A DNA stretch of 64,000 nt, taken from positions 1-64,000 of the forward strand of contig QHSP01000028.1 of NCBI GenBank assembly GCA_003220495.1. The letters are read 5' to 3'. This document shows positions 1 through 64,000 of the stretch, piece after piece. Within the stretch, counting starts at the first letter, position 1. Each line of letters starts with the position of its first letter. Position numbers and translations under genes: made by a program. The notes under the pieces were generated by a model. That model was not told the origin of the DNA and did no database searches. It saw only the letters and a program-made list of their open reading frames with translations. The stretch comes from Candidatus Rokuibacteriota bacterium (lineage in GTDB: Bacteria > Methylomirabilota > Methylomirabilia > Rokubacteriales > CSP1-6).

Positions 1-1440
1 CGTGGAAACGATGTTGTTGAGATGCTCATGGGCCAGGAGCACCTGCGCATAGAGCTGAGCGTTCTTCACCGCGACGCCGGCCTGATTGGCGAGCGTCATC
101 AGCAGATCGAGATCCTGGGGATAGAAGGGGTCGCCGGACAGCTTGGGCCCCACCACGATGGCTCCGATCACGGTGGACTCGGAGACGAGGGGGAGGACGA
201 GAGCCCAGTTAAGACGCGTGAGCTCGTTGTGGAGGCATTCGCGGTCGGCGGTCAGCCGTTCATGGGCAATCTCGTCCGTTAGTAGAAGGTCTTTGGTTTG
301 CGTCAGGACTGCAGTGATTGCTTCAGGCGCTGCCTCGGGCGTGTCGAAGTGGCTCTGTGCATGGCGTTTCTCTACGATCGCCCGCCCGAAGCGCGATCCA
401 AACTCGGGCGTGCCAGCCTTAAGATAAACGGCAGCGCCATCCGAATTCGTAGCGCCCGCCACGGTGTGACTCACGAACTGGAGGAGCACTTTCAGGTCGA
501 GGACACGCGTCAAGGCCTCACTCGCCTCTCTCAGCGTGCGCTGGTAGTTCACGCGGGTTCGATACACGTAGCGGTCCAGGAGTCGGCCCGCAGCATCGCG
601 AGTCAGCGGGATGAGAAGCCCGACAACGACGACGGCCGCAATGAGGGCACCTAGCTCATCGGCGGCGAGCTGCTCTGAGAGTCGCGGCCACGCCAGCGCC
701 AGCAGACCACCCACCGGGAGTAGTGACACCGCAAGCGCCAGCGCGAATGTCAAACCTCGATGTATGACCAAGCGGACGTCCATGACGCGGTGCCGAATAA
801 TCCCGTGAGCTATGATCGCGACGAGGACGAGGGAGAAGAGGGGGCCGACCCAGTTGTAAGCAGTAATGCCTGAGATGATCGGAAGGACTAGGTTTGCGGC
901 AATTCCACCGCTAGTGCTAACTACGAATCCCAAAGAGAGATAGAGAAGCTGGACGCGGGCCAACCCCCGAGCGCGTGACCACTTCGACAGAAGGACGACA
1001 AGAGCAGCAAACCAGGCGAGAAGAAAGTAGACGGCGAAGAGCGGGTAAAAATAACCGGTCCGTCGAATTGGGCCAGCCGCTGTGATCAGCGCGTCTCTCA
1101 CGATCAGTGTCGTCGTAAGAGATGTAACCGAAAAAAATATCCCTACCAAGAAGCACAAACGAAGAGACCATGGACCTAGCCACTTCGTAGGCGTTGGGTA
1201 GTATCGAACGAATGCCAGGAAGGCCGCAGGTAGGAGGCTGGCGCCCGCGAATGCCATCCTCGCCCAGAAAACGAGATTCCCGCCGGAATAGAAGAGAGCG
1301 ACTCCGAATATCCAGATCGCTGTAAAGAGCGTGACGGCTCCGAATGCGCGATTTGATGGCGCTTCCGGGCGGGCGCGCCAAACCAATATTCCAAGCCCGA
1401 GGACCATAAGGGCCGCGAGGCAGTGTGAAATCTGAATCAT
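1..1440 (-). CDS. Membrane sensor protein, likely histidine kinase (C-terminus beyond window)
   Basis: The reverse frame is open without a stop from ATG at 1440 to the window edge, 480 codons. The N-terminal half (about residues 1-250) is a series of hydrophobic helices of the 7TM type found at the front of some sensor kinases. It is clearly paralogous to the upstream gene: both contain an ARVQLLYL/ARAQLQYL segment followed by Asn-rich turns and an IIRHR motif. Residues about 310-460 look like a GAF domain, ending in AVKNAQLYAQ, the usual linker before a dimerisation helix. The kinase core itself is not in the window, so the kinase call is by analogy with the neighbour. Its ATG overlaps the TGA of the upstream kinase (ATGA), so translation is probably coupled. 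Base composition is lower in GC than the genes to the right. Confidence 0.8.
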   Translation of the reverse strand, partial: MIQISHCLAALMVLGLGILVWRARPEAPSNRAFGAVTLFTAIWIFGVALFYSGGNLVFWARMAFAGASLLPAAFLAFVRYYPTPTKWLGPWSLRLCFLVGIFFSVTSLTTTLIVRDALITAAGPIRRTGYFYPLFAVYFLLAWFAALVVLLSKWSRARGLARVQLLYLSLGFVVSTSGGIAANLVLPIISGITAYNWVGPLFSLVLVAIIAHGIIRHRVMDVRLVIHRGLTFALALAVSLLPVGGLLALAWPRLSEQLAADELGALIAAVVVVGLLIPLTRDAAGRLLDRYVYRTRVNYQRTLREASEALTRVLDLKVLLQFVSHTVAGATNSDGAAVYLKAGTPEFGSRFGRAIVEKRHAQSHFDTPEAAPEAITAVLTQTKDLLLTDEIAHERLTADRECLHNELTRLNWALVLPLVSESTVIGAIVVGPKLSGDPFYPQDLDLLMTLANQAGVAVKNAQLYAQVLLAHEHLNNIVST

Positions 1441-3869
1441 ACGGGCGAGAACCCAGCGGGTAGGCTCGGAAATTCGACCTCGGCTATTGTTCCACCATCG
1501 AGGATGGAGCGGGGAAGAAGCGTCAAGCGCGCCCGATGAAAATCAGCAATCTCTCGACAGATTGACAACCCCAAACCGGTACCAGATGGTTTCGTCGTGA
1601 AGAAGGGCTCGAAGATTTTCGGACGGACGGCTGGATCGATTCCCACTCCTTCGTCCAAGACGCGGACGATGACCGAGTCAGCATTGACTCTGCCCCTCGA
1701 GCGATCGGCTTCAATGATGAGGGTGCCGCCTTCAGGCATCGCCTCTACTGCGTTTTTCAGCAGATTCACAAAGAGTTGAACGAGTTGACCCGGGTCACCC
1801 TGAATTTGGGGTAACTCGTCGGCGCAGTGGAGTTCAATTTTAACCATCTGCTCATGCGCAGTGGGGGAGTGAATAGCGACGATGTCTTGAAGCAGGGGCG
1901 GTATTGAGACGACGCTCAACTTTCCTCCCTCGCTAGGGGCCATCAATCGGAGACGGTCGGCGAGTCGGACGATCCTGGAAACTTCCATTGGCAGCAGCCG
2001 TACAGCGGTATCGCGATATTCGGGATCGTCGAATCGATCAGGAAGCAAGGCGACCAGATTGGAAATGGCGGCCAAGGGGTTACGAATCTCGTGCGCTATG
2101 CCCGCATAGAAGCGCGCCATGATCGCGAGGTGCTCGACTCTACGTTGATTCCTTTCAAGTGCCTTGACTGCGGAGAGGTCCGTAGCGACAACTAGAGCTC
2201 CAGATATTCGCTTTTCGTCGTCGTGTAGAACGGCAGTTGAGAGGATTACGTGAACGATTCCTCTTACCACGTGGTCGATCGTGACCTCTACCTCTCGGGG
2301 ACGCCACCCTCCGCTGAGGGCAAGGACCAAAGCCCAGCCGATCTCAGACGGAAGGACGTGCATTAAGGCTCCGTGGTACTCATCACTCAATCCAAACAAT
2401 TTCGTAGCTGCTGGATTAAAACTTGTAATCCGCCCCTCAACATCGATAGCTACAACCGCTGAGTCTATCGACTCCAGGAGGCGGTCCGAGTACTCGAGCA
2501 TGTGAATGCGCTGCCGGTAGAGAAGGGCGTTCTCAAGAGCGATTGAAGCCAGATCAGCGACCGATTCGATGAAGCCGAGATCGTTTTTGAAGTAAGCATC
2601 TCCACTACGTCGTGGACCGAGGAGGACAATCCCCAGCAATTGGCCGCGGCGTCCAAGGGTCACCAAAACCTCGACTCCGGCGGCTCGAAGAGCCGCATAA
2701 GTCCTCTTCGTGTCTTCTGTCTCTTCCCCATGGCTAACCACAAATACCGAAGTATTCGGCTGCCTTGACTGGAGGGCAGCCAGTGCGTGTGGGTCAATGT
2801 TCGGTGGAGCATCTGGTGAAAGCCGCTCGAAGGAGTCATTCGGAAATGACTTCACGAGCAGTGTGAAAGACTCGGGGACTAGAACTTCGGTGAGGATCTG
2901 ACGAAGCTCAGAAGCAAACTCCGCGGGCTGCATCAAGCGACTCAAGCGACGGGTCGCTCCAGTGAGGGCCACAGAATGTTCGATGCCTCTATAGAGATAA
3001 GGATCAACCAGGCGTGTGATGAAGCGTTGGGCGGGGCTGGAGAGCATGACGAGAGCGACGATGGTAACTACCACCAGATTGGGATGCACGAATAGGCTTT
3101 CGGCCTCCCAGGCTGGTGAGATCAATCTTGCACTCGTGATAAGAAGCGCCGACGCGACGACCATGGCCAGCACATACGCAAGACCTCGACTGATGAACAG
3201 TCGAAGGTCCATTAGTCGATGACGAATGATTGCGTGGCCGACCATTGTGACGAGAATCACGCTGAAGTATGGACCGATCCAGCTATAGGTTGAGCGACCG
3301 GTTGCCAGGGGCAGGAGGAGGTTGGCGGAGATTCCTCCAACACCTGACAAGATGATCCCGGCTCCGAGATATTGAAGCTGTGCGCGTGCTATGCCGCGCG
3401 CGCGCCACAACTTTAGAGCGAACACGACGATCGCGGCGATGAAGGTGACTAGAAAGTAGAGCGAGAAAACGACATAAAGGGGGCCAGTCTGTCTGGTCAG
3501 GCCGGCCGAGGTCATTGTCGTGCCATAGACCACTAGTGGCGTCGACAGTGCGAGGACCGCGATCACACTGGCCAAGACGAGGGTTCCACGAAGGAGTGCC
3601 GTCGGCGGCCAAGTACTTTGGGTGGGGTATGCCCTCATAAAGGAAAGAAATGATGCTGGAATCATGGCTGCACCGGCAAACGTGACGCGAGCAAAAGCGT
3701 CGAGATGTGCCCCGCTTTGGAGACCTGTTATTCCAATCATCCAGACAGCCACGAATAATGTGAAAGTGGCAAACCACAGATTAATGGCGCTGGACGGTCT
3801 AGCAAGCCAGACGAAGCCGGCCAGGGAAAGGAGCAGCGCTACGAGTGCGACTAGCGGCGCGAAGGGCAC
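1437..3869 (-). CDS. Membrane-bound sensor histidine kinase (7TM-GAF-PAS-HisKA-HATPase)
   Basis: An 810-residue sensor kinase. About seven hydrophobic segments fill residues 1-270, a GAF-like region spans about 300-450 and ends SIALENALLYRQR, and a PAS-like region about 460-570 contains AVVAIDVEGRITSFNPAA. The phospho-acceptor is His593 in HEIRNPLAAI. An N box (LLKNAVEAMPEGG), a G1 box (DEGVGI) and FEPFFTTKPSGTGLGLS complete an apparently intact HATPase domain. It should autophosphorylate in response to a membrane or cytoplasmic signal. No response regulator is present in the window. It starts 13 bases after the ketoacyl synthase and overlaps the next sensor by 4 bases, so the three genes probably form one transcript. 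The 7TM/GAF layout resembles PrsK-type kinases of exopolysaccharide systems, which is only a similarity of architecture. Confidence 0.92.
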   Translation of the reverse strand: MPFAPLVALVALLLSLAGFVWLARPSSAINLWFATFTLFVAVWMIGITGLQSGAHLDAFARVTFAGAAMIPASFLSFMRAYPTQSTWPPTALLRGTLVLASVIAVLALSTPLVVYGTTMTSAGLTRQTGPLYVVFSLYFLVTFIAAIVVFALKLWRARGIARAQLQYLGAGIILSGVGGISANLLLPLATGRSTYSWIGPYFSVILVTMVGHAIIRHRLMDLRLFISRGLAYVLAMVVASALLITSARLISPAWEAESLFVHPNLVVVTIVALVMLSSPAQRFITRLVDPYLYRGIEHSVALTGATRRLSRLMQPAEFASELRQILTEVLVPESFTLLVKSFPNDSFERLSPDAPPNIDPHALAALQSRQPNTSVFVVSHGEETEDTKRTYAALRAAGVEVLVTLGRRGQLLGIVLLGPRRSGDAYFKNDLGFIESVADLASIALENALLYRQRIHMLEYSDRLLESIDSAVVAIDVEGRITSFNPAATKLFGLSDEYHGALMHVLPSEIGWALVLALSGGWRPREVEVTIDHVVRGIVHVILSTAVLHDDEKRISGALVVATDLSAVKALERNQRRVEHLAIMARFYAGIAHEIRNPLAAISNLVALLPDRFDDPEYRDTAVRLLPMEVSRIVRLADRLRLMAPSEGGKLSVVSIPPLLQDIVAIHSPTAHEQMVKIELHCADELPQIQGDPGQLVQLFVNLLKNAVEAMPEGGTLIIEADRSRGRVNADSVIVRVLDEGVGIDPAVRPKIFEPFFTTKPSGTGLGLSICREIADFHRARLTLLPRSILDGGTIAEVEFPSLPAGFSPV

Positions 3870-3882
3870 AGAAGGTCTCGCC

Positions 3883-5124
3883 TCAATCCGGAGCGCCGAG
3901 GATCATCGCGAAATGGGCTCCTCCTAAACTGTGCGAGTGAACAAGCACCGTACGCACCCTTGCGGTGCGATAGAAATTAGGAACGTAGTCAAGATCGCAT
4001 TGCGGATCCGGCAGCTCGTAGTTGATCGTTGGAGGGACGGCCTGGTTCCGCAGGGCAAGGCATGCCACGACGACCTGCATCGCACTACTAGCGGCAAGGG
4101 CTTGCCCGCACATCGACTTAGGCGATGACACAGGCATATTCCAGGCGTGGCTCCCAAAAACTCGTTTGATCCCGGCCGTCTCTGCCGCGTCATAGTCCTG
4201 CATCGAATTGCCGTGGGCGCAAATGAGATCGATGTCTCGCGGCGCTAGACCGGCGCTTCGAAGAGCGCCCTCGATCGCCCGAGCGACCGAATCGCCAGTC
4301 TCGTCCACCTTGCGGAGGTGCGCACCTTCATTGGCGCTCCCTGCGCCAAGAATTTTCGCGTAAGCAGGAGCTGTCCGAGCCTGCGCGAGCTCCTGAGATT
4401 CTACGGTCAACACCGCTGCACCTTCGGCAAGAACGAGCCCAGAACGCAACATGTCAAACGGTCGACATGCCTCCGCAGGAGGTCCTGGCCATTTGGAAAG
4501 TACGCCGACGGATTGGAATACGCGCAACATGAACTCGGAGAGAGGTGCTTCCGCTGCTCCAGCGACGACCGCTGTAGCATTCCCTTCTGTGATTTGCTCG
4601 GCTGCCCAGCCAATGGCATCCAAGCCCGCTGCGCAGGCTGTGGCAAAGGTCGTTGTTTGACCGGTCGCGCCCGCATGAATGGCGACGTGAGCGGTTGCCG
4701 CGTGTGCTGGGAACTCCAATGCACCCCAAGGGACAATTTGACCACCGCGGAGAAACGATTCGTAATTGGGCTGTGCGACATCGATGTAGCCGTTAATCGA
4801 GGTTCCGATCGCAACCTTCACTCGGTCTGCCGGAACACCAGCGGTATCGAGGCGACTATCAGTGCGGGCCATGCGTGCTGCTGCCACAGCGAACTGACTG
4901 AATCGGGCCGTCGTCTTGACCTCACGGGCCGGCATCCACTCGAGAGGATTGAAGTCTCGGACCTCCCCGACGATCCGGCACTCGGGCGGGAGCTTTGAGC
5001 TGTCGAACAGAGTTGGCCGGCCGATGCCCGAACGGCCGGCGAGCGCGGCTTCCCAGAACTTCTCGACACCGATGCCGATGGGGGAAACGATCCCGAGTCC
5101 GGTGATGACGGGCTGGTGCTTCAT
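3883..5124 (-). CDS. Beta-ketoacyl synthase family protein with altered catalytic triad
   Basis: A 413-residue FabF/KAS II-type condensing enzyme with the VITGLGIVSPIG start typical of the family. The nucleophile is Cys164 in FATACAAGLDA and the first active-site histidine is His304 in CAHGNS. The second histidine, normally in KSxxGH, is replaced: the sequence reads KSMCGQALAA, with Lys336 kept and Gln341 in the His position. This may change or abolish decarboxylative condensation. No acyl carrier protein, ketoreductase or acyltransferase lies next to it; the downstream genes are sensor kinases. It could act in a specialised lipid or polyketide pathway, or be a non-condensing homologue. ATG start at 5124. 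A divergent intergenic region with an inverted repeat lies upstream. Confidence 0.88.
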   Translation of the reverse strand: MKHQPVITGLGIVSPIGIGVEKFWEAALAGRSGIGRPTLFDSSKLPPECRIVGEVRDFNPLEWMPAREVKTTARFSQFAVAAARMARTDSRLDTAGVPADRVKVAIGTSINGYIDVAQPNYESFLRGGQIVPWGALEFPAHAATAHVAIHAGATGQTTTFATACAAGLDAIGWAAEQITEGNATAVVAGAAEAPLSEFMLRVFQSVGVLSKWPGPPAEACRPFDMLRSGLVLAEGAAVLTVESQELAQARTAPAYAKILGAGSANEGAHLRKVDETGDSVARAIEGALRSAGLAPRDIDLICAHGNSMQDYDAAETAGIKRVFGSHAWNMPVSSPKSMCGQALAASSAMQVVVACLALRNQAVPPTINYELPDPQCDLDYVPNFYRTARVRTVLVHSHSLGGAHFAMILGAPD

Positions 5125-5145
5125 CGATTGACTAACCCCCAGGGA

Positions 5146-5214
5146 AGCTTGGTCGCGTTTCCACCGAAATTCCCAGCATTTACGTTAACAGGTGCCATGT
5201 CAAACGACCAAGCT
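5146..5214. repeat. Imperfect inverted repeat between divergent genes
   Basis: AGCTTGGTCG at 5146-5155 is exactly complementary to CGACCAAGCT at 5205-5214. The complementarity extends outward on both sides with small gaps, GGGA at 5142 against TCCC ending at 5217, and inward to CGTTT/AAAC. The arms are about 50 bases apart and lie between the start of the ketoacyl synthase (minus) and of the DUF3108-like gene (plus). Either a two-site operator or a long stem-loop is possible. Confidence 0.6.
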
Positions 5215-5254
5215 CCCTCGTGGGAGGCTGCTAGAATAGGTGAACCGACGAAAC

Positions 5255-6052
5255 ATGTCCAGGCAGCTCATCGCGCGTCGCGATTTCTTAACTCTTCCGT
5301 TAGCTTTGCTTCTGTCACCCCCGGCGCGAGCCTACGCCGCCGTCGTGGCTCACTCGGCCCCCTATCGCGTGGATGTCAGCTTGCTTTACGGCGCGCTGAC
5401 CTACCACATCGACGAGACCCTGGCGGAGTCCATCGATAGGACGGCGGGGCGCTACGACGTGACGATGACGGGCGAGGGGGATGGAATTGCGAATCGGATC
5501 GACTCGACCGGCACGCTGCGGCAGGGGCGGTGGGCTCCCATCCGGTCGAGGTCCTTCTTCTCCGTGAAGGGCCGGGAATCGCGGGCCGACATCACGTACG
5601 ACTACGCCGCGCGAAAAATCGACTACCACTTCAAAGGTGAAACGTTTTTCCTCCGCCGTCTGCGCCTCGTCGATGATGTGGTACCGATGCCGGACGGGTT
5701 TCTCATCGACGATGCGATCAGCGCGACGCTCAACTACGCCGACCAGCTCTGGCGACCCCAGGCCGATGGCGATCTGGTGACCCACATCGTCCGACGAAAG
5801 ATCGCGAGCAACGAGGGCCCGGACGACGTCCAGGCGCGTTACCGCGCCGAGCTGGCGCCGCTGACCCTCAAGGTGGCGGTGGATGCCGCCACGCTCAAGC
5901 CGATCGCGCGTTTCGATCTCACTCGCTTCTCGTCGTGGGCGAAGCAGAATCAGCCTGCGCTGATCACGTTTGGCGGCGACCGGCGGCCGGAGCATTTGAA
6001 CCTGCCGATGATCCTGGGAACCTCCGTCCAGATCAGTCTGAAGACCGGATAG
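5255..6052 (+). CDS. Exported DUF3108-like protein
   Basis: About 265 residues with an N-terminal Tat-like signal (ARRDFLTLPLALLL followed by SPPARAYA). The mature part is a beta-rich DUF3108-like domain: YRVDVSLLYGALTYHIDETL, a GRW.PIRSRSFF strand, then a YDYAARKIDYH strand. Such proteins are periplasmic with no established reaction. ATG at 5255 is preferred over the in-frame GTG at 5240, because a TGCTAGAAT -10-like element at 5229-5237 would place transcription start after 5240. The stop codon is directly followed by the ATG of the sugar kinase, so the two are probably cotranscribed. It is the first gene of the GC-rich part of the window. Confidence 0.75.
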   Translation: MSRQLIARRDFLTLPLALLLSPPARAYAAVVAHSAPYRVDVSLLYGALTYHIDETLAESIDRTAGRYDVTMTGEGDGIANRIDSTGTLRQGRWAPIRSRSFFSVKGRESRADITYDYAARKIDYHFKGETFFLRRLRLVDDVVPMPDGFLIDDAISATLNYADQLWRPQADGDLVTHIVRRKIASNEGPDDVQARYRAELAPLTLKVAVDAATLKPIARFDLTRFSSWAKQNQPALITFGGDRRPEHLNLPMILGTSVQISLKTG

Positions 6053-6997
6053 ATGCACGACCTCGTCACGCTCGGCGAGGTGTTGCTGCGGCTCGCGATT
6101 CCATCCCCGACGCGCTTCGAGACGGCGCGGCAGCTCGACCTGCAGTTCGGCGGCGCCGAGGCCAACGTGGCGGCCGCGTGCGCGCGGCTCGGGCTGCGCA
6201 CCGCGTGGATCTCCGCGCTGCCGGCGAATCCCTGGGGCGAACGCATCCGGCGCGAGCTCACCGGTCACGGCGTCGACTGCGCGCACGTGCGCCTGACGGA
6301 CGGGGCGCGCGTCGGAGTCTACTTCCTCGAATACGGGGTGCCGCCACGTCCGGTTCGCATCCTCTACGACCGGCGGGATTCCGCGTTCGCCCGGCTGACG
6401 GCGGCTCAGGTGGACTGGGAGCCGGTCCGGAGCGCGCGGCTCGTGCACCTTACCGGGATCACGCCGGCCCTCGGCGCCGCGGCCCGTGGCCTCGTCGAGC
6501 GCGCCCTGGCCGAGGCGATGACGGTGTCCTTCGACGTCAACTATCGCGCGACGCTCTGGTCTCCCGCGGAGGCGCGCGCGTTCCTCGAATCCGTGCTTGC
6601 TCGCGTGCGCTATCTCTTCATCGGTCAGGGCGAGGCGCAGACGCTCTTCGGCTTCGCGGGCTCGCCCGAGCAGACGCTCGACGGCCTCGCGCGCCTCGCG
6701 CCCAAGGCGACGATCAGCCTGCAGCGCGGCGAGGAGGGCTCCACGGTGCTCGACGGCGGCCGACTCTGCCGGCCGAGTCGGCGCCCGGCCGTCCAGATGG
6801 TCGATCCCATCGGAGCGGGTGACGCGTACGCAGCGGGGTTCCTCTGGGCCACGCTGAGCGGCCGTGATCTTCAAGAGGCCGTCGACGCCGCTACCGCGGT
6901 GGCGGCGCTCAAGTGCTCGACGTGGGGCGACATCGCCCTCGTCAGCCCTCAGGACGTCGCCGACGTCCTGGCCGGCGGGCCCGACGTGCGCCGTTGA
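6053..6997 (+). CDS. PfkB-family carbohydrate kinase (2-keto-3-deoxygluconate kinase-like)
   Basis: A 314-residue ribokinase/PfkB-fold kinase. The N-terminal substrate signature GGAEANVAAACARLG and the C-terminal DPIGAGDAYAAGF signature with catalytic Asp are both intact. The LVTLGEVLLRLAIPS start and the FDVNYRATLWSP segment are characteristic of KdgK/fructokinase-type members, which phosphorylate a sugar or sugar acid with ATP in the cytoplasm. The exact substrate cannot be decided, because no aldolase or dehydratase neighbours it. ATG immediately follows the stop of the exported protein upstream. Confidence 0.9.
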   Translation: MHDLVTLGEVLLRLAIPSPTRFETARQLDLQFGGAEANVAAACARLGLRTAWISALPANPWGERIRRELTGHGVDCAHVRLTDGARVGVYFLEYGVPPRPVRILYDRRDSAFARLTAAQVDWEPVRSARLVHLTGITPALGAAARGLVERALAEAMTVSFDVNYRATLWSPAEARAFLESVLARVRYLFIGQGEAQTLFGFAGSPEQTLDGLARLAPKATISLQRGEEGSTVLDGGRLCRPSRRPAVQMVDPIGAGDAYAAGFLWATLSGRDLQEAVDAATAVAALKCSTWGDIALVSPQDVADVLAGGPDVRR

Positions 6998-7021
6998 GAT
7001 CGGGCCGGGTGACGGCACCCC

Positions 7022-7030
7022 TGCTATAGT
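7022..7030 (+). promoter_or_regulatory. Extended -10 promoter element, near-leaderless start
   Basis: TGCTATAGT matches an extended -10 (TGnTATAnT). The hexamer 7025-7030 ends nine bases before the helicase ATG at 7040, so transcription would begin almost at the start codon. No Shine-Dalgarno sequence fits in the gap and no good -35 is visible. Confidence 0.5.
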
Positions 7031-7039
7031 CGAGACGGC

Positions 7040-10006
7040 ATGGCGGGTGAGCGGATCCTCGACGGCCTGAACGACGCCCAGCGCCAGGCCGTCACGCACG
7101 ACGCCGGGCCCCTTTTGATTGTGGCCGGCGCCGGCACCGGCAAGACGACCGTCATCACCCGCCGGATCGCCTGGCTCATCGCGCAGAAGAAGGCCCGCCC
7201 CGAGGAGATCCTCGCGCTCACCTTCACCGACAAGGCCGCGGCCGAGATGGAAGAGCGCGTCGACACGCTGGTGCAGTACGGCTACGCCGACGTCGAGATC
7301 TCGACCTTCCACGCGTTCGGCGATCGGATCCTGCGCGAGCACGCGCTCGAGATGGGGCTCCAGCCCGACTTCCGCGTCCTCAACCGCGCCGAGCAGGTCA
7401 TCTTCTTCCGCGATCGCCTGTTCGAGTTTCCGCTGGTCCACTACCGGCCGCTCGGCGATCCAACCCGCCACATCCGGGCGCTCATCACGCTCGTCAGCCG
7501 CTGCAAGGACGAGGACATCTCGCCCGAAGAATATCTGACATACGTCGAGCGGCTCGCCGGCGAGGCGGCGGCCGCGCCCGACTACGAGGAAGCGCGCGAG
7601 CGCGTCGTCCAGCAGCGCGAGCTGGCGGCGACCTACGGCAAGTATCAGGAGCTCATGGCGCGCGACGGCTGCGTCGATTTCGGCGACCAGATCGTCCTGG
7701 TCTTGAAGCTCCTGCGGGCGCGGGCCAACGTGCGCGCCGGGCTCCAGCGCCGCTTCAAGTACATCATGGTCGACGAGTTCCAGGACACCAACCACGCCCA
7801 GTTCGAGCTGGTGAAGCTTCTGGGCGCCCGCTACGGCAACGTCGCCTGTGTGTGCGACGACGATCAGGCCATTTATAGGTGGCGTGGCGCGGCCATCTCC
7901 AACGTGCTCGCCTTCCTCGACCGCTATCCGGAGACGCGGCAGGTGGTCCTCACCGACAACTATCGGTCGCACCAGAAAATTCTCGACGCGGCCTATCGCC
8001 TGATCGTCAACAACAACCCGGACCGCCTCGAAGTCCGCAGCGGCATCAGCAAGCACCTCATCGCGGTCGGCGAGCCCGACGGGCCGGCGCCCGCGCACCT
8101 GCACTACGAGACCGGCACGCAGGAAGCGGACGCCGTCGCGCACGCGATCCGCGAGCACGTCGACGCCGGGCGGTGGCGCTACGACGACGTGGCCGTTCTC
8201 GTGCGCTCCAACGACGACGGCGATCAGTTCTTGCGCTCGCTCAATCTGCAGGGCATTCCGTGGACGTTCTCGGGCAACTCCGGGCTCTACGGCCGCCCGG
8301 AGATCCGGCTGCTGATCGCCTTCCTGCGCGCGCTGGTCCACACCGACGAGTCGGTGAGCCTGCACTACCTGGCGTCCTCGGAGCTGTACCACGTGCCCGT
8401 CGTCGATCTCACGCGCTGCTCGACCTACGCTGATCGCCGGCACGTCCACCTCTTCGACGTCTTCCGGAAGACCGAGACGATCCGCGAGCTCCGTGACGAG
8501 ATCGGCGAGGAAGGCCACGCCGCCATCGGGCACCTCGTCCAGGATCTCGAACGCTACATGGAGCTCGGGCGCGAGATGCCGACGGGCGAGCTCCTGTACC
8601 TGTTCCTCAAGGACTCCGGCTGGCTCGGTCGGATGTACCGCGAGGAAACCGCGCGCGACGTCGCAGAGAGCAAGAACATCGCGAAGTTCTTCGACCGGGT
8701 GAAGTCGGCATCGCGGGCGCTACGCTACGACAACGTGCGCGAGTTCGTGAAGCACCTGGACGAGCTGATCGACGCCGGCGAGGACCCGGCGGTCGCCGAA
8801 GCCGACATCGAGACGCCGGCCGTGCGCGTCCTCACCATCCACAAGGCCAAGGGGCTCGAGTTCCCCGTGGTGTTCCTGGTGAACCTGGTCCAGGAGAAGT
8901 TTCCCCTGCGGCGCCGGCGCGACCCGCTGGAGCTGCCGGTCGCCCTGATGAAAGACGCGGTGCCGACCGGCGACCACCATCTGCAAGAGGAGCGCCGTCT
9001 GTTCTACGTCGGCATGACCCGCGCGCGGCAGGAGCTGTTTCTCACGAACGCCAGCGACTACGGCGGCAGTCGCCAGCGCAAGACGAGCCTCTTCGTGCTG
9101 GAAGGCCTCGATCTGCCGCGCGACGCGAGCCGGCCGTTCCGGGTGCGTCCCGTCGAGGAGATCGAACACCATGCGCCGGCGGCGGCGATCGAGGACGCGT
9201 CGCTACAACCCTTGGCGCCGGACGTCGAGCTGAACCTCAGCCACAAGCAGATCGACGACTATCAGACGTGCCCGCTCAAGTACTTCAACGTCCACGTGCG
9301 GCGCATCCCGATCCGGCGCCACCATGCGGTCGCCTACGGCGCCGTGATGCACAAGGTCGTCGAGTACTACCTGCGTCGTCGCGTCGTGGGCAACTATACG
9401 CCGCTCGACGATCTGCTGGCCGTCTACGACCGCGCGTGGGCGGGTGAGGACGTCATCCACGATCGCCCGGGTAGCCACGAGCCGGCCGAGGGCTTTCTCA
9501 CGCGCGAGCACGAGGAGGCGCGCAAAGCGGCCGGCCGCGAGGCGCTGCGGCGCTTCTGGCATCACGAGGAGGCGGAGGGCACCAAGCCCACCTGGGTCGA
9601 GAAGGAATTCGGCTTCGCGCTCGGGCCCGATCGTGTCCGCGGACGCTACGATCGGGTGGACGAAGACCTCCTGGGCGCGGTGATCGTCGACTACAAGACG
9701 ACCGAGATCAACCGCCAGAAGGACGCCGACCGGCGCGTGGCCGAGAGCCTCCAGCTGAAGATGTACGCGCTGGCGTGGCAGGAGATGACGGGCGCTCTTC
9801 CGCAGCGTCTGGAGCTGCGCTTCATCGACTCGAACGTCGTCGGTCGCCACACGCCGACCGCGCGCGACCTCGACAAGGCGATCGACGCGGTCAAGGCGGC
9901 GGCGGCCGGGATTCGCGCCCGGCGCTTCGACGCCACACCCTCGTGGGGCGCCTGCCGCTCCTGCGCCTACAACCAGATCTGTCCGTTCACCGCGACGAGG
10001 GACTAG
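7040..10006 (+). CDS. UvrD/PcrA-type DNA helicase fused to AddB-like Fe-S nuclease domain
   Basis: A 988-residue superfamily 1A helicase-nuclease. Walker A GAGTGKTTV (Lys35), Walker B DEFQDTN, the YRSHQ motif, TIHKAKGLEFPVVFLVN and YVGMTRARQELF are all present, so the motor looks intact. From about residue 735 the protein becomes a PD-(D/E)XK nuclease with GAVMHKVVEYY and VIVDYKTTEI. It is flanked by Cys744 (YQTCPLKYF) and Cys972, Cys975 and Cys981 (CRSCAYNQIC), the spacing of the 4Fe-4S clasp known from AddB. The likely role is ATP-driven unwinding and end resection in double-strand-break repair. The start is ATG 7040, close behind a -10 element. The next gene begins 2 bases after its stop. 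Confidence 0.93.
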   Translation: MAGERILDGLNDAQRQAVTHDAGPLLIVAGAGTGKTTVITRRIAWLIAQKKARPEEILALTFTDKAAAEMEERVDTLVQYGYADVEISTFHAFGDRILREHALEMGLQPDFRVLNRAEQVIFFRDRLFEFPLVHYRPLGDPTRHIRALITLVSRCKDEDISPEEYLTYVERLAGEAAAAPDYEEARERVVQQRELAATYGKYQELMARDGCVDFGDQIVLVLKLLRARANVRAGLQRRFKYIMVDEFQDTNHAQFELVKLLGARYGNVACVCDDDQAIYRWRGAAISNVLAFLDRYPETRQVVLTDNYRSHQKILDAAYRLIVNNNPDRLEVRSGISKHLIAVGEPDGPAPAHLHYETGTQEADAVAHAIREHVDAGRWRYDDVAVLVRSNDDGDQFLRSLNLQGIPWTFSGNSGLYGRPEIRLLIAFLRALVHTDESVSLHYLASSELYHVPVVDLTRCSTYADRRHVHLFDVFRKTETIRELRDEIGEEGHAAIGHLVQDLERYMELGREMPTGELLYLFLKDSGWLGRMYREETARDVAESKNIAKFFDRVKSASRALRYDNVREFVKHLDELIDAGEDPAVAEADIETPAVRVLTIHKAKGLEFPVVFLVNLVQEKFPLRRRRDPLELPVALMKDAVPTGDHHLQEERRLFYVGMTRARQELFLTNASDYGGSRQRKTSLFVLEGLDLPRDASRPFRVRPVEEIEHHAPAAAIEDASLQPLAPDVELNLSHKQIDDYQTCPLKYFNVHVRRIPIRRHHAVAYGAVMHKVVEYYLRRRVVGNYTPLDDLLAVYDRAWAGEDVIHDRPGSHEPAEGFLTREHEEARKAAGREALRRFWHHEEAEGTKPTWVEKEFGFALGPDRVRGRYDRVDEDLLGAVIVDYKTTEINRQKDADRRVAESLQLKMYALAWQEMTGALPQRLELRFIDSNVVGRHTPTARDLDKAIDAVKAAAAGIRARRFDATPSWGACRSCAYNQICPFTATRD

Positions 10007-10007
10007 G

Positions 10008-10808
10008 GTGAACCGTCACGCTGGACCGACACGCGGCGCTGATTTTCCGGCGATCCCCGAGCCCACGTATGCCGAACGCGCCCGGACGCTCGTCTATCTC
10101 GTGCGCTCCGGGGCTCTCGCCACGCTCTCGCGCAAGCACGCCGGTCACCCGTTCGCGTCCGTGATGCCGTACGCCCTCGACGCGCAAGGGCAGCCGCTCG
10201 TCCTCATCAGCTCGATGGCCATTCACACGCAGAATCTCCAGGTGGACCCGCGCGCGAGCCTGCTCGTCACGCAGCCCGTCGCGAGCGCTCCGGGCCAGGA
10301 GCCGGGCGATCCGCTCGCCGCCGCCCGGCTCACGTTGCTCGGTGAGGCGCGTCAGCTGTCGAGCTCCGACAGCGGGACAGCGCGCGCGACCTACCTGGCC
10401 CGGCACCCGCGCGCCTCCTACTGGGTCGACTTCGACGACTTCAGCTTCTGGCGGCTCGACGTGAAGGACGTCTACTTCGTCGGAGGCTTTGCCGCGATGG
10501 ACTGGGTGACCGCCGACGACTATCGCGCGGCGCGCCCGGATCCTCTCGCCGACACCGGCCCCGGCATCCTCGACCACATGAACCGGGACCACCCGGATGC
10601 GCTCATCGCCTACGCGCGCCACTTCGCGCGCCAGGCGGCCGACGAGGCGACGATGATCGCGGTCGACCGTCTGGGTTTCAGGCTACGGCTACGCAGCGGT
10701 GACCGGCTTCACGCCGTGCGCATCGCGTTCCCGCGCGAGATCGGATCCGCGGCGGAGAGCCGGACGGTGCTGATCGAGATGCTGGCCCAGGCGCGCGCGG
10801 GAGGCTAG
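10008..10808 (+). CDS. HugZ-like heme-binding/PNPOx-fold protein with DUF2470 domain
   Basis: A 266-residue protein. Residues about 15-170 form a pyridoxamine-5'-phosphate-oxidase-like split barrel (SGALATLSRKHAGHPFAS, then a VTQPVAS strand). Residues about 180-260 form a DUF2470 domain beginning ILDHMNRDHPDALIAYARHF. This combination is found in HugZ/HutZ heme-utilisation proteins and in plant heme-binding homologues; cytoplasmic heme binding or degradation is the family role. GTG start at 10008 lies 2 bases after the helicase stop, so it is probably in the same transcript. No heme uptake genes are nearby. Confidence 0.85.
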   Translation: MNRHAGPTRGADFPAIPEPTYAERARTLVYLVRSGALATLSRKHAGHPFASVMPYALDAQGQPLVLISSMAIHTQNLQVDPRASLLVTQPVASAPGQEPGDPLAAARLTLLGEARQLSSSDSGTARATYLARHPRASYWVDFDDFSFWRLDVKDVYFVGGFAAMDWVTADDYRAARPDPLADTGPGILDHMNRDHPDALIAYARHFARQAADEATMIAVDRLGFRLRLRSGDRLHAVRIAFPREIGSAAESRTVLIEMLAQARAGG

Positions 10809-10886
10809 CCGCTTCTCGCCTTGACACCGGCCGCCCGGCCGAATACGGTGAGCGGCGCGCATCAGACCGATCGGGAGGGTAACCAC

Positions 10887-12374
10887 GTGGCCTACGACGT
10901 CATCGTCATCGGCGGCGGCAATGCGGCGATGTGCTCGGCGCTCTCGGCGCGCGAGCACGGTGCGCGAGTCCTCGTGCTCGAAAAGGCGCCCGAGGCCTGG
11001 CGCGGCGGCAATGGCTTTTTCACGGCCGGCGGCTTCCGGTTCGCCTTCAAGAGCTTCGAGGAGCTGTGCGACCTGGTCGGCGACCTGTCCGACGAGGAGA
11101 AGGCCTCGATGGAGGTCGACCCGTACACTGAAGAGCAGTTCTACGACGACCTCATGCGGGTCACCGAGGACTGCTCCGATCCGGACATGGCGATGCAGCT
11201 GGTGCGCGAGTCGCTGCCGACCGTGCGCTGGATGCGCGATCGCGGCGTGCGCTGGATCCCGATGTTCGGCCGGCAGGCTTACAAGGTGGGCGGCAAGTTC
11301 CGCTTCTGGGGCGGTCTGGTGCTGGAGGCGGTCGGCGGAGGTCCGGGGCTGATCGACATGGAATACCAGTCGGCGTCCAAGCACGGCGTCGACGTGCGCT
11401 TCGAGTCGAAGGCGACGCGGCTGGTGACGGACGACCGCGGCGCTGTCACCGGCGTCATCGTCCGGACGCCCGCGGGCAGCGAGACGATCGACGCCGGCGC
11501 CGTCGTGCTCGCCTCAGGCGGATTCGAGGCGAATCCAGAGATGCGCACGCGCTATCTCGGGCCCAACTGGGAGCTCGCGCGCGTGCGCGGCACGCCGTAC
11601 AACACCGGCGACGGCATCAAGATGGCGCTGGACATCGGCGCGCTGCCGTGGGGGCACTGGAGCGGCTGCCACTCCGTCCAGTGGGACCTGAACGCGCCGT
11701 GGCACGGCGACCGGAAGGTGGGCGACAACTTCCAGAAGCACTCGTACCCGCTCGGGCTCATCGTGAACCTCAAGGGCGAGCGCTTCGTGGACGAGGGCGC
11801 CGACTTCCGCAACTACACCTACGTGAAGTACGGGCGCGCGGTCATCGGACAGCCCCGCCGCACCGCGTTCCAGATCTTCGACCAGAAGGTCCTGCATCTG
11901 CTCCGAGAGGAATACCGGATCCGCGAGGTCACCAAGGCCGAGGACGCCACGTTCGAGGGGCTCGCGCGCAAGCTCGAGATCGACGTCGACGGATTCGTCG
12001 CGACGATCCGCGCGTACAACGCGTCCCTGCAGCCCGGTCACTACAACCCGGCCATCAAGGACGGCAAGGCGACTCAGGGGATCACGCCGCCGAAATCCAA
12101 CTGGGCGCAGCCGCTCGACACGCCGCCGTACGTCGGCTTCGCGGTGACGACCGGCATCACGTTCACGTTCGGCGGGCTCAAGATCACGAGCGAAGGCCAG
12201 GTCATCGACTGCGAGCAGCGGCCGATTCCCGGGCTCTTCGCGGCGGGCGAGCTCGTAGGCGGGCTCTTCTATCACAACTACCCGGGTGGGGCGGGATTGA
12301 TGGCGGGCGCCGTCTTCGGGCGGATCGCGGGCCGCTCGGCGGCCGCGGCGAGTCGGAAGGGCGCCGCGCGGTAG
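10887..12374 (+). CDS. FAD-dependent tricarballylate dehydrogenase-like flavoprotein
   Basis: About 495 residues of the fumarate reductase/succinate dehydrogenase flavoprotein superfamily. The FAD-binding VIVIGGGNAAMCSALSARE with GxGxxA/G pattern is at the N terminus, followed by the family motif RGGNGFFTAGGFR. An acceptor-side GGLKITSEGQVI and a second FAD segment AAGELVGGLFYHNYPGG close the chain. The family includes TcuA (tricarballylate to cis-aconitate), but the substrate here is not proven; no TcuB is adjacent. GTG 10887 is preferred because GGGAGGGT at 10873-10880 is a good ribosome-binding site; an upstream in-frame TTG at 10821 lacks one. It converges on the methyltransferase with a one-base gap. 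Confidence 0.85.
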   Translation: MAYDVIVIGGGNAAMCSALSAREHGARVLVLEKAPEAWRGGNGFFTAGGFRFAFKSFEELCDLVGDLSDEEKASMEVDPYTEEQFYDDLMRVTEDCSDPDMAMQLVRESLPTVRWMRDRGVRWIPMFGRQAYKVGGKFRFWGGLVLEAVGGGPGLIDMEYQSASKHGVDVRFESKATRLVTDDRGAVTGVIVRTPAGSETIDAGAVVLASGGFEANPEMRTRYLGPNWELARVRGTPYNTGDGIKMALDIGALPWGHWSGCHSVQWDLNAPWHGDRKVGDNFQKHSYPLGLIVNLKGERFVDEGADFRNYTYVKYGRAVIGQPRRTAFQIFDQKVLHLLREEYRIREVTKAEDATFEGLARKLEIDVDGFVATIRAYNASLQPGHYNPAIKDGKATQGITPPKSNWAQPLDTPPYVGFAVTTGITFTFGGLKITSEGQVIDCEQRPIPGLFAAGELVGGLFYHNYPGGAGLMAGAVFGRIAGRSAAAASRKGAAR

Positions 12375-12375
12375 T

Positions 12376-13272
12376 CTAGCCGCCGTCCTTGGCGTAGGAC
12401 ACGAAGAACGAGCCGAACTCGATCGGCTCGAAGCACGCCGGCAGCTCGCCGTGCTTCCACGCCCCCGGCACCTTCACCAGCCGAAAGTCCTTGCGGTGCC
12501 CGAAGGTCTGCCGAAGCTCCTTCTCGGTGAAGACGCGGCAGTGGTCGGCGTACCCGTGGATCGGCGCGTAGTCCGGGATCGGACCGATCGCGCGCAGCTC
12601 GTGCATCGGCACGACGAACGCGAAGCGCCCGCCCGGCCGTAGCACCGTCTCGATCGACCGTACGGTTTCGGCGACGTCCCGCACGTGCTCGAGGACCGCG
12701 AACGAGTACACGAGGTCGAACGAGCCGGCCGGGAAATAGCGATGTACTTCTTCCGCGAAGCCCTGCCGGAAGCCGACGTTTCCGAAGCGATTGAGCTGGC
12801 GGGCGATCTTCGCGTTGGTCGGCGAGACCTCGACGCCCTCGACCCGGAGATCCGGATGGCGCGCGCCCAGCGCCATCGCCACCCCGCCCTCGCCGCTGCC
12901 GGCGTCGAGCACGCGCCGCGGACGCACGCGGGCGACCTCGCGCTCGAGCTCCTGGAACTCGGGGTCGCGCGCCCGCCGCTCCACCAGCTTGCGCGTCTTG
13001 CGACCGATGAGCATGCGCAGACGCTTCTCGAGGAGCTTCAAGCCCATCCGCCAGCGCAGCCGGCGATACTGCTCCTCCTGCGCCGCCACGTACGATTCTC
13101 GGGATTCCAGGTGAGTGAGCCAGGACCGAATGCGGGCCGCCAGCTCGGCATACCGAGGATCGGGACGCGCCGCCTGCGCGGCCTCGACGATCTCGAGCGC
13201 GCCGTAGATATTCTCGCGATAGAGCTCGAAGCGGGCCGACTGGATGACGGCGTCGACGTCGTGCGGATTCAC
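12376..13272 (-). CDS. Class I SAM-dependent methyltransferase
   Basis: A 298-residue protein. Residues 1-110 are a helical, Arg/Glu-rich N-terminal extension of unknown function with a TPR-like look. The rest is a Methyltransf_11/25-type Rossmann domain: VLDAGSGEGGVAMALG is motif I, VEGVEVSPTNAK motif II, FDLVYSFAVLEHV motif IV and LRPGGRFAFVVPM the post-IV strand. The target is unknown. Initiation is at GTG 13272; the -10-like TGCTAGGAT on the minus strand ends 8 bases before it, arguing for this start. It lies directly downstream of the Fe-S helicase on the same strand. Confidence 0.87.
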   Translation of the reverse strand: MNPHDVDAVIQSARFELYRENIYGALEIVEAAQAARPDPRYAELAARIRSWLTHLESRESYVAAQEEQYRRLRWRMGLKLLEKRLRMLIGRKTRKLVERRARDPEFQELEREVARVRPRRVLDAGSGEGGVAMALGARHPDLRVEGVEVSPTNAKIARQLNRFGNVGFRQGFAEEVHRYFPAGSFDLVYSFAVLEHVRDVAETVRSIETVLRPGGRFAFVVPMHELRAIGPIPDYAPIHGYADHCRVFTEKELRQTFGHRKDFRLVKVPGAWKHGELPACFEPIEFGSFFVSYAKDGG

Positions 13273-13280
13273 GTGTCGTT

Positions 13281-13289
13281 ATCCTAGCA
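13281..13289 (-). promoter_or_regulatory. Extended -10 element of methyltransferase gene
   Basis: On the minus strand TGCTAGGAT reads 13289 to 13281. The hexamer TAGGAT ends 8 bases before GTG 13272, with no Shine-Dalgarno between. It overlaps the last codon of the upstream helicase, so the methyltransferase can be expressed independently. Confidence 0.5.
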
Positions 13290-14945
13290 CTCGAACGACG
13301 TATCCGGATGGCGCGCGCGCATGGCCGGGCGCACCGCGTCGAGGAACCACGCGGGCAAGAGCACGCGGTAGTGCGCGAGGAAGCGCTCGAACTGTCCGTC
13401 CAGGATATAGGTGACGCCGTGGTCGTCGGCGTGGCGGCACGATCGGCCGTACGCCTGCACCATCGCCTTCGCCGTCTCGAGCGCGTACCAGCGCGGATCG
13501 CGCGCCTGGCGGGCGGCGGTCCACGGGTCGCCGAGATCCGGGTAGGGCAGCTTCGTCACGACCTGGAAACGAAGGAAATCGTCGGGCAGATCCACCCCCT
13601 CGCGCAAGGACGGCGAGACCAGCACGGTCGGCATCGGTGACACGCGGTGCAGCTCCAGCGCGCGAGCCTTCGCCTCGGTCGACTCGACCCAGATGAGGCG
13701 CCGCGACAGCATCGGCTCGCGCGCCGCGAGGTGGGCGACGAGACGCCGGCCCGCCGCGTACGACGGCGCGTGGATCAGCCCTTTCTCGCGCGGATGCTCG
13801 GCCAGGATCGCGGCGACCTCCGCGAACAGCACCGGCTCCAGGCGGGCGAGGGTCGTCTTCGAGAGCGCGCCGACCGGACGGTACTCGATCCGACGCTGCT
13901 CGAGCGGAAAGGGCGAATCGCTCGAGAACGACCGGAGTCTGGCCTCGTCGAGCCCGAAGCGCTCGGCGAGCGCCGTCCGGTGACCGAGATACGCGGACGA
14001 GAGCACCACCAGGTCAGCGGCCTCGCTCAGGAGCTCGCTCGCCATCGAGGCCACGGTGAGCGGTACCAGCTCGAGCGTGGCGCCAGGCTCGGCCGGGTAG
14101 CGCACGATCCACTCCCGGTCCTCGGCGTCGACGAAGAAGTGGACCCGGGCGAGCGCGGTCTCGAGGCTCTCGCGCTCGGCCATCAGCTCCTGCTCGGCGC
14201 GCGAGGGCGGCATGCTCAGGAACGTCTCGGGCGGAACGCCGGCCGGGCGCGTGATCTCGAGCGCGCGCGTCACCCTCTCGAGCTGCCCTTCCATCCGCTC
14301 GAGGTGGTCGCGCATGAGACTCCGGTAATCCTCGGCCGTCTCGAGCCGAGGCAGCGGCCCGCCGAACCACGCCTTGGCCTGTTCGGGCGGGAACGCGACC
14401 GTGAAGACGTTGACAAGCTGAGCCTCGAGGTTGTGCGCCTCGTCGACGACCAGGAGCCGCCGCCGGCGCAATTGCTCGGCGCGCCAGTGGCGGAGCGTCG
14501 CGAAGTACGCGGTGTTGGTGCAGAAGATCGGACCGGCCAGCGCCGCCGTCTTCGCCCGCGCGTACGGACACTGACACACCGGGCCGCGCGGCCGCCGGCA
14601 CATTCCCCGCGACGTCGGCACGCGCGCGTCCGGGTAGCGCTCGCAGAGGTAGTTGTCACGCCCCTTGACGAGCTGTAGGTCGGCGCCGAACTCTCGCTCG
14701 TACTGATCTTGTAACAGCTTCTGGGACGTCAAGAGGTAGGCGTCGCCGCTCCAGCGCGCCAGCGCCATCGCCACGTGGCTCTTGCCGACGCCGGGCGGCG
14801 CCTCGACGAGGAAGACCCGCGGAGCTGTGGGGTCGTCGAGCGCTTCGGCGATCCCGTCGGCCAGCTCGGCCAGGAGACGCGCCTGCTCCGGCCGGGGTGT
14901 GGAGCCGGCGGGGAAGTACGCGAGCAGATCGACGCGATCCGTCAC
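13284..14945 (-). CDS. DinG/XPD-like superfamily 2 helicase with Fe-S cluster cysteines
   Basis: A 553-residue protein. Walker A is EAPPGVGKSHVA (Lys55), the DEAH box is LLVVDEAHNLEA, and motif VI is QAYGRSCRHADD. Between motifs Ia and II lie Cys101, Cys116, Cys124 and Cys126, matching the four-cysteine Fe-S domain of XPD/DinG/Rad3 helicases. ATP-dependent 5'-3' DNA unwinding in repair or R-loop/D-loop removal is the family role. It is shorter than E. coli DinG (about 716 residues). The start is GTG 14945. It is divergently arranged with the Nudix gene, the two start codons being only 28 bases apart. Confidence 0.9.
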   Translation of the reverse strand: MTDRVDLLAYFPAGSTPRPEQARLLAELADGIAEALDDPTAPRVFLVEAPPGVGKSHVAMALARWSGDAYLLTSQKLLQDQYEREFGADLQLVKGRDNYLCERYPDARVPTSRGMCRRPRGPVCQCPYARAKTAALAGPIFCTNTAYFATLRHWRAEQLRRRRLLVVDEAHNLEAQLVNVFTVAFPPEQAKAWFGGPLPRLETAEDYRSLMRDHLERMEGQLERVTRALEITRPAGVPPETFLSMPPSRAEQELMAERESLETALARVHFFVDAEDREWIVRYPAEPGATLELVPLTVASMASELLSEAADLVVLSSAYLGHRTALAERFGLDEARLRSFSSDSPFPLEQRRIEYRPVGALSKTTLARLEPVLFAEVAAILAEHPREKGLIHAPSYAAGRRLVAHLAAREPMLSRRLIWVESTEAKARALELHRVSPMPTVLVSPSLREGVDLPDDFLRFQVVTKLPYPDLGDPWTAARQARDPRWYALETAKAMVQAYGRSCRHADDHGVTYILDGQFERFLAHYRVLLPAWFLDAVRPAMRARHPDTSFEC

Positions 14946-14961
14946 CCGAGGTCCCTCGCGG

Positions 14962-14967
14962 TATTAT
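14962..14967 (+). promoter_or_regulatory. -10 element of Nudix gene
   Basis: TATTAT ends six bases before GTG 14974. On the opposite strand the overlapping GATAAT (14969-14964) could serve the divergent helicase, so the two promoters share this AT-rich island in an otherwise GC-rich stretch. Confidence 0.5.
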
Positions 14968-14973
14968 CACACC

Positions 14974-15387
14974 GTGCCGGGCGACGGCTCTCGCGTGCTG
15001 TTCGAAATCTCCGCCGGCGGTCTCGTCCTCGACCAGGCGGGCCGTGTGCTCTTGATCCGCGCCCGCGACCTGCGCGGCCAGCCCGTATGGACCTTGCCGA
15101 AAGGGGCGTTGACGTCGGGCGAGACGAGCGAGGACGCGGCCCTGCGCGAGGTTCGCGAGGAGACCGGCTACCGGTGCGAGCTGGTGCGCGAGCTCGCGCC
15201 GGTCACCTACTGGTTTCGGCGCCAAGGCCGCCAAGTGAAGAAGACCGTGCGGTGGTACCTCATGCGACCCCTCGAGAAGGTCGGCGAGCACGACCACGAG
15301 GTCGACGAGGTGCTGTGGGCGGACAAGAACGACGCGCTCTCGCGCTTGCGCTACGACTCCGACCGCCGCCTTCTTGATGGAGTCTAG
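14974..15387 (+). CDS. Nudix hydrolase
   Basis: A 137-residue Nudix protein beginning VPGDGSRVLFEISAGGLVLD. The Nudix box is complete: GALTSGETSEDAALREVREE followed by TGY, with the metal-binding REVREE. It hydrolyses a nucleoside diphosphate linked to another moiety; LPKGAL before the box and YWFRRQG after it resemble Ap4A-hydrolase/MutT-like members, but the substrate is uncertain. GTG 14974 is chosen because a longer reading frame upstream is antisense to the helicase and has no family similarity, and because a -10 element lies just before it. Confidence 0.88.
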   Translation: MPGDGSRVLFEISAGGLVLDQAGRVLLIRARDLRGQPVWTLPKGALTSGETSEDAALREVREETGYRCELVRELAPVTYWFRRQGRQVKKTVRWYLMRPLEKVGEHDHEVDEVLWADKNDALSRLRYDSDRRLLDGV

Positions 15388-15451
15388 CCGGGCCGTCGCC
15401 GCGTGCCGCTCGCTCCTTGACTTGTCCGAGGGGCGAGGCAATCATAGCCGC

Positions 15452-15781
15452 ATGCCCCGCCAGCGCGGCATGTTCGCGATAGTTCTCGCGATCCTGCTCC
15501 TCGGGTTGACACCGGTCGCCTACTCGGACCCACCCGATCCCTTGTGGATAGGCGGCTATTGGGACGACGACGATTTCGATACCGCCGTCGATTTCATCAC
15601 CGGTGCCTCCGCGATCGTCGCGCCGGTCGTCGTCGATGCCGGGCCTCGCTGGGCGCCGGAGCTCTGGATCGAACCGGCCCGCCCGATTGCTCGCTCCGCG
15701 CCGCTGCGAACGCGCGCCTGTCCTCGCGCCCCGCCCGTAAGCCTCTGCCCGACATCTGATTCTCGACTGACGGCAGGTTGA
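15452..15781 (+). CDS. Small secreted protein of unknown function
   Basis: 109 residues. A classical signal peptide (MPRQRGMFAIVLAILLLGLT, then PVAYS) is followed by an acidic segment WIGGYWDDDDFDTAVDFITG and a Pro/Arg-rich tail. No family is recognised. ATG 15452 is chosen because the signal peptide starts there. The mature domain is only about 80 residues and probably periplasmic. It lies 46 bases before asnB, without evident functional connection. Confidence 0.6.
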   Translation: MPRQRGMFAIVLAILLLGLTPVAYSDPPDPLWIGGYWDDDDFDTAVDFITGASAIVAPVVVDAGPRWAPELWIEPARPIARSAPLRTRACPRAPPVSLCPTSDSRLTAG

Positions 15782-15827
15782 CGCCTGCCGGGAATCCACG
15801 TCGTCACCTTGAGAGGCTCTACGTGCA

Positions 15828-17732
15828 ATGTGTGGCATCGCCGGATTTGTGACCGCCGGCCCCCGGGGCGACTCTCGGTCCGTGGTGCGCCGAATGGTGG
15901 CCGCGTTGCGCCATCGCGGCCCGGACGACCAGGGAGACTGCATCGACGCGCAGGCGACGCTCGGCGCATGTCGCCTGAGCATCATCGACCTGCCGGGAGG
16001 GCGGCAACCGATCGGGAACGAGGACGGAACGGTTCACGCGGTGCTCAACGGCGAGATCTACAACTTCCGCGAGCTCCGTTCGCGTCTCCAGCAGCGCGGG
16101 CACCGGTTCACGACCCAGTCCGATACCGAGGTCATCGTGCACGCGTACGAGCAGGACGGCGAGGACTTCGTCGCCGACCTCGATGGCATGTTCGCCCTGG
16201 CGGTGTGGGATGGGCCCGCGCGGAAGCTGGTGTTGGCGCGGGACCGCATGGGCGAAAAGCCGCTCTACTACTACGACGGCCCGGGCGTGTTCGTGTTCGG
16301 TTCCGAGCTCCGGGCGCTGCTCGAGCACCCCGATGTGCCTCGCGAGCTCGATCTGCGGAGCCTCGCGCGCTACTTGCTGATCGACGCGGTCCCGGCGCCG
16401 CACTCGATCCTGGCGGGGATCGCCAAGCTCGCCCCGGCGCACACGCTTGTGGTCTCGCCGGGCGCGAAGCCGCAGGTGACACCGTACTGGGCCTTGTCGT
16501 TCGCGCCCGACCACTCGATCGACGAAGACGAATGGCGCGAGCGTCTGATCCATCAGCTCGAGGCGTCGGTGCGCAGCCGACTCGTCGGCGACGTGCCGGT
16601 CGGGGTCTTCGTGAGCGGTGGCCTCGACTCCGGTGCGGTCGCGGCCTTTGCGGCGCGGCACACGAGAGCGCCCGCCCTCAAGACCTTCGCCGTCGGCTTC
16701 GAGACTCCGAGCTACGACGAGCGGCGCTTCGCGCGCGTCGTCGCCGCGCGCTTCGGCGCCGAGCACCACGAGATCGTGTTCTCGGCGACCGAGGCGTTGG
16801 CCTTGCTGGAGCGGGTCGGGAGTCTTCTGGACGAGCCGCTGGTCGACGCCTCGTTCTTGCCGAAGTACGCGCTCGCCCGGGCCGCGCGAGCATCCGTCAA
16901 GGTGGCTCTGAGCGGCGACGGCGGCGACGAGATCTTCTGCGGCTATCCGACCTTTCTGGCCGATCCGGCCGCCCGGTGGCTCGAGGCTCGTCTCGCTCCG
17001 CGCGCCCGGCGCCTCGTCGGCTGGCTGGTCGATGGCCTGCCCGCGTCGTCGCGGTATGGCAGCGTCGACTTCCTGCTCAAGCAGTTCATGCGCGCGCTAC
17101 CGTACTCGGCCGAGATCCGCACCCAGCTCCTGCTGGGGGGCGTCACCTCGGCCGAGCAATCGCGCCTGCTGTCTCCTGGCGTGCGCCACGCCCTCAAGGG
17201 CTTCGATCCCTATGCCGAGCTCACGACGACGATCGAGCAGCTCGATCTCAGAGATCCCGTCGAGCGTCTGATCGGTCACCATGCCCGGTTCTATCTCGCG
17301 GACCAGACCCTGGTCGCTATGGATCGAGCCAGCATGGCCGCCGGCCTCGAAGTCCGTGCCCCCTTTCTCGACCCGGCGCTCGTCGAGCTGGTCGCGACGG
17401 TCCCCAGCGGGTTCAAGCTCCGCAGATGGACGACGAAATACGTCCTCAGGCGCGCGCTGGCCGAGATCTTGCCGCCAACGGTCATCCGCCGCCGAAAACA
17501 AGGTCTTGGAGTTCCCATCGCGGCGTGGCTGCGCGGGCCGCTGCGCGACGTCATGGAGTCCCGACTGGCCGCGGCGCGGGTGCGTCATCGCGGCCTCTTC
17601 GATCCAACGGCCGTGACGCGGCTCGTCTCCGAGCATCTCGACGGTCGGCGAAACCACCGCAAGATCCTTTGGTCCCTCATGATGCTCGACGCGTGGTGCG
17701 ATCACTACCTGCCGCATGAGCGCTGGACTTAG
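15828..17732 (+). CDS. asnB: Glutamine-hydrolysing asparagine synthase
   Basis: A 634-residue class B asparagine synthetase. MCGIAGF supplies the N-terminal catalytic Cys2 of the glutaminase domain, and the glutaminase residues LSIIDLPGGRQPI and LNGEIYNFRELR follow. The synthetase domain has the PP-loop SGGLDSGAVAAF starting at Ser263 and ALSGDGGDEIFCGYP. It converts Asp, Gln and ATP to Asn or amidates a related carboxylate. AsnB homologues next to cell-surface glycosylation genes often modify sugars or peptides instead of making free Asn; here the gene overlaps an ArnT-like transferase by 17 bases, so that alternative is reasonable. A GAGG ribosome-binding site precedes the ATG. Confidence 0.93.
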   Translation: MCGIAGFVTAGPRGDSRSVVRRMVAALRHRGPDDQGDCIDAQATLGACRLSIIDLPGGRQPIGNEDGTVHAVLNGEIYNFRELRSRLQQRGHRFTTQSDTEVIVHAYEQDGEDFVADLDGMFALAVWDGPARKLVLARDRMGEKPLYYYDGPGVFVFGSELRALLEHPDVPRELDLRSLARYLLIDAVPAPHSILAGIAKLAPAHTLVVSPGAKPQVTPYWALSFAPDHSIDEDEWRERLIHQLEASVRSRLVGDVPVGVFVSGGLDSGAVAAFAARHTRAPALKTFAVGFETPSYDERRFARVVAARFGAEHHEIVFSATEALALLERVGSLLDEPLVDASFLPKYALARAARASVKVALSGDGGDEIFCGYPTFLADPAARWLEARLAPRARRLVGWLVDGLPASSRYGSVDFLLKQFMRALPYSAEIRTQLLLGGVTSAEQSRLLSPGVRHALKGFDPYAELTTTIEQLDLRDPVERLIGHHARFYLADQTLVAMDRASMAAGLEVRAPFLDPALVELVATVPSGFKLRRWTTKYVLRRALAEILPPTVIRRRKQGLGVPIAAWLRGPLRDVMESRLAAARVRHRGLFDPTAVTRLVSEHLDGRRNHRKILWSLMMLDAWCDHYLPHERWT

Positions 17733-19110
17733 AGGCTGGCCGCCGCGCGGCGGATGGGCGCCGTTCGCCGTCGTCGTGGCGGTGAGCGCGGCGCTGCTCG
17801 GTTTTGATCTCGGCCGCCGCGTGCTCTCGACGAACGACGAGGCCAGATTCCCGATGATGGCCCGGGACATCTTGACGAACGGCCACTGGCTCCTGCCCGA
17901 GCTTTCCGGTGTCCCCATGCTCAACAAGCCGCCATTGCACGCATGGCTCATCGCGATCGGGGCGTGGCCGACGGGGGCGGTGTCGCAGCGCACCGCTGTC
18001 GTTCCTTCGTTCATCGGGGCGCTGGGCCTGGTGGCGATGACCTGCTGGATCGCGCAGCGCCTGTTTGGCGTCGGTGCCGGACTCACGGCGGGACTGATCG
18101 TCGCGACGACGGCCGGCGTGTTCGCGATGGCGCGCTCGGCGGTGCCCGACATGACGCTTTCGTTGGGCATCGCCGCCGCCATGGCGGCGTTCGTCCGGGC
18201 CGAGCTCGATGGTCGCCGGAGCGCCTGGCTCGGCTTTTACGCTCTTGTGGGAGTCGCGTGCTGGGCCAAGGGCCCCGCCGGGCTTCTGCCGCTCGCCGTC
18301 GTGGTCGCCTACCAGCTCGCGACCTCCGGCTGGCGGGGCGTGACGCGCATGCGATCGACGGTCGGCGTCGCGATGCTCGTAGTCCTGGTCGCGCCCTGGT
18401 GGGCTCTTGCGGCCCACGTCGGGCAGGCGCAGTTCCTACAGGACGTGGTGTGGGCCGATATGACGCAAGGCTACAACCCGATGCGCGCGCTGACCTGGAG
18501 GCGTTTCGTCGAGCCCTTCGGAACCGCCGTGACGATCCTGCTTCCGTGGTCCCTCTTGCTTCCCTTCGCAATGCCGTGGGCGGTTCGACGCTGGAAGACA
18601 GCGACCGCGGTGGGGGAGCGATTGGCGCTCGTCTGGGCGATCACCGTCTTCCTCGTCGTCGCCGCGTCGTCCCGGCAGCGATGGCGTTACTATCTGCCGC
18701 TCTGTGTGCCGGGCTCCTTGCTCGTCGCGGGCTGGCTCGTGTCCCGTCGAATCTGGAGTCAGATGGGGATCGCCGTCGCCGCCTGGGCCGTGATCGCCGC
18801 GTCATTGGCAATCGGTGAGATCTATGTCACCGCGCGCGACAATCGCGGGACCCAGCTACGGACGATCGCGCGGGCCCTCGAGCCGGACGAGGCGCTGACT
18901 CTTGCCGTCGAAGCGCCGGAGCTGGTGCTCTCGTTCTACCTGAAGAGGCCGATCCGGGCGGTTTCCGACACGACAGAGTTCCGCGGACTCGGTCCACCCC
19001 TCTACGTCATTGCCAGGAACCCGCCAGCGCAGGAGTCCTTTGACCCGATCGCCGAAGGCTTCGTCAAGGGCCGTCGCTTCGTGCTCTGGGAGAAACGAGG
19101 GGGTCCCTAG
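17716..19110 (+). CDS. ArnT/PMT-like membrane glycosyltransferase (GT-C fold)
   Basis: A 464-residue integral membrane protein with about ten hydrophobic segments. The periplasmic loop after the first helix carries NDEARFPMMARDI and PMLNKPPLHAWL, matching the catalytic-acid region of the ArnT/PMT family. These enzymes move a sugar from a polyprenyl phosphate carrier to lipid A, protein or another envelope acceptor. Donor and acceptor are not predictable. The C-terminal about 90 residues form a soluble domain. The ATG lies inside the 3' end of asnB (overlap 17 bases), so the pair is translationally coupled. Confidence 0.88.
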   Translation: MSAGLRGWPPRGGWAPFAVVVAVSAALLGFDLGRRVLSTNDEARFPMMARDILTNGHWLLPELSGVPMLNKPPLHAWLIAIGAWPTGAVSQRTAVVPSFIGALGLVAMTCWIAQRLFGVGAGLTAGLIVATTAGVFAMARSAVPDMTLSLGIAAAMAAFVRAELDGRRSAWLGFYALVGVACWAKGPAGLLPLAVVVAYQLATSGWRGVTRMRSTVGVAMLVVLVAPWWALAAHVGQAQFLQDVVWADMTQGYNPMRALTWRRFVEPFGTAVTILLPWSLLLPFAMPWAVRRWKTATAVGERLALVWAITVFLVVAASSRQRWRYYLPLCVPGSLLVAGWLVSRRIWSQMGIAVAAWAVIAASLAIGEIYVTARDNRGTQLRTIARALEPDEALTLAVEAPELVLSFYLKRPIRAVSDTTEFRGLGPPLYVIARNPPAQESFDPIAEGFVKGRRFVLWEKRGGP

Positions 19111-19226
19111 CCCTCCGCCTGGCGCGCGCTGAGGACTTGCCAAGCAGCATCGCCCTGGAGTAGCGTCACCGCCCAGTACCCGTCGTTTCCTGGTAGCGAA
19201 AGACACCGGTCCGGCTCCTAGCGCTT

Positions 19227-19535
19227 TCAGACCCGCTCGGCGAGGTGGCGGTCATGTACCTGGGCAAGATCGTCGAGCGTGCCAAGACAGAAGAGTTGTT
19301 CAAGAATCCAGCGCACCCCTACACCAAGGCGCTCTTCTCGGCTGCCCTCCCGGCTCACCCGGACATTGTGCGAGAGGAGATGATTCTCGCGGGGGAAGTC
19401 CCGTCGCCCATCAATCCCCCATCGGGCTGCCGCTTCCATCCTCGTTGCCCCTTCGTCATGCCCCAGTGCGCGAAGGTCGAGCCGGAAGAGAAAGAGATCG
19501 TCGCCGATCACGTGGTGGCGTGTCACCTTTTCTGA
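19227..19535 (+). pseudogene. 5'-truncated oligopeptide ABC transporter ATPase (OppF/DppF C-terminus)
   Basis: The frame encodes [20 protein letters not shown], then [16 protein letters not shown] and a tail with [16 protein letters not shown]. This is the last third of DppF/OppF including the oligopeptide-transporter C-terminal Cys motif. Walker A, the ABC signature and Walker B are absent: the homologous sequence starts abruptly at about 19240, replacing the usual ADRVAVMYLG. Upstream 19111-19226 shows nothing recognisable. An in-frame GTG (19245) and ATG (19254) exist, but a 90-residue product would have no nucleotide-binding site. It is best read as a remnant of a deletion or rearrangement. 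Confidence 0.8.
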
Positions 19536-19563
19536 GCCGCGCAGGGGGCCGAGCCGGGCGTCG

Positions 19564-20376
19564 CTAGGGCGCCGGGAACAGGCGGTCGCCGTTCTTCCAG
19601 GCGATCGCCTCGGCGACGTCGCGCGGCAGCTGGCCGAGCCAGACCTGAACGTCGCGATGGTAGTCGCGTATTGCTTCCCAGCGCGACGTCACCCACGTGT
19701 CCGTGCCGACCAGGAAGCGGTCGGGATACTTCACGAAGACGGCGCGCCACTCCGGGTCGAGCTTACCGCCCGGCGCCACATCGGTGCGCAACGCGAGCTC
19801 GACCCAGAGCTTCGGGAACCGCGCGAGCAAGCCTCCGACGGTAGACGCCGACGCCGACATGCCGGCGTGCGCCCACAGGAAGCGCGCCTTGGGATAGAGG
19901 GTCAGGAGCTTCTCGAGCGTGACGTCGTCGACGTGAGCCTGGAGAAAGAGGTCGCGCTCGGCGGCGAGCTCGGCGACACGCTTGACGGTCGGTCCGCCCG
20001 CATCGGCGGCGCTCAGGTGGAACTCGCCGATGCCGCGGTAGATCCCCCGCTTCAGCCGGTCTTCGACGTAGCGCTGCACGCCCGGATCGCTGGACCACGT
20101 GTCCATGTCGTCGCGCGCGCGGTACGGCCGGAGGAACGGGACGACGGTCTTCGGGGCCTTCGCGTAGAGCTTCAGCGTGCCGTCGTCGGGCGTGCTCGAG
20201 ACGATCGCCCGCCGCACGCCCGCCGCGGTGAGAATCGAGAGCGCTCGCTCGAGCGAGTAGACCTCCCAGTCCGGACGGCTGTAGTGGATGTGGGCGTCGA
20301 AGATCGGGAACTGGGCGGCCCCGGGAGCCGTCGAGCCCAGGACGAACAGCAGCGTCGACAGGAGAAGCCCTCGCAT
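19564..20376 (-). CDS. Exported amidohydrolase (Amidohydro_2 family)
   Basis: About 270 residues. A signal peptide MRGLLLSTLLFVLGSTAPGA is followed by a TIM-barrel metal hydrolase. FDAHIHYS gives the HxH metal motif; FLQAHVDD and LWAHAGMS provide later histidines, and VGTDTWV supplies the final Asp. Family members hydrolyse or decarboxylate cyclic or aromatic acids; the substrate here is unknown. ATG 20376 is chosen over a longer frame from 20427 because it starts exactly at the signal peptide and a TAGGAT -10-like element on this strand ends 7 bases before it. Probably periplasmic. Confidence 0.85.
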   Translation of the reverse strand: MRGLLLSTLLFVLGSTAPGAAQFPIFDAHIHYSRPDWEVYSLERALSILTAAGVRRAIVSSTPDDGTLKLYAKAPKTVVPFLRPYRARDDMDTWSSDPGVQRYVEDRLKRGIYRGIGEFHLSAADAGGPTVKRVAELAAERDLFLQAHVDDVTLEKLLTLYPKARFLWAHAGMSASASTVGGLLARFPKLWVELALRTDVAPGGKLDPEWRAVFVKYPDRFLVGTDTWVTSRWEAIRDYHRDVQVWLGQLPRDVAEAIAWKNGDRLFPAP

Positions 20377-20383
20377 CGCCGGG

Positions 20384-20389
20384 ATCCTA
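20384..20389 (-). promoter_or_regulatory. -10 element of amidohydrolase gene
   Basis: On the minus strand TAGGAT (20389 to 20384) ends 7 bases before ATG 20376. There is no room for a Shine-Dalgarno sequence. It supports the shorter start and a leaderless message. Confidence 0.45.
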
Positions 20390-20427
20390 ACCCACGGCTC
20401 CCTTCCAATCTGCACCGCGTACCACAA

Positions 20428-21135
20428 TCACGCCGCGGCCGCGGGCCGGCACACCCGGCATGGGCGGTACCCCACGCTCGCGGCATCGGCGACCGACGCG
20501 AAGACGATTCGATTCGCTTCGCCGACTCGCTGCTCGTGGGCGCAGCCGCGCCGGCAGATGATCCGCGTGCTCGTGCAGCCGATCAGCGCGGGGGTGGTGC
20601 GCTCGAGCCGCAGGAGCTGGGTCTTCATCGCGCCCCCGAAGGCGTAGTGGCCCCAGGTTCCGTCACCGCGGACGATGCGGTGGCATGGGACGATCACCGG
20701 CACCGGATTGGCCCCGAGCGCGTTGCCGACCGCGCGCGCGGCGCGCGGATGACCCACGCGGCGCGCGAGGGCCGAATAGGAATCGACCTCGCCGAACTGA
20801 ACGCGGCTCGCCTCGGCGAGCACGCGGGCCTGGAAGTCGCCGATGCCCTCGAGGTCGACCGCCACCGTGAAGAACGTCCGGCGGCCGGCCAGGTATTCGC
20901 GCAGCTCTTGCCGGGCGCGCTCGGCGTGAGCGCGCGCCCGGGCGGAGCTGCCGTGGTCGCCGCGCCCGGGGTGCAGCCGCACGACACCGCGCTCGGTCGC
21001 CTCGATCCGGAACCTGCCGGCCAGCTTCTCCAGGCCGGCCGGCCTGGTTCTGAGACCTCCGAGGAGCCGCTCGGACAGCTTCGGCGGAGCGGCGGGCTTG
21101 AAGAATTCTTCGAGCATCGTGTCGATCCGATCCAT
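20428..21135 (-). CDS. O6-alkylguanine-DNA alkyltransferase with C-terminal Ada-type Zn/methyl-acceptor domain
   Basis: 235 residues. Residues about 40-180 are an Ogt/MGMT suicide alkyltransferase: NPVPVIVPCHRIV holds acceptor Cys151, and the DNA-binding helix VGHPRAARAVGNALG precedes it. Residues 184-231 match the Ada N-terminal domain: Cys194 and Cys198 (IICRRGC) plus Cys226 and Cys229 (GYRPCRVCRP). The C-x3-C / C-x2-C pattern and about 28-residue interval are those of E. coli Ada Cys38/42/69/72, where Cys38 accepts methyl from phosphotriesters. In E. coli Ada this domain is N-terminal and followed by an AraC-type HTH; here the order is inverted and no HTH is seen. The gene starts 4 bases after the sigma factor gene, so they are cotranscribed. 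The first 35 residues are of unknown origin. Confidence 0.9.
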   Translation of the reverse strand: MDRIDTMLEEFFKPAAPPKLSERLLGGLRTRPAGLEKLAGRFRIEATERGVVRLHPGRGDHGSSARARAHAERARQELREYLAGRRTFFTVAVDLEGIGDFQARVLAEASRVQFGEVDSYSALARRVGHPRAARAVGNALGANPVPVIVPCHRIVRGDGTWGHYAFGGAMKTQLLRLERTTPALIGCTSTRIICRRGCAHEQRVGEANRIVFASVADAASVGYRPCRVCRPAAAA

Positions 21136-21139
21136 GTCC

Positions 21140-21598
21140 CTATCCCTCCAGCGCTCGCTTCAGGATCGCCTTGCCTCGCGCGAGCTGACTCTTGACCGTG
21201 TTGACCGAGATGCCTCTGATGGTCGCGAGCTCGCGGTACCCGAGGCCGTTCACGTAGTGGAGCGCGAGCAGGACACGAGCCTCGCGGGGCACCGTGTCCA
21301 GCGCGCGCGCCAGGTCCAGCCGTTCGACCGCCGTGCCGCTCCGCCCGCGCGGCAGCTCTTCGGGCGGTGTGCGCCGGCGCCGGCGGAGCTCGTCGATGCA
21401 CACGTTCGTGAGCACGCGATAGAGCCACGTCGATACCGCCCACCGGCTCACGTACGATTCGCGCGCCTCGAAGGCCTTCAGCAGCGCGCGCTGGACCGCA
21501 TCCTCCGCGTCGGCCCGGTTCCCGAGCAGGCGGTAGGCCACCGCGTACAGCCGGGCGGCATATTCTTCGGCAGTGCGGGCGAACGCGCGTTCGTCCAT
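21140..21598 (-). CDS. ECF-type RNA polymerase sigma factor
   Basis: 152 residues. Region 2 covers YAARLYAVAYRLLGNRADAE through VSTWLYRVLTNVCIDELRRR. Region 4 covers PREARVLLALHYVNGLGYRE and ISVNTVKSQLARGKAILKR, a helix-turn-helix for -35 recognition. The usual adjacent anti-sigma gene is missing; the downstream cotranscribed gene is an alkyltransferase-Ada protein instead. This suggests control by DNA alkylation status or simple coexpression (inference). ATG 21598 is preceded on this strand by TATAAC ending 8 bases earlier. The protein is short for the family but both domains are present. Confidence 0.9.
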   Translation of the reverse strand: MDERAFARTAEEYAARLYAVAYRLLGNRADAEDAVQRALLKAFEARESYVSRWAVSTWLYRVLTNVCIDELRRRRRTPPEELPRGRSGTAVERLDLARALDTVPREARVLLALHYVNGLGYRELATIRGISVNTVKSQLARGKAILKRALEG

Positions 21599-21606
21599 CT
21601 CGACCA

Positions 21607-21612
21607 GTTATA
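21607..21612 (-). promoter_or_regulatory. -10 element of sigma factor/alkyltransferase operon
   Basis: TATAAC on the minus strand (21612 to 21607) ends 8 bases before ATG 21598. No Shine-Dalgarno sequence lies between, consistent with a short or absent leader. Confidence 0.45.
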
Positions 21613-21642
21613 CGCGCCAGACATGCAGAAGGGTGGAAGCGC

Positions 21643-23970
21643 CTAGCGCGATCCGGCCGACGGCCGAGCGCGGCGCAGGGCCTCCCAGACGCTCGCCGAC
21701 GTCAGCGGCACGCGCGTGATCTCGACGCCGCGGTCGGCCAGCGCGTCCTCCACGGCGTTGGCGATCGCCGGAACGGGCGAGATGATGCCGCTCTCGCCGA
21801 CGCCCTTCACGCCGAGCTCGTTGCGGGTCGACGGAAAGTCGAGCGCGATGACCTGGAGATGGGGCACCTGGTCGGCCTTCGGCACTCCGTATTCCATCAG
21901 CGAACCCGTCACCAGCTGCCCCGCCTCGTCGTAGATGAGCTCCTCGGCCAGCGCGGCGCCGATCCCCTGAGCGATCCCGCCATGGAGCTGGCCCTCCACG
22001 ACCATCGGGTTCAGGGCGCGGCCGCAGTCGTGCACGGCCACGTAGCGCAACAGGTCCAGCGCGCCGGTCTCGACGTCGACCTCGAGCGCGCAGGCGTGGG
22101 CGCCGAACGCCCACGTGACCGTCTCCGGCCGGAAGAACGCGCACGCGTGGAGACCCGGCGCGCCTTCTCGAAGAAGCGTCGGGCTCCGCAAGGACGCGCG
22201 TGCCAGCTGCCCGATATCGACCGCGCGCCCGGTCATGCCGGCCACGTGCGCCCGCCCGTCGGCGAGCACGACGTCAGCCGGCGCGCACTCGAGCATCTCA
22301 CCGGCGACGAGCCGCGCTTTTCGCGCGACCTCGCGCGAGGTGCGTGCCACCGCGGGCCCCGCCACCGCCGCCACGCGGCTCGCGATCGTGCCGTTGCCGT
22401 AGCCGACCACGGCGGTGTCGCCCCCCACGACGACCACGCGCTCGGTGTCGACGCCGAGCTCGGCCGCGCACACCTGCGCCAGGGTGGTCTCGTGGGCCTG
22501 GCCTTGCGAGGAGACGCCGATCTGCAGATAGATGAGCCCGCTTGGATCGATCTTCACGTCGGCGCCCTCGAACGGCCCGATCCCGGTGCCCTCGAGGTAT
22601 GCGGAGAGCCCGATGCCGATCGGCCGGGGCGACCCGCGGCGCGTGTTCTGCGTGGCGCGCCACTCGTCGTAGCCGAAGCTCGTGAGCAAGCGATCGAACG
22701 CGGCCGGATAGTCGGCTGGATCGTAGACGATGGGGACTCCGTCACGATATCGAAGCCCCGTGGTGTAGGGCATCTCGTCCGGGCGGATGAGGTTGCGCCG
22801 TCGCAGGGCCGCGGGATCCAGGCCGGCGCGCCGTGCCGCGCGGTCGAGTAGGCGGTCGAGCACGTAGGCGATCTCGGGCCGTCCGGCGCCGCGATAGGCG
22901 GCGCTGAAGGTCTTGTGGGTCACGACGTTGAGGGCCGAGGCCTTGAGGTGCGCGATCCGGTACGGCCCCGGCAGATGGTTGATCGTGTTCAACGAGATCA
23001 CGTCGCCGATCACCGGATAGGCGCCGCCGTCGCGCGTGAACTCGGTCTCGACCGCGACGATCGCGCCGTCGCGGGCGACACCGAGCCGCGCTCGATGATG
23101 CTGATCGCGATCTGGCGCCGTCGCCAGGAAGTGTTCGCGACGCGTCTCGATCCACTTCACCGGCCGCCGCAGCCGGCGCGCCACCGCCGCCAGCAGAACG
23201 TCCTCGGGGTACACGTGCCCCTTGGCGCCGAAGCCACCACCGACGTCCGGCGCGATCACCCGCACGTGCTCTTCCGCAAGGCCCAGGGCCGCGGCGATCG
23301 CCGCGCGCACGGCGAATGGCACCTGCGTCGACGTCCAGATCGTCAGTCGCCCGTCCGGCGCCTCCGGCTGGACCAGGACGCCACGCGGCTCGATCGGCAT
23401 TGCGGCGACACGCGGGACGCCGAGCTGCGCCTCGACGACGACGTGCGCCTCGCCGAAGCCGCGGACGATGTCACCGACGGCGCCGTCGGAGGGCCCGGCG
23501 GCGTTGTCGGGCCACTCGTCGAAGACCCGTGGCGCGCCCGTCGCGAGCGCCGATTCGACGGTGACCGCCGCGGGCAGCACGTCGTAGCGAACGTCGACGG
23601 CCTGGGCGCCGTCCGTGGCGCGATAGACGTCATCGGCGACGACGACCGCCACGGCCTCGCCGGCGTAGCGAGCGTTCGCGCCCGCGATCGCCGGCTGGGT
23701 GTACGGCCTGAGCCGGGGCGATGGCACGAGCGGCGGCACCGCCGCGGCGCACTCCGGCAGCTCGGCGAGCGTGAGGACCGCGACCACTCCCGGCAGCCCC
23801 TGCGCGCGATGCGGATCGATTCCGAGGATTCTGGCGTGGGCGTGCGGACTTCGCACGATCGCCGCGTGCAGGAGGTCGGGAAGCCGCAGGTCGTCCACGT
23901 AGCGACCGCGTCCGATGAGGAAGCGACGATCTTCGCGACGCTTGACGGAAAGGCCGATGGGCGCGCTCAT
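21643..23970 (-). CDS. Form-II CoxL-like molybdenum hydroxylase large subunit
   Basis: About 775 residues of the xanthine oxidase/CO dehydrogenase large-subunit family, which binds the Mo-molybdopterin cytosine dinucleotide cofactor. AAYRGAGR (Tyr359) is the form-II CoxL signature; the form-I CO dehydrogenase motif AYxCSFR is absent, so CO oxidation is not supported. The catalytic Glu lies in VKGVGESGI near the C terminus. SAPIGLSVKRREDRRFLIGR is a typical N terminus, so ATG 23970 is chosen over a longer frame from 24027. The FAD (medium) and 2Fe-2S (small) subunit genes are not adjacent. It starts divergently from the NHL-repeat gene. Confidence 0.88.
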   Translation of the reverse strand: MSAPIGLSVKRREDRRFLIGRGRYVDDLRLPDLLHAAIVRSPHAHARILGIDPHRAQGLPGVVAVLTLAELPECAAAVPPLVPSPRLRPYTQPAIAGANARYAGEAVAVVVADDVYRATDGAQAVDVRYDVLPAAVTVESALATGAPRVFDEWPDNAAGPSDGAVGDIVRGFGEAHVVVEAQLGVPRVAAMPIEPRGVLVQPEAPDGRLTIWTSTQVPFAVRAAIAAALGLAEEHVRVIAPDVGGGFGAKGHVYPEDVLLAAVARRLRRPVKWIETRREHFLATAPDRDQHHRARLGVARDGAIVAVETEFTRDGGAYPVIGDVISLNTINHLPGPYRIAHLKASALNVVTHKTFSAAYRGAGRPEIAYVLDRLLDRAARRAGLDPAALRRRNLIRPDEMPYTTGLRYRDGVPIVYDPADYPAAFDRLLTSFGYDEWRATQNTRRGSPRPIGIGLSAYLEGTGIGPFEGADVKIDPSGLIYLQIGVSSQGQAHETTLAQVCAAELGVDTERVVVVGGDTAVVGYGNGTIASRVAAVAGPAVARTSREVARKARLVAGEMLECAPADVVLADGRAHVAGMTGRAVDIGQLARASLRSPTLLREGAPGLHACAFFRPETVTWAFGAHACALEVDVETGALDLLRYVAVHDCGRALNPMVVEGQLHGGIAQGIGAALAEELIYDEAGQLVTGSLMEYGVPKADQVPHLQVIALDFPSTRNELGVKGVGESGIISPVPAIANAVEDALADRGVEITRVPLTSASVWEALRRARPSAGSR

Positions 23971-24025
23971 GAGATTGTCGTCAAGATTGTGGCAGTATAG
24001 GCGCGGACCCGGGGAGGTCACACGC

Positions 24026-24949
24026 ATGAACTATCGTCCGGTCGAAGGATGGGGGCGGCTGCCCGAGGGGTGGTCGTACGTGGAGGCGACGAGCGTCGCC
24101 GTCGACGCCAAGGACAGCGTGCACGTGTTCAATCGCGGCGAGCATCCGGTCATCGTGTTCGACCGCGAGGGGAAGTTCTTGAGATCGTGGGGCGAAGGCG
24201 TGTTCCGGCGCGCCCACGGGATCACGATCGGCCCGGACGGCACGCTCTGGCTCACCGACGATCTGCACCACACGGTCAGGCAGTTCACGCCCGAGGGCAA
24301 GCTGCTGCTGACCCTGGGCGATCCCGACAAGCCGTCGACGCTCCACGGCGGCAAACCCTTCAATCGGCCGACGCACGTCGCGCTGTGCCCGAAGAACGGC
24401 GACATCTACGTCTCGGACGGCTACGGGAACTCGCGTGTGCACAAATATGATCCCAAAGGCCGCTTGCTCTTTTCATGGGGCGAGGCGGGTACCGACCCGG
24501 GATGCTTCAACATCCCGCACAATATCGCCACCGACGCCGAGGGCCTCGTGTACGTCGCGGACCGCGAGAATCATCGCGTTCAGATCTTCGACGACAAGGG
24601 CAAGTATCTGGCCCAGCTCGGCAACCTCTACCGTCCGTGCGGGCTCTTCGCCGACCGGCGCAACGGCGGTCTGCTCTACGTCGGCGAGCTGCCGGCGGCC
24701 CTCCCGATCAGCGCCGAGGTGCCCAACATCGGCGCACGCGTGAGCATCGTCACGCTCAAGGGCGAGCGGGTGGGCCGGATCGGCGGCCGCTTCGCCGGCG
24801 AGAAGCCCGGCGAGTTCATCGCCCCGCACGGCTGCGTCGTCGACTCGCGTGGCGACCTCTACGTGGCTGAGGTGTCGTGGACGGCGCTCGGCCGCGATCT
24901 GAAGCCGCCGCGCGAGATCCGCTCGCTTCAAAAATTCGCCAAGATATGA
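24026..24949 (+). CDS. NHL-repeat beta-propeller protein (peptidylamidoglycolate lyase-like)
   Basis: 307 residues made of repeated NHL units such as GITIGPDGTLWLTDDLHHTV, HVALCPKNGDIYVSDGYGN and NIATDAEGLVYVADRENHRV, forming a six-bladed propeller. The closest known enzymatic relatives are peptidyl-alpha-hydroxyglycine alpha-amidating lyases, but the same fold serves many binding roles. No signal peptide, so cytoplasmic. A GGGGAGGT ribosome-binding site at 24011-24018 supports ATG 24026. Its TGA overlaps the ATG of the HD-domain gene, first junction of a four-gene coupled operon. Confidence 0.88.
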   Translation: MNYRPVEGWGRLPEGWSYVEATSVAVDAKDSVHVFNRGEHPVIVFDREGKFLRSWGEGVFRRAHGITIGPDGTLWLTDDLHHTVRQFTPEGKLLLTLGDPDKPSTLHGGKPFNRPTHVALCPKNGDIYVSDGYGNSRVHKYDPKGRLLFSWGEAGTDPGCFNIPHNIATDAEGLVYVADRENHRVQIFDDKGKYLAQLGNLYRPCGLFADRRNGGLLYVGELPAALPISAEVPNIGARVSIVTLKGERVGRIGGRFAGEKPGEFIAPHGCVVDSRGDLYVAEVSWTALGRDLKPPREIRSLQKFAKI

Positions 24950-25512
24950 CCCCGATGGCCGACCGGCTCCTCGCGGCGTTGGCGAGCTCCGGAGCGCGCC
25001 GGTACGGCGGGGAGGTCGTATCCGAGCTCGAGCATGCGCTCCAGTGCGCCGAGCTCGCGCGCGACGGTTCCGCCGACGAAGAGCTGCAGCTTGCGTGTCT
25101 GCTGCACGACGTCGGCCGGTACGCGATCGATCAGTCGCTCGTGGCCGACACGTTGGAGGCGACCCGGGTCGGACCGAGCGCCCAGGGCCACCACGACCTC
25201 GGCGCCGATCTGCTCGCGCCGTGGGTGCCCGAGCGCGTCGCCTGGTGCGTGCGCAAGCACGCCGACGCCAAGCGCTATCTCTGCGCGACCGAGCCGGAGT
25301 ACCTCGATTGTCTCTCGCCGGCCTCGCGCCAGACGCTCCGGATCCAGGGCGGCGTGATGTCGCCGGACGACGCCGCGCGGTTCGCCGAGCACCGGTGGGT
25401 GCGCGACGCCATCGCGCTCCGGCGCTGGGACGACGCGGCGAAGGTGGCGGGCAAGCGAACGCGATCATTGGACGAATGGGCGCCATTGGTCCGGCGAGGT
25501 GTGTCGCGGTGA
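24946..25512 (+). CDS. HD-domain protein resembling PhnZ/MIOX-type diiron oxygenases
   Basis: 188 residues. The metal ligand ladder runs His30 (ELEHALQCAELA), His54-Asp55 (LLHDVG), His82/83 (GHHDLGADLL) and His105 (VRKHADAKRYLC), the order and approximate spacing of the mixed-valent diiron HD oxygenases PhnZ and myo-inositol oxygenase. LRIQGGVMSP and RRWDDAAKV resemble the phosphonate-associated HDIG family. No phosphonate gene is nearby, so the substrate is open; a phosphohydrolase function is the alternative. The ATGA overlap with the NHL gene and GTGA overlap with the pterin dehydratase show tight coupling. Confidence 0.82.
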   Translation: MTPMADRLLAALASSGARRYGGEVVSELEHALQCAELARDGSADEELQLACLLHDVGRYAIDQSLVADTLEATRVGPSAQGHHDLGADLLAPWVPERVAWCVRKHADAKRYLCATEPEYLDCLSPASRQTLRIQGGVMSPDDAARFAEHRWVRDAIALRRWDDAAKVAGKRTRSLDEWAPLVRRGVSR

Positions 25513-25784
25513 GCCCGCTCGGCGACCCGCAGGTCACCGCCGAGCTCGCGCAGACCCCCGGCTGGAAGCGCGCCGGCAAGGCGATCGAGCGCACCTATCG
25601 CTTCCCGGACTTCAACGCGGCGATGGTCTTCGTCAACTGGGTGGCCGCGCTGGCCGAGCGGGCGAACCACCATCCCGACATGACGATTCGCTACAACGAG
25701 GTCACGGTCTCGGTGTGGACTCACTCCGAGGGCGGGCTCACGTCGAAGGACTTCGCTCTCGCTCGCGGGATCGACGCGCTGTAA
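25509..25784 (+). CDS. phhB: 4a-hydroxytetrahydrobiopterin dehydratase (pterin carbinolamine dehydratase)
   Basis: 91 residues, standard length for PCD/PhhB. The active-site signature is ANHHPDMTIRYNEVTVSVWTH, given here as two adjoining parts: HHPD with its histidine pair, and YNEVTVSVWTH. A FPDFNAAMVFVNWVAALAE helix precedes it. It dehydrates 4a-hydroxy-tetrahydropterin to quinonoid dihydropterin. No aromatic amino acid hydroxylase lies in the window, so it may serve another pterin or a moonlighting role. GTG 25509 overlaps the preceding TGA by 3 bases. Confidence 0.92.
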   Translation: MSPLGDPQVTAELAQTPGWKRAGKAIERTYRFPDFNAAMVFVNWVAALAERANHHPDMTIRYNEVTVSVWTHSEGGLTSKDFALARGIDAL

Positions 25785-26303
25785 GTGCCGCGCCCCGAGC
25801 CGCTTGCCGAAGTCTTTCGCGCCCGCTTCGCCATGCTCGAGGAGCAATTTCTCACGAAGGAGCCCGGCGATCTCTTTTCCCAGTGCTTCGGCTGCGGTCC
25901 CGAGCACCCGATCGGTCTACGCGTGCGGTGCTTCAAGACCGACGAGGGGGTGCTGGCGCCGATCCTCGTGCCACGGCGCTACGAAGGGCCGCGGGGCGCG
26001 GCCCATGGCGGCATCGTCACCACGTACCTCGACGAGGTCCTGGCCGGCGCCGCCGTCCGCGCGACCGACCGTCTCTCCGTCACCGGTGAGATCACCGTAC
26101 GGTTCGTGAGGCCGGTCCCCCTGGAGATCCCGCTCCTGGGACGCGGGCGGCTGACCGCGCGTCAGGAGCGCTACGTCGACGTCGAGGGCTCGCTCGAGGA
26201 GCTTGCGACGTCCGAGGTGCTGGCGCGGGCGCGTGGGCGCTTCTTCTTCCAGGACTTCCAGGACCGAAGCGCTCGCGTCGCGCCGCCCGTCCCCGAGCCC
26301 TAG
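25785..26303 (+). CDS. PaaI-like hotdog-fold thioesterase
   Basis: 172 residues. The PaaI-type motif GAAHGGIVTTYLDEVLAGAA is followed by VTGEITVRFVRPVPL, the central helix and strand of the hotdog fold. The N-terminal segment CFGCGPEHPIGLRV with two Cys is common in this subgroup. It likely hydrolyses acyl-CoA esters in the cytoplasm. GTG 25785 follows the dehydratase stop directly. It converges with the lytic transglycosylase, the two stop codons overlapping in a CTAG. Confidence 0.87.
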   Translation: MPRPEPLAEVFRARFAMLEEQFLTKEPGDLFSQCFGCGPEHPIGLRVRCFKTDEGVLAPILVPRRYEGPRGAAHGGIVTTYLDEVLAGAAVRATDRLSVTGEITVRFVRPVPLEIPLLGRGRLTARQERYVDVEGSLEELATSEVLARARGRFFFQDFQDRSARVAPPVPEP

Positions 26304-26947
26304 ATGCGGGCGAGGAGCGCCATCACCGGCGGACGCTTCGGCGCCGGTTGATAGCGACACTTGAGATTGGTGCGCTCGAGGATTTCCACGTACGTGCCCA
26401 TCACCATGCGGTAGTAGGCCGGATGACGCCCGGCGGGGCCGCCGTTGTACTCGGTCAGGGCGTCCTTGATGTTCGGCCGGCGGGTCATGATGTCGCGTAG
26501 GTAGGCCATCGCGAACTTCGTGCTCACCGTGGGGATCGCCAGGTCACCGAGGTCGCGCTGCCCTTTCAGGACGGGACGCTTGAAGGGGCCGACTTTCGAC
26601 TCGAACAACGCCGCCGTCGACGGCAACGTCTGGTAGAGCCCAACCTCACCGGCGTTGCCGACCGCGTCGTGCTTGAACTCCGACTCCACCTCCGCCTGCG
26701 CGAGGGCCAGGCAATGATCGATCTGCGTGCGCTCGCTTTCCACGAAGAGCACTTCCGGAAAGTGGTGAAAAGCCTTGATGGGCGCGCTGGGATTCTTCTC
26801 GCCGATGTACGCCAGGACCGCGCGATTCAGCCGCTCCGAGTTGGCCTCGTTTGCGACAGCCAGGACCTGGCGCGTCAGCACGACTCCACCAAGGGCGATC
26901 GCGCCTACCAGCGTCAAGCTCGCGAGCACTCTGTTAAGTCTGCGCAT
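26300..26947 (-). CDS. Lytic transglycosylase (SLT/goose-lysozyme type)
   Basis: 215 residues with an N-terminal signal or membrane anchor (LASLTLVGAIALGGVVL). The transglycosylase core contains ALAQAEVESEFKHDAVGNAG with the catalytic Glu in VESEF, then EVGLYQTLPST, and LTEYNGGPAG near the C terminus. It cleaves peptidoglycan glycan strands with 1,6-anhydro product formation. AAGGAGG at 26959-26953 on this strand is a strong ribosome-binding site for ATG 26947. It differs from many neighbours in having a clear leader. Confidence 0.9.
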   Translation of the reverse strand: MRRLNRVLASLTLVGAIALGGVVLTRQVLAVANEANSERLNRAVLAYIGEKNPSAPIKAFHHFPEVLFVESERTQIDHCLALAQAEVESEFKHDAVGNAGEVGLYQTLPSTAALFESKVGPFKRPVLKGQRDLGDLAIPTVSTKFAMAYLRDIMTRRPNIKDALTEYNGGPAGRHPAYYRMVMGTYVEILERTNLKCRYQPAPKRPPVMALLARI

Positions 26948-27009
26948 GCAGCCCCTCCTTACTGTTTTGTACGCGACCTACCTGATTCGACTGTGACGGC
27001 CTTGATTCC

Positions 27010-27118
27010 GACCGTGACTACCGTGACTACGACTACCGTGACTACGACCACCGTGACTACGACCGTGACTACTGTGACTACGACCGTGACTACCGTGACG
27101 ACGACCGTGACTACGAGA
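27010..27118. repeat. Short-unit tandem repeat (ACCGTGACT / ACCGTGACTACG)
   Basis: About 108 bases built from nine- and twelve-base units ACCGTGACT and ACCGTGACTACG, all multiples of three, with a few substitutions. It sits in the 322-base gene-poor stretch 26948-27269, between the 5' end of the transglycosylase gene and the Zn-ribbon gene. Translated, it gives Thr/Val repeats on the plus strand and Val/Thr on the minus strand, but no start with a ribosome-binding site leads into it. The rest of the stretch (27119-27269) shows nothing recognisable. Confidence 0.85.
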
Positions 27119-27269
27119 AGGTGAAGATGAAGTTTTTGAAGTATTGCACAGGCCGATAGACTACGCAACAGGATGTTGGTTCGTTCCGGATATCCACAAC
27201 CGGCAGGGGTAGACTCTCACCGACGGAACTACTAATACGACGCCGAGTTACGCGATCGACCAGGTCGGT

Positions 27270-27509
27270 TCAGCGCGGGCGGCGGGGCAGTCGCGGAGCG
27301 GGCGGAGGGATCGTCCGGTGAAACTCGCGTGGATCGTTGTCCATCTTGCCGCCGACGGCGGTGCCGCACTCCGCGCACACGTAGTCGTACTTGCTTCCGG
27401 AGGGCAGTACGAGCAGGAGCTTCTTGCGCGTCTCGGTGGCCCGGCGACACCGCGGGCAGAAGAGGCTGGTCGCCTCGAACTCCTCGAAGCTGTCGCGCGC
27501 CCTGGCCAT
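27270..27509 (-). CDS. Small zinc-ribbon protein
   Basis: 79 residues. Two CxxC knuckles, LFCPRCRRAT and YVCAECGTAV, are separated by a basic hairpin KKLLLVLPSGSKYD, forming a single zinc ribbon; the tail is Pro/Arg rich. Such proteins bind nucleic acid or protein partners; function unknown. ATG 27509 is supported by TAGAAT on this strand ending 7 bases before it. It is divergent from the cyclase gene. Confidence 0.72.
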   Translation of the reverse strand: MARARDSFEEFEATSLFCPRCRRATETRKKLLLVLPSGSKYDYVCAECGTAVGGKMDNDPREFHRTIPPPAPRLPRRPR

Positions 27510-27516
27510 CGTCCGG

Positions 27517-27522
27517 ATTCTA
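27517..27522 (-). promoter_or_regulatory. -10 element of zinc-ribbon gene
   Basis: TAGAAT on the minus strand (27522 to 27517) ends 7 bases before ATG 27509, without a Shine-Dalgarno sequence. Confidence 0.5.
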
Positions 27523-27531
27523 CACCGGGCC

Positions 27532-27537
27532 TATAAT
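27532..27537 (+). promoter_or_regulatory. -10 element of heme-linked cyclase gene
   Basis: A consensus TATAAT, 15 bases before ATG 27553, followed by a GAGGA-type ribosome-binding site at 27546-27550. It is back to back with the minus-strand TAGAAT at 27517-27522. Confidence 0.5.
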
Positions 27538-27552
27538 GCCGGCACGAGGACG

Positions 27553-29157
27553 ATGCTCCGCTCCCGGCTCGCGCTCAAGATCACCCTGCTGATCGTCGCG
27601 GTCCTGATCGTCGGATTCGGAGTCTCGACGATCGTGACGATCCAGCGCGAGTCGTCGGCCCTCGTCGAGCAGAACAAGCAGGCGGTCCGGCGGCTCACCC
27701 AGGCTGTCGTGGCGAGCATCGAGGCCGCCATGTTGCAGGAGCGGCCCGACGTCACCCGGAGCCTGATCCAGGAGTTGCGTGAGCTGCGGGCCAAGCCCGT
27801 GGAGGACGCCTCGCCGCTCGAATCCCTGATGATCTACCGCCGCAACGGCATCGAGGCGTTCACCGATATGGCGACCGCCGCGGAGGTCGCTCGCACTGCC
27901 GGGCTCTCGGACGAAGTCATGAAGAACATCGCGAAGATGCAGCGAGCGCCTGGCACGACGATGACGGGCCCGCTCTTCGCCCGGGCTCTGGAGACCATGA
28001 CGACGCAGGAGTCGCTCGAAATGGAGCGTGGCGTCTCGCTCTTCACCCTGCACTACCCGATCCTCAACAAGGAACGGTGTCAGGGCTGCCACGGCAGCGA
28101 TCACAAAGTGCGCGCGGTGGTGCGTGTCGCGACGTCGATGGAGCCCGTCTTCGGCGAGGTCAGGCGCCACCGGAACCGCCAGATCCTGATCGCGGTGCTG
28201 ACGATCCTGGCCGCCGCGGCCGTCCTGACGGTGGCGATGCGCTCCGTCGTGGTCCGCCCGATCGGGGAGCTCTCGGCGGTCGCCCGGCGCATCGGCGACG
28301 GCGACTTCGAGGCGCGGGCGCCGGCCGGCGCCCGTGACGAGATCGGCGATCTGGGCGGAGCCTTCAACGACATGACCTCGCGGCTCGCCCAGGCGCACAC
28401 CGAGCTGGCGACGAAGAACAAGGAGCTCGAGACCGCACTCCAGAATCTCCAGGAATCGCGCCAGCGGCTGGAGCTGCTCGAGCAGCTCAAGGGCGAGCTG
28501 TCGAAGTTCGTGCCCGACGCCGTCAAGAAGCTCCTCGAGCAGAACCCGAACGCGACCGAGCTCGAGAAGCGGACGGTCGAGGTTTCGGTGGTGTTCCTCG
28601 ACATCGCCGGCTACACGAAGCTCTCCGAGCAGCTCGACGCGAAACGGCTCAACCAGCTCGTCCAGACGTATTTCTCGAGCTTCCTGGAGATCATCCAGAG
28701 CCACCACGGCGACGTGAACGAGACCGCCGGCGACGGCCTGATGGTCATCTTCCAGTCGGAACGGAGCTCGACCGATCACGCGCTGAACGCGACGCGGGCC
28801 GCCTTCGCCATCCACCAGCGGACCGGCACGCTGAACGAGGACTACGGCGGCATCTTTCCGGCGATCCAGCTGCACATGGGGATCAATACGGGCGAGGCGC
28901 TGGTCGGCGCCACCAAGCTCGGTACCGGCGCGGGGCAACGATGGACGTTCACCGCCACCGGGCCCACGACCAACGTGGCGGCGCGCTTCGCCGGCTCGGC
29001 GCAGGGCGGCGAGATCGTCGTGGGCCCCACGACGGCCGAGCGGATCCGCGCCCACTTCGTGCTCGAGAGCCTGGGCGAGAAGACCTTCAAGAACGTCTCC
29101 CAGCCGATTCACGTCTACCGCGTGATCCTGCCCGGCATCTACGAGAAGATCGTCTAG
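27553..29157 (+). CDS. Class III adenylate/guanylate cyclase with periplasmic heme-c sensor domain and HAMP
   Basis: 534 residues. TM helix ITLLIVAVLIVGFGVSTIV (about 10-28) leads to a periplasmic region (about 30-200) like DUF3365/Tll0287 sensor domains. It ends in ERCQGCHGSD with CxxCH at Cys176-His180, a c-type heme site. A second TM (ILIAVLTILAAAAVLTVAM) precedes a HAMP domain (VVRPIGELSAVARRI) and a coiled coil. The cyclase domain has metal Asp350 (VFLDIAGYTKLSEQ) and Asp394 (ETAGDGLMVIF), both intact. It probably makes cAMP or cGMP in response to redox or a gas ligand at the heme (inference). ATG 27553 is preferred: it begins just before the first TM. Confidence 0.9.
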   Translation: MLRSRLALKITLLIVAVLIVGFGVSTIVTIQRESSALVEQNKQAVRRLTQAVVASIEAAMLQERPDVTRSLIQELRELRAKPVEDASPLESLMIYRRNGIEAFTDMATAAEVARTAGLSDEVMKNIAKMQRAPGTTMTGPLFARALETMTTQESLEMERGVSLFTLHYPILNKERCQGCHGSDHKVRAVVRVATSMEPVFGEVRRHRNRQILIAVLTILAAAAVLTVAMRSVVVRPIGELSAVARRIGDGDFEARAPAGARDEIGDLGGAFNDMTSRLAQAHTELATKNKELETALQNLQESRQRLELLEQLKGELSKFVPDAVKKLLEQNPNATELEKRTVEVSVVFLDIAGYTKLSEQLDAKRLNQLVQTYFSSFLEIIQSHHGDVNETAGDGLMVIFQSERSSTDHALNATRAAFAIHQRTGTLNEDYGGIFPAIQLHMGINTGEALVGATKLGTGAGQRWTFTATGPTTNVAARFAGSAQGGEIVVGPTTAERIRAHFVLESLGEKTFKNVSQPIHVYRVILPGIYEKIV

Positions 29158-29158
29158 G

Positions 29159-30109
29159 TTGAGCAGGCGTACCCGCGTCGGGATCTGCGCGTGGGCCGAT
29201 CCCGCGCTCATCGAGGCCGGCACCTTCTATCCGCGGAAGTCCATGACGGCCGCGGCCCGGCTGCGCCACTACGCGAGCGTGTTCGACGTGGTGGAGGTGA
29301 ACAGCTCCTACTACGCGATCCCCGATATCCGGAACACACAGCGGTGGGTCGAGCGCACACCGGCGGGCTTCGTCTTCCACGTGAAGGCCTACTCGCTCCT
29401 GACCGGCCATCATCCTCGCGCGGAGACCGTGCCGGCGGATCTCACCGCGCTCCTGCCGAGGAGCCCACGGCGTACGCGCCGCGGCGAGATCGAGGCGACG
29501 AGCTTCTCGCCCGAGGCTCTGGATCGCGCCTTCCACCTGTTCCGCACCGCGGTGGGGCCGATCGCCGAGGCCGGCAAGCTCGGCTACGTGCTCTTCCAGT
29601 TCGCGCCGTGGGTCCACTTCGACACGGCCCGCCTCGACTATCTCGCGTCGCTGCCGACTCGACTGCCGGGGTGGACGATCGCGATCGAGTTCCGCCACCG
29701 CTCGTGGCTTCCCGACCACGTCGACGAGACCTTGCGCGCGCTGAGCGACGCGCGCCTCGCCCACGTAATCGTCGACGCGCCGTCGGCGGGTCACGCCATC
29801 CCGCGCCTCACGACCGCGACGGCGCCGACCGCCGTCTTCCGGCTCCACGGCCGCAACGCGGAGGGGTGGCTTCGCCAGCTCCGTGGCGAGGAGCCGACGG
29901 TCCGGGAGAAGTACGACTATCTCTACAGCGAGGGGGAGCTGCGGGCGCTATTACCGGAAATCGCGGCAGTGAGCGAGGAGACCGAGGAGGTCTTCATCTC
30001 GTTCAACAACAACAACCGCGACTATCCGGTGAGGAACGCGCTGATGATGAAACGGCTCCTCGGCCAGCCGACCGCGAACGAGTCCACGCCGCTCGACCTG
30101 TTCACCTGA
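29159..30109 (+). CDS. DUF72 family protein
   Basis: A 316-residue TIM-barrel-like DUF72 protein. The family features are visible: VGICAWADPALIEAGTFYPR at the N terminus, VVEVNSSYYAIP, FVFHVKAYSLLTGHH, FQFAPWV, AIEFRHRSWL and the C-terminal FNNNNRDYPVRNALMM. No reaction is established for the family; nuclease or sugar-related roles have been suggested. TTG 29159 lies one base after the cyclase stop region, so it may be cotranscribed with it. Confidence 0.88.
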   Translation: MSRRTRVGICAWADPALIEAGTFYPRKSMTAAARLRHYASVFDVVEVNSSYYAIPDIRNTQRWVERTPAGFVFHVKAYSLLTGHHPRAETVPADLTALLPRSPRRTRRGEIEATSFSPEALDRAFHLFRTAVGPIAEAGKLGYVLFQFAPWVHFDTARLDYLASLPTRLPGWTIAIEFRHRSWLPDHVDETLRALSDARLAHVIVDAPSAGHAIPRLTTATAPTAVFRLHGRNAEGWLRQLRGEEPTVREKYDYLYSEGELRALLPEIAAVSEETEEVFISFNNNNRDYPVRNALMMKRLLGQPTANESTPLDLFT

Positions 30110-30123
30110 GAGGCCGCTCGGTC

Positions 30124-30132
30124 TGGTAGAAT
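30124..30132 (+). promoter_or_regulatory. Extended -10 element of alpha/beta hydrolase operon
   Basis: TGGTAGAAT matches an extended -10; the hexamer 30127-30132 ends 9 bases before ATG 30142, with no Shine-Dalgarno sequence in the gap. Confidence 0.5.
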
Positions 30133-30141
30133 CATATCCCC

Positions 30142-30993
30142 ATGCCGGAACTGCAGCTTCGCGGAGGAGAAGTCGACGGGCTCCGCTTGCATTATGTCGT
30201 CGAAGGTCGCGGGCCCGCCGTCATCTTCGTCCACGGGCTGGGAGGATTCGCCGAGTCGTGGCGCCACAACGTGCGCCCGCTCGCCGGCCGCGCCGCGGTG
30301 TACTCCGTCGACCTCCCGGGATTCGGCGAGTCCGCGAAACCCCCCACGCATTACCGCCTCGGCTATTTCGCGAACGCGCTCCGCGGCTTCATGGACGCGC
30401 TCGGGCTCGCGCAAGCCTCGCTGGTCGGTCATTCGCTCGGCGGCGCCGTGTCGATCACGCTCGCGCTGACTCATCCATCACGGGTCGAGCGGCTGGCGCT
30501 CGTCGGCGCAATCGTTCCCGGCTGCAGCTATCGCCCGTCGTGGATTTATCGGGTCGTCGCGCTGCGGGGTCTCGGTGAGCTGCTCTCGCTCGGCGGGAGC
30601 GCCCGGCTCTACAAGGCCGCTCTCGCGCGCTGCTTCCACATGCCCGACCGTCGCGAAGTCGACTTCTTCATCGACCATGGCTATGCCTCTCGCACGGACG
30701 GCGTGGCGCGCGCGGCCTACCTGGCGACGCTTCGTGACGTGCGCATCGACTTCGAGACGCACTGCGAAGACTATCGGCGCGCGCTGACCACCCTGCAGCA
30801 TCCGGTGCTGCTGATCCACGGTCGCCAGGACCGCGTGGTGCCCGCCGAGCACTGCGCGGAAGTCGCCGGGGTGCTCCGGCACGCGGCGGTGCGCTGGGTC
30901 GATGCGTGCGGGCACTTCCCGCAGATCGAACACGTCGAGGCGGTGAACGGCTGGCTCGTCGATTTTCTGGTCGGCCGGCCGGCACCGCGCTAG
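30142..30993 (+). CDS. Alpha/beta hydrolase
   Basis: A 283-residue single-domain hydrolase. The oxyanion strand VIFVHGLGGFAESW, nucleophile elbow LVGHSLGGAVS (Ser), acid-bearing LLIHGRQDRVVPAEH (Asp) and catalytic histidine ACGHFPQIEH are all in place. Ester or thioester cleavage is the expected chemistry; it resembles MhpC/BphD-like or proline-iminopeptidase-like members but no specific substrate is indicated. It leads a run of hydrolase, rhodanese, enoyl-CoA hydratase and HAD genes with gaps of 11 bases or less. Confidence 0.88.
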   Translation: MPELQLRGGEVDGLRLHYVVEGRGPAVIFVHGLGGFAESWRHNVRPLAGRAAVYSVDLPGFGESAKPPTHYRLGYFANALRGFMDALGLAQASLVGHSLGGAVSITLALTHPSRVERLALVGAIVPGCSYRPSWIYRVVALRGLGELLSLGGSARLYKAALARCFHMPDRREVDFFIDHGYASRTDGVARAAYLATLRDVRIDFETHCEDYRRALTTLQHPVLLIHGRQDRVVPAEHCAEVAGVLRHAAVRWVDACGHFPQIEHVEAVNGWLVDFLVGRPAPR

Positions 30994-31004
30994 CGGAGCA
31001 ACAC

Positions 31005-31322
31005 ATGGACGAGATCACCCCACAGGATCTACAGGCTCGTCTGGCCGGCACCGATCGGCCGCTCTTGCTCGACGTCCGCCAGGATTGGGAGACGCGCCTC
31101 TGCCGGCTCGAAAATGCCGTGCACATCCCGATCGAGGAGATCGAGCTCAGGGTCGACGAGCTGAACGCCGCCGACGAGATCGTCGTCTACTGCCATCAGG
31201 GCGTGCGCAGCGCGGCCGTCGCCGACTATCTCCGGCAGCGCGGCTTCAAGAACGTGAAGAACCTTCGCGGCGGGCTGGATTCCTGGGCCCGTACCGTCGA
31301 TCCCTCGATGCGCCGGTACTAG
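31005..31322 (+). CDS. Rhodanese-like sulfurtransferase domain protein
   Basis: A 105-residue single rhodanese domain. LLDVRQDWE is the N-terminal CH2-like motif, and the active-site loop is VVYCHQGVRSA with Cys63. The C-terminal LRGGLDSWAR is typical. It transfers sulfur to an acceptor as a persulfide; GlpE/PspE-like. Length and start (ATG 31005) match stand-alone rhodaneses. Its stop overlaps the GTG of the next gene. Confidence 0.9.
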   Translation: MDEITPQDLQARLAGTDRPLLLDVRQDWETRLCRLENAVHIPIEEIELRVDELNAADEIVVYCHQGVRSAAVADYLRQRGFKNVKNLRGGLDSWARTVDPSMRRY

Positions 31323-32089
31323 TGGGGTCTCCACTCACGCTTCAGCGGTCGGGCGCCGCGGTCTGGTGCACGCTCGATCGTCCTCCGCTCAACCTCTTCG
31401 AACCGACCCTCATCCGAGCCGTGCGCGACTCGTTCGTCGAGCTGGCGGCGGACCGCGCGACGCGCGTGGCCGTGATCACTGGGACCGGCCGCGCGTTCAC
31501 CGCTGGTATGGACGTGCGGGTCCTGCGCGATCTCGACACCGGCCGGGCCCGCGATCTGATCACCACGCTCCATGACGCGATCGCGGCTGTGCATCAGGCA
31601 CCGTTCCCGGTGATCGCCGCGGTGAACGGGCCGTGTCTCGGGGCGGGCTTCGAGCTTGCCCTCGCGTGCGATCTCCGGGTGGCGGCGGCGGGCGCGTCGT
31701 TCGGCCTGCCCGAGGTGCGGGTGGGCGTGCCCTCCGTCATCCAGGCGGCGCTGCTCCCGCCGATGATCGGCCCCGGACGCGCCGCCGAGATGCTGCTGAC
31801 GGGCGCCTCGATCACCGCCGCGCAAGCGCTGGACTGGGGCCTCGTGAACCGCGTCGTGCCCGACGACCGCCTGCGCGCCACCGCCGAGGAGGTCGTCGCG
31901 AAGATCCTCGCGAGTGGCCCCGAGGCCATCCGCCTGCAGAAGGAGCTGATCGTCCGCTGGCGCGAGACCGACCTCGCGACCGCGGTGCGCTACGGGATCC
32001 ATGCGTTCGCCACCGCGTACGCGACCGCCGAGCCGCGCGAGGGGATGAACGCCTACCTGGACAAGCGTCCGCCCAACTTCGAGCGGTGA
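31322..32089 (+). CDS. Enoyl-CoA hydratase/isomerase (crotonase family)
   Basis: A 255-residue crotonase-fold enzyme. The oxyanion-hole segments AFTAGMDVRVL and VIAAVNGPCLGAGFELALAC are intact, followed by FGLPEVRVGVPSVIQ and LTGASITAAQALDWGLVNRV. It adds water to, or isomerises, enoyl-CoA; the exact substrate is undetermined. GTG 31322 overlaps the last base of the rhodanese stop codon and is the first start that fits the family N terminus (LTLQRSGAAVWCTLDRPP). Confidence 0.9.
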   Translation: MGSPLTLQRSGAAVWCTLDRPPLNLFEPTLIRAVRDSFVELAADRATRVAVITGTGRAFTAGMDVRVLRDLDTGRARDLITTLHDAIAAVHQAPFPVIAAVNGPCLGAGFELALACDLRVAAAGASFGLPEVRVGVPSVIQAALLPPMIGPGRAAEMLLTGASITAAQALDWGLVNRVVPDDRLRATAEEVVAKILASGPEAIRLQKELIVRWRETDLATAVRYGIHAFATAYATAEPREGMNAYLDKRPPNFER

Positions 32090-32835
32090 CGCGGGTGAAG
32101 GTCGAGACGATCACGGTCGACCTCTGGGGTACGCTGCTCTTCGACGGGCCGGCGAGCGACAATCGCTACAAGAAGCGGCGCATGGTCGAGTTCCAGATGT
32201 TGCTGAGCGCCGCGGGGCTGTCGTCGTCGGCGGCGAAGCTCGATCGCGCCTACGATGAGTCCGGCGCCTATCTCGCCAGGATCTGGTCTACGCATCGTGA
32301 CGTGCCGGTCGCCGACCACGTCCGCGCCATCCTCGCCGCGGTCGATCCCGAACTGCCGAGCCGCGTCCCCCCGGCGCTCCTCGCGGCGCTGGTCGACTCG
32401 TACGCCGGGCCGATCCTTCTCCTGCCGCCGGCCGTCGACGACGGCGCGCTCGCCGCGCTCGAGACCCTCAAGGGAGCCGGCTACAGGCTCGCGCTCGTGT
32501 CGAACATCATGCGGACGCCGGGCGCGACGCTCCGGGAGCTGCTCGGCCAATTTCGGCTGCTCGCGTATTTCGAGCACACGACGTTTTCCGACGAGGTGGG
32601 GATTCGCAAGCCGGCGCCCGAGATCTTCGCGCTGACCTTGCGCGCGATCGGCGGCGACCCCGCCACGGCCGTCCACGTGGGCGACGATCCGGTGCTCGAC
32701 GTGCAAGGGGCTCAGGCAGCGGGGATGCGTGCCATCCAGGTGAGGTCGTCGAGGCGGTGGAATTCGGTTCGGCCAGACCGCACGATCTCGAGGCTCGCCG
32801 ATCTGCCGGCGGCCGTCGAGCAGCTCGACGTGTAG
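32086..32835 (+). CDS. HAD-superfamily hydrolase with DxW in motif I
   Basis: About 249 residues. The cap-containing HAD fold shows motif I VDLWGTLLFDG, motif II LALVSNIM, motif III Lys in GIRKPAPEIF and motif IV HVGDDPVLDVQGAQAAGM. In motif I the second Asp of DxDxT, the usual general acid/base, is Trp (DLWGT). This variant occurs in some HAD subfamilies; it could reduce phosphatase activity or mark a different substrate class. GTG 32086 overlaps the preceding TGA (GTGA); GTG 32095 is an alternative. Confidence 0.85.
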   Translation: MTRVKVETITVDLWGTLLFDGPASDNRYKKRRMVEFQMLLSAAGLSSSAAKLDRAYDESGAYLARIWSTHRDVPVADHVRAILAAVDPELPSRVPPALLAALVDSYAGPILLLPPAVDDGALAALETLKGAGYRLALVSNIMRTPGATLRELLGQFRLLAYFEHTTFSDEVGIRKPAPEIFALTLRAIGGDPATAVHVGDDPVLDVQGAQAAGMRAIQVRSSRRWNSVRPDRTISRLADLPAAVEQLDV

Positions 32836-32853
32836 ATCGCGAACGGGGGGAGG

Positions 32854-33234
32854 CTACCCGGCGTAGTTGATGCTGGAGCGCACCGCGGTCGCCTGAGCGC
32901 CCCGCGGCGAGACCCGGCCGGGCATCACCAGGCCGATCTCCTCGAAGTACCGGCGAATGGGATCCGTGATGCGGTCGGCGTACGCCTCGAGCACTCGATA
33001 CGAGATTCCGCGGTGGTAGGTCGCGCTCCTGAAATCGCCGCTTCGCCAGCCGAGAACTTTCGCGCTCCGGCTCTGGCGATTGCGCAGGATCAGACCGAAC
33101 GTTCCGAGCCCGGAGACCCAGTGATCGGGATTGTGCAGGCTCAGCTCAGAACAGAGGCCCGTGACCTCCCATTCCGGAGCAAACTCCGCCAGGGCCAGTT
33201 CGACCAGGCGTTGCACTTGTTCCGGGAGCAACAT
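32854..33234 (-). CDS. Conserved-looking hypothetical protein
   Basis: 126 residues without a recognised family. The N-terminal half contains LPEQVQRLVELALAEFAPEW and the middle NPDHWVSGLGTFGLILRNRQ. It has no signal peptide or membrane segment. GGAGGAGGAG just upstream on this strand (33251-33242) is a strong ribosome-binding site for ATG 33234 and argues that the frame is real. It stands alone, converging with the HAD gene. Confidence 0.62.
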   Translation of the reverse strand: MLLPEQVQRLVELALAEFAPEWEVTGLCSELSLHNPDHWVSGLGTFGLILRNRQSRSAKVLGWRSGDFRSATYHRGISYRVLEAYADRITDPIRRYFEEIGLVMPGRVSPRGAQATAVRSSINYAG

Positions 33235-33446
33235 TTACTTCTCCTCCTCCAGGGCCGCTGGCGCCGTGGGGGAGCAAGTAGGGTGCCACGGGGGGTGAAG
33301 TCGGGACCGCCGGCTGAAAATCCGAGCTTTTGAGCGATTGCGAGCGACCGGGCGCGGACGTCAGCGCCCTGACGTTTCCGCAGCAAACGGTGTCACGCTG
33401 CCACGGCTCCGGACACAATGGCGTCTGCCGCACCGCGGCATTGAGG

Positions 33447-33452
33447 TAGGAT
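33447..33452 (+). promoter_or_regulatory. -10 element of apt
   Basis: TAGGAT ends 8 bases before ATG 33461. The overlapping GAGGTAGGA could instead act as a distant ribosome-binding site, so the leaderless reading is less certain here. Further upstream, ACGTCA at 33358 and TGACGT at 33370 form a short hairpin of unknown role. Confidence 0.4.
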
Positions 33453-33460
33453 AGCGGGCG

Positions 33461-33985
33461 ATGAACATCGCCGACCTCAAGGGGAAGATCCGTGACATCG
33501 AGGACTTCCCGACCGTCGGCGTCTTGTTCAAGGACATCACGACGCTTCTGAAGGACGGCCCGGCGTTCCGGTATGTGGTCGACACCCTCGCCGAGCGCTA
33601 TCAACCTGAACGGGTCGACGTGGTCGTCGGTGTCGAATCGCGTGGCTTCATCCTCGGCGGAGCCCTCGCGCATCAGCTGAAGGCGGGCTTCGTTCCAGTG
33701 CGCAAGCCCGGCAAGCTCCCGGGCAAGACCATCAAAGTCGAATACGAACTCGAGTACGGCCGCGACGCGCTCGCGGTCCACGAGGATGCGATCAAGCGGG
33801 GCCAGCGTGTGCTCGCTGTCGACGATCTCCTCGCCACCGGTGGTACGATGGGCGCAACCTTGCGGCTGATCCGCCAGCTCGGGGGCCAGGTCGTCGGTGT
33901 GGCATTCATGATCGAGCTCGCGTTTCTTCACGGTCGCGACAAACTGAAGGAGCCCACGCTCCATTCGCTGATCGTGTATGAATAG
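33461..33985 (+). CDS. apt: Adenine phosphoribosyltransferase
   Basis: 174 residues, normal APRT length. DFPTVGVLFKDITTLLKD is the characteristic N-terminal segment, VVVGVESRGFILGGALAHQL follows, and the PRPP loop is VLAVDDLLATGGTMGA. It converts adenine and PRPP to AMP in purine salvage. ATG 33461 gives the standard N terminus. The next gene starts inside its last codons. Confidence 0.95.
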   Translation: MNIADLKGKIRDIEDFPTVGVLFKDITTLLKDGPAFRYVVDTLAERYQPERVDVVVGVESRGFILGGALAHQLKAGFVPVRKPGKLPGKTIKVEYELEYGRDALAVHEDAIKRGQRVLAVDDLLATGGTMGATLRLIRQLGGQVVGVAFMIELAFLHGRDKLKEPTLHSLIVYE

Positions 33986-34289
33986 GATCGCGACATTCGC
34001 AGGGGCGCTGATACTCGTCGGCAGCGGGTCTGCGATTGCCCTCGCGGACGAGGCGAAGTCGCCGATCCGCGCTTCGATGCTGCTCAGCGTCGTGGCGCCG
34101 ATAACCGAGTCCCGCGACGCCGCCTTCGATCGGGCCATGAAGGAGCCGGGACCGCCGGCGCGCCGCCTGGACGGGGAGATCCAGCCCGACGGGAGCGTAC
34201 GGTACGGCTCGGTGACGATCACCGTGAGGAATCCCTGCCCTCCCGGAACCCACTACGAGCCGCCTCTGCCCGGTCGCGTCCGGAAATAA
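33978..34289 (+). CDS. Small secreted protein of unknown function
   Basis: 103 residues. A signal peptide (MNRIATFAGALILVGSGSAI ending ALA) precedes a roughly 80-residue mature part with Pro-rich NPCPPGTHYEPPLPGRV. No family recognised. The ATG overlaps the end of apt by 8 bases, so translation is coupled, though a functional link to purine salvage is not apparent. Confidence 0.6.
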   Translation: MNRIATFAGALILVGSGSAIALADEAKSPIRASMLLSVVAPITESRDAAFDRAMKEPGPPARRLDGEIQPDGSVRYGSVTITVRNPCPPGTHYEPPLPGRVRK

Positions 34290-34307
34290 GCAACTCCCTC
34301 TAGGGTC

Positions 34308-35165
34308 ATGACCATCACGAACGTCGGTGTCATCGGCTGCGGCCTCATGGGTTCGGGCATCGTCCAGGTGTCGGCTCAGGCGGGCTTTCAGGTCCTCTTC
34401 GTCGAGGCCAACGACGAGCTGGTCAGGCGCGGGCTCGGGCGACTCAAAGAGACGCTCGAAGGGCTCGCGAGCCGGGGCAAGCTCGACGCGAAGGCCAAGG
34501 ACGCCGCGCTGGCGCGCATCGCGGGGACCCCGCGGCTCGACGATCTGAGCTCGTGCGATCTGGTCGTCGAGGCGATGACCGAGAATCAAGCGCTCAAGAA
34601 CGAAACGTTCGCCAAGCTCCACAAGATCTGCGCGCCGCACGCGATCCTCGCGTCGAACACCTCGTCGTGCAACGTCACCGCGATGGCCGCCGCCACCGGG
34701 CGTCCGGCGCAGGTGCTCGGGCTCCATTTTTTCAATCCCGTGCCGCTGATGAAGCTCGTGGAGGTCGTGCGGACCATCTTGACCGACGACGCCGTCGTCA
34801 AGACCGCCACCGAGTGGGTGCAGGCCGTCGGCAAGACCCCGGTGCAGACGAAGGACTCGACGGCGTTCATCGTCAACCGTCTCCTCGTGCCGTATCTGCT
34901 CGACGCCATCCGCGTCTACGAGAGCGGGCTCTCGTCGCTCGAGGACATCGACACGGCGATGAAGCTCGGATGCGGCTACCCGATGGGCCCGTTCACGCTC
35001 CTCGACCTCGTCGGCCTCGACACGACGATGTACGTCGCCGAGGTGATGTTCGAGGAGTTCCGGGAAGCGCGCTACGCGCCGCCGCCGCTGCTCAAGCGCA
35101 TGGTCATGGCCGGGCAGCTGGGCCGAAAAACCGGGAAGGGCTTCTACACCTACCCCGCGAAGTAG
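34308..35165 (+). CDS. 3-hydroxyacyl-CoA (3-hydroxybutyryl-CoA) dehydrogenase
   Basis: A 285-residue two-domain enzyme of standard Hbd/PaaH length. NAD binding VGVIGCGLMGSGIVQVSAQA is N-terminal. LVVEAMTENQALK and NTSSCNVTAMA follow, and the catalytic His is in LHFFNPVPLMKLVEVV. The C-terminal domain has DSTAFIVNRLLVPYLLDAI and RKTGKGFYTYP. It oxidises 3-hydroxyacyl-CoA with NAD+. Its last 62 bases overlap the 3' end of the convergent metal-transporter permease gene. Confidence 0.93.
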   Translation: MTITNVGVIGCGLMGSGIVQVSAQAGFQVLFVEANDELVRRGLGRLKETLEGLASRGKLDAKAKDAALARIAGTPRLDDLSSCDLVVEAMTENQALKNETFAKLHKICAPHAILASNTSSCNVTAMAAATGRPAQVLGLHFFNPVPLMKLVEVVRTILTDDAVVKTATEWVQAVGKTPVQTKDSTAFIVNRLLVPYLLDAIRVYESGLSSLEDIDTAMKLGCGYPMGPFTLLDLVGLDTTMYVAEVMFEEFREARYAPPPLLKRMVMAGQLGRKTGKGFYTYPAK

Positions 35166-36435
35166 CCGGTCGCCGCGCCACGAAGAGCGCGCCGCCCGCG
35201 CCGAGCATCACCAGAGGCACTCCGAGCCACCAGCGCTGGCGCGCTCGCGCTCGAGCCTGAAGCGTGCGGAGGACCAGCCGGTCGCCGGCGAGGATCTCCG
35301 CCCGCCCCGCGAGATATTGCCGCATCCGCACTTGCATCTCCTCCGTCGCCGGACGCGTGCCCCACTGTGCCTCACGCTGCATGGCGCGGACCCGCTCGAG
35401 CTCGGCGACGCTGCGCCGCACGTCCTCGACGGCCTCGCGTCTCGTATCGTGCTCGTCGGCGCTCAGGAACAGCGTCTGGGCCGCGGGCACCGAGGCTTCC
35501 AGCCAGTCGAGCCACCAGTGGTCCATCTGTGGAACGAGCACCAGCAAGAGCCCGGCGAGCCCGACGAGCGCGGTGGACGCGATCGCCGCGGAGCGCAGCG
35601 CGCCGACACCGCGTTCTCGTGTTGCTCGGGCGCCGGCGCGCGCCGCGAGCGTGATGCCCACGCCGGCGATGACGACGCCGAACGCCACGACCACGGTCGC
35701 GCCGGTCGGCAGGTCCCACGTCCACGACGCGCCCAGGCCGCCCGCGCTCACCAGGACCCCGAGCGTCCATCCGACGAGCAATCGGCCCCGCGCCGAGCCC
35801 GCGAGCGCGGCGGCGGCCGTGGCCGGCACGACGAGATAAGCGAAGACGAGGAGCACCCCCGCGAGCCTGACCGAGCTCGTCACGACGACGCCGAACGACG
35901 CGTAGAACACGAAGTCCCACGCGCGCACCGCTCGCCGCGCGCCCGCGCCGTCGGGGTCGAAGGAGATGTCGAGCAGCGGCCGGCGGACGAGCCAGTGAAG
36001 GGCGCCGATCGGCGCATAGAGGAGCGCCAGGGTGCCGACCTCGGCAGGGGTGATGGTGAGGATGCTCCCCACCAGGATCTGTCTGATGTGCTCGCCGCCC
36101 TGAGGCGCCCGGTCGACGACGAGCACGGCCGCCGCGGCGGAGACGGCGTAGACGATACCGATGATCGCTTCCTGGGGTACCGGCGTTCGCCGCGTGCGGC
36201 TCACGGCGAAGAGGCCGGCGCCGCCGAGCGTGAAGACGAGCGCGTACCAGTAGGCCGCCTCGCTCTGGATCGGGTGTCCGGCCAGGAACGCGATCGTGAC
36301 GCCGAGCGCCGCGACCTGCGCGAGCGCCAGGTCCACGAAGATCACGCCGCGCGCCAGCACGTGCAGACCGAGATAGACGTGGATGGCGGTCAGCACGAGA
36401 CACGCGACGAACGGGGCCCACAGGAACTCCACCAT
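35104..36435 (-). CDS. Zinc/manganese-type ABC transporter permease with long C-terminal extension
   Basis: 443 residues, against about 260-290 for ZnuB/MntB-type permeases. Residues 1-275 carry the family helices, with VIFVDLALAQVAALGVTIAF and LVGSILTITPAEV. A further TM (ALVGLAGLLLVLVPQM) leads to a predicted soluble helical region of about 90 residues (DVRRSVAELERVRAMQREAQ), a last TM (LGVPLVMLGAGGALFVA) and a basic tail. The tail is encoded antisense to the end of the hydroxyacyl-CoA dehydrogenase gene. The substrate-binding protein gene is upstream; an ATPase gene is missing. Confidence 0.85.
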   Translation of the reverse strand: MVEFLWAPFVACLVLTAIHVYLGLHVLARGVIFVDLALAQVAALGVTIAFLAGHPIQSEAAYWYALVFTLGGAGLFAVSRTRRTPVPQEAIIGIVYAVSAAAAVLVVDRAPQGGEHIRQILVGSILTITPAEVGTLALLYAPIGALHWLVRRPLLDISFDPDGAGARRAVRAWDFVFYASFGVVVTSSVRLAGVLLVFAYLVVPATAAAALAGSARGRLLVGWTLGVLVSAGGLGASWTWDLPTGATVVVAFGVVIAGVGITLAARAGARATRERGVGALRSAAIASTALVGLAGLLLVLVPQMDHWWLDWLEASVPAAQTLFLSADEHDTRREAVEDVRRSVAELERVRAMQREAQWGTRPATEEMQVRMRQYLAGRAEILAGDRLVLRTLQARARARQRWWLGVPLVMLGAGGALFVARRPATSRGRCRSPSRFFGPAARP

Positions 36436-36445
36436 GACGCGGGCC

Positions 36446-37354
36446 TCAGCGGGATCCGGCCAACGCCTCGGCGAGCCGCCGCACGTTGACGTCGAACAGC
36501 TTCAGGTAGTCGCGCGCCTCCGGGTCGCCCCCGACGGATGGGACGAGGGTGACGACGCGCGCGCCGCTCGCCGCCGCCACCCGATTCGCGATGGAGCGGC
36601 TCGCGGACGGCTCGACGATCAGGACTCTCACGCCGGCGTCCTTCATGCGTGCCGTCAGCGCCGCGAGCGATGCCGGTGAGGGAGGGACGCCGGGGACGGG
36701 CTCGACGGTGGCCACGATCACGAGACCGAAGCGGCGCGCGAAGTAGGGCCAGCTGTCGTGGAAGGCGACGACCCGCGCGCCGTGACGGGGCGCCATGGCG
36801 TCGATCCATCGCGCCAGGCGCGCGTCGAGCAACTCCAGGAAGCGAGCTCGGTTCCGGGTGAAGGCCGCGCGCGCGTCGGGAGAGAGCCGCGCGAGGCCGT
36901 CGAGGATGGTCTGCGTCATCGGACGTGCATTGGCGGGGTCGAGCCAGTAGTGGGGGTTCCCGAACCCGTGGACGTGCACGCCCTGGTCGCTCTTGACTCG
37001 TGGCGACTCGGCCTGGAGGAGGTCGACGCCCCGGGAGACGTCGAGGTCCGCCGGGCCGCCCGGCGCGAACCGGGGATCGTTCACGGTCGTGCGAATACGC
37101 GCGAGCCACGGCTCGTGATCGAGACCGATCCGAACCAGCAGCGCGGCCGACTTGAGTCGCGCGAGCTGACCGGGTTTGACGTCGACGGCGTGGGGCTCGT
37201 GGAGCGCGGGCGCCAGGCTCTCGACGGCCACGCGCTCGCCGCCCACCGCTTCGACGAGCGCTTTGAGGTCCGTCGAGGTCGTGACCACGTCCAGCACGCC
37301 GCCGCTCCGCGCCGGAGCCGCGGCGAGCAGGACGAGGGCGAGCGCCCGAAGCAC
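36446..37354 (-). CDS. Metal ABC transporter substrate-binding protein (ZnuA-like)
   Basis: 302 residues with a signal peptide (MLRALALVLLAAAPARSGG). The cluster A-I metal site is represented by HEPHAVDVKPG, a VHVHGFGNPHYWLDP segment, VVAFHDSWPYFARRFG and a late Glu/Asp, matching ZnuA/PsaA proteins that bind Zn2+ or Mn2+. The His-rich loop is short. GTG 37354 overlaps the stop of the acetamidase-like gene upstream. The permease follows 10 bases later. Confidence 0.9.
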   Translation of the reverse strand: MLRALALVLLAAAPARSGGVLDVVTTSTDLKALVEAVGGERVAVESLAPALHEPHAVDVKPGQLARLKSAALLVRIGLDHEPWLARIRTTVNDPRFAPGGPADLDVSRGVDLLQAESPRVKSDQGVHVHGFGNPHYWLDPANARPMTQTILDGLARLSPDARAAFTRNRARFLELLDARLARWIDAMAPRHGARVVAFHDSWPYFARRFGLVIVATVEPVPGVPPSPASLAALTARMKDAGVRVLIVEPSASRSIANRVAAASGARVVTLVPSVGGDPEARDYLKLFDVNVRRLAEALAGSR

Positions 37355-38479
37355 CTACGATTTCTTGGTGAAGATCGACTTCGGGATCATGCAGTGCACA
37401 CCCTTGCGCACGTCCACCACCTGGGACACGCGGCAGTCGGCGGCCATCGAGCTCAGCGAGTACGCCTCGTAGCGGCTCATCGGCACCAGCGTCTGGTGCT
37501 CGAGGAAGTCGACGCTCTCCCGGACGGCGTTGACCATCGCCTTGTTGAGATCCTCGTCGAAGCCGGTCGTGATCCAGTGGGTCTTGGTCTCGATCCGCGG
37601 CCACTCGAGCTTCATGTCCTTGCGAACGATGAGCTGCAGCGCGATCTCCCGATACGAGCACTCGAGCGCGGTGAGGTTTACCTCGCCGTTGCCCTGCCGG
37701 CAGTGCGAGTCGCCCGTCCACACGAGACCGCCCTTGAGGAAAATCGGGACGAAGATCGCCGCGCCCTCTTGCAGCTCGTTGATGTCCATGTTCGAGCCGT
37801 TCTTCCACGGGCGGAGCGTGGAGACCGCCGCCATGGGATCGGTCGCGCCGCCCTTGCGCGGCGCCGGGTCGTTGGGATCGATGCCGACCGCGAGCGTGCC
37901 GGGGAAGGGCTTGAGATCGAGCGTGATCCCCGGCTTGAACTCCGCCTGCCGCTTCTTGAGATCCAGGGTGAAGAACTTGACGAACCCATCGGGCATCTCC
38001 GGCGCGAGCGCGCCGATCGTCGGGAACTCCTTGCCCGGGAGGTTGAAGTTGATCCCGAACGGCTTGGGCACGATCCGGACGATCCGGATCTCCATCACGT
38101 CGCCGGGCTCGGCGCCGTTGACGTAGATGGGGCCCGTCATCGAGTGCGGGCCGCCGCCCGGATTTGCGCGCCGCAGCGCGACGATCTCGTCCATCGTGAT
38201 CCCCGGTCGTACCTTGTCGTGCGAGTGCATCATCGTCTCGATCGAGACGGTGTCGCCCGAATCGACGGTGAGCTTCGGCGGCTCTTTCGGGTCGAGCCAG
38301 CCCCACTGCACGGTCTCGAGGGTCGCCGCGAGTGTGTGGCGCTTGCCGGCGGCCGGCGCGGTCGAGCTCTTCTTCGCGTCACTGGCCTGCTGGGCCAGGG
38401 CATAGATGGCGGCCGCCAGCATCAGCATGAGAGCGGCCAACACCGTCAGGACGTGCTTTCTCGAATTCACCGCTGCCAT
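37355..38479 (-). CDS. Exported acetamidase/formamidase family protein
   Basis: 374 residues. A signal peptide or anchor (VLTVLAALMLMLAAAIYALA) precedes a FmdA/AmdA-type beta-sandwich: FPTIGALAPEMPDG, HSMTGPIYVNGAEPGDVMEI and GDSHCRQGNGEVNLTALECS carry the conserved Asp/His and Cys positions. Cytoplasmic family members hydrolyse formamide or acetamide; an exported version suggests periplasmic amide use or a non-enzymatic role. ATG 38479 is preferred over a frame starting at 38518 because AAGGAGA lies just before it. A metal-binding protein gene follows directly, overlapping by one base. Confidence 0.87.
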   Translation of the reverse strand: MAAVNSRKHVLTVLAALMLMLAAAIYALAQQASDAKKSSTAPAAGKRHTLAATLETVQWGWLDPKEPPKLTVDSGDTVSIETMMHSHDKVRPGITMDEIVALRRANPGGGPHSMTGPIYVNGAEPGDVMEIRIVRIVPKPFGINFNLPGKEFPTIGALAPEMPDGFVKFFTLDLKKRQAEFKPGITLDLKPFPGTLAVGIDPNDPAPRKGGATDPMAAVSTLRPWKNGSNMDINELQEGAAIFVPIFLKGGLVWTGDSHCRQGNGEVNLTALECSYREIALQLIVRKDMKLEWPRIETKTHWITTGFDEDLNKAMVNAVRESVDFLEHQTLVPMSRYEAYSLSSMAADCRVSQVVDVRKGVHCMIPKSIFTKKS

Positions 38480-38563
38480 CGCGCGTCTCCTTTCGAAACG
38501 GGGCTCGGGGGCGCGCAATGATCCGGCGGAAGTGCCGGAGTCGTCAAGGGGAGCGGAGGCGGG

Positions 38564-38842
38564 CTAGATGACCAGGAGGACGACGCCCCAGACGGCGACG
38601 AGCGTCACCATGAGCAGGCGGCTCAACACGCGGAGGCGGAACCGCTTTCTCGCGAGGGGAGCGCCCTGCGCGTCGGGGAGATCGCGCAGGCGCTCACCCT
38701 CGCCACGGCTCGCGCCGACGCCGTGCTGGTTCGAACTGCTGGCGACGAAGAGATCGCTGTGCGGAAACGTGACTCTCAGGAGGTCCAGCCGATCGACGAC
38801 GGCCATACCCCGGTCTGGGGACTGCCGATCGGTGAGCCACAC
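38564..38842 (-). CDS. Possible small membrane protein, C-terminally anchored
   Basis: A 92-codon frame starting at GTG 38842, three bases after the glycosyltransferase stop on the same strand. The only notable part is the C-terminal hydrophobic stretch LSRLLMVTLVAVWGVVLLVI preceded by a basic ARKRFRLRV, a tail-anchor-like layout. The first 60 residues have no recognisable features and a shorter product is possible. If it is not a gene, 38480-38845 holds nothing else I can recognise. Confidence 0.35.
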   Translation of the reverse strand: MWLTDRQSPDRGMAVVDRLDLLRVTFPHSDLFVASSSNQHGVGASRGEGERLRDLPDAQGAPLARKRFRLRVLSRLLMVTLVAVWGVVLLVI

Positions 38843-38845
38843 GAC

Positions 38846-39673
38846 TCAGCGTCCGAGAGCGGAAACGGACCGGCGATCGACGGCCAGGCGAGGCGCCGTC
38901 GGAGCCGGCTGAAGCCGCGTGTATCGCCCGCGGAGGCTGTCGAACGCGCGCGAGTGCCACACACCGCGCCGGTGGAGGCTGAAGCGGGCGAGGAGCGAGA
39001 GGATACGCAGGCCGTAGCCGGTCGAGGCCGAGAAGCTCGCCGACGAGGCGTCGGGAAAGTACCGCGTCGGCACGGCGATCTCGGCGATCCGGTAGCCGCA
39101 GGCGACGATCTGGGCCACGATCTCCTGATCGAAGATGAAGCCGTCCGAGTTCAGCGCCAGGTTGACGGTCTCCAGCACCTCTCGGCGGAACGCGCGGTAG
39201 CCCGTGTGGAACTCTGAGAGCGACAGATCGAACGTCCGGTTCTCGAGGTTCGTGAGGAAGCGGTTCGAGAAATACTTCCACCAAGGCATCCCCTGGGCCA
39301 GCGCCGAACCGCTCTTCAATCGCGAGCCGAACACGACGTCGGCCTCCCCACGGACGATCGGATCGATGAGCTGCGGAACCAGCCGCGGATCGTACTGATA
39401 GTCGGGATGGACCATGACTACGACGTCCGCTCCCGCTCGCAGCGCTTCCGCGTAGCACGTCTTCTGGTTCGCGCCGTAACCGTAGTTCCGGTTGTGCACG
39501 AAGATCTCGAGGCCGAGCTGCCGCGCGACCTCGATCGTTCCATCGGTGGACCCATCGTCCACGAGGATGACGAGGCTCACCGTGTCCTTCGGCAGCTCCT
39601 CGTATGTGAGACGGAGCGTACGCCCCGCGTTGTAGGCCGGCATCACAACCACGACTTTCTCTGACGTCCGCAT
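38846..39673 (-). CDS. Family 2 glycosyltransferase
   Basis: 275 residues. The GT-A nucleotide-sugar site reads VVVVMPAYNAGRTLRLTYEE and VILVDDGSTDGT. The acceptor-side metal motif is VVMVHPDYQYDP, where D-x-D appears as HPDYQYD as in dolichol-phosphate-mannose-synthase-like enzymes. EFHTGYRAFRREVL and FDQEIVAQIVACGYRIAEI match the same subgroup. It probably transfers a sugar to a lipid carrier or envelope polymer. ATG 39673 begins the family N terminus (MRTSEKVVVV); the upstream in-frame start at 39730 adds only basic residues. Confidence 0.88.
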   Translation of the reverse strand: MRTSEKVVVVMPAYNAGRTLRLTYEELPKDTVSLVILVDDGSTDGTIEVARQLGLEIFVHNRNYGYGANQKTCYAEALRAGADVVVMVHPDYQYDPRLVPQLIDPIVRGEADVVFGSRLKSGSALAQGMPWWKYFSNRFLTNLENRTFDLSLSEFHTGYRAFRREVLETVNLALNSDGFIFDQEIVAQIVACGYRIAEIAVPTRYFPDASSASFSASTGYGLRILSLLARFSLHRRGVWHSRAFDSLRGRYTRLQPAPTAPRLAVDRRSVSALGR

Positions 39674-39842
39674 GGCGCCACCCAGGTGCAGCCGCGATGC
39701 CAGCCGGCGGCGCTTCGGAATCTCGCGCACTTGCCGCGCATCGCCGCGCTATCCGGATTCCTCCACTACAAAAATTCGTAGGCAAGCGTGACGAGAAGTG
39801 TCAGGCGACGCCAGCCTTGAGCGCCGGCTAGCCCGTGGTGGT

Positions 39843-39949
39843 GGTGCGCGCCGCAGGCGGTCGCGGGGCGGGGGCCCCGCCGGCCGAGGGGCGCCGATGA
39901 ACGGGGTGCGCGCCGCAGGCAGTCGCGGGGCGGGGCCCCAATAGCCGAG
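39843..39949. repeat. Direct repeat pair with GC-rich palindromic core
   Basis: Two copies of a roughly 46-base unit, 39843-39888 and 39905-39949, each starting GGTGCGCGCCGCAGGC and ending GCCGAG, differing by a few substitutions and G-run length. Each contains a self-complementary core (GCGGGGC...GCCCCGC in copy 1, GGGGC...GCCCC in copy 2) able to form a hairpin. The pair fills the centre of the 297-base gap between the glycosyltransferase and the acyl-CoA dehydrogenase, which otherwise holds only the -10 element at 39956. Confidence 0.8.
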
Positions 39950-39955
39950 GCGCGC

Positions 39956-39961
39956 TATACA
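39956..39961 (+). promoter_or_regulatory. -10 element of acyl-CoA dehydrogenase gene
   Basis: TATACA ends 9 bases before ATG 39971; no Shine-Dalgarno sequence is present between. Confidence 0.4.
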
Positions 39962-39970
39962 CTGGATACG

Positions 39971-41119
39971 ATGGCGCGCGACGACTTCTATCTGACGGCC
40001 GAGCAGCGCGAGATGCGCGAGCTGGTGCGCGCCATCGCCCGCGACCGGATCGCGCCACTGGCCGCCCATGTCGACGAGGCCGAGGTCTACCCGGACGAAT
40101 CGCTGAAGCTCCTGAGCGACCAGGGGCTCATGGGGCTCTACATCCCCGAAGCCTACGGCGGAACGGACATGGGCGCCCTGGCGTTCTGCCTCGCCGTCGA
40201 GGAGATCGCCTGGGCCTGCGCCTCCTCCGCGACCATCTATCTCGTCCAGTACGCGGGAGGCTGGCCGATCGTCGCGGCGGGCACCGACGAGCAGAAGCGG
40301 CGTTATCTGCCACGGCTCGCATCGGGCGAGATCACGGCGGCATTCTCGCTCTCCGAGCCCGGAGCCGGCTCCGACGCCGCGGCGATCTCGACGCGCGCCG
40401 TCCGCAAGGGCGACCGCTACATCCTGAATGGCGTCAAGCTCTGGGTGTCGAACGGGAGCAAGGCGTCTGTCATCACGCTCTTCGCGACGGTCGACCGCGG
40501 CCGGGGCAAGGGCGGCGTCACCGCCTTCCTCGTCGAGCCCACGTTCCCCGGCTTTGCCGTCGGTAAGCTCGAGCGAAAGCTCGGGATCCGCGGATCGCCC
40601 ACCGCCGCGCTTCATCTGTCCGATTGCGAAGTGCCGGTCGAGAACCGCCTGGGTGAAGAGGGCGAGGGCTACAAGATCGCGCTCAGCGTCCTCGACGGCT
40701 CGCGTCCGGCCGTCGGCGCCGAAGCGGTCGGGATCGGCCAGGCCGCGCTCGACGCCGCCGTGGCTTATGCGAAAGAGCGCCAGCAGTTCGGTCAGCCGAT
40801 CGCCGCATTCCAAGGCGTCCAGTTCATGCTGGCCGACATGGCGATCGCGGTGCACGGGTCGCGGCTGCTCGTCCATCACGCGGCGGTGCTCGTCGATCGC
40901 GGCGTTCCCGCCGCCCTCGAATCGTCGATGGCGAAGTGTTTCGCCGGCGACACCGCCATGAGGGTCGCGACCGATGCCGTGCAGATCTTCGGCGGATACG
41001 GCTACACGCGCGAGTATCCCGTCGAGCGTTTCCTGCGCGACGCGAAGATCACTCAGATCTACGAGGGCACGAACCAGATCCAGCGCGTCGTGATCGCCCG
41101 CGAGCTGACCCGCCGATGA
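39971..41119 (+). CDS. Acyl-CoA dehydrogenase
   Basis: A 382-residue FAD enzyme of normal ACAD length. FAD/substrate motifs AAFSLSEPGAGSDAA and YILNGVKLWVSNGS, the helix region YAKERQQFGQPIAAFQGVQF and QIFGGYGYTREYPVERF are intact. The catalytic base is the Glu of IYEGTNQIQR. It makes 2-enoyl-CoA, passing electrons to ETF. No ETF genes are adjacent. The downstream DinB gene overlaps its stop (ATGA). Confidence 0.93.
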   Translation: MARDDFYLTAEQREMRELVRAIARDRIAPLAAHVDEAEVYPDESLKLLSDQGLMGLYIPEAYGGTDMGALAFCLAVEEIAWACASSATIYLVQYAGGWPIVAAGTDEQKRRYLPRLASGEITAAFSLSEPGAGSDAAAISTRAVRKGDRYILNGVKLWVSNGSKASVITLFATVDRGRGKGGVTAFLVEPTFPGFAVGKLERKLGIRGSPTAALHLSDCEVPVENRLGEEGEGYKIALSVLDGSRPAVGAEAVGIGQAALDAAVAYAKERQQFGQPIAAFQGVQFMLADMAIAVHGSRLLVHHAAVLVDRGVPAALESSMAKCFAGDTAMRVATDAVQIFGGYGYTREYPVERFLRDAKITQIYEGTNQIQRVVIARELTRR

Positions 41120-41643
41120 CCCAGGACTCGAGAGCGCTCGCGCCGGGCGAGGTCGCGAGGCTGCTCGAGAGCGCGGCCGCGGCGATTCGCGCCGAGTTCG
41201 CCGCGCTCGCCGACGATGTTCTCGCCTGGCATCCGGCGCCCGGCGAGTGGTGCGCCAAGGAAGTGCTCGGCCACCTCATCGAGAGCGAGCGGCGCGGCTT
41301 CGCCGGCCGGATCCGTCTCATGCTCGCCGGCAACGAGCCGAGTCTCGAAGCCTGGGATCAGGGCGAGATCGCCCGGGCGAGGCGCGACTGCGAGCATCCG
41401 GCCGCGGCGCTGATCGCCGAGCTCGCCGCGCTCCGCCGGGATAGCGTCAGCCTGGTCGCCGGGCTCGGTGGCAGCGATCTCACGCGCGGGGGTCACCATC
41501 CGAACGTCGGCCACCTGCGGGTGAGCGATCTGCTCCACGAGTGGGTTCACCACGACCGGAACCACCTGCGGCAGATGCTGGCCAATACACAGGCGGCCGC
41601 CTGGCCGCACATGGGCAACGCGCGCCGCTTTTCCACCGGTTAA
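41116..41643 (+). CDS. DinB-like four-helix bundle protein
   Basis: 175 residues of the DinB/YfiT-like metal-binding superfamily. The metal histidines are in VLGHLIESERRGF and LLHEWVHHDRNHLRQML, the classic DinB triad arrangement. Members are often small-molecule thiol S-transferases or detoxification enzymes; the substrate is unknown. Translation is coupled to the acyl-CoA dehydrogenase by a 4-base overlap. A perfect 12-base inverted repeat begins right after its stop codon. Confidence 0.85.
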   Translation: MTQDSRALAPGEVARLLESAAAAIRAEFAALADDVLAWHPAPGEWCAKEVLGHLIESERRGFAGRIRLMLAGNEPSLEAWDQGEIARARRDCEHPAAALIAELAALRRDSVSLVAGLGGSDLTRGGHHPNVGHLRVSDLLHEWVHHDRNHLRQMLANTQAAAWPHMGNARRFSTG

Positions 41644-41730
41644 CCCGGGCAGGCCCCCCACTCCCCGCCCTGGCGGCCCCCGAACGCCCGTCGTCCTGGG
41701 ACAAGGGATCATTGACGCGGCCTGCCCGGG
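41644..41730. repeat. Perfect 12-base inverted repeat after DinB gene
   Basis: CCCGGGCAGGCC at 41644-41655 and its exact complement GGCCTGCCCGGG at 41719-41730, 63 bases apart. The first arm starts directly after the DinB stop codon and the second ends 8 bases before the palindrome preceding the GntR gene. Each arm also contains CCCGGG. No T-run follows, so it is not a simple intrinsic terminator. Confidence 0.75.
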
Positions 41731-41738
41731 GTGGTACG

Positions 41739-41748
41739 TGTCTAGACA
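41739..41748. promoter_or_regulatory. Likely GntR-family operator (palindrome TGTCTAGACA)
   Basis: A perfect 10-base palindrome TGTCTAGACA with the GT...AC symmetry of GntR-family operators. It sits 8 bases before the AGGAGGA ribosome-binding site of the GntR/HutC regulator that opens the catabolic cluster. Autoregulation and control of the whole cluster is the natural inference. Confidence 0.55.
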
Positions 41749-41773
41749 TCCTGACAGCAGGAGGATCGCTCCT

Positions 41774-42499
41774 TTGAATTATCGTCCCGGGATTCCCCGC
41801 TATCTGCAGATCGCCGATTCCATCCGCCACGAGCTCCGCGACGAGGGCGAGCGTATCGCCTCCGAGCACGCGCTGTGCGCGCGTTTCAAGGTGAGCCGTC
41901 CGACCATCCGGCAGGCGCTCGACGTCCTGGTCCAGGAAGGACGCCTCTACCGCCACGCCGGCCGCGGGACGTTCGCGACACCCGCCGCCGGCGGCGACCG
42001 GAAGCTCCGCGTGATCGGCTCGGTCGGCGACATGATGGCGCTCGGCGACGAGACCTGGTTCAAGTTCGTGTCGCGTGAGGTCGTGCTCCTGCCGGCGAAT
42101 ATCGCGCAGGCGCTCCGCCTGCCGCCACGCTCCTCGGCGTACTGCATCGTCGGGGTGCGCCACGCCGAGACGGGGCCGTTCCAGCACGTCACGGCCTACA
42201 TGCCGCTGACGATTGGCACGGCGCTCTCCGAAGAGGATCTCTCCAAGACTTCGCTGATCGGCGCCATCGAGCGGTTGCTGGGCGTGCCGATCAAGCTCAT
42301 GGAGCAAGTGGTGGACGCGGCCCTCGCGCCGCGACAGGTCGCCGAGCTTTTACAGATCCGCGCGCGGTCGCCGCTCCTGTTCTTCGAGCGCACGTACTTC
42401 GCCCTGAGCGGCGAGCCCGTCGAGCACACGATCACGTGGCAGACCGGCCGCCGTTACCCGTACCGCATCGTGCTCTCGCGCGGGGAGCGCCGGAACTGA
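41774..42499 (+). CDS. GntR/HutC-family transcriptional regulator (UTRA domain)
   Basis: About 241 residues. Residues 8-75 are the winged helix-turn-helix: PRYLQIADSIRHELRDEGER, SEHALCARFKVSRPTIRQAL, and GRLYRHAGRGTFAT wing. The rest is a UTRA effector-binding domain (RHAETGPFQHVTAYMPL, PLLFFERTYFALSGEPVEHT). It should respond to an intermediate or substrate of the cluster it precedes. TTG 41774 is preferred because GCAGGAGGA at 41757-41765 is optimally spaced; an upstream in-frame GTG (41738) lacks a site and would run through the operator. Confidence 0.9.
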   Translation: MNYRPGIPRYLQIADSIRHELRDEGERIASEHALCARFKVSRPTIRQALDVLVQEGRLYRHAGRGTFATPAAGGDRKLRVIGSVGDMMALGDETWFKFVSREVVLLPANIAQALRLPPRSSAYCIVGVRHAETGPFQHVTAYMPLTIGTALSEEDLSKTSLIGAIERLLGVPIKLMEQVVDAALAPRQVAELLQIRARSPLLFFERTYFALSGEPVEHTITWQTGRRYPYRIVLSRGERRN

Positions 42500-42560
42500 C
42501 GGTGCCGGCCTGGTGCGGCTTCGGGCCGCCCGCGGCGCTTCCGCCGTCACGGATCCGCTG

Positions 42561-44630
42561 ATGGCCTATCGCGTCGGGTTCGACGTGGGCGGAACCTTCA
42601 CGGACTTCGTCCTCCAATCGCCCTCCGGCGAGATCTCCACCGGCAAGCGGCTCACGACGTATCCCGACCCCTCGGAGGCGTGCCTGGCCGGCCTCGATGC
42701 GCTGCTCGCGCAGGCCGGCGTCCCGTGGGCCGACATCGTGCAGGCGGTCCACGGCACCACGCTCGGCTCCAACGTCGTCATCGAGCGCAAGGCGCGGGGG
42801 GTCGGGCTTCTGACGACCCGCGGCTTTCGCGACGTGCTCATCATCGGGCGCGAGAAGCGCTATCAGGTCTATGACCTACAAATCGAGAAGCCGGCGTCGC
42901 TGATTCCGCGCCGGCTCATCGGCGAGGTGACCGAGCGCATCCTGGCCGACGGCACCCTGCGAACGCCCCTCGACGAGGCGGACGCGCGGCGCGCGATCCG
43001 CGCGCTGGCGGGGCGAGGCGTGACGACGCTCGCGGTGTGCTTGCTGCACGCGTACCTGAACCCGGCGCACGAGCGCCGCCTCGCCGCCATCGCCAAAGAG
43101 GAAGCGCCCGGACTGACCGTCACGCTCTCTCACGAGGTGTCGCCGACGTTCCGGGAATATGAGCGGACGTCCACCACGGTCGTGAACGCGTACGTGATGT
43201 CGATCGTGCGCGAGTACCTACGCGCCCTCGCGACGGCGATGAGCCAGCGGGGCTACCGCGGCCGCCTCTTCGTGATGCAGTCCTCGGGCGGCATCGCGAC
43301 GGCCGAGGCGATGCAGCGCTATCCGGTTCGCATGATCGAGTCCGGTCCCGTCGCCGGCGCCCTGATGGCGGCCGCCTACGGCGAGCTGACCGGCCACCGC
43401 GATCTCATCGCCTTCGACATGGGAGGCACGACCGCCAAGCTTGCGCTCATCGACAAGGGTCGGCCCGCGACGACGACGGCCTTCGAGCTCCATCGCGTGA
43501 ACAACGCGCCCGGCAGTGGGCTCCCGATGAACATCCAGGCGATCGACCTGGTCGAGATCGGCGCGGGCGGCGGCTCGATCGCGCAGGCCAAGCTCGGCGT
43601 GATCGCGGTCGGGCCGGAGAGCGCGTCGTCGACGCCGGGGCCGGTCTGCTACGGGCGCGGCGGCGTGGAGCCGACGGTCACCGACGCCGACGTGGTGCTG
43701 GGCTACATCAATCCCGAGTATTTCGCCGGCGGCTCGCTCAAGCTCCATCCGGGCGCCGCGGCGCGCGCGATCGAGGCGCGAGTCGCGCGCCCGCTCGGCC
43801 TGTCGCTCGAGGACGCGGCGTGGGGCATCCACACGATCGTCAACACCAACATGGAGCTGGCGACGCGCGTGGTATCGATCGAGCGCGGCCGCGATCCGCG
43901 CGACCTCGCGCTCGTCGCCTTCGGCGGCTCGGGGCCCGTGCACGGCTGCCGGCTCGCTCAGGCTCTCGGGATTCCGCGAGTCGTGCTCCCGGCGGCCGCG
44001 GGCGTGACGGCGGCCATCGGGCTCCTCGCCGCCGAGGTGAAGTTCGACGTCGCGCGCACGTACGTCCAGCGCCTCGACGCGGTGGACGGTGCCGGGCTCG
44101 ACGCGATGTACGGTGAGATGAGCGCTCAGGCGGTCGCGGTCGTCCAGGAATCCGCGGTGGCGGGCGAGGTCATGGTGACACGCTCGGCCGATGCTCGCTA
44201 CGTCGGCCAGGGTTACGAGGTCACGGTGCCGGTCCCGGCCGGCCGGCTCGACGCGGCGGCGCTCGAGCGCGTGCGCGCGAGCTTCCACGAGACCTACGCC
44301 GCTCGCTACGGCTACGCGAACACGTCCGAGCCGGTCGAGGTGGTCACGTGGAAGCTCTCGGCCGTCGGCGGCTCCCCGCGCATCACGCTCGCCAAGGCGG
44401 CCGCGTGCTCGGCCGACGCGCGTCGCAAGGGGACGCGTCGTGCGTACTTCCCCGAGGCCCGCGGCTACACCGACACGCCCGTCTACGATCGCTACGAGCT
44501 CGCGGCCGGAACGTCGTTGACCGGACCGGCGATCGTGGAAGAGCGCGAGTCGACGACCGTCCTGCCGCCGGGCGTGACGGCCACGGTCGACGAGTACGCG
44601 AACCTGATCGCCGAGACCAGGCCGGCATGA
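42561..44630 (+). CDS. hyuA: Hydantoinase/oxoprolinase subunit A (ATP-dependent)
   Basis: 689 residues. The actin-like ATPase fold starts YRVGFDVGGTFTDFVLQSPS. Other motifs are VHGTTLGSNVVIERKA, LSHEVSPTFREYERTSTTVV, FDMGGTTAKLALID and AFGGSGPVHGCRLAQALGI. With HyuB it forms an ATP-driven amidohydrolase or carboxylase of the hydantoinase/5-oxoprolinase/acetone-carboxylase superfamily. It is the first structural gene of the cluster, so its reaction may define the substrate, most likely a cyclic amide or ketone (inference). ATG 42561 gives the canonical N terminus. Confidence 0.93.
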   Translation: MAYRVGFDVGGTFTDFVLQSPSGEISTGKRLTTYPDPSEACLAGLDALLAQAGVPWADIVQAVHGTTLGSNVVIERKARGVGLLTTRGFRDVLIIGREKRYQVYDLQIEKPASLIPRRLIGEVTERILADGTLRTPLDEADARRAIRALAGRGVTTLAVCLLHAYLNPAHERRLAAIAKEEAPGLTVTLSHEVSPTFREYERTSTTVVNAYVMSIVREYLRALATAMSQRGYRGRLFVMQSSGGIATAEAMQRYPVRMIESGPVAGALMAAAYGELTGHRDLIAFDMGGTTAKLALIDKGRPATTTAFELHRVNNAPGSGLPMNIQAIDLVEIGAGGGSIAQAKLGVIAVGPESASSTPGPVCYGRGGVEPTVTDADVVLGYINPEYFAGGSLKLHPGAAARAIEARVARPLGLSLEDAAWGIHTIVNTNMELATRVVSIERGRDPRDLALVAFGGSGPVHGCRLAQALGIPRVVLPAAAGVTAAIGLLAAEVKFDVARTYVQRLDAVDGAGLDAMYGEMSAQAVAVVQESAVAGEVMVTRSADARYVGQGYEVTVPVPAGRLDAAALERVRASFHETYAARYGYANTSEPVEVVTWKLSAVGGSPRITLAKAAACSADARRKGTRRAYFPEARGYTDTPVYDRYELAAGTSLTGPAIVEERESTTVLPPGVTATVDEYANLIAETRPA

Positions 44631-46363
44631 GCCGGATCGATCCGATCACGCTGGGCGTCATCTGGGGCGCGCTCCAGTCGATCGCCGTCGAGATCGGCAC
44701 GACGGTCCACCGGACCGCGTACTCGGAGCAGGCGCGCGAGGGCCAGGATTTCTCGGTCGCCGTCTTCGATCCGATGGGAAGGATGGTCGCGCAGGGGCCG
44801 TACTCGCCCGGCCACATGGGCGCGATGTCCTTCGCGGTGCGCAACGCGCTGGCCGCGCATCCGGTCGAGACGCTGCGGCCTGGCGACGCCATTCTCTTGA
44901 ACGACCCGCTCCTCGGCTCTGGCCATCTGCCGGACTTTTTCATCACGCAGCCCGCGTTTCACGACGGCGCGCTCGTGGGATTCGCGGTCAACATCCTCCA
45001 CCACACCGACGTCGGGGGCCAGCGACCCGGGAGCCAGGGTGTCGAGGGCATCTTCGACTATTTCCAGGAAGGCCTGCGCATCCCGCCGACGAAAGTCTGG
45101 AAGGAATACCAGGAGCAGGAGGGTATCGTCGGGATCATCGCGGCGAACACGCGCACGCCCGACAAGGTCCTCGGCGACCTGCGCGCGCAGCGAAGCGCGC
45201 TCCGCGTGGGCGAGCTCCGGCTGCAAGAGCTGGCGGCGCGGTACGGGCGCGAGACGCTCCAGGGCGGCATGGACGAGATCATCGCGCGGACCGAGGCGAA
45301 CATGCGCGCCGCCATCGAGAAGATTCCGGACGGCGTCTATCGCTTCGAGGACTTCATGGACGACTGCGGCCCCGGCACCGAGCCGCTGCGCGTCGCCGTC
45401 GCGGTGACGGTGGACGGGAGCTCGATGGTCATCGACTACGAGGGCTCCAGCGCGCAGACCGCGTCGGGCATGAACTCCTACATCAACTACACGCGCTCGT
45501 ATTCGTATGCCGCGGTGAAGTGCCTCACCGACCCGTTGGGCCCGATGAACGAAGGCGCCTTGCGCCCGATCATCGTGACGGCGCCCGAGGGCTCGTTCCT
45601 CAATCCGCGACCGCCCGCGGGCGGGGGACCGCGCGCGATCATCTGCTACCGCACGTTCGAGTCGGTGCTGGGCGCGCTTGCGTCGGCGCTGCCAGCGCGG
45701 GTCGCGGCGGCCGCCTCGCACATGGCGAACCCGACCTTCGGCGGCTGGGATCGGGCGCGCAAGCGGCGATTCGTCGCCTACGAGCTCGTGCTGTCGGGCA
45801 CCGGCGCGCGAGCGACCCGCGACGGCTGCGAGGCGATGGCGTGGGCGTTCAACGCCGCCAACATCCCCGTCGAGGCGCAGGAAGCCAATCAGCCGATCGT
45901 CGTCGAGCGCTTCGAGCTGATCGGCGATTCGGCCGGTGCGGGAAAATTCCGGGGAGGGTGCGGCGTCCGCCGCGACCTGCGCCTGCTCGGCGACGAGGGC
46001 CAGCTGACGAATCTCTCGGAGCGCCAGAAGTTCGCGCCCTACGGCCTGCGCGGCGGCCGGCCCGGGACGCTCGGCCGCACCGTCATCAACCCCGGGCCCC
46101 AGGAGCAGGTCGTCCACGGCAAGCAGTCGCGCGAGTTCGCATACGGCGACGTCGTCTCGTTCCAGCAGTCGGGCGCGGGCGGCTACGGCGATCCGTTCGA
46201 GCGCGACCCCCGGCGGGTCCTGGAAGACGTCCTCGACGACTACGTCTCGGTCGAGGCGGCGCGCCGCGACTACGGCGTCGTGATCGCTGGCACCGGCGCC
46301 GATCTCTCGATCGACGAAGCCGCGACCCGGCGCACGCGCGCCTCGAGGTCCACGCGACCGTGA
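44627..46363 (+). CDS. hyuB: Hydantoinase subunit B
   Basis: 578 residues. Family motifs include IDPITLGVIWGALQSIAVEI, AYSEQAREGQDFSVAVFDP, HTDVGGQRPGSQGVEGIFDY, NPRPPAGGGPRAIICYRTFE and the C-terminal FQQSGAGGYGDPFERDP. It is the metal-binding catalytic partner of HyuA. Full length. Its ATG overlaps the hyuA stop (ATGA) and its stop overlaps the next GTG. Confidence 0.94.
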   Translation: MSRIDPITLGVIWGALQSIAVEIGTTVHRTAYSEQAREGQDFSVAVFDPMGRMVAQGPYSPGHMGAMSFAVRNALAAHPVETLRPGDAILLNDPLLGSGHLPDFFITQPAFHDGALVGFAVNILHHTDVGGQRPGSQGVEGIFDYFQEGLRIPPTKVWKEYQEQEGIVGIIAANTRTPDKVLGDLRAQRSALRVGELRLQELAARYGRETLQGGMDEIIARTEANMRAAIEKIPDGVYRFEDFMDDCGPGTEPLRVAVAVTVDGSSMVIDYEGSSAQTASGMNSYINYTRSYSYAAVKCLTDPLGPMNEGALRPIIVTAPEGSFLNPRPPAGGGPRAIICYRTFESVLGALASALPARVAAAASHMANPTFGGWDRARKRRFVAYELVLSGTGARATRDGCEAMAWAFNAANIPVEAQEANQPIVVERFELIGDSAGAGKFRGGCGVRRDLRLLGDEGQLTNLSERQKFAPYGLRGGRPGTLGRTVINPGPQEQVVHGKQSREFAYGDVVSFQQSGAGGYGDPFERDPRRVLEDVLDDYVSVEAARRDYGVVIAGTGADLSIDEAATRRTRASRSTRP

Positions 46364-47520
46364 TCACGTTCACGCCGGAGCAAGAAGAATTCCGGAGAGC
46401 GGTGGCGAGATTCGTCGACGCCGAGGTGATTCCGGAGGCGGAAGCCCTCGACGAGCGGGCCGAGTTCCCGACCAGGCTCTTCAAGCGTATCGGGGAGCTC
46501 GGCTATCTCGGGCTCCGCTATCCCGAAGCGTACGGCGGCGCCGCTGCCGACATGGTGACGTACTGTCTCTTCGCCGAGGAGCTGGCGCGAGGCTCCCTGT
46601 CGGTCGCGGCCGCGGCGGCGATGCAGTCGCTGATGGGGACGCACTTCATCTACACGCACGGATCGGAGGCGCTCCGCCGGCGCTACCTGGTGCCGGCGCT
46701 CCGAGGCGACCTGATCGCGACGTTCGCGCTCACGGAGCCGAACGCCGGCTCGGACGTCGCGAACATCACTACGCGGGCCCGGCGGCAGGGCGATCGATAC
46801 GTGCTGCGCGGCACCAAGACCTGGGTGACCAGCGCCCCGGTCGCCGATTTGCTGACGGTCGCCGCCAAGACGTCGGACGAGCGGGGCCTGAAGTCCATCG
46901 CGCTCTTTCTGCTCGACCGCTCGGTGATGCGCGGGATCACGCTCGGCAAGTCCATCGAGAAGATGTCGGTGCGCGCCTCGGTGACCGGCGAGATTTTGCT
47001 CGAGGACGTGGAGGTGCCGGCCGAGCACCTGCTCGGCGGCGAGACGGGCGGCGTCGAGAAGATCGGGAGCATCCTCTCGGAGATCCGGGTGATGACCGCG
47101 GCGATCTCGGTGGGGCTGGCGCGCGCCGCGTACCAGGCCGCGCTCGGCTACGCCCGCGAGCGAAGCGCCTTCGGCAAGCCGATCGCCGAGCACCAGGCGA
47201 TCAGCTTCAAGCTCGCCGACATGCTGACCTCGCTCCACGCCGCGATCCTCGTGACCTATCAGGCGGCGGCACGGCTCGACGCGGGGCGGAGCACCGCGCG
47301 CGAGGCGGCGATGGCGAAGCTCTTCGCCTCGGAGACCGCGGTCAAGATCACCGACGAGGCGTCGCGGATCTTCGCCTCGTACGGACTCGCGATGGAGTAT
47401 CCGGTCCAGCGCTACTTCCGCGACGCGCGCTTCCTCCTGCCGGGCGGCGGCACCTCCGAGATTCTGAGACTGATCATCGGGCGCGATCTCGACTGGGACC
47501 GGGGCCCGGCTTTCGCCTGA
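46360..47520 (+). CDS. Acyl-CoA dehydrogenase (isovaleryl/long-chain-like subgroup)
   Basis: A 386-residue ACAD. ATFALTEPNAGSDVANITTR and YVLRGTKTWVTSAPVADL are the FAD and acyl-CoA motifs; YARERSAFGKPIAEHQAI and FASYGLAMEYPVQRYFRDA follow. The canonical C-terminal Glu (YEGT) is Gly in LLPGGGTSEILRLIIGRDL, the pattern of isovaleryl- and long-chain-type enzymes, whose base is elsewhere. This suggests a branched acyl-CoA substrate. GTG 46360 overlaps hyuB TGA, so coupled. Confidence 0.92.
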   Translation: MITFTPEQEEFRRAVARFVDAEVIPEAEALDERAEFPTRLFKRIGELGYLGLRYPEAYGGAAADMVTYCLFAEELARGSLSVAAAAAMQSLMGTHFIYTHGSEALRRRYLVPALRGDLIATFALTEPNAGSDVANITTRARRQGDRYVLRGTKTWVTSAPVADLLTVAAKTSDERGLKSIALFLLDRSVMRGITLGKSIEKMSVRASVTGEILLEDVEVPAEHLLGGETGGVEKIGSILSEIRVMTAAISVGLARAAYQAALGYARERSAFGKPIAEHQAISFKLADMLTSLHAAILVTYQAAARLDAGRSTAREAAMAKLFASETAVKITDEASRIFASYGLAMEYPVQRYFRDARFLLPGGGTSEILRLIIGRDLDWDRGPAFA

Positions 47521-47545
47521 CGGCGACACCTCGCTGGGAGGGACG

Positions 47546-47998
47546 ATGCAATCACGCGGACGCTATTTCGATGATTTCAAGGTGGGGGAGATGCTGGTGA
47601 CGGGCCGCCGGACGGTCGAGGGCGGCGACGTCTCGCGCTTCGCCGGTCTCACCGGCGACTTCAACCCGCTCCACACCGACGAGGTGTTCGCCAAACAGAC
47701 ACCGTTCGGCGCCCGCGTCGCCCACGGTATCCTGACTCTTGCGGTGTCCAACGGCCAGCAGAACCTCTCGGGCTGGTTCGAGGGGACGGCGCTGGCGCTG
47801 CTCGGGCTGGACCGGCTCCGGTTCACCGTGCCGGTCAAGTTCGGCGACACGATTCACACCGAGATGACGGTGAAGCAGGCGCGCGAGTCGTCCAGGACCG
47901 ATCGCGGTGTCCTGACCTTCGACGTGGTCGTGAAGAACCAGCGCGACGAGGTGGTCTGCACCTACGAGGAGAACGTGCTCATGCGGAGGCGCGGGTGA
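47546..47998 (+). CDS. MaoC-like (R)-specific enoyl-CoA hydratase
   Basis: A 150-residue hotdog-fold hydratase 2 protein. The active-site dyad lies in SRFAGLTGDFNPLHTDEVFA (Asp38, His43), followed by PFGARVAHGILTLAVSNGQQ. It hydrates a 2-enoyl-CoA, the expected step after the dehydrogenase just upstream. GGGAGGGACG precedes the ATG. The short gap 47999-48068 after it holds no gene. Confidence 0.9.
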   Translation: MQSRGRYFDDFKVGEMLVTGRRTVEGGDVSRFAGLTGDFNPLHTDEVFAKQTPFGARVAHGILTLAVSNGQQNLSGWFEGTALALLGLDRLRFTVPVKFGDTIHTEMTVKQARESSRTDRGVLTFDVVVKNQRDEVVCTYEENVLMRRRG

Positions 47999-48068
47999 GG
48001 CGCCGGGAGATCGCGCTGGAGATCCGCGCGCCCGGCGCCACGGCGCTGGCGCTTCCGGCGGGATGCCC

Positions 48069-49238
48069 ATGAGAAAGGTCGCATTGATCGGAGCCGGGGT
48101 GTCGAAGTTCGGCGTGCGGAAGGCGAGCTATCGCGACCTGATCTGGGAGGCCGGCAAGGCGTGCTTCGACGCGGCGCCGGCGGTGAAGCCGAAAGACGTC
48201 GAAGGGCTCGTGGTGGGCTCGGTGATGCCGGAGCGGACGGCGTTTCAGTCCCACATCTCGTCGATGGCCGCCGAGGCGCTCGGGATCAGGCCGAGTGCCC
48301 TGAGCGCGCGCACGGAGCACATGTGCGCCTCGGGCACGGTCGGCATCCGCTATGCGTATGCGTTCATCGCCGCCGGGCTCGCCGATCTCGTCATGGTGCT
48401 CGGGGTGGAGAAGCTCAATCAGCCGAGCGGCGACGAGGCGATCCTCAACATGGGGACCGGCGTCGATCGCGAGTGGGAAGCCTCGTTCGGGCTGACCGCG
48501 CCGCCGTGCTTCGCGCTGGCCGCGCAGTGCCACATCGCGGAGTACGGGACCACCGAGGAGCAGCTGGCGATGGTCGGCGTGAAGAACCACACGCACGCCG
48601 CGAAGAACCCCAACGCCCATTTCCAGCGCGGCGCGACGCTCGAGCAGGTCCTCGGCTCGCGGATGATCTCGTCGCCGCTCCGGCTCTTCATGTGCTCGCC
48701 GATCACCGACGGGGCTGCCGCAGTGCTCATCGCCTCCGAAGAGCGTGCGCGAGCCCTCACCGACAAGCCGGTCTGGATCCGCGGCACCGGCCAGGCGCTC
48801 GACGGCTTCCAGCTGACGTCGCTCCACGAGGACTACGCCCACTGGCCGGCGCTCGCGCGCGCGGCGCAGTCGGCCTACGGGATGGCCGGGGTGCGGCCGC
48901 AGGACGTGGACGTCGCCGAGGTCCACGACTGCTTCGCGATCGCCGAGCTGATCGCGTACGAGGAGCTCGGCTTCTGCCCGAAGGGCGAGGCGGGCGCCTT
49001 CGTCGCGGACGGTCGAAGCGACTACGGCGGCGACGTCGTCGTGAACCCGCGCGGCGGACTGATAGGGTGCGGGCATCCGCTCGGCGCGACGGGGGTCGCT
49101 CAGGCGGCCGAAGTGTTCGCCCAGCTGCGCGGCGAGGCCGGCGCGCGCCAGGTGCCCGATGCGTCCATCGGTCTCACGCACAACAACAGCGGGATGGGCG
49201 AGCACGTGGTCATGATCTACGGCCGTGAGCGTCGATGA
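48069..49238 (+). CDS. Thiolase-family acetyl-CoA acetyltransferase (SCP-x type)
   Basis: About 389 residues. RKVALIGAGVSKFGVRKASY is the SCP-x-type start. The acyl-acceptor Cys86 is in EHMCASGTVGIRYAYAF; DVAEVHDCFAIAELIAYEEL and NPRGGLIGCGHPLGATGVAQ carry the His/Cys catalytic residues. It probably cleaves a 3-ketoacyl-CoA, in company with the DUF35 protein two genes on, as is usual for this thiolase type. ATG 48069 is preferred; ATG 48063 two codons earlier is possible. Its stop overlaps the next ATG. Confidence 0.92.
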   Translation: MRKVALIGAGVSKFGVRKASYRDLIWEAGKACFDAAPAVKPKDVEGLVVGSVMPERTAFQSHISSMAAEALGIRPSALSARTEHMCASGTVGIRYAYAFIAAGLADLVMVLGVEKLNQPSGDEAILNMGTGVDREWEASFGLTAPPCFALAAQCHIAEYGTTEEQLAMVGVKNHTHAAKNPNAHFQRGATLEQVLGSRMISSPLRLFMCSPITDGAAAVLIASEERARALTDKPVWIRGTGQALDGFQLTSLHEDYAHWPALARAAQSAYGMAGVRPQDVDVAEVHDCFAIAELIAYEELGFCPKGEAGAFVADGRSDYGGDVVVNPRGGLIGCGHPLGATGVAQAAEVFAQLRGEAGARQVPDASIGLTHNNSGMGEHVVMIYGRERR

Positions 49239-50188
49239 ATCACGCCGCCGTCCTCGGCCCCGGAAGGATCGGGCGCCAGATCGCGCTCGTCTTCGCCCTC
49301 GGCGGGAGTCGCGTGTCGCTGGTCGACGTGAAGGAGCGTCCGGCCGGCGGCGCTGCGGCGGTGTTCGCCGACGCGCGGCGTGAGATCCGGCGGGACCTCG
49401 CGTTGATGGCCGAGGAGGGCGTGATCCAGCACGACGAGATCGCGCCGGCGCTCGATCGGATCGAGGATCGGATCGGGCTCGACGGCCTCGACGAGTGCGG
49501 ATACGTGCAAGAGGCGCTGCCCGAGCTCGTCGATCTCAAGCGCGCGATCCTCGGGCGCGTGTCAACCGGCGTCTCGCCGCAGGCGATCATCGCGTCCACC
49601 AGCTCCACGATCTCGCCCAAGCACCTGGCCGATGCGGTCCGTGGCGACGAGCGCTTCCTGGTCGTTCACTGGCTCAATCCGGCGCACATCATCCCGCTCG
49701 TCGAGGTCGTGCCCGGCCGGGCGACCGCGAGCGCGGTCGTCGAGCGCACGGTTGCCTTCCTCGACACGCTCGGCAAGGTGCCGGTGCGGTGCGCCGACTC
49801 ACCCGGTTTCATCGGCCCGCGCATGCAGGCCCTGTTGATGAACGAGGCCGTCCGTCTCGTCGAGGAAGGCGTCGCGACGCCGGAAGACGTCGATCGGGCC
49901 TTCCGCGCCGGCATGGGATTTCGCTACGCGACGGTCGGCATCTTCGAGTTCATCGACTGGGGTGGAGTCGACGTCCTGCACCGCGCGAGCGGGTTCCTGG
50001 CCAAGGCGCTCGGCGACGACCGCTTCCGCCCCGCGCGGCTCGTCGAGGAGAAGATCGCGCGAAACGAGCTCGGCCCCAAGACCGGGCGCGGCTTCTTCGA
50101 CTACGCGGGCGAGCGCCGCGAGGCGTTCGAGACCGCCAAGGTGCGTGCCCTGCTCCGCCAGCTCAGGCGCCAGCGGGAGTCGACGTGA
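49235..50188 (+). CDS. 3-hydroxyacyl-CoA dehydrogenase
   Basis: 317 residues. NAD fold HAAVLGPGRIGRQIALVFAL, then GYVQEALPELVDLKRAILGR, IIASTSSTISPKHLADAV and catalytic His in VVHWLNPAHIIPLVEVVPG. The C-terminal helical domain has DSPGFIGPRMQALLMNEAVR and PKTGRGFFDYAG. It follows the hydratase logically: 3-hydroxyacyl-CoA to 3-ketoacyl-CoA. It is longer and more divergent than the homologue at 34308. Overlaps on both sides (ATGA upstream, GTGA downstream). Confidence 0.92.
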   Translation: MNHAAVLGPGRIGRQIALVFALGGSRVSLVDVKERPAGGAAAVFADARREIRRDLALMAEEGVIQHDEIAPALDRIEDRIGLDGLDECGYVQEALPELVDLKRAILGRVSTGVSPQAIIASTSSTISPKHLADAVRGDERFLVVHWLNPAHIIPLVEVVPGRATASAVVERTVAFLDTLGKVPVRCADSPGFIGPRMQALLMNEAVRLVEEGVATPEDVDRAFRAGMGFRYATVGIFEFIDWGGVDVLHRASGFLAKALGDDRFRPARLVEEKIARNELGPKTGRGFFDYAGERREAFETAKVRALLRQLRRQREST

Positions 50189-50613
50189 GCTACTTCCGCG
50201 CGACCGACCCGTTTCCGCTGGAGTCGGCGGAGCACACGAAGCTCCACGAGTTCTACGCGCGCCTCGCCGTCGGACGGCTGGCGACGACGCGTTGCGCGAC
50301 GTGCAGGCGGCTCGCGTGGCCCCCGCGCGCGTTCTGCGGTGAGTGCGGGTCGGATCGGTTCGACTGGGTCGACCTGTCGGGCGAGGGCAAGATCCACGCG
50401 TTCACGATTCAGGAGGTCGGGTTGCCGGCCGGCTTCGTGGGGCCGCGCGTCTTCGCGATCGTGAAGGTCGACGGCCTTCGCGTGTTCTCGGTCCTGGTCG
50501 ACGCCGAGCCGGCGAAGGTGGCGATCGGCCAGACCGTTCGCCTGTCGCCGCTCAGGGTCGCCGACGATCCCAACGGGAACGCGCGGTGGCTGCCGGCGTT
50601 CCGCCTGGCATGA
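50185..50613 (+). CDS. DUF35 OB-fold/Zn-ribbon acyl-CoA-binding protein
   Basis: A 142-residue DUF35 protein. The rubredoxin-like zinc ribbon uses Cys37, Cys40, Cys51 and Cys54 ([20 protein letters not shown]), followed by an OB fold ([19 protein letters not shown]). These proteins bind CoA thioesters and channel them to a partner SCP-x thiolase, here two genes upstream. GTG 50185 overlaps the previous TGA; its own TGA overlaps the cobalamin-subunit ATG. Confidence 0.92.
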
Positions 50614-51002
50614 AGGTCCTCATCGCCAAGCCGGGGCTCGACGGCCACGACCGCGGCGCCAAGGTGGTGGCGCACGCCCTGCGCGATGCCGGCTTCGAAG
50701 TCGTCTACTCCGGGCTCAAACGCACGCCGGACGAGATCGTGCGCGCGGCGATCCAGGAGGACGTCGACGTCGTCGGCCTCTCGGTGCTCTCGGGCGCTCA
50801 CCTGCTCCTGGCGCGCCGCGTGGTCGACGGGTTGCGGGCGCAGGACGCCAGCGACATCGCGGTGGTCGTCGGGGGTATCATTCCTCCGCGCGACGTCGAG
50901 GCGCTGAAGCAGCTGGGCGTGCGTCACGTGTTCCCGATGGGAACGCCGCTCCCCGAGATCGTGAAGGCGTTCCGGCAGGGCCAGACGAAGGAGCCGCGGT
51001 GA
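50610..51002 (+). CDS. Cobalamin-binding subunit of acyl-CoA mutase
   Basis: A 130-residue stand-alone B12-binding domain. [20 protein letters not shown] supplies the D-x-H-x-x-G motif (Asp11, His13, Gly16) for base-off/His-on cobalamin binding. [20 protein letters not shown] and [19 protein letters not shown] are the other nucleotide-loop contacts. It should pair with the mutase large subunit encoded 865 bases downstream. ATGA overlap upstream and GTGA overlap downstream. Confidence 0.94.
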
Positions 51003-51850
51003 TGATTCCGCCCTGGGTCGACCGCCGGGAGTATCCGTTCGAGCCGCAAGGGCTCGACGTCGAGGGCGGTCGTCTGAGCTACGTCGACGAGGGCGAGGGC
51101 GCCCCGATCGTCATGGTGCACGGCACGCCCACCTGGTCGTTCCTGTATCGCCACCTGATCCGCGAGCTGAGCCCGCGATACCGGTGCGTCGCGCCGGACC
51201 ATCTCGGCTTCGGGCTGAGCGATCGCCCGGCGGACTGGTCGTACCGGCCCCCCGACCAGGCCCGCAATCTCGCGCGGCTCATCGAGACGCTCGACCTCAA
51301 GGACATCACGCTGGCCGTCCACGACTACGGCGGGCCGATCGGCCTCGCCTACGCGCTCGACCACCCGGAGAACGTGCGCCGCCTGGTGATCTTCAACACG
51401 TGGATGTGGTCGTTCGCCGGTGACTGGCACGTCGAGCTGTTCGCGTGGATCCTCGGCGGGCGGCTCGGGCGCTACCTCTACGAGCGCCGCGGCTTCTCGG
51501 TGCGGGTGATGCTGCGTCACGCCATCGCCGATCGCCGGCGCTACACACGCGCCGTCGAGCGCCATTATCTGAATCCGCTCGACGGTCACGCCACCTGGAT
51601 CTCCGCGCGGGAGGTGCTGGGCTCGAGCGCTTGGTACGAGGGCCTCTGGGCTCGGCGCGACCGGATCGCCCGGATCCCGGCGATCCTGATCTGGGGGATG
51701 AAGGACCCGGCGTTCGCTCGCTACCTGCCGCGCTGGCGGGAGGTCTTCGAGCAGGCCGAGGTCGTCCAGCTCGCCGACTGCGGCCACGCGCCGCCCGAGG
51801 AACGGGCACCCGAGAGCCTGCCGTTCCTCACTCGCTTTCTCGAGCGGTAG
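50999..51850 (+). CDS. Haloalkane-dehalogenase-like alpha/beta hydrolase with Asp nucleophile
   Basis: 283 residues. The nucleophile elbow is [17 protein letters not shown], with Asp109 in place of Ser, as in haloalkane dehalogenases and some epoxide hydrolases. The oxyanion side is [17 protein letters not shown], an acid lies in [13 protein letters not shown] and the His in [15 protein letters not shown]. The residue after the nucleophile is Tyr, not the halide-binding Trp typical of many dehalogenases, although NTWMWSF offers tryptophans. It is placed between the two subunits of the B12 mutase, so it probably works on the same pathway. GTG 50999 or ATG 51002 may start it. Confidence 0.88.
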
Positions 51851-51866
51851 GCCGTAGGAGGACACG

Positions 51867-53462
51867 ATGAAAGAGATCAAGGCGCACGCCGGCTTCCCGA
51901 TCGCACCGGTCTACGGGCCCGAGGACGTCGCGGGAGTCGAGTTCGACCGCGACATCGGGCGGCCGGGCGAGTACCCGTACACGCGCGGCATCCACAAGCA
52001 CATGTACCGCGAGCGGCTGTGGACGATGCGCCAGTACGTGGGCTTCGGCACGCCCGTGGAGACGAACGCGCGATTCAAGTACCTGATGGCGCACGGGCAG
52101 GACGCGCTGAACGTCGCCTTCGACCTCCCGACGCAGCTCGGGCTCGATTCCGACGATCCCAAGGCCGAGGGCGAAGTCGGCCGGGCCGGAATGGCCGTCG
52201 ATACGCTCGCCGACATGGAAGACGCCTTCGCCGGCATCCCGCTCGACCGCGTCAGCGTGTCGCTCACGATCAACGGCATGGCGGCGCCGATCACCGCCAT
52301 GTACTACGCCGTCGCCGAGAAGCAGGGCGTGGCGGCCGATCGCGTGGTCACCACGCCGCAGAACGACATCCTGAAGGAGTTCATCGCGCGGGGCACGTGG
52401 ATCTATCCGGTCGATCCGTCGCTCAGGCTCGTCGCCGATCTCATCGAGTTCTCGGCGCGCCACTACCCGCGCTCCAACCCCGTGTCGGTGTGCGGCTACC
52501 ACATCCGCGAGGCCGGGTGCACCACGGCGCAGGAGATGGCGTACGGTCTGGCGATCGCCGCGGCGTACGTCGAGCTGATGCTCGCGCGCGGCATGGCGGT
52601 GGACGAGTTCGCCCCGCGGATCTCGTTCAACTTCACCGCGTGGGGAAAGATCTTCGAGGAGGTCGCGAAGTTCCGCGCCGGCCGGCGGCTCTACGCGCGG
52701 ATGCTGCGCGAGCGCTTCCGCGCGGTGAATCCAAAATCGTGGATGTTCCGGAGTCTGATCGGGGGCGGCGGCTCGGCGTTCGCGATGCAGGAGCCCGAGA
52801 ACAACATCGTCCGCGGCGCGTACATCGCGCTCGCGGCGTCGCTGGCGGGCGCCCAGACCATGGCGCTGCCGACCTACGACGAGGCGTACACGATCCCGTC
52901 GCCCAAGGCCCAGCTGATCGCGCTGCGGACCATGCAGATCTGCGCCGAGGAGTCGGGCGCCGCCGACACGGTCGATCCGCTCGCCGGTTCGTACTACGTG
53001 GAGGCCCTCACCAGCGCGATGGAGAAGCGGATCGAGGAGGAGCTGGCGAGCGTCGAGCGCATGGGCGGCATCGTGGAGGCCGTCCGCACCGGCGCGATCC
53101 AGGCCGAGGTGGCCCGTCAGGCGTACCTGTACGAGCAGAAGATCGTCTCGGGCGAGATCCCGCGGGTCGCGGTCAACTGCCACGTCGGTGACGTCCCCGT
53201 CGAGGCCGATCGCGACGTGGAGCTCTACGCGTTCGATCCCACGGCGCACGCGGCCCAGCTGGCCCGGCTCGAGCGCACCCGCGCCCAGCGCGATGGCGGC
53301 GCCACCCGGACGGCGCTCCGCCGGGTGGCCCAGGCGGCGCGCGGCAGTGAGAACCTCATGGACCCGATCATGGAAGCGGTGAAGGCGTACGCGACGCTCG
53401 GCGAGATCGCCCAGGCGATGCGCGACGTGTTCGGCGAGCACAAGGAAGCCGTGAAGTTCTGA
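51867..53462 (+). CDS. Acyl-CoA mutase large subunit (methylmalonyl-CoA mutase family), divergent substrate loop
   Basis: 531 residues, the TIM-barrel mutase domain without a fused B12 domain. Family features kept include RLWTMRQYVGFGTPVETNAR, VAFDLPTQLGLDSDDP, TTPQNDILKEFIARGTWIYP and GYHIREAGCTTAQEMAYGLA. After NPKSWMFR the usual HxQTxGxSLT loop that contacts the substrate thioester is replaced by SLIGGGGSAFA (residues 296-306), and the LHTN-type motif after it by MALPTYDEA. Ordinary methylmalonyl-CoA activity is therefore doubtful. Overall fold and length fit two-subunit mutases such as 2-hydroxyisobutyryl-CoA mutase. A GGAGGACACG ribosome-binding site precedes the ATG. Confidence 0.9.
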   Translation: MKEIKAHAGFPIAPVYGPEDVAGVEFDRDIGRPGEYPYTRGIHKHMYRERLWTMRQYVGFGTPVETNARFKYLMAHGQDALNVAFDLPTQLGLDSDDPKAEGEVGRAGMAVDTLADMEDAFAGIPLDRVSVSLTINGMAAPITAMYYAVAEKQGVAADRVVTTPQNDILKEFIARGTWIYPVDPSLRLVADLIEFSARHYPRSNPVSVCGYHIREAGCTTAQEMAYGLAIAAAYVELMLARGMAVDEFAPRISFNFTAWGKIFEEVAKFRAGRRLYARMLRERFRAVNPKSWMFRSLIGGGGSAFAMQEPENNIVRGAYIALAASLAGAQTMALPTYDEAYTIPSPKAQLIALRTMQICAEESGAADTVDPLAGSYYVEALTSAMEKRIEEELASVERMGGIVEAVRTGAIQAEVARQAYLYEQKIVSGEIPRVAVNCHVGDVPVEADRDVELYAFDPTAHAAQLARLERTRAQRDGGATRTALRRVAQAARGSENLMDPIMEAVKAYATLGEIAQAMRDVFGEHKEAVKF

Positions 53463-53464
53463 CG

Positions 53465-55747
53465 ATGGCCGAGCCGTTCGACGTCGTCGGCAAGTCGATC
53501 CCGAAGCGGGACGGCCCGGACAAGGTCACGGGCCGCACGCGCTATCTCCACGACGTGGAGCTGCCACGGCTGCTGCACGGGAAGATCCTCCGGACCCCCG
53601 TGCCTCATGCGCGGATCGTCCGTGTCGACACCAGCCGCGCCCGCGCGCTGCCGGGCGTGATCGCGGTGCTGACGGGCGAGGACGTCGAGCAGCGGCCGTT
53701 CGGCTTCGCCAAGGACCAGATCGCGCTCAAGCGCGGCAAAGTCCGCTGCATCCGGGACGAGGTCGCCGCGGTGGCGGCCGAGACGGCCGAGATCGCCGAG
53801 GAGGCGCTCGGGCTCATCGACGCCGACTACGCGCCGCTGCCGGCGGTGTTCGATCCGCTGGCTGCGCTCGAGCCGGGGGCGCCGATCGTGCACGAGGAGC
53901 TGGCGACGAACGCGCATCACCTCCGTTTCCGATTCGCCCACGGCGACGTGGATCGGGCGTTCGCCGAGGCGGCGGCGGTGGTCGAGGACACCTACCGGCT
54001 GAGCTTCGTCACGCCGGCCTGCCTCGGCACGATGGTCGCGATCGCCGACTGGGAGCCGGCGGGCACGCTCACGATGTGGTCCACGACCCAGGCGCCGTTC
54101 CTGTACCAGAAGGACCTCGGCGAGGCCCTCGGAATCGGCGGCGAGCGCGTGCGCGTGCTGCAGCCCCCGGTCGGCGGCAACTTCGGCCGCGGCCTGGACA
54201 TCTATCCGATCGACGTCATCGCGGCGCTGCTCGCTCGCGCGGCGCGGCGCCCGGTGAAGATCGCGTTCGAGCGTCTGGAGGAGTTCATCGCCTGTCCCAC
54301 GCGCGAGCCGTGCGCGATCCGGCTGCGCACCGCGGCCGATCGGGACGGGCGGCTCCTGGCCCGCGACGGCCACGTGACGATCGACAGCGGCGCCTACACG
54401 TCCTGGGGCTCGACGACGCCCTACGTGATGCTCTCGACGGTGGCCGGGCTCTACCGGGTGCCCAACGTCCGGTTCGACACGACGATCGTCTACACGAACA
54501 ACCCCTACTCGGGCTCGATGCGCGGGTACGGCAACCCCGAGTCGACGTTCGCGGTCGAGGCGCAGATGGACGATCTCGCCGACCGGTTGGGGATCGATCG
54601 GCTCGAGCTCAGACGGCTGAACGCGTCGAAGCCCGGCGACGTCAACCCGCAGGGATTCGTGCTCACGTCATTCGCGATGCGCGAGTGCCTCGACGCGGCC
54701 GCGGAGGAGATCGCGAAGAGCCCGCCGCCCCCGGTGCCTGGCTGGAAGCGCGGCGTGGGCTACGCCGGCATGTTCCACGTCGGCGGCGGCGCGCGCATCT
54801 ACCGCTCGGACGGGTGCGGCGCGATCGTGAAGCTCGACGACTTCGGCAAGGTCACGCTCATCACGGGCGCGAGCGAGATCGGCCAGGGCTCGGAGACGGT
54901 CCTCGCCATGATCGTCGCCGAGACGCTGGGGGTGCCGCTCGAGCGGGTCGACGTCGTCAACTCGGACACGAGCGTCAGACCGTGGGACGTCGGAACCCAC
55001 GCGAGCCGGACGACGTTCGTCGCCGGCAACGCCGCGCGCCTGGCGGCCGACAAGGTAAAGACGCAGCTCTGCGAGATGGCCGCCGCGCAGCTCGACGAGC
55101 CGGCCGCCGCGCTCGGCGTGCAGGGCGGGTGGGTCTTCGTCAAACGGGATCCGTCGCGGCGGCTCCCGTACGAGGCCGTCGCGCGGGCCGGGCACTTCCG
55201 GGGCGGCGGGCGCGTGCTCGTGGCCGAAGCGTTCTATGATCCGCCGACCACGATGCTCGACAAGGACTTTCAGGGTAACGTGTCGGCCGCCTACACCTCG
55301 GCGTTCCAGGCGGCGCTGGTGGACGTCGATCCCGACACGGGCAAGGTCGCCGTCCGCCGGGTCGTGTCGGCGCATGACGTCGGGCGCGCGATCAATCCGG
55401 CCGCCGCCGAGGGGCAGGTGCACGGTGGCATTCACATGGGGCTCGGCTATGCGCTCGCCGAAAAGCTCGTCGTCGAGCAGGGACAGGTGCTGAGCCAGAC
55501 GTTCATGGACTATGCGGTGTTGAAGGCCGACGACATGCCGGAGCTCGTCGTACGGCTGATCGAGTCCGTCGACGCCGAGGGACCCTTCGGAGCCAAGGGC
55601 CTGGGCGAGTCCGGCGTGATTCCTGTCGCCGCTGCCGTCCGCAACGCGATCAAGGACGCGATCGGGGCGCGGTTTTCCGAGCTGCCGATCACGCCGGAGC
55701 GCGTACGGGCGTCCATTCAGCGGGCGGCCACACGCCATCCGCAGTAG
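53465..55747 (+). CDS. Molybdenum hydroxylase large subunit (xanthine dehydrogenase/4-hydroxybenzoyl-CoA reductase-like)
   Basis: 760 residues. KSIPKRDGPDKVTGRTRYLH and LLHGKILRTPVPHARIVRVD form the N-terminal a/b hammerhead. VGGNFGRGLDIYPIDVIAAL, GSMRGYGNPESTFAVEAQMD and ITGASEIGQGSETVLAMIVA are molybdopterin contacts; the catalytic Glu is in AKGLGESGVIPVAAAV. The N terminus resembles 4-hydroxybenzoyl-CoA reductase alpha. Neither the 2Fe-2S nor FAD subunit is encoded nearby, so it must borrow partners encoded elsewhere. Starts 3 bases after the mutase. Confidence 0.91.
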   Translation: MAEPFDVVGKSIPKRDGPDKVTGRTRYLHDVELPRLLHGKILRTPVPHARIVRVDTSRARALPGVIAVLTGEDVEQRPFGFAKDQIALKRGKVRCIRDEVAAVAAETAEIAEEALGLIDADYAPLPAVFDPLAALEPGAPIVHEELATNAHHLRFRFAHGDVDRAFAEAAAVVEDTYRLSFVTPACLGTMVAIADWEPAGTLTMWSTTQAPFLYQKDLGEALGIGGERVRVLQPPVGGNFGRGLDIYPIDVIAALLARAARRPVKIAFERLEEFIACPTREPCAIRLRTAADRDGRLLARDGHVTIDSGAYTSWGSTTPYVMLSTVAGLYRVPNVRFDTTIVYTNNPYSGSMRGYGNPESTFAVEAQMDDLADRLGIDRLELRRLNASKPGDVNPQGFVLTSFAMRECLDAAAEEIAKSPPPPVPGWKRGVGYAGMFHVGGGARIYRSDGCGAIVKLDDFGKVTLITGASEIGQGSETVLAMIVAETLGVPLERVDVVNSDTSVRPWDVGTHASRTTFVAGNAARLAADKVKTQLCEMAAAQLDEPAAALGVQGGWVFVKRDPSRRLPYEAVARAGHFRGGGRVLVAEAFYDPPTTMLDKDFQGNVSAAYTSAFQAALVDVDPDTGKVAVRRVVSAHDVGRAINPAAAEGQVHGGIHMGLGYALAEKLVVEQGQVLSQTFMDYAVLKADDMPELVVRLIESVDAEGPFGAKGLGESGVIPVAAAVRNAIKDAIGARFSELPITPERVRASIQRAATRHPQ

Positions 55748-55755
55748 GAGTCGAC

Positions 55756-56949
55756 ATGAAGCTTTTCGAAGGCGTTCGCGTGCTGGACCTCTCACGGATG
55801 CTGGCAGGGCCATACGGCTCGATGCTGCTCGCCGACCTGGGCGCCGAGGTGATCAAGGTCGAGGATCCGGACGGCGGCGATCCGATGCGGATGATGGGGC
55901 CGCCCTTTCTGCCCGACGGCGAGTCGGCGTACTTCCTCGCGATCAACCGCAACAAGAAGTCGCTGGCGATCGACCTGGCGCGCGATCGGGGGCGCGAGGT
56001 CTTCTACGATCTCGTCCGGCAGTCGGACGTCGTCTGGGAGAACTTCCGGCCGGGCATCATGGAGCGGCTCGGCCTCGCGTACTCGAAGCTCTGGTCGCTC
56101 AACCAGCGGATCATCGTCTGCTCGGTCTCGGCCTATGGCCAGGACGGGCCGTACCGCGACTGGCCGGCCTTCGACCTGGCGCTCCAGGCGATGGGCGGCG
56201 CGATGTCCGTCACCGGCGAGGCGGGCGGCCGGCCGGTCCGCATGGGCCTGCCGATGGCGGATCTCGCGGGCGGCATGTTCGGCGCCTTCTCCATCGCCGG
56301 CGCCCTCTTCCGCCGCGAGCGGACGGGCGAGGGCGCGCACATCGATCTCGCGCTGCTCGACTGTCAGGTCTCGCTGCTCACCTACATCGCGCAGTACTTC
56401 TGGACGAACGGGCGCGTGCCGATCCCGCTCGGCTCCGGCCACGCCTCGGTGGTGCCGTACTCGGCGCTCCAGACGCGGGACGGCCACCTGATCGTCGCGA
56501 TCTTCGCCGAGAAATTCTGGCCGCTCTTCTGTCGCGCCGTCGAGCATCCGGAATGGGAGCGCGACCTGCGATTCGCGACCAACCGCGACCGGGTGCTCCA
56601 CCGCGACGTGCTGATGCCGCTCGTCGAGGCCGCGTTTCGCACGCGCACGACCCGGGAATGGCTCGAGCGTCTCCAGGGCGCCAACGTGCCGGCAACGCCG
56701 ATCCACACCGTCGACCGTGTGCTGTCCGACCCTCAAGTGCTCCAGCGCGGGATGGTCGTGGAGATGAACCACCCGCGCCACGGCAAGACGCAGACCCTCG
56801 GCACGCCGGTCAAGATCGACGGCGCGATGGGCCTGGATGTGGCGCCACCGCCGCGTCTCGGCGAGCACACCAACGAGATCCTGGCCCGCGTGGTCAAGTA
56901 CTCGAACGTGAAGATCGCCGAGCTTCACGCGACCGGAGCCATCGCGTGA
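55756..56949 (+). CDS. CaiB/BaiF family class III CoA-transferase
   Basis: A 397-residue family III CoA transferase. LFEGVRVLDLSRMLAGPYGS, EVIKVEDPDGGDPMRMMGPP and VVWENFRPGIMERLGL are hallmarks; the catalytic Asp140 lies in WPAFDLALQAMGGAMSVTGE. It moves CoA from a donor thioester to a free acid, likely activating the imported substrate. GGAGTCGAC before ATG 55756 acts as a ribosome-binding site. Its TGA overlaps the following GTG. Confidence 0.94.
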   Translation: MKLFEGVRVLDLSRMLAGPYGSMLLADLGAEVIKVEDPDGGDPMRMMGPPFLPDGESAYFLAINRNKKSLAIDLARDRGREVFYDLVRQSDVVWENFRPGIMERLGLAYSKLWSLNQRIIVCSVSAYGQDGPYRDWPAFDLALQAMGGAMSVTGEAGGRPVRMGLPMADLAGGMFGAFSIAGALFRRERTGEGAHIDLALLDCQVSLLTYIAQYFWTNGRVPIPLGSGHASVVPYSALQTRDGHLIVAIFAEKFWPLFCRAVEHPEWERDLRFATNRDRVLHRDVLMPLVEAAFRTRTTREWLERLQGANVPATPIHTVDRVLSDPQVLQRGMVVEMNHPRHGKTQTLGTPVKIDGAMGLDVAPPPRLGEHTNEILARVVKYSNVKIAELHATGAIA

Positions 56950-58055
56950 ACGTTGCGGTCCTCGGCGCGAGCCACGGCGGATTCACGACCGCGGCCGACC
57001 TCGCCCTCGCCGGCCACACGGTGCGTCTGTGGGGCCGGTCCGCCGAGGCGCTCGGGCCGCTGGCGAGCGCCCCCACCATCACCCTCACCGCCGAGGGGCG
57101 CGCGGGGGCCGCGCGGCTCGCGCGGGCGACGACCGATCTCGCCGAGGCGCTCGCCGGCGCCGAGATCGTGATCGCGCCGATCCCGGCGACCGGCCACGAC
57201 GATCTGGCCAAGCGCCTGGCGCCGCACGTGAACGACCGGCAGATCATCCTGCTCACGCCGGGTACGCTCGGCAGCTACGCAATCGCGCGCGAGCTCGCGC
57301 GCGCCGGAGCGCGGTTTCCGTACGCCCTCGCCGAGACCGGCACCTTGCCGTATCTGACCAGGAGGACGGGCCCGGCGGCGGTGTCGGCCCCCGTGCGCGC
57401 GGCGAACCTCCCGCTCGGTGTCTTTCCGGCCTCGCGCACCAAGCAGACCGTCGCTCGGCTCGCCGATCTGTTTGCGGCCGTCAGGCCGTGCGTCGACGCC
57501 CTCGACGCGGCGCTGACGAACGCGGGGCCGGTGATCCATCCGCCGCTCGTGCTCCTGAATGCGGGCGCGATCGACGGCGGTCGCTTCGACGTCCACGCCG
57601 CGGGAGCCACGCCGAGCGTCAGGCGTTTGATCGATGTGGTGGATGCCGAGCGCGTCGCGACGCGGGAGGGATGGGGATATCCGGCGCCGCACTACGAGCT
57701 CGCGACGTACTACGACGAGGGGCGCGCAGCCGAAGGCCTCTACGGCGCCGGCGCGAAGGCCAAGCTCCTCGCGAGTGGGCTCTGGAGCGAGATCGTCACC
57801 TTGCAGCACCGCTACGTCACCGAAGACGTCGCGTTCGGCCTGGCCCTTTTCGAATCGGCCGGCCGCGCCGCCGGCGTCGATACTCCGGGTGTCTCGGGGC
57901 TCCTCCTGACCTTCCGCGCCCTCCTCGGTCGCGAGCTCTCCGGACGGGGCCGCGCGCTCGAGCACCTCGGGCTCGGTGACTTCAGCCGGCGTGAGATCCG
58001 CGCATTCCTCGATCAAGGCTGGGAGTCGCCGATCTGGGCGAAAGTGATCCGTTGA
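56946..58055 (+). CDS. NAD/NADP octopine/nopaline dehydrogenase family protein
   Basis: 369 residues. The Rossmann start VNVAVLGASHGGFTTAADLA carries a GxSxGG variant of the dinucleotide motif. The C-terminal helical domain contains NAGPVIHPPLVLLNAGAID and HYELATYYDEGRAAEGLYGA, as in octopine/nopaline and related opine dehydrogenases. These oxidise N-substituted amino acids or reductively condense amino and keto acids. In this cluster it could release an amino acid moiety or act on a 2-hydroxy/keto acid (inference). GTG 56946 overlaps the CoA-transferase stop. Confidence 0.9.
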   Translation: MNVAVLGASHGGFTTAADLALAGHTVRLWGRSAEALGPLASAPTITLTAEGRAGAARLARATTDLAEALAGAEIVIAPIPATGHDDLAKRLAPHVNDRQIILLTPGTLGSYAIARELARAGARFPYALAETGTLPYLTRRTGPAAVSAPVRAANLPLGVFPASRTKQTVARLADLFAAVRPCVDALDAALTNAGPVIHPPLVLLNAGAIDGGRFDVHAAGATPSVRRLIDVVDAERVATREGWGYPAPHYELATYYDEGRAAEGLYGAGAKAKLLASGLWSEIVTLQHRYVTEDVAFGLALFESAGRAAGVDTPGVSGLLLTFRALLGRELSGRGRALEHLGLGDFSRREIRAFLDQGWESPIWAKVIR

Positions 58056-58336
58056 GCTCTCCGCCCGCGCTCGAAGCCGACGGTCGAGGCGGGCTCACGC
58101 TCGGCGGCGCGCGCTATCTGCTGATCCGGCCCGAAACGCTGGTCGGGCTCCAGAAGGCGGTCGTGCACGGCTCGCCCGTCGCCGAGACGTACGGGCCGTC
58201 CACGGTCCCCGTGTGTCACCTGATCCGCGGCGTCCTCGAATCGTTCGCCCGGGCGATCTTCGACCGGTCGTCGACGGTCGTCGAGACCGCGTGCGCGGCG
58301 ATGGGGGCTCCGGTCTGTCGCTTCGTGGCCTCATGA
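58052..58336 (+). CDS. Small V4R-like domain protein
   Basis: 94 residues. The second half, VPVCHLIRGVLESFARAIFD followed by VETACAAMGAPVCRF, matches the C-terminal half of V4R (4-vinyl reductase) domains, including the three conserved Cys. The first half (ARYLLIRPETLVGLQKAV) is similar to N-terminal parts of such small-molecule-binding proteins, so the middle may be shortened. V4R domains bind aromatic or tetrapyrrole ligands in regulators such as XylR/DmpR. TTG 58052 overlaps the previous stop; its TGA overlaps the livH ATG, so it is a true member of the operon. Confidence 0.7.
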   Translation: MSSPPALEADGRGGLTLGGARYLLIRPETLVGLQKAVVHGSPVAETYGPSTVPVCHLIRGVLESFARAIFDRSSTVVETACAAMGAPVCRFVAS

Positions 58337-59211
58337 CCTGGGCGGCCCTCGTCCACGTCGTCATCAGCGGCCTCGCCACCGGATCGATCTACGCGCTGAT
58401 GGCGATCAGCCTCGTGATCATCTACAACGCGACCCGCACGCTCAACTTCGCGCAGGGCGAGATGCTGATGGTCTCGACGTTCGTGGGCTGGACCGCGCTC
58501 CAGGTGCTCGATGTGCCGCTCGTCGGCGCGCTGCTCGTCGCCGTCGTCGCGTCGGCGCTGCTCGGCTTTGTCCTCGAGCGCGTGGTCATCCGCCACGCGA
58601 TCTCGGCGACCCACTTCGACGTGCTGATCATCACGCTCGGCCTGTCGCTCATGCTGCGGTCGGCCGCCGGAGTCGCCTGGACCCACGACGAGTTCCCGTT
58701 CCCCTCGTTCTTCGGGAACCGGCCGCTCGTGGTGGGCCCGGTGCGGGTGGCGCCGGTCTCGCTCGGCATCATCGGCGCCTCGCTCGCGCTCATGCTGGCC
58801 CTCGGCGCGCTCTTTCGCTGGACGCGCCTGGGCCGGGCGATGCGCGCGGTCGCGCAGAACCAGCGGGCGGCGCGGCTCATGGGCATCAGCGTCGAGCGCG
58901 TCTACTCCTCGTCGTGGGTCATCGCCTCGGTCGTCGGCGCGGTCGCCGGGGTCCTGATCGCTCCGGTCATCTTCCTCTCGTCGAAGATGGGGCTGGTCGC
59001 CATCAACGGGTTCACCGCCGCCGTCCTCGGCGGCTTCGGCTCGATGCCGGGCGCGGTGCTCGGCGGCATGCTGCTGGGCGTGCTCGAGAACCTGGCGCCC
59101 CTCTACCTGCCCGCGTCGATCAAGCACTCCGTGCCTTTCCTGACAATGATCACGATCCTGATCGTGCGTCCGGGCGGCGTGCTCGGGCGGGTCGCGCGGC
59201 GGAAGGTCTGA
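58333..59211 (+). CDS. livH: Branched-chain amino acid-type ABC transporter permease
   Basis: A 292-residue LivH-type permease with about eight hydrophobic helices. ISGLATGSIYALMAISLVII and TLNFAQGEMLMVSTF are family signatures, and ARLMGISVERVYSSSW plus GGFGSMPGAVLGGMLLGVLE follow. It forms the membrane channel with LivM. In this setting the cargo is presumably the carboxylate or amide degraded by the cluster, not leucine. ATG 58333 overlaps the V4R-like gene by 4 bases. Confidence 0.94.
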   Translation: MTWAALVHVVISGLATGSIYALMAISLVIIYNATRTLNFAQGEMLMVSTFVGWTALQVLDVPLVGALLVAVVASALLGFVLERVVIRHAISATHFDVLIITLGLSLMLRSAAGVAWTHDEFPFPSFFGNRPLVVGPVRVAPVSLGIIGASLALMLALGALFRWTRLGRAMRAVAQNQRAARLMGISVERVYSSSWVIASVVGAVAGVLIAPVIFLSSKMGLVAINGFTAAVLGGFGSMPGAVLGGMLLGVLENLAPLYLPASIKHSVPFLTMITILIVRPGGVLGRVARRKV

Positions 59212-60176
59212 TGCGACACGCGGCCCTCGCGACCGGCGCCGCGGTGGTCGTCGGCTGGCCGTGGGCCGCGCCGCGTTACTTCGTCTTCCTGGCGAGCCTG
59301 ATCGCCATCAACGCGATCGTGGCGATCGGGCTCAACCTCCTGTCGGGCTACACGAACCAGCTCTCGTTCGGGCACGCGGGCTTCCTGGCGATCGGCGCGT
59401 ACGCGGCGGCGATCCTCACGATCCGCGCGCCGGCGCTGCCGGTTCCCGCGGCGCTGCTGCTCGCGGGGCTCGTCACCGCCGCGGTGGGCCTGGCTCTGGG
59501 CGTGCCGTGCCTGCGCCTGGAAGGGCTCTATCTGGCGATGGCGACGCTCGCGTTCGGCTTCGTGGTCGTCGAGGCGATCCTGAACCTCGACTGGCTCACG
59601 CGGGGCAACGACGGTCTCCGCGTGCCGGCCGCGCGCCTGGGCCCCTGGACCCTGGCGACCGACACCGCCCGCTACTACCTGGTCGTAACGGTGGCTGCGC
59701 TCCTGATCGTCGCCGCCGTGAACATCACCCGGACGCGGACGGGGCGGGCGCTCCTGGCCATTCGCGAGAGCGAGATCGCGGCGCAGGCGAGCGGCATCAA
59801 TCTGGCCGCCTACAAGACGCTCGCCTTCGTCGTCTCGGCCTTCTACACCGGCGTCGCCGGCGGGCTCTTCGCGCTGGTCGTCGGCTTCCTCTCGCCCGAT
59901 TCCTTCGACGTGTTCCTGTCGGTGGATTTCGTCGCGATGATCATCGTCGGCGGTCTCGGGTCGATCCTCGGCTCCGTGGTGGGCGCCGCGCTCATCACGA
60001 CCCTCAACGACTCGCTCGCCGGCTTTCAGAATTATCGACCGCTCATCTTCGGCGCGATCCTGATAGCGTCCATGCTGTTCATGCCGGGCGGCATCGCGCG
60101 CGCGCTCGGCACGATCGTGCGGCCGGCCCGCGCGGCCGCACCGCCGGAGCCCCCTCGACAAGGAGAGGATCGATGA
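59211..60176 (+). CDS. livM: Branched-chain amino acid-type ABC transporter permease
   Basis: A 321-residue LivM-type permease. AINAIVAIGLNLLSGYTNQL, LSFGHAGFLAIGAYAAAI and AIRESEIAAQASGINLAAYK with the coupling-helix pattern are conserved, as is VGGLGSILGSVVGAALIT. The ATG shares its A with the livH TGA. The start region is hydrophobic and shorter than in E. coli LivM, as usual for this subgroup. Confidence 0.94.
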   Translation: MRHAALATGAAVVVGWPWAAPRYFVFLASLIAINAIVAIGLNLLSGYTNQLSFGHAGFLAIGAYAAAILTIRAPALPVPAALLLAGLVTAAVGLALGVPCLRLEGLYLAMATLAFGFVVVEAILNLDWLTRGNDGLRVPAARLGPWTLATDTARYYLVVTVAALLIVAAVNITRTRTGRALLAIRESEIAAQASGINLAAYKTLAFVVSAFYTGVAGGLFALVVGFLSPDSFDVFLSVDFVAMIIVGGLGSILGSVVGAALITTLNDSLAGFQNYRPLIFGAILIASMLFMPGGIARALGTIVRPARAAAPPEPPRQGEDR

Positions 60177-61333
60177 TCAGCCGTGCCAGCTTCGTGCTGC
60201 TCCTGGCTCTCGCGCTGAGCGCGCTTCCAGCCGCCGCTCAGCAGGGCGTCAGCGACACCGAGATCGTGATCGGCGGATCGAACTCGTTCTCGGGTCCGCT
60301 CGCCTTCACCGGCGACCAGATCACGAAGTTCGGCGTGGACCTCTACTTCAGAGTGGTCAACGACGCCGGAGGGATCCACGGGCGCAAGGTCCGCACGGTC
60401 TACTACGACGACGGATACCGGCCCCAAGATGCCGTCGCCAACACCAAGAAGCTCGTCGAGCAGGACCGCGTCTTCGCGATCATCATCCCCCAGGGCTCGC
60501 CGCCGGTCGTCGCGACGCTCGACTACCTGGAGGAGAACAAAGTCCCGATGCTCTTCCCGTATCAAAGCTCGCCGGTGACGCGGGGGAAGCGCTGGGTGCT
60601 GCAGGGGATGACCCTGAGCGACCGGTCGTCGAAGATGATGATCGACTACCTCGCAGGGCAGCGGAAGATCAAGAGGTTCGCCGCCCTCTACCAGGACGAC
60701 GAGTACGGCAAGTCGTTCCTCACGGCCTTCGAGAAGGATCTCGCACGATTCGGTCTGAAGCTGGCCGCCGCCGAGTCGGTCAAGCGCGGCGTCACCGACG
60801 TGAGCGCCCAGGTCGCGAAGCTCCAGGCGGCGAAGCCCGAAGTGACGTTCCTCGTGCTGGTGCCGGGCCCGGGCGCGCAGGCGCTGAAGGAGCGCCAGAA
60901 GATCGGCTGGACCGATACGATCATGGTCTCGACGGGCCCGCTGACCGACGAGCGCTACCTGGCGCTCGCCGGCGACGCGGCCGAGGGGGTCGAGGGGCTG
61001 TCGCTCTGGCCCGATCCGGTGACCTCCGATCTTCCGGGCGTCAAGCTCTATCGAGAGCACATGCTGCGCTACCATCCGAACAACGAGGTCAATCGCTACT
61101 CGATCGCCGGCTACTTCGCGGCCATGCTTTTCACCGAAGGCGCCAAGCGCGCCGGCCGGAACCTGACGCGCGAGTCCCTCATGACGGCGCTCGAGTCGAT
61201 CAAGGGCTACGCCAGCGGCATCCTGCCGCCGATCACGATCGGCCCGGACCACGAGACCCAGAAGCAGGGGTTCTGGGTGCGCGTCGAGAAGGGACACTTC
61301 AAGCCGATGACGGACTGGCTCAAGTCCGAGTAG
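60173..61333 (+). CDS. Branched-chain amino acid-type ABC transporter substrate-binding protein
   Basis: 386 residues with signal peptide (SFVLLLALALSALPAAAQQ). The mature protein is a Peripla_BP_6 fold: GVSDTEIVIGGSNSFSGPLA, AYYRxx-type strands (KVRTVYYDDGYRPQDAVANT) and RFAALYQDDEYGKSFLTAFE. It captures the cluster substrate in the periplasm and delivers it to LivHM. ATG 60173 overlaps the livM TGA; AAGGAGAGG at 60160-60168 is its ribosome-binding site, strong compared with the neighbours, as expected for an abundant binding protein. Confidence 0.94.
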   Translation: MISRASFVLLLALALSALPAAAQQGVSDTEIVIGGSNSFSGPLAFTGDQITKFGVDLYFRVVNDAGGIHGRKVRTVYYDDGYRPQDAVANTKKLVEQDRVFAIIIPQGSPPVVATLDYLEENKVPMLFPYQSSPVTRGKRWVLQGMTLSDRSSKMMIDYLAGQRKIKRFAALYQDDEYGKSFLTAFEKDLARFGLKLAAAESVKRGVTDVSAQVAKLQAAKPEVTFLVLVPGPGAQALKERQKIGWTDTIMVSTGPLTDERYLALAGDAAEGVEGLSLWPDPVTSDLPGVKLYREHMLRYHPNNEVNRYSIAGYFAAMLFTEGAKRAGRNLTRESLMTALESIKGYASGILPPITIGPDHETQKQGFWVRVEKGHFKPMTDWLKSE

Positions 61334-61337
61334 GACG

Positions 61338-62098
61338 GTGCTCGGTGTCGAGGATCTCTCGATCAGCTTCGGCGGCCTCGCCGCGCTGAGCGGGCTCAGC
61401 TTCGCGGTCCGGGATCGCGAGATCTTCGCGCTGATCGGCCCCAACGGCGCGGGCAAGTCGACGGTGTTCAACGTGATCACGGGCCTCTACCGTCCCTCGC
61501 ACGGCCGGGTCACGCTCGGCGGCGACGACCTGCTCGCCCTGGCTCCCCACCAGATCGCGCGGCGCGGCGTCGCCCGCACGTTCCAGAACACCGAGGTGTT
61601 CCGTCAGCTCACGGCCCTCGACAACGTCCTGATCGGCCGCCACGGGCACCTGCGCACGGGCGTGATTACCGGCGCCCTCTGGCTGCCTCGTGTCCGGCAG
61701 GAAGAGGCGCGGGCGCGCGAGTCGGCGTACGCGCTGCTGACGCGGTTCGGGCTCGCCGCCGTCGCCGCCGTCGAAGCCGGCGGCCTCCCCCTCGGCGCCC
61801 AGAAGCGGCTCGAGATCGCGCGGGCGCTCGCCTCCGAGCCGCGGCTCCTGCTGCTCGACGAGCCGGCCGGTGGGCTCAATCCCACGGAGACGCAGACCTT
61901 GATGGCGGTCATCCGCCGGCTGCGGGACGAGAGCGGGCTGACGATCGTCGTGGTCGAGCACGACATGGAGCTCGTCATGGGGATCTCGGACCGCGTCGCC
62001 GTCCTCGACCACGGGCGCAAGATCGCGGAAGGCCGGCCCCACGAGATCGCCACCGACGCCGCGGTCGTCGAGGCGTATCTCGGGAGCGAGGAGGACGC

Positions 62099-62102
<4 letters not shown>
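61338..62102 (+). CDS. livG: Branched-chain amino acid-type ABC transporter ATPase
   Basis: 254 residues. Walker A is LIGPNGAGKSTVFNVITGLY, the Q-loop region ARTFQNTEVFRQLTALDNVL, Walker B LLLLDEPAGGLNPTE and the switch His in VVVEHDMELVMG. The ABC signature reads GLPLGAQKRLEIARAL; Pro at the Ser position is common in LivG proteins and not a defect. GTG 61338 lies 4 bases after the binding-protein stop. Its stop overlaps livF. Confidence 0.94.
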
Positions 62103-62845
<743 letters not shown>

Positions 62846-62850
62846 ACTCG

Positions 62851-64000
62851 ATGGCCGTGGGCGCCAAGGCCATGTGGCAGCCGGAGCTCGAGTCCCTCGA
62901 CCGGGAGCCTCTCGAACGGCTCGTCGTCGAGCGGATGCGCGCCACGCTCGCGCACGTGCTGGCCGAGCCGGCGTGGGCGCGGCGCCTCGGCGGCGCCCGC
63001 CCGGAAGACGTCGGACGTGTCGAGGCCTGGCGCGCGTTGCCCTTCCTCACGAAGGACGAGCTCCGCGACGCGTACCCCTACGGGCTCGCGTGCGCGCGCG
63101 CCGGCGACTACCGGCGGATCCAGATGTCGAGCGGGACGACCGGAAATCCGATCCTGAATCCGTACACCGCCGCAGACGTGGCGCAGTGGGGCGAGGTGAT
63201 GGCCCGCTGCTACGTCGCGGCGGGTGTCGGCGCGGACGACGTCATCCAGATCACGCCGTCGTTCGGCCTCTTCACCGGCGGATTCGGCTTCCACTACGGC
63301 GCCGAGCGGATCGGCGCGATGGTGATCCCGACCGGCGCGGGGCGCACCGCGCTGCAGCTGCGTCTCATGCGCGATCTCAAGGCGACCGTGCTCACCGCGA
63401 TCGCGACCTATCCCCTGCGCCTGATCGAGGCCGCGCGCGAGGAGGCCTTCGACCTCGCGTCGCTCTCGCTCCGGGTCGGCATCCTCGGCTCCGAGATGTG
63501 GTCCGACGAGCTGCGGGCGCGGATCGAGCGCGAGTTGAGCATCCGCACCTTCGACATCATCGGCATGACCGAGACCGGTGGACCCGGGCTCGGCATCGAC
63601 TGCGTGGCCCGCCGCGGCATTCACGTCTGGGAGGACCACTATCACGCCGAGGTGATCGACCCCGCGACGGGGCGCGTCGTGCCGGACGGCACCGAGGGCG
63701 AGCTGGTCGTCTCGACGTTGACCCGGGAGGGGCTCCCGCTGATCCGCTACCGGACGCACGACCTCACGCGCGTCGTGTCGCGCGCGCGCTGCGACTGCGG
63801 GCGGACGTCGCTGAGGCTCGATCGGCTTCGCGGGCGCGCCGACGACATGGTGATCTACAAGGGGATCAATTTCTATCCGCGTCAGATCGAGACGGCCTTG
63901 TTGAAGCACGCCGGCGTGAGCCACGAGTATCAGGTCGTCCTCGAGTCGGACGGGGGCGGCGAGCGGATGACGATCCACGTCGAGACCGAGCCGGGATGCG
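62851..64000 (+). CDS. Phenylacetate-CoA ligase-type AMP-forming ligase (C-terminus beyond window)
   Basis: 383 codons to the window edge, about nine tenths of a PaaK-type enzyme. The adenylation motif is RRIQMSSGTTGNPILNPYT. The chain continues with TPSFGLFTGGFGFHYGAERI, ILGSEMWSDELRARIERELS, DIIGMTETGGPGLGIDC, LIRYRTHDLTRVVS and DCGRTSLRLDRLRGRADDM, then MVIYKGINFYPRQIETALL. It activates a carboxylic acid to its CoA thioester with ATP. PaaK-like ligases usually take aryl acids, but many related ones take other acids. ATG 62851 follows livF by 5 bases; ATG 62872 is an alternative start. Confidence 0.92.
   Translation, partial: MAVGAKAMWQPELESLDREPLERLVVERMRATLAHVLAEPAWARRLGGARPEDVGRVEAWRALPFLTKDELRDAYPYGLACARAGDYRRIQMSSGTTGNPILNPYTAADVAQWGEVMARCYVAAGVGADDVIQITPSFGLFTGGFGFHYGAERIGAMVIPTGAGRTALQLRLMRDLKATVLTAIATYPLRLIEAAREEAFDLASLSLRVGILGSEMWSDELRARIERELSIRTFDIIGMTETGGPGLGIDCVARRGIHVWEDHYHAEVIDPATGRVVPDGTEGELVVSTLTREGLPLIRYRTHDLTRVVSRARCDCGRTSLRLDRLRGRADDMVIYKGINFYPRQIETALLKHAGVSHEYQVVLESDGGGERMTIHVETEPGC

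Follow-up and report, generated by a model that had tools for sequence, protein, structure and literature searches.

How is an ECF sigma factor controlled when the gene cotranscribed with it encodes a DNA alkyltransferase and neither gene flanking the two encodes an anti-sigma factor? The question is raised by an operon on the minus strand of the window, i.e. the whole 64,000-nucleotide stretch analysed here (positions 1 to 64,000 of contig QHSP01000028.1, Candidatus Rokuibacteriota, a group of uncultured soil bacteria). The answer favoured below, with a probability of roughly 0.6, is that the two proteins form a sigma/anti-sigma pair in which a suicide DNA-repair enzyme plays the anti-sigma part, and that alkyl transfer to this enzyme would free the sigma factor.

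The operon and its two proteins

The ECF sigma factor gene (21140-21598, minus strand) encoded 152 aa with regions 2 and 4, matching Sigma70_r2 (9e-19) and Sigma70_r4_2 (6.5e-13), both over the Pfam cut-off; two Sigma70 regions and no others, in a protein of this length, agreed with the ECF form (about 150-200 aa), and the protein belonged to a sigma-tree clade of its own. The MGMT-AdaZn alkyltransferase gene (20428-21135, minus strand; 235 aa), whose product is proposed here to be an alkylation-sensing anti-sigma factor, began exactly 4 bases after the sigma stop codon (intergenic bases 21136-21139), the distance given in the first-pass annotation. The operon was flanked by an amidohydrolase gene and a molybdopterin dehydrogenase gene, and inspection of both found no separate anti-sigma gene adjoining the pair. 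Elsewhere in the window, positions 19245-19535 (plus strand) held a 96-aa C-terminal remnant resembling an oligopeptide ABC-transporter ATPase, likely a truncated pseudogene, the rest of the gene having no room.

The O6-alkylguanine-DNA alkyltransferase domains occupied residues 36-180 (20596-21030, minus strand), with PF01035 matched at residues 100-179 (E 5.7e-27). They contained the PCHR motif with active-site Cys151 (codon 20683-20685, minus strand), the Arg finger and the active-site Asn and Glu of MGMT/Ogt proteins, and by Foldseek fell on M. tuberculosis OGT. Fold and catalytic residues were those of M. tuberculosis OGT (4bhb) and E. coli Ada-C (1sfe), both of which are without an N-terminal segment, an AdaZn tail and a sigma partner.

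At the C terminus followed a minimal Ada-type zinc domain (residues 185-231; 20443-20583, minus strand). PF02805 (Ada_Zn_binding) matched it at 3.7e-7 and 30.5 bits (cut-off 23), spanning profile positions 19-64 of 65 only, and the domain superposed on methylated E. coli N-Ada (1u8b) with 1.8 A over 48 columns. The cysteines of the protein were 151 (in PCHR), 187, 194, 198, 226 and 229. The last four formed the C-terminal Ada-type quartet that had been recognised from the letters alone, with Cys194 (codon 20554-20556, minus strand) as the likely methyl-acceptor counterpart of E. coli Cys38. Their spacing had been equated with that of E. coli Ada, which held nearly but not exactly: both agree with C-x3-C-x26/27-C-x2-C, at 3/27/2 in the window and 3/26/2 in Ada (C38/C42/C69/C72). 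Across 34 homologues C194, C198, C226, C229, PC151HR, Y120, R134, N143 and E178 were invariant, and C187 varied. AlphaFold confidence was mostly >90 for the alkyltransferase and AdaZn domains. A selenocysteine reading of the in-frame TGA in several relatives was rejected; alignments of three of them showed a protein normal to the gene end, so the TGA was taken as an ordinary stop.

Pfam found no AraC-type HTH in the alkyltransferase, again as first annotated, and the protein therefore differed from the bifunctional Ada regulator, in which an N-terminal AdaZn is followed by such an HTH. It is similar to E. coli Ada and to the split AdaA/AdaB in joining AdaZn and alkyltransferase in one protein, in its predicted autoregulation and in its proposed alkylation-repair regulon. 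It differs in the reversed domain order, the minimal AdaZn, the missing AraC HTH and the ECF sigma partner, with a sigma factor and not an activator predicted to read the promoter.

Conservation of the pair and the N-terminal segment

Some alkyltransferase match occurred in 82 of 95 genomes of Methylomirabilota, and 49 non-redundant loci of the window-type alkyltransferase were read. A sigma gene lay directly upstream on the same strand in 43 of the 49 and was absent in six. The first-pass annotation had named absence of the pair from relatives as one ground for refuting its proposal, and these 43 intact loci, among which the surroundings of the pair change, did not bear out that refutation. 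A sigma tree of 57 sequences grouped all window-type sigma factors in one clade (support 100/99) and placed the generic ECFs of the phylum outside it. The MGMT-then-AdaZn order recurred at loci that have no sigma gene (L132-L134), and the inverted order therefore does not define the pair; of the two features that had been put forward for a genome survey, linkage to the sigma gene was conserved and domain order failed as a hallmark. One further operon copy with the same promoter was present in a record labelled Acidobacteria (L052, CR_Sed_300A_bin.1), through horizontal transfer or mislabelling of the genome bin.

Adjacency in one short window proves no link by itself, and sigma factor and repair enzyme could be functionally unlinked neighbours in a trivial operon. 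Given the 43 conserved loci in changing surroundings, the dedicated promoter and the fact that ECF-MGMT pairs have recurred independently, in further ECF clades and further phyla, such an accident is extremely improbable.

The alkyltransferase began with a segment of about 30 residues (MDRIDTMLEEFFKPAAPPKLSERLLGGLR; residues 1-31, 21043-21135, minus strand; helix 2-11, loop, helix 20-26) that was absent from ordinary alkyltransferases and had not been mentioned in the first annotation. Every locus with the sigma gene kept it (43/43), and 5/6 loci that lack the sigma gene were without it (43:0 vs 1:5; Fisher p 3e-6, kinship not corrected for). The five loci lacking both segment and sigma gene belonged to four genera (G064, G065, G083, G086 and G089; for L147, in G083, the absence of the segment was called from direct inspection of the sequence), and their genomes retained generic ECFs only, of about 36% identity. 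The shortened alkyltransferase gene of G083 and of G086 was directly preceded by the operon promoter, still in exact or near-exact form. The remaining sigma-less locus, L121 (G007:C4, 2757-3507, plus strand), retained about half of the segment; there, a deletion that could also be an assembly error had joined the start of the sigma gene to the alkyltransferase and removed the remainder of that gene.

AdaZn was lost in 3/6 sigma-less loci and in 0/42 complete sigma-bearing loci; the chance of this pattern under random loss was 20/17296, although the numbers are small and one of these losses (G083) was pieced together from two contigs. A tie between the Ada-like domain and the sigma factor, as suggested at first pass, gains from this tendency of AdaZn to vanish with the sigma gene and from the invariance of its four cysteines.

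Residues 1-31 are proposed, from their sequence and distribution, to be a minimal anti-sigma element. The orthologue of a sister lineage (f7) bears on this proposal. Its segment ran into a ZAS-like zinc finger (AHLEGCLRCRQWW) matching anti-sigma models (NF052375, a zinc-finger anti-sigma model, at E 4.5e-5), and within the same clade (100/99) its sigma factor formed the sister branch of the remaining window-type sigma factors. The ZAS N terminus of L124/L129 aligned through the window-type segment. An HMM of the segment alone did not reach ZAS proteins, so that the case for homology between segment and ZAS comes from aligning the whole proteins and from the sigma tree; against the PDB, the ZAS region returned chance matches only. 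The ZAS domain, an HxxxCxxC zinc-finger helix bundle, was present in L124, L129, L140, L149, L053 and L054, and the window protein did not have it. Since the alkyltransferase N terminus tracks the sigma gene and the sister lineage carries a ZAS domain there, the original statement that this ECF sigma factor has no anti-sigma partner is probably wrong.

Like the ZAS anti-sigma factors RsrA, ChrR and RsiW, the window protein is encoded directly after the ECF gene; the HxxxCxxC zinc finger is found in its sister-lineage counterpart and is lacking in the window form. Among short class II anti-sigma factors (CnrY, NepR), the two-helix segment is reminiscent of CnrY. From both groups the window protein differs in that its sensor part is a DNA alkyltransferase and its sigma binding is predicted.

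Structure models were compared with and without the sigma factor. In the AlphaFold model of MGMT-AdaZn alone, both helices of the segment stood detached, at a confidence of about 50. Sigma factor and MGMT-AdaZn of L012 were then modelled as a joined chain (unpaired rows, 6-residue linker), with three naturally in-frame loci in the alignment; a stop codon was read as Gly there solely to unite the two proteins, and read-through is not claimed. Confidence of the N-terminal helices rose from 58/46/50 alone to 83/71/69 in the joined chain. The joined-chain sigma factor resembled RsiW-bound SigW (TM 0.79-0.81) and not RNAP-bound SigH (0.36-0.42), and was compact as in NepR-bound RpoE, not open as in the RNA polymerase-bound form. 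The model is weak evidence of contact between segment and sigma factor, as compact ECF models might form even without a partner.

Alternatively, MGMT-AdaZn may be a mere target of a sigma factor that is controlled otherwise (by transcription or proteolysis), with the segment serving, for example, stability. A self-activating operon made up of a sigma gene and a repair gene would yield the same promoter and gene data, and ECF groups without anti-sigma factors exist, among which PMC8999054 lists ECF122 with its MGMT neighbours. This alternative leaves unexplained the loss of the segment alongside the sigma gene in several genera and the fusion of ZAS domains to the same enzyme beside ECF genes, and is considered unlikely.

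Promoter and regulon

An ECF-type promoter (21607-21638, minus strand) was found in the 44-base gap between the sigma gene and the preceding gene, with TTCCACCC at 21631-21638, a 16-nt spacer and CGTATAAC at 21607-21614. Its end lay 8 nt from the sigma ATG, about 8 nt being usual in relatives, and from this short distance the operon mRNA is likely leaderless. The general form upstream of sigma genes was TTCCACCC-N16/17-CGTATA(A/C)C. The exact pattern, with spacers of 14-18 nt allowed, was present in 32/57 family genomes and occurred once in the window genome; the reversed pattern, as a control, had 0 occurrences in the same 57 genomes. A relaxed pattern was located within 150 nt upstream of 29/42 sigma genes (background rate 1.5%), with spacers of 16 or 17 nt only. 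A scan of the genus with two mismatches gave mostly noise, matches being little above control, and those of its sites without conservation at orthologous genes were set aside.

Such conserved sites preceded the gene for Oxygenase-NA (PF09859), an AlkB-type 2OG dioxygenase that Pfam describes as acting on damaged DNA. The near-match CCACCC-N16-CGTATAAC stood before this gene in the window genome and two congeners, and an exact match in a third congener (G000, the window genome, G050, G053 and G049 in all). In nine genomes of other genera, Oxygenase-NA was directly downstream of the alkyltransferase, within the operon (G056, G057, G058, G060, G067, G069, G070, G071 and G072). The relocation of the gene together with the promoter argues strongly, at the level of sequence, that the sigma factor reads TTCCACCC-N16/17-CGTATA and that its regulon concerns alkylation damage. 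An alkylation response without an AraC-type activator, as had been supposed, is in this sense indicated by promoter and gene context, but not as the sole such system of the genome: an ordinary AdaZn-AraC regulator (L142, G000:C55:86000-93000) was present as a 268-aa open frame, without the ECF promoter upstream.

Exact promoter copies also preceded EamA exporter genes (L201, L206, L210), MFS exporter genes (L207, L211) and luciferase-like oxidoreductase genes (L202, L204). These sites spanned several genera and included some genomes without the pair, in which the exact promoter stood before transporters (L209-L211). Such genomes may have a second sigma factor of the same promoter specificity or may have lost the pair, and export of alkylating compounds is a possible role of the exporters.

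The sequences themselves show the conserved pair and promoter, the sharing of promoter or operon with alkylation-repair genes, intact catalytic residues in both domains, the tie between segment and sigma gene and the ZAS form of the sister lineage; we infer that the sigma factor is bound, that control runs in the anti-sigma direction and that alkylation is the release signal. In the resting state, MGMT-AdaZn would hold the ECF sigma factor by its N-terminal helical segment. On meeting alkylated DNA, the protein would irreversibly accept an alkyl group at Cys151 (from O6-alkylguanine), at Cys194 (from methylphosphotriester) or at both, either of which could carry the signal, and a changed conformation, DNA occupancy or stability of the alkylated protein would presumably release the sigma factor. 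Once free, the sigma factor would transcribe its own operon from the promoter described, giving more repair protein, and would drive the AlkB-like demethylase Oxygenase-NA, encoded either within the operon or behind a promoter copy far from it.

MGMT-AdaZn might instead act as a co-activator after the manner of E. coli Ada, its N terminus binding the sigma factor and its methylated AdaZn domain aiding sigma factor and RNA polymerase at promoters. In E. coli Ada, methylation of the AdaZn domain switches on DNA binding (PDB 1u8b/1zgw); the window-type AdaZn keeps all four cysteines and is often lost with the sigma factor. AdaZn is wholly absent from ECF122-like pairs (L137), the ZAS domain of the sister lineage suggests inhibition, and non-systematic inspection upstream of the promoter revealed no Ada-box-like element, so that co-activation is quite improbable.

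Related pairs elsewhere

The window genome contained a second pair (L140, G000:C121:8000-13000; 2296-4088, minus strand), an ECF gene overlapping a gene for a ZAS-MGMT-Ada-like protein, whose orthologues seem widespread in the family. A ZAS-MGMT fusion with an ECF gene was also found at L149 (zf-HC2, 22.4 bits against a cut-off of 22.2), and Chloroflexota-type genomes had ECF and ZAS-MGMT without AdaZn (L053, L054); in Chloroflexota the association of segment and sigma gene was not significant.

In a different ECF clade, from Actinomycetia and some Rokubacteria, MGMT carried a conserved N-terminal helix (LPxxDxexxxRLHxRL) that was strongly, though imperfectly, associated with the sigma gene (33:5 against 5:24, at least one of the exceptions, L290, being a frame artefact). 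AlkB, Tag or Oxygenase-NA directly followed several Actinomycetia-type sigma-MGMT pairs. This clade is probably ECF122, which PMC8999054, citing the 2021 ECF reclassification, lists with MGMT genes as neighbours, without an anti-sigma factor and with a mechanism yet to be explained. The window pair is like ECF122 in the conserved position of an MGMT gene beside the ECF gene, without a separate anti-sigma gene (PMC8999054), and like the ECF122-like pairs in the N-terminal helical extension of MGMT and in the alkylation-repair genes downstream. It differs in that its sigma factor belongs to another clade, its MGMT carries AdaZn and its promoter and regulon are those set out above, the label ECF122 for the compared pairs being itself tentative. 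ECFs without MGMT partners separated the ECF122-like clade from the window type in the sigma tree, so the ECF-MGMT association appears to have arisen at least twice, the deep branches calling for caution.

A wider claim, held at about even odds, is that an alkyltransferase consumed by repair serves as anti-sigma factor of its own ECF, one sigma factor being freed per lesion, with multiple origins in several phyla (ZAS, short-helix and AdaZn forms), and that it is the missing regulator of ECF122. ECF-MGMT linkage as such was already known from ECF122 (PMC8999054). The literature search found no paper on the ECF/MGMT-AdaZn pair as an alkylation switch; as far as that search went, the MGMT-AdaZn partner, the promoter and the alkylation regulon are new, and so are the interpretation of the N terminus, with ZAS intermediates, as an anti-sigma part and the independent recurrence. 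If true, the Ada activator would not be the only basis of an adaptive response to DNA alkylation in bacteria: a second one would work through a sigma factor, with a repair enzyme as both lesion counter and switch, and the control of ECF122 would be explained. The minimal anti-sigma element would then sit on a covalently labelable enzyme (SNAP-tag chemistry), which would make it easy to test.

At L240, L243 and L245, where Oxygenase-NA adjoined ECF122-like sigma-MGMT pairs of Rokubacteria, the gene was preceded by another conserved sequence that resembles a promoter, CACGAAC...GGGACGTTTACC.
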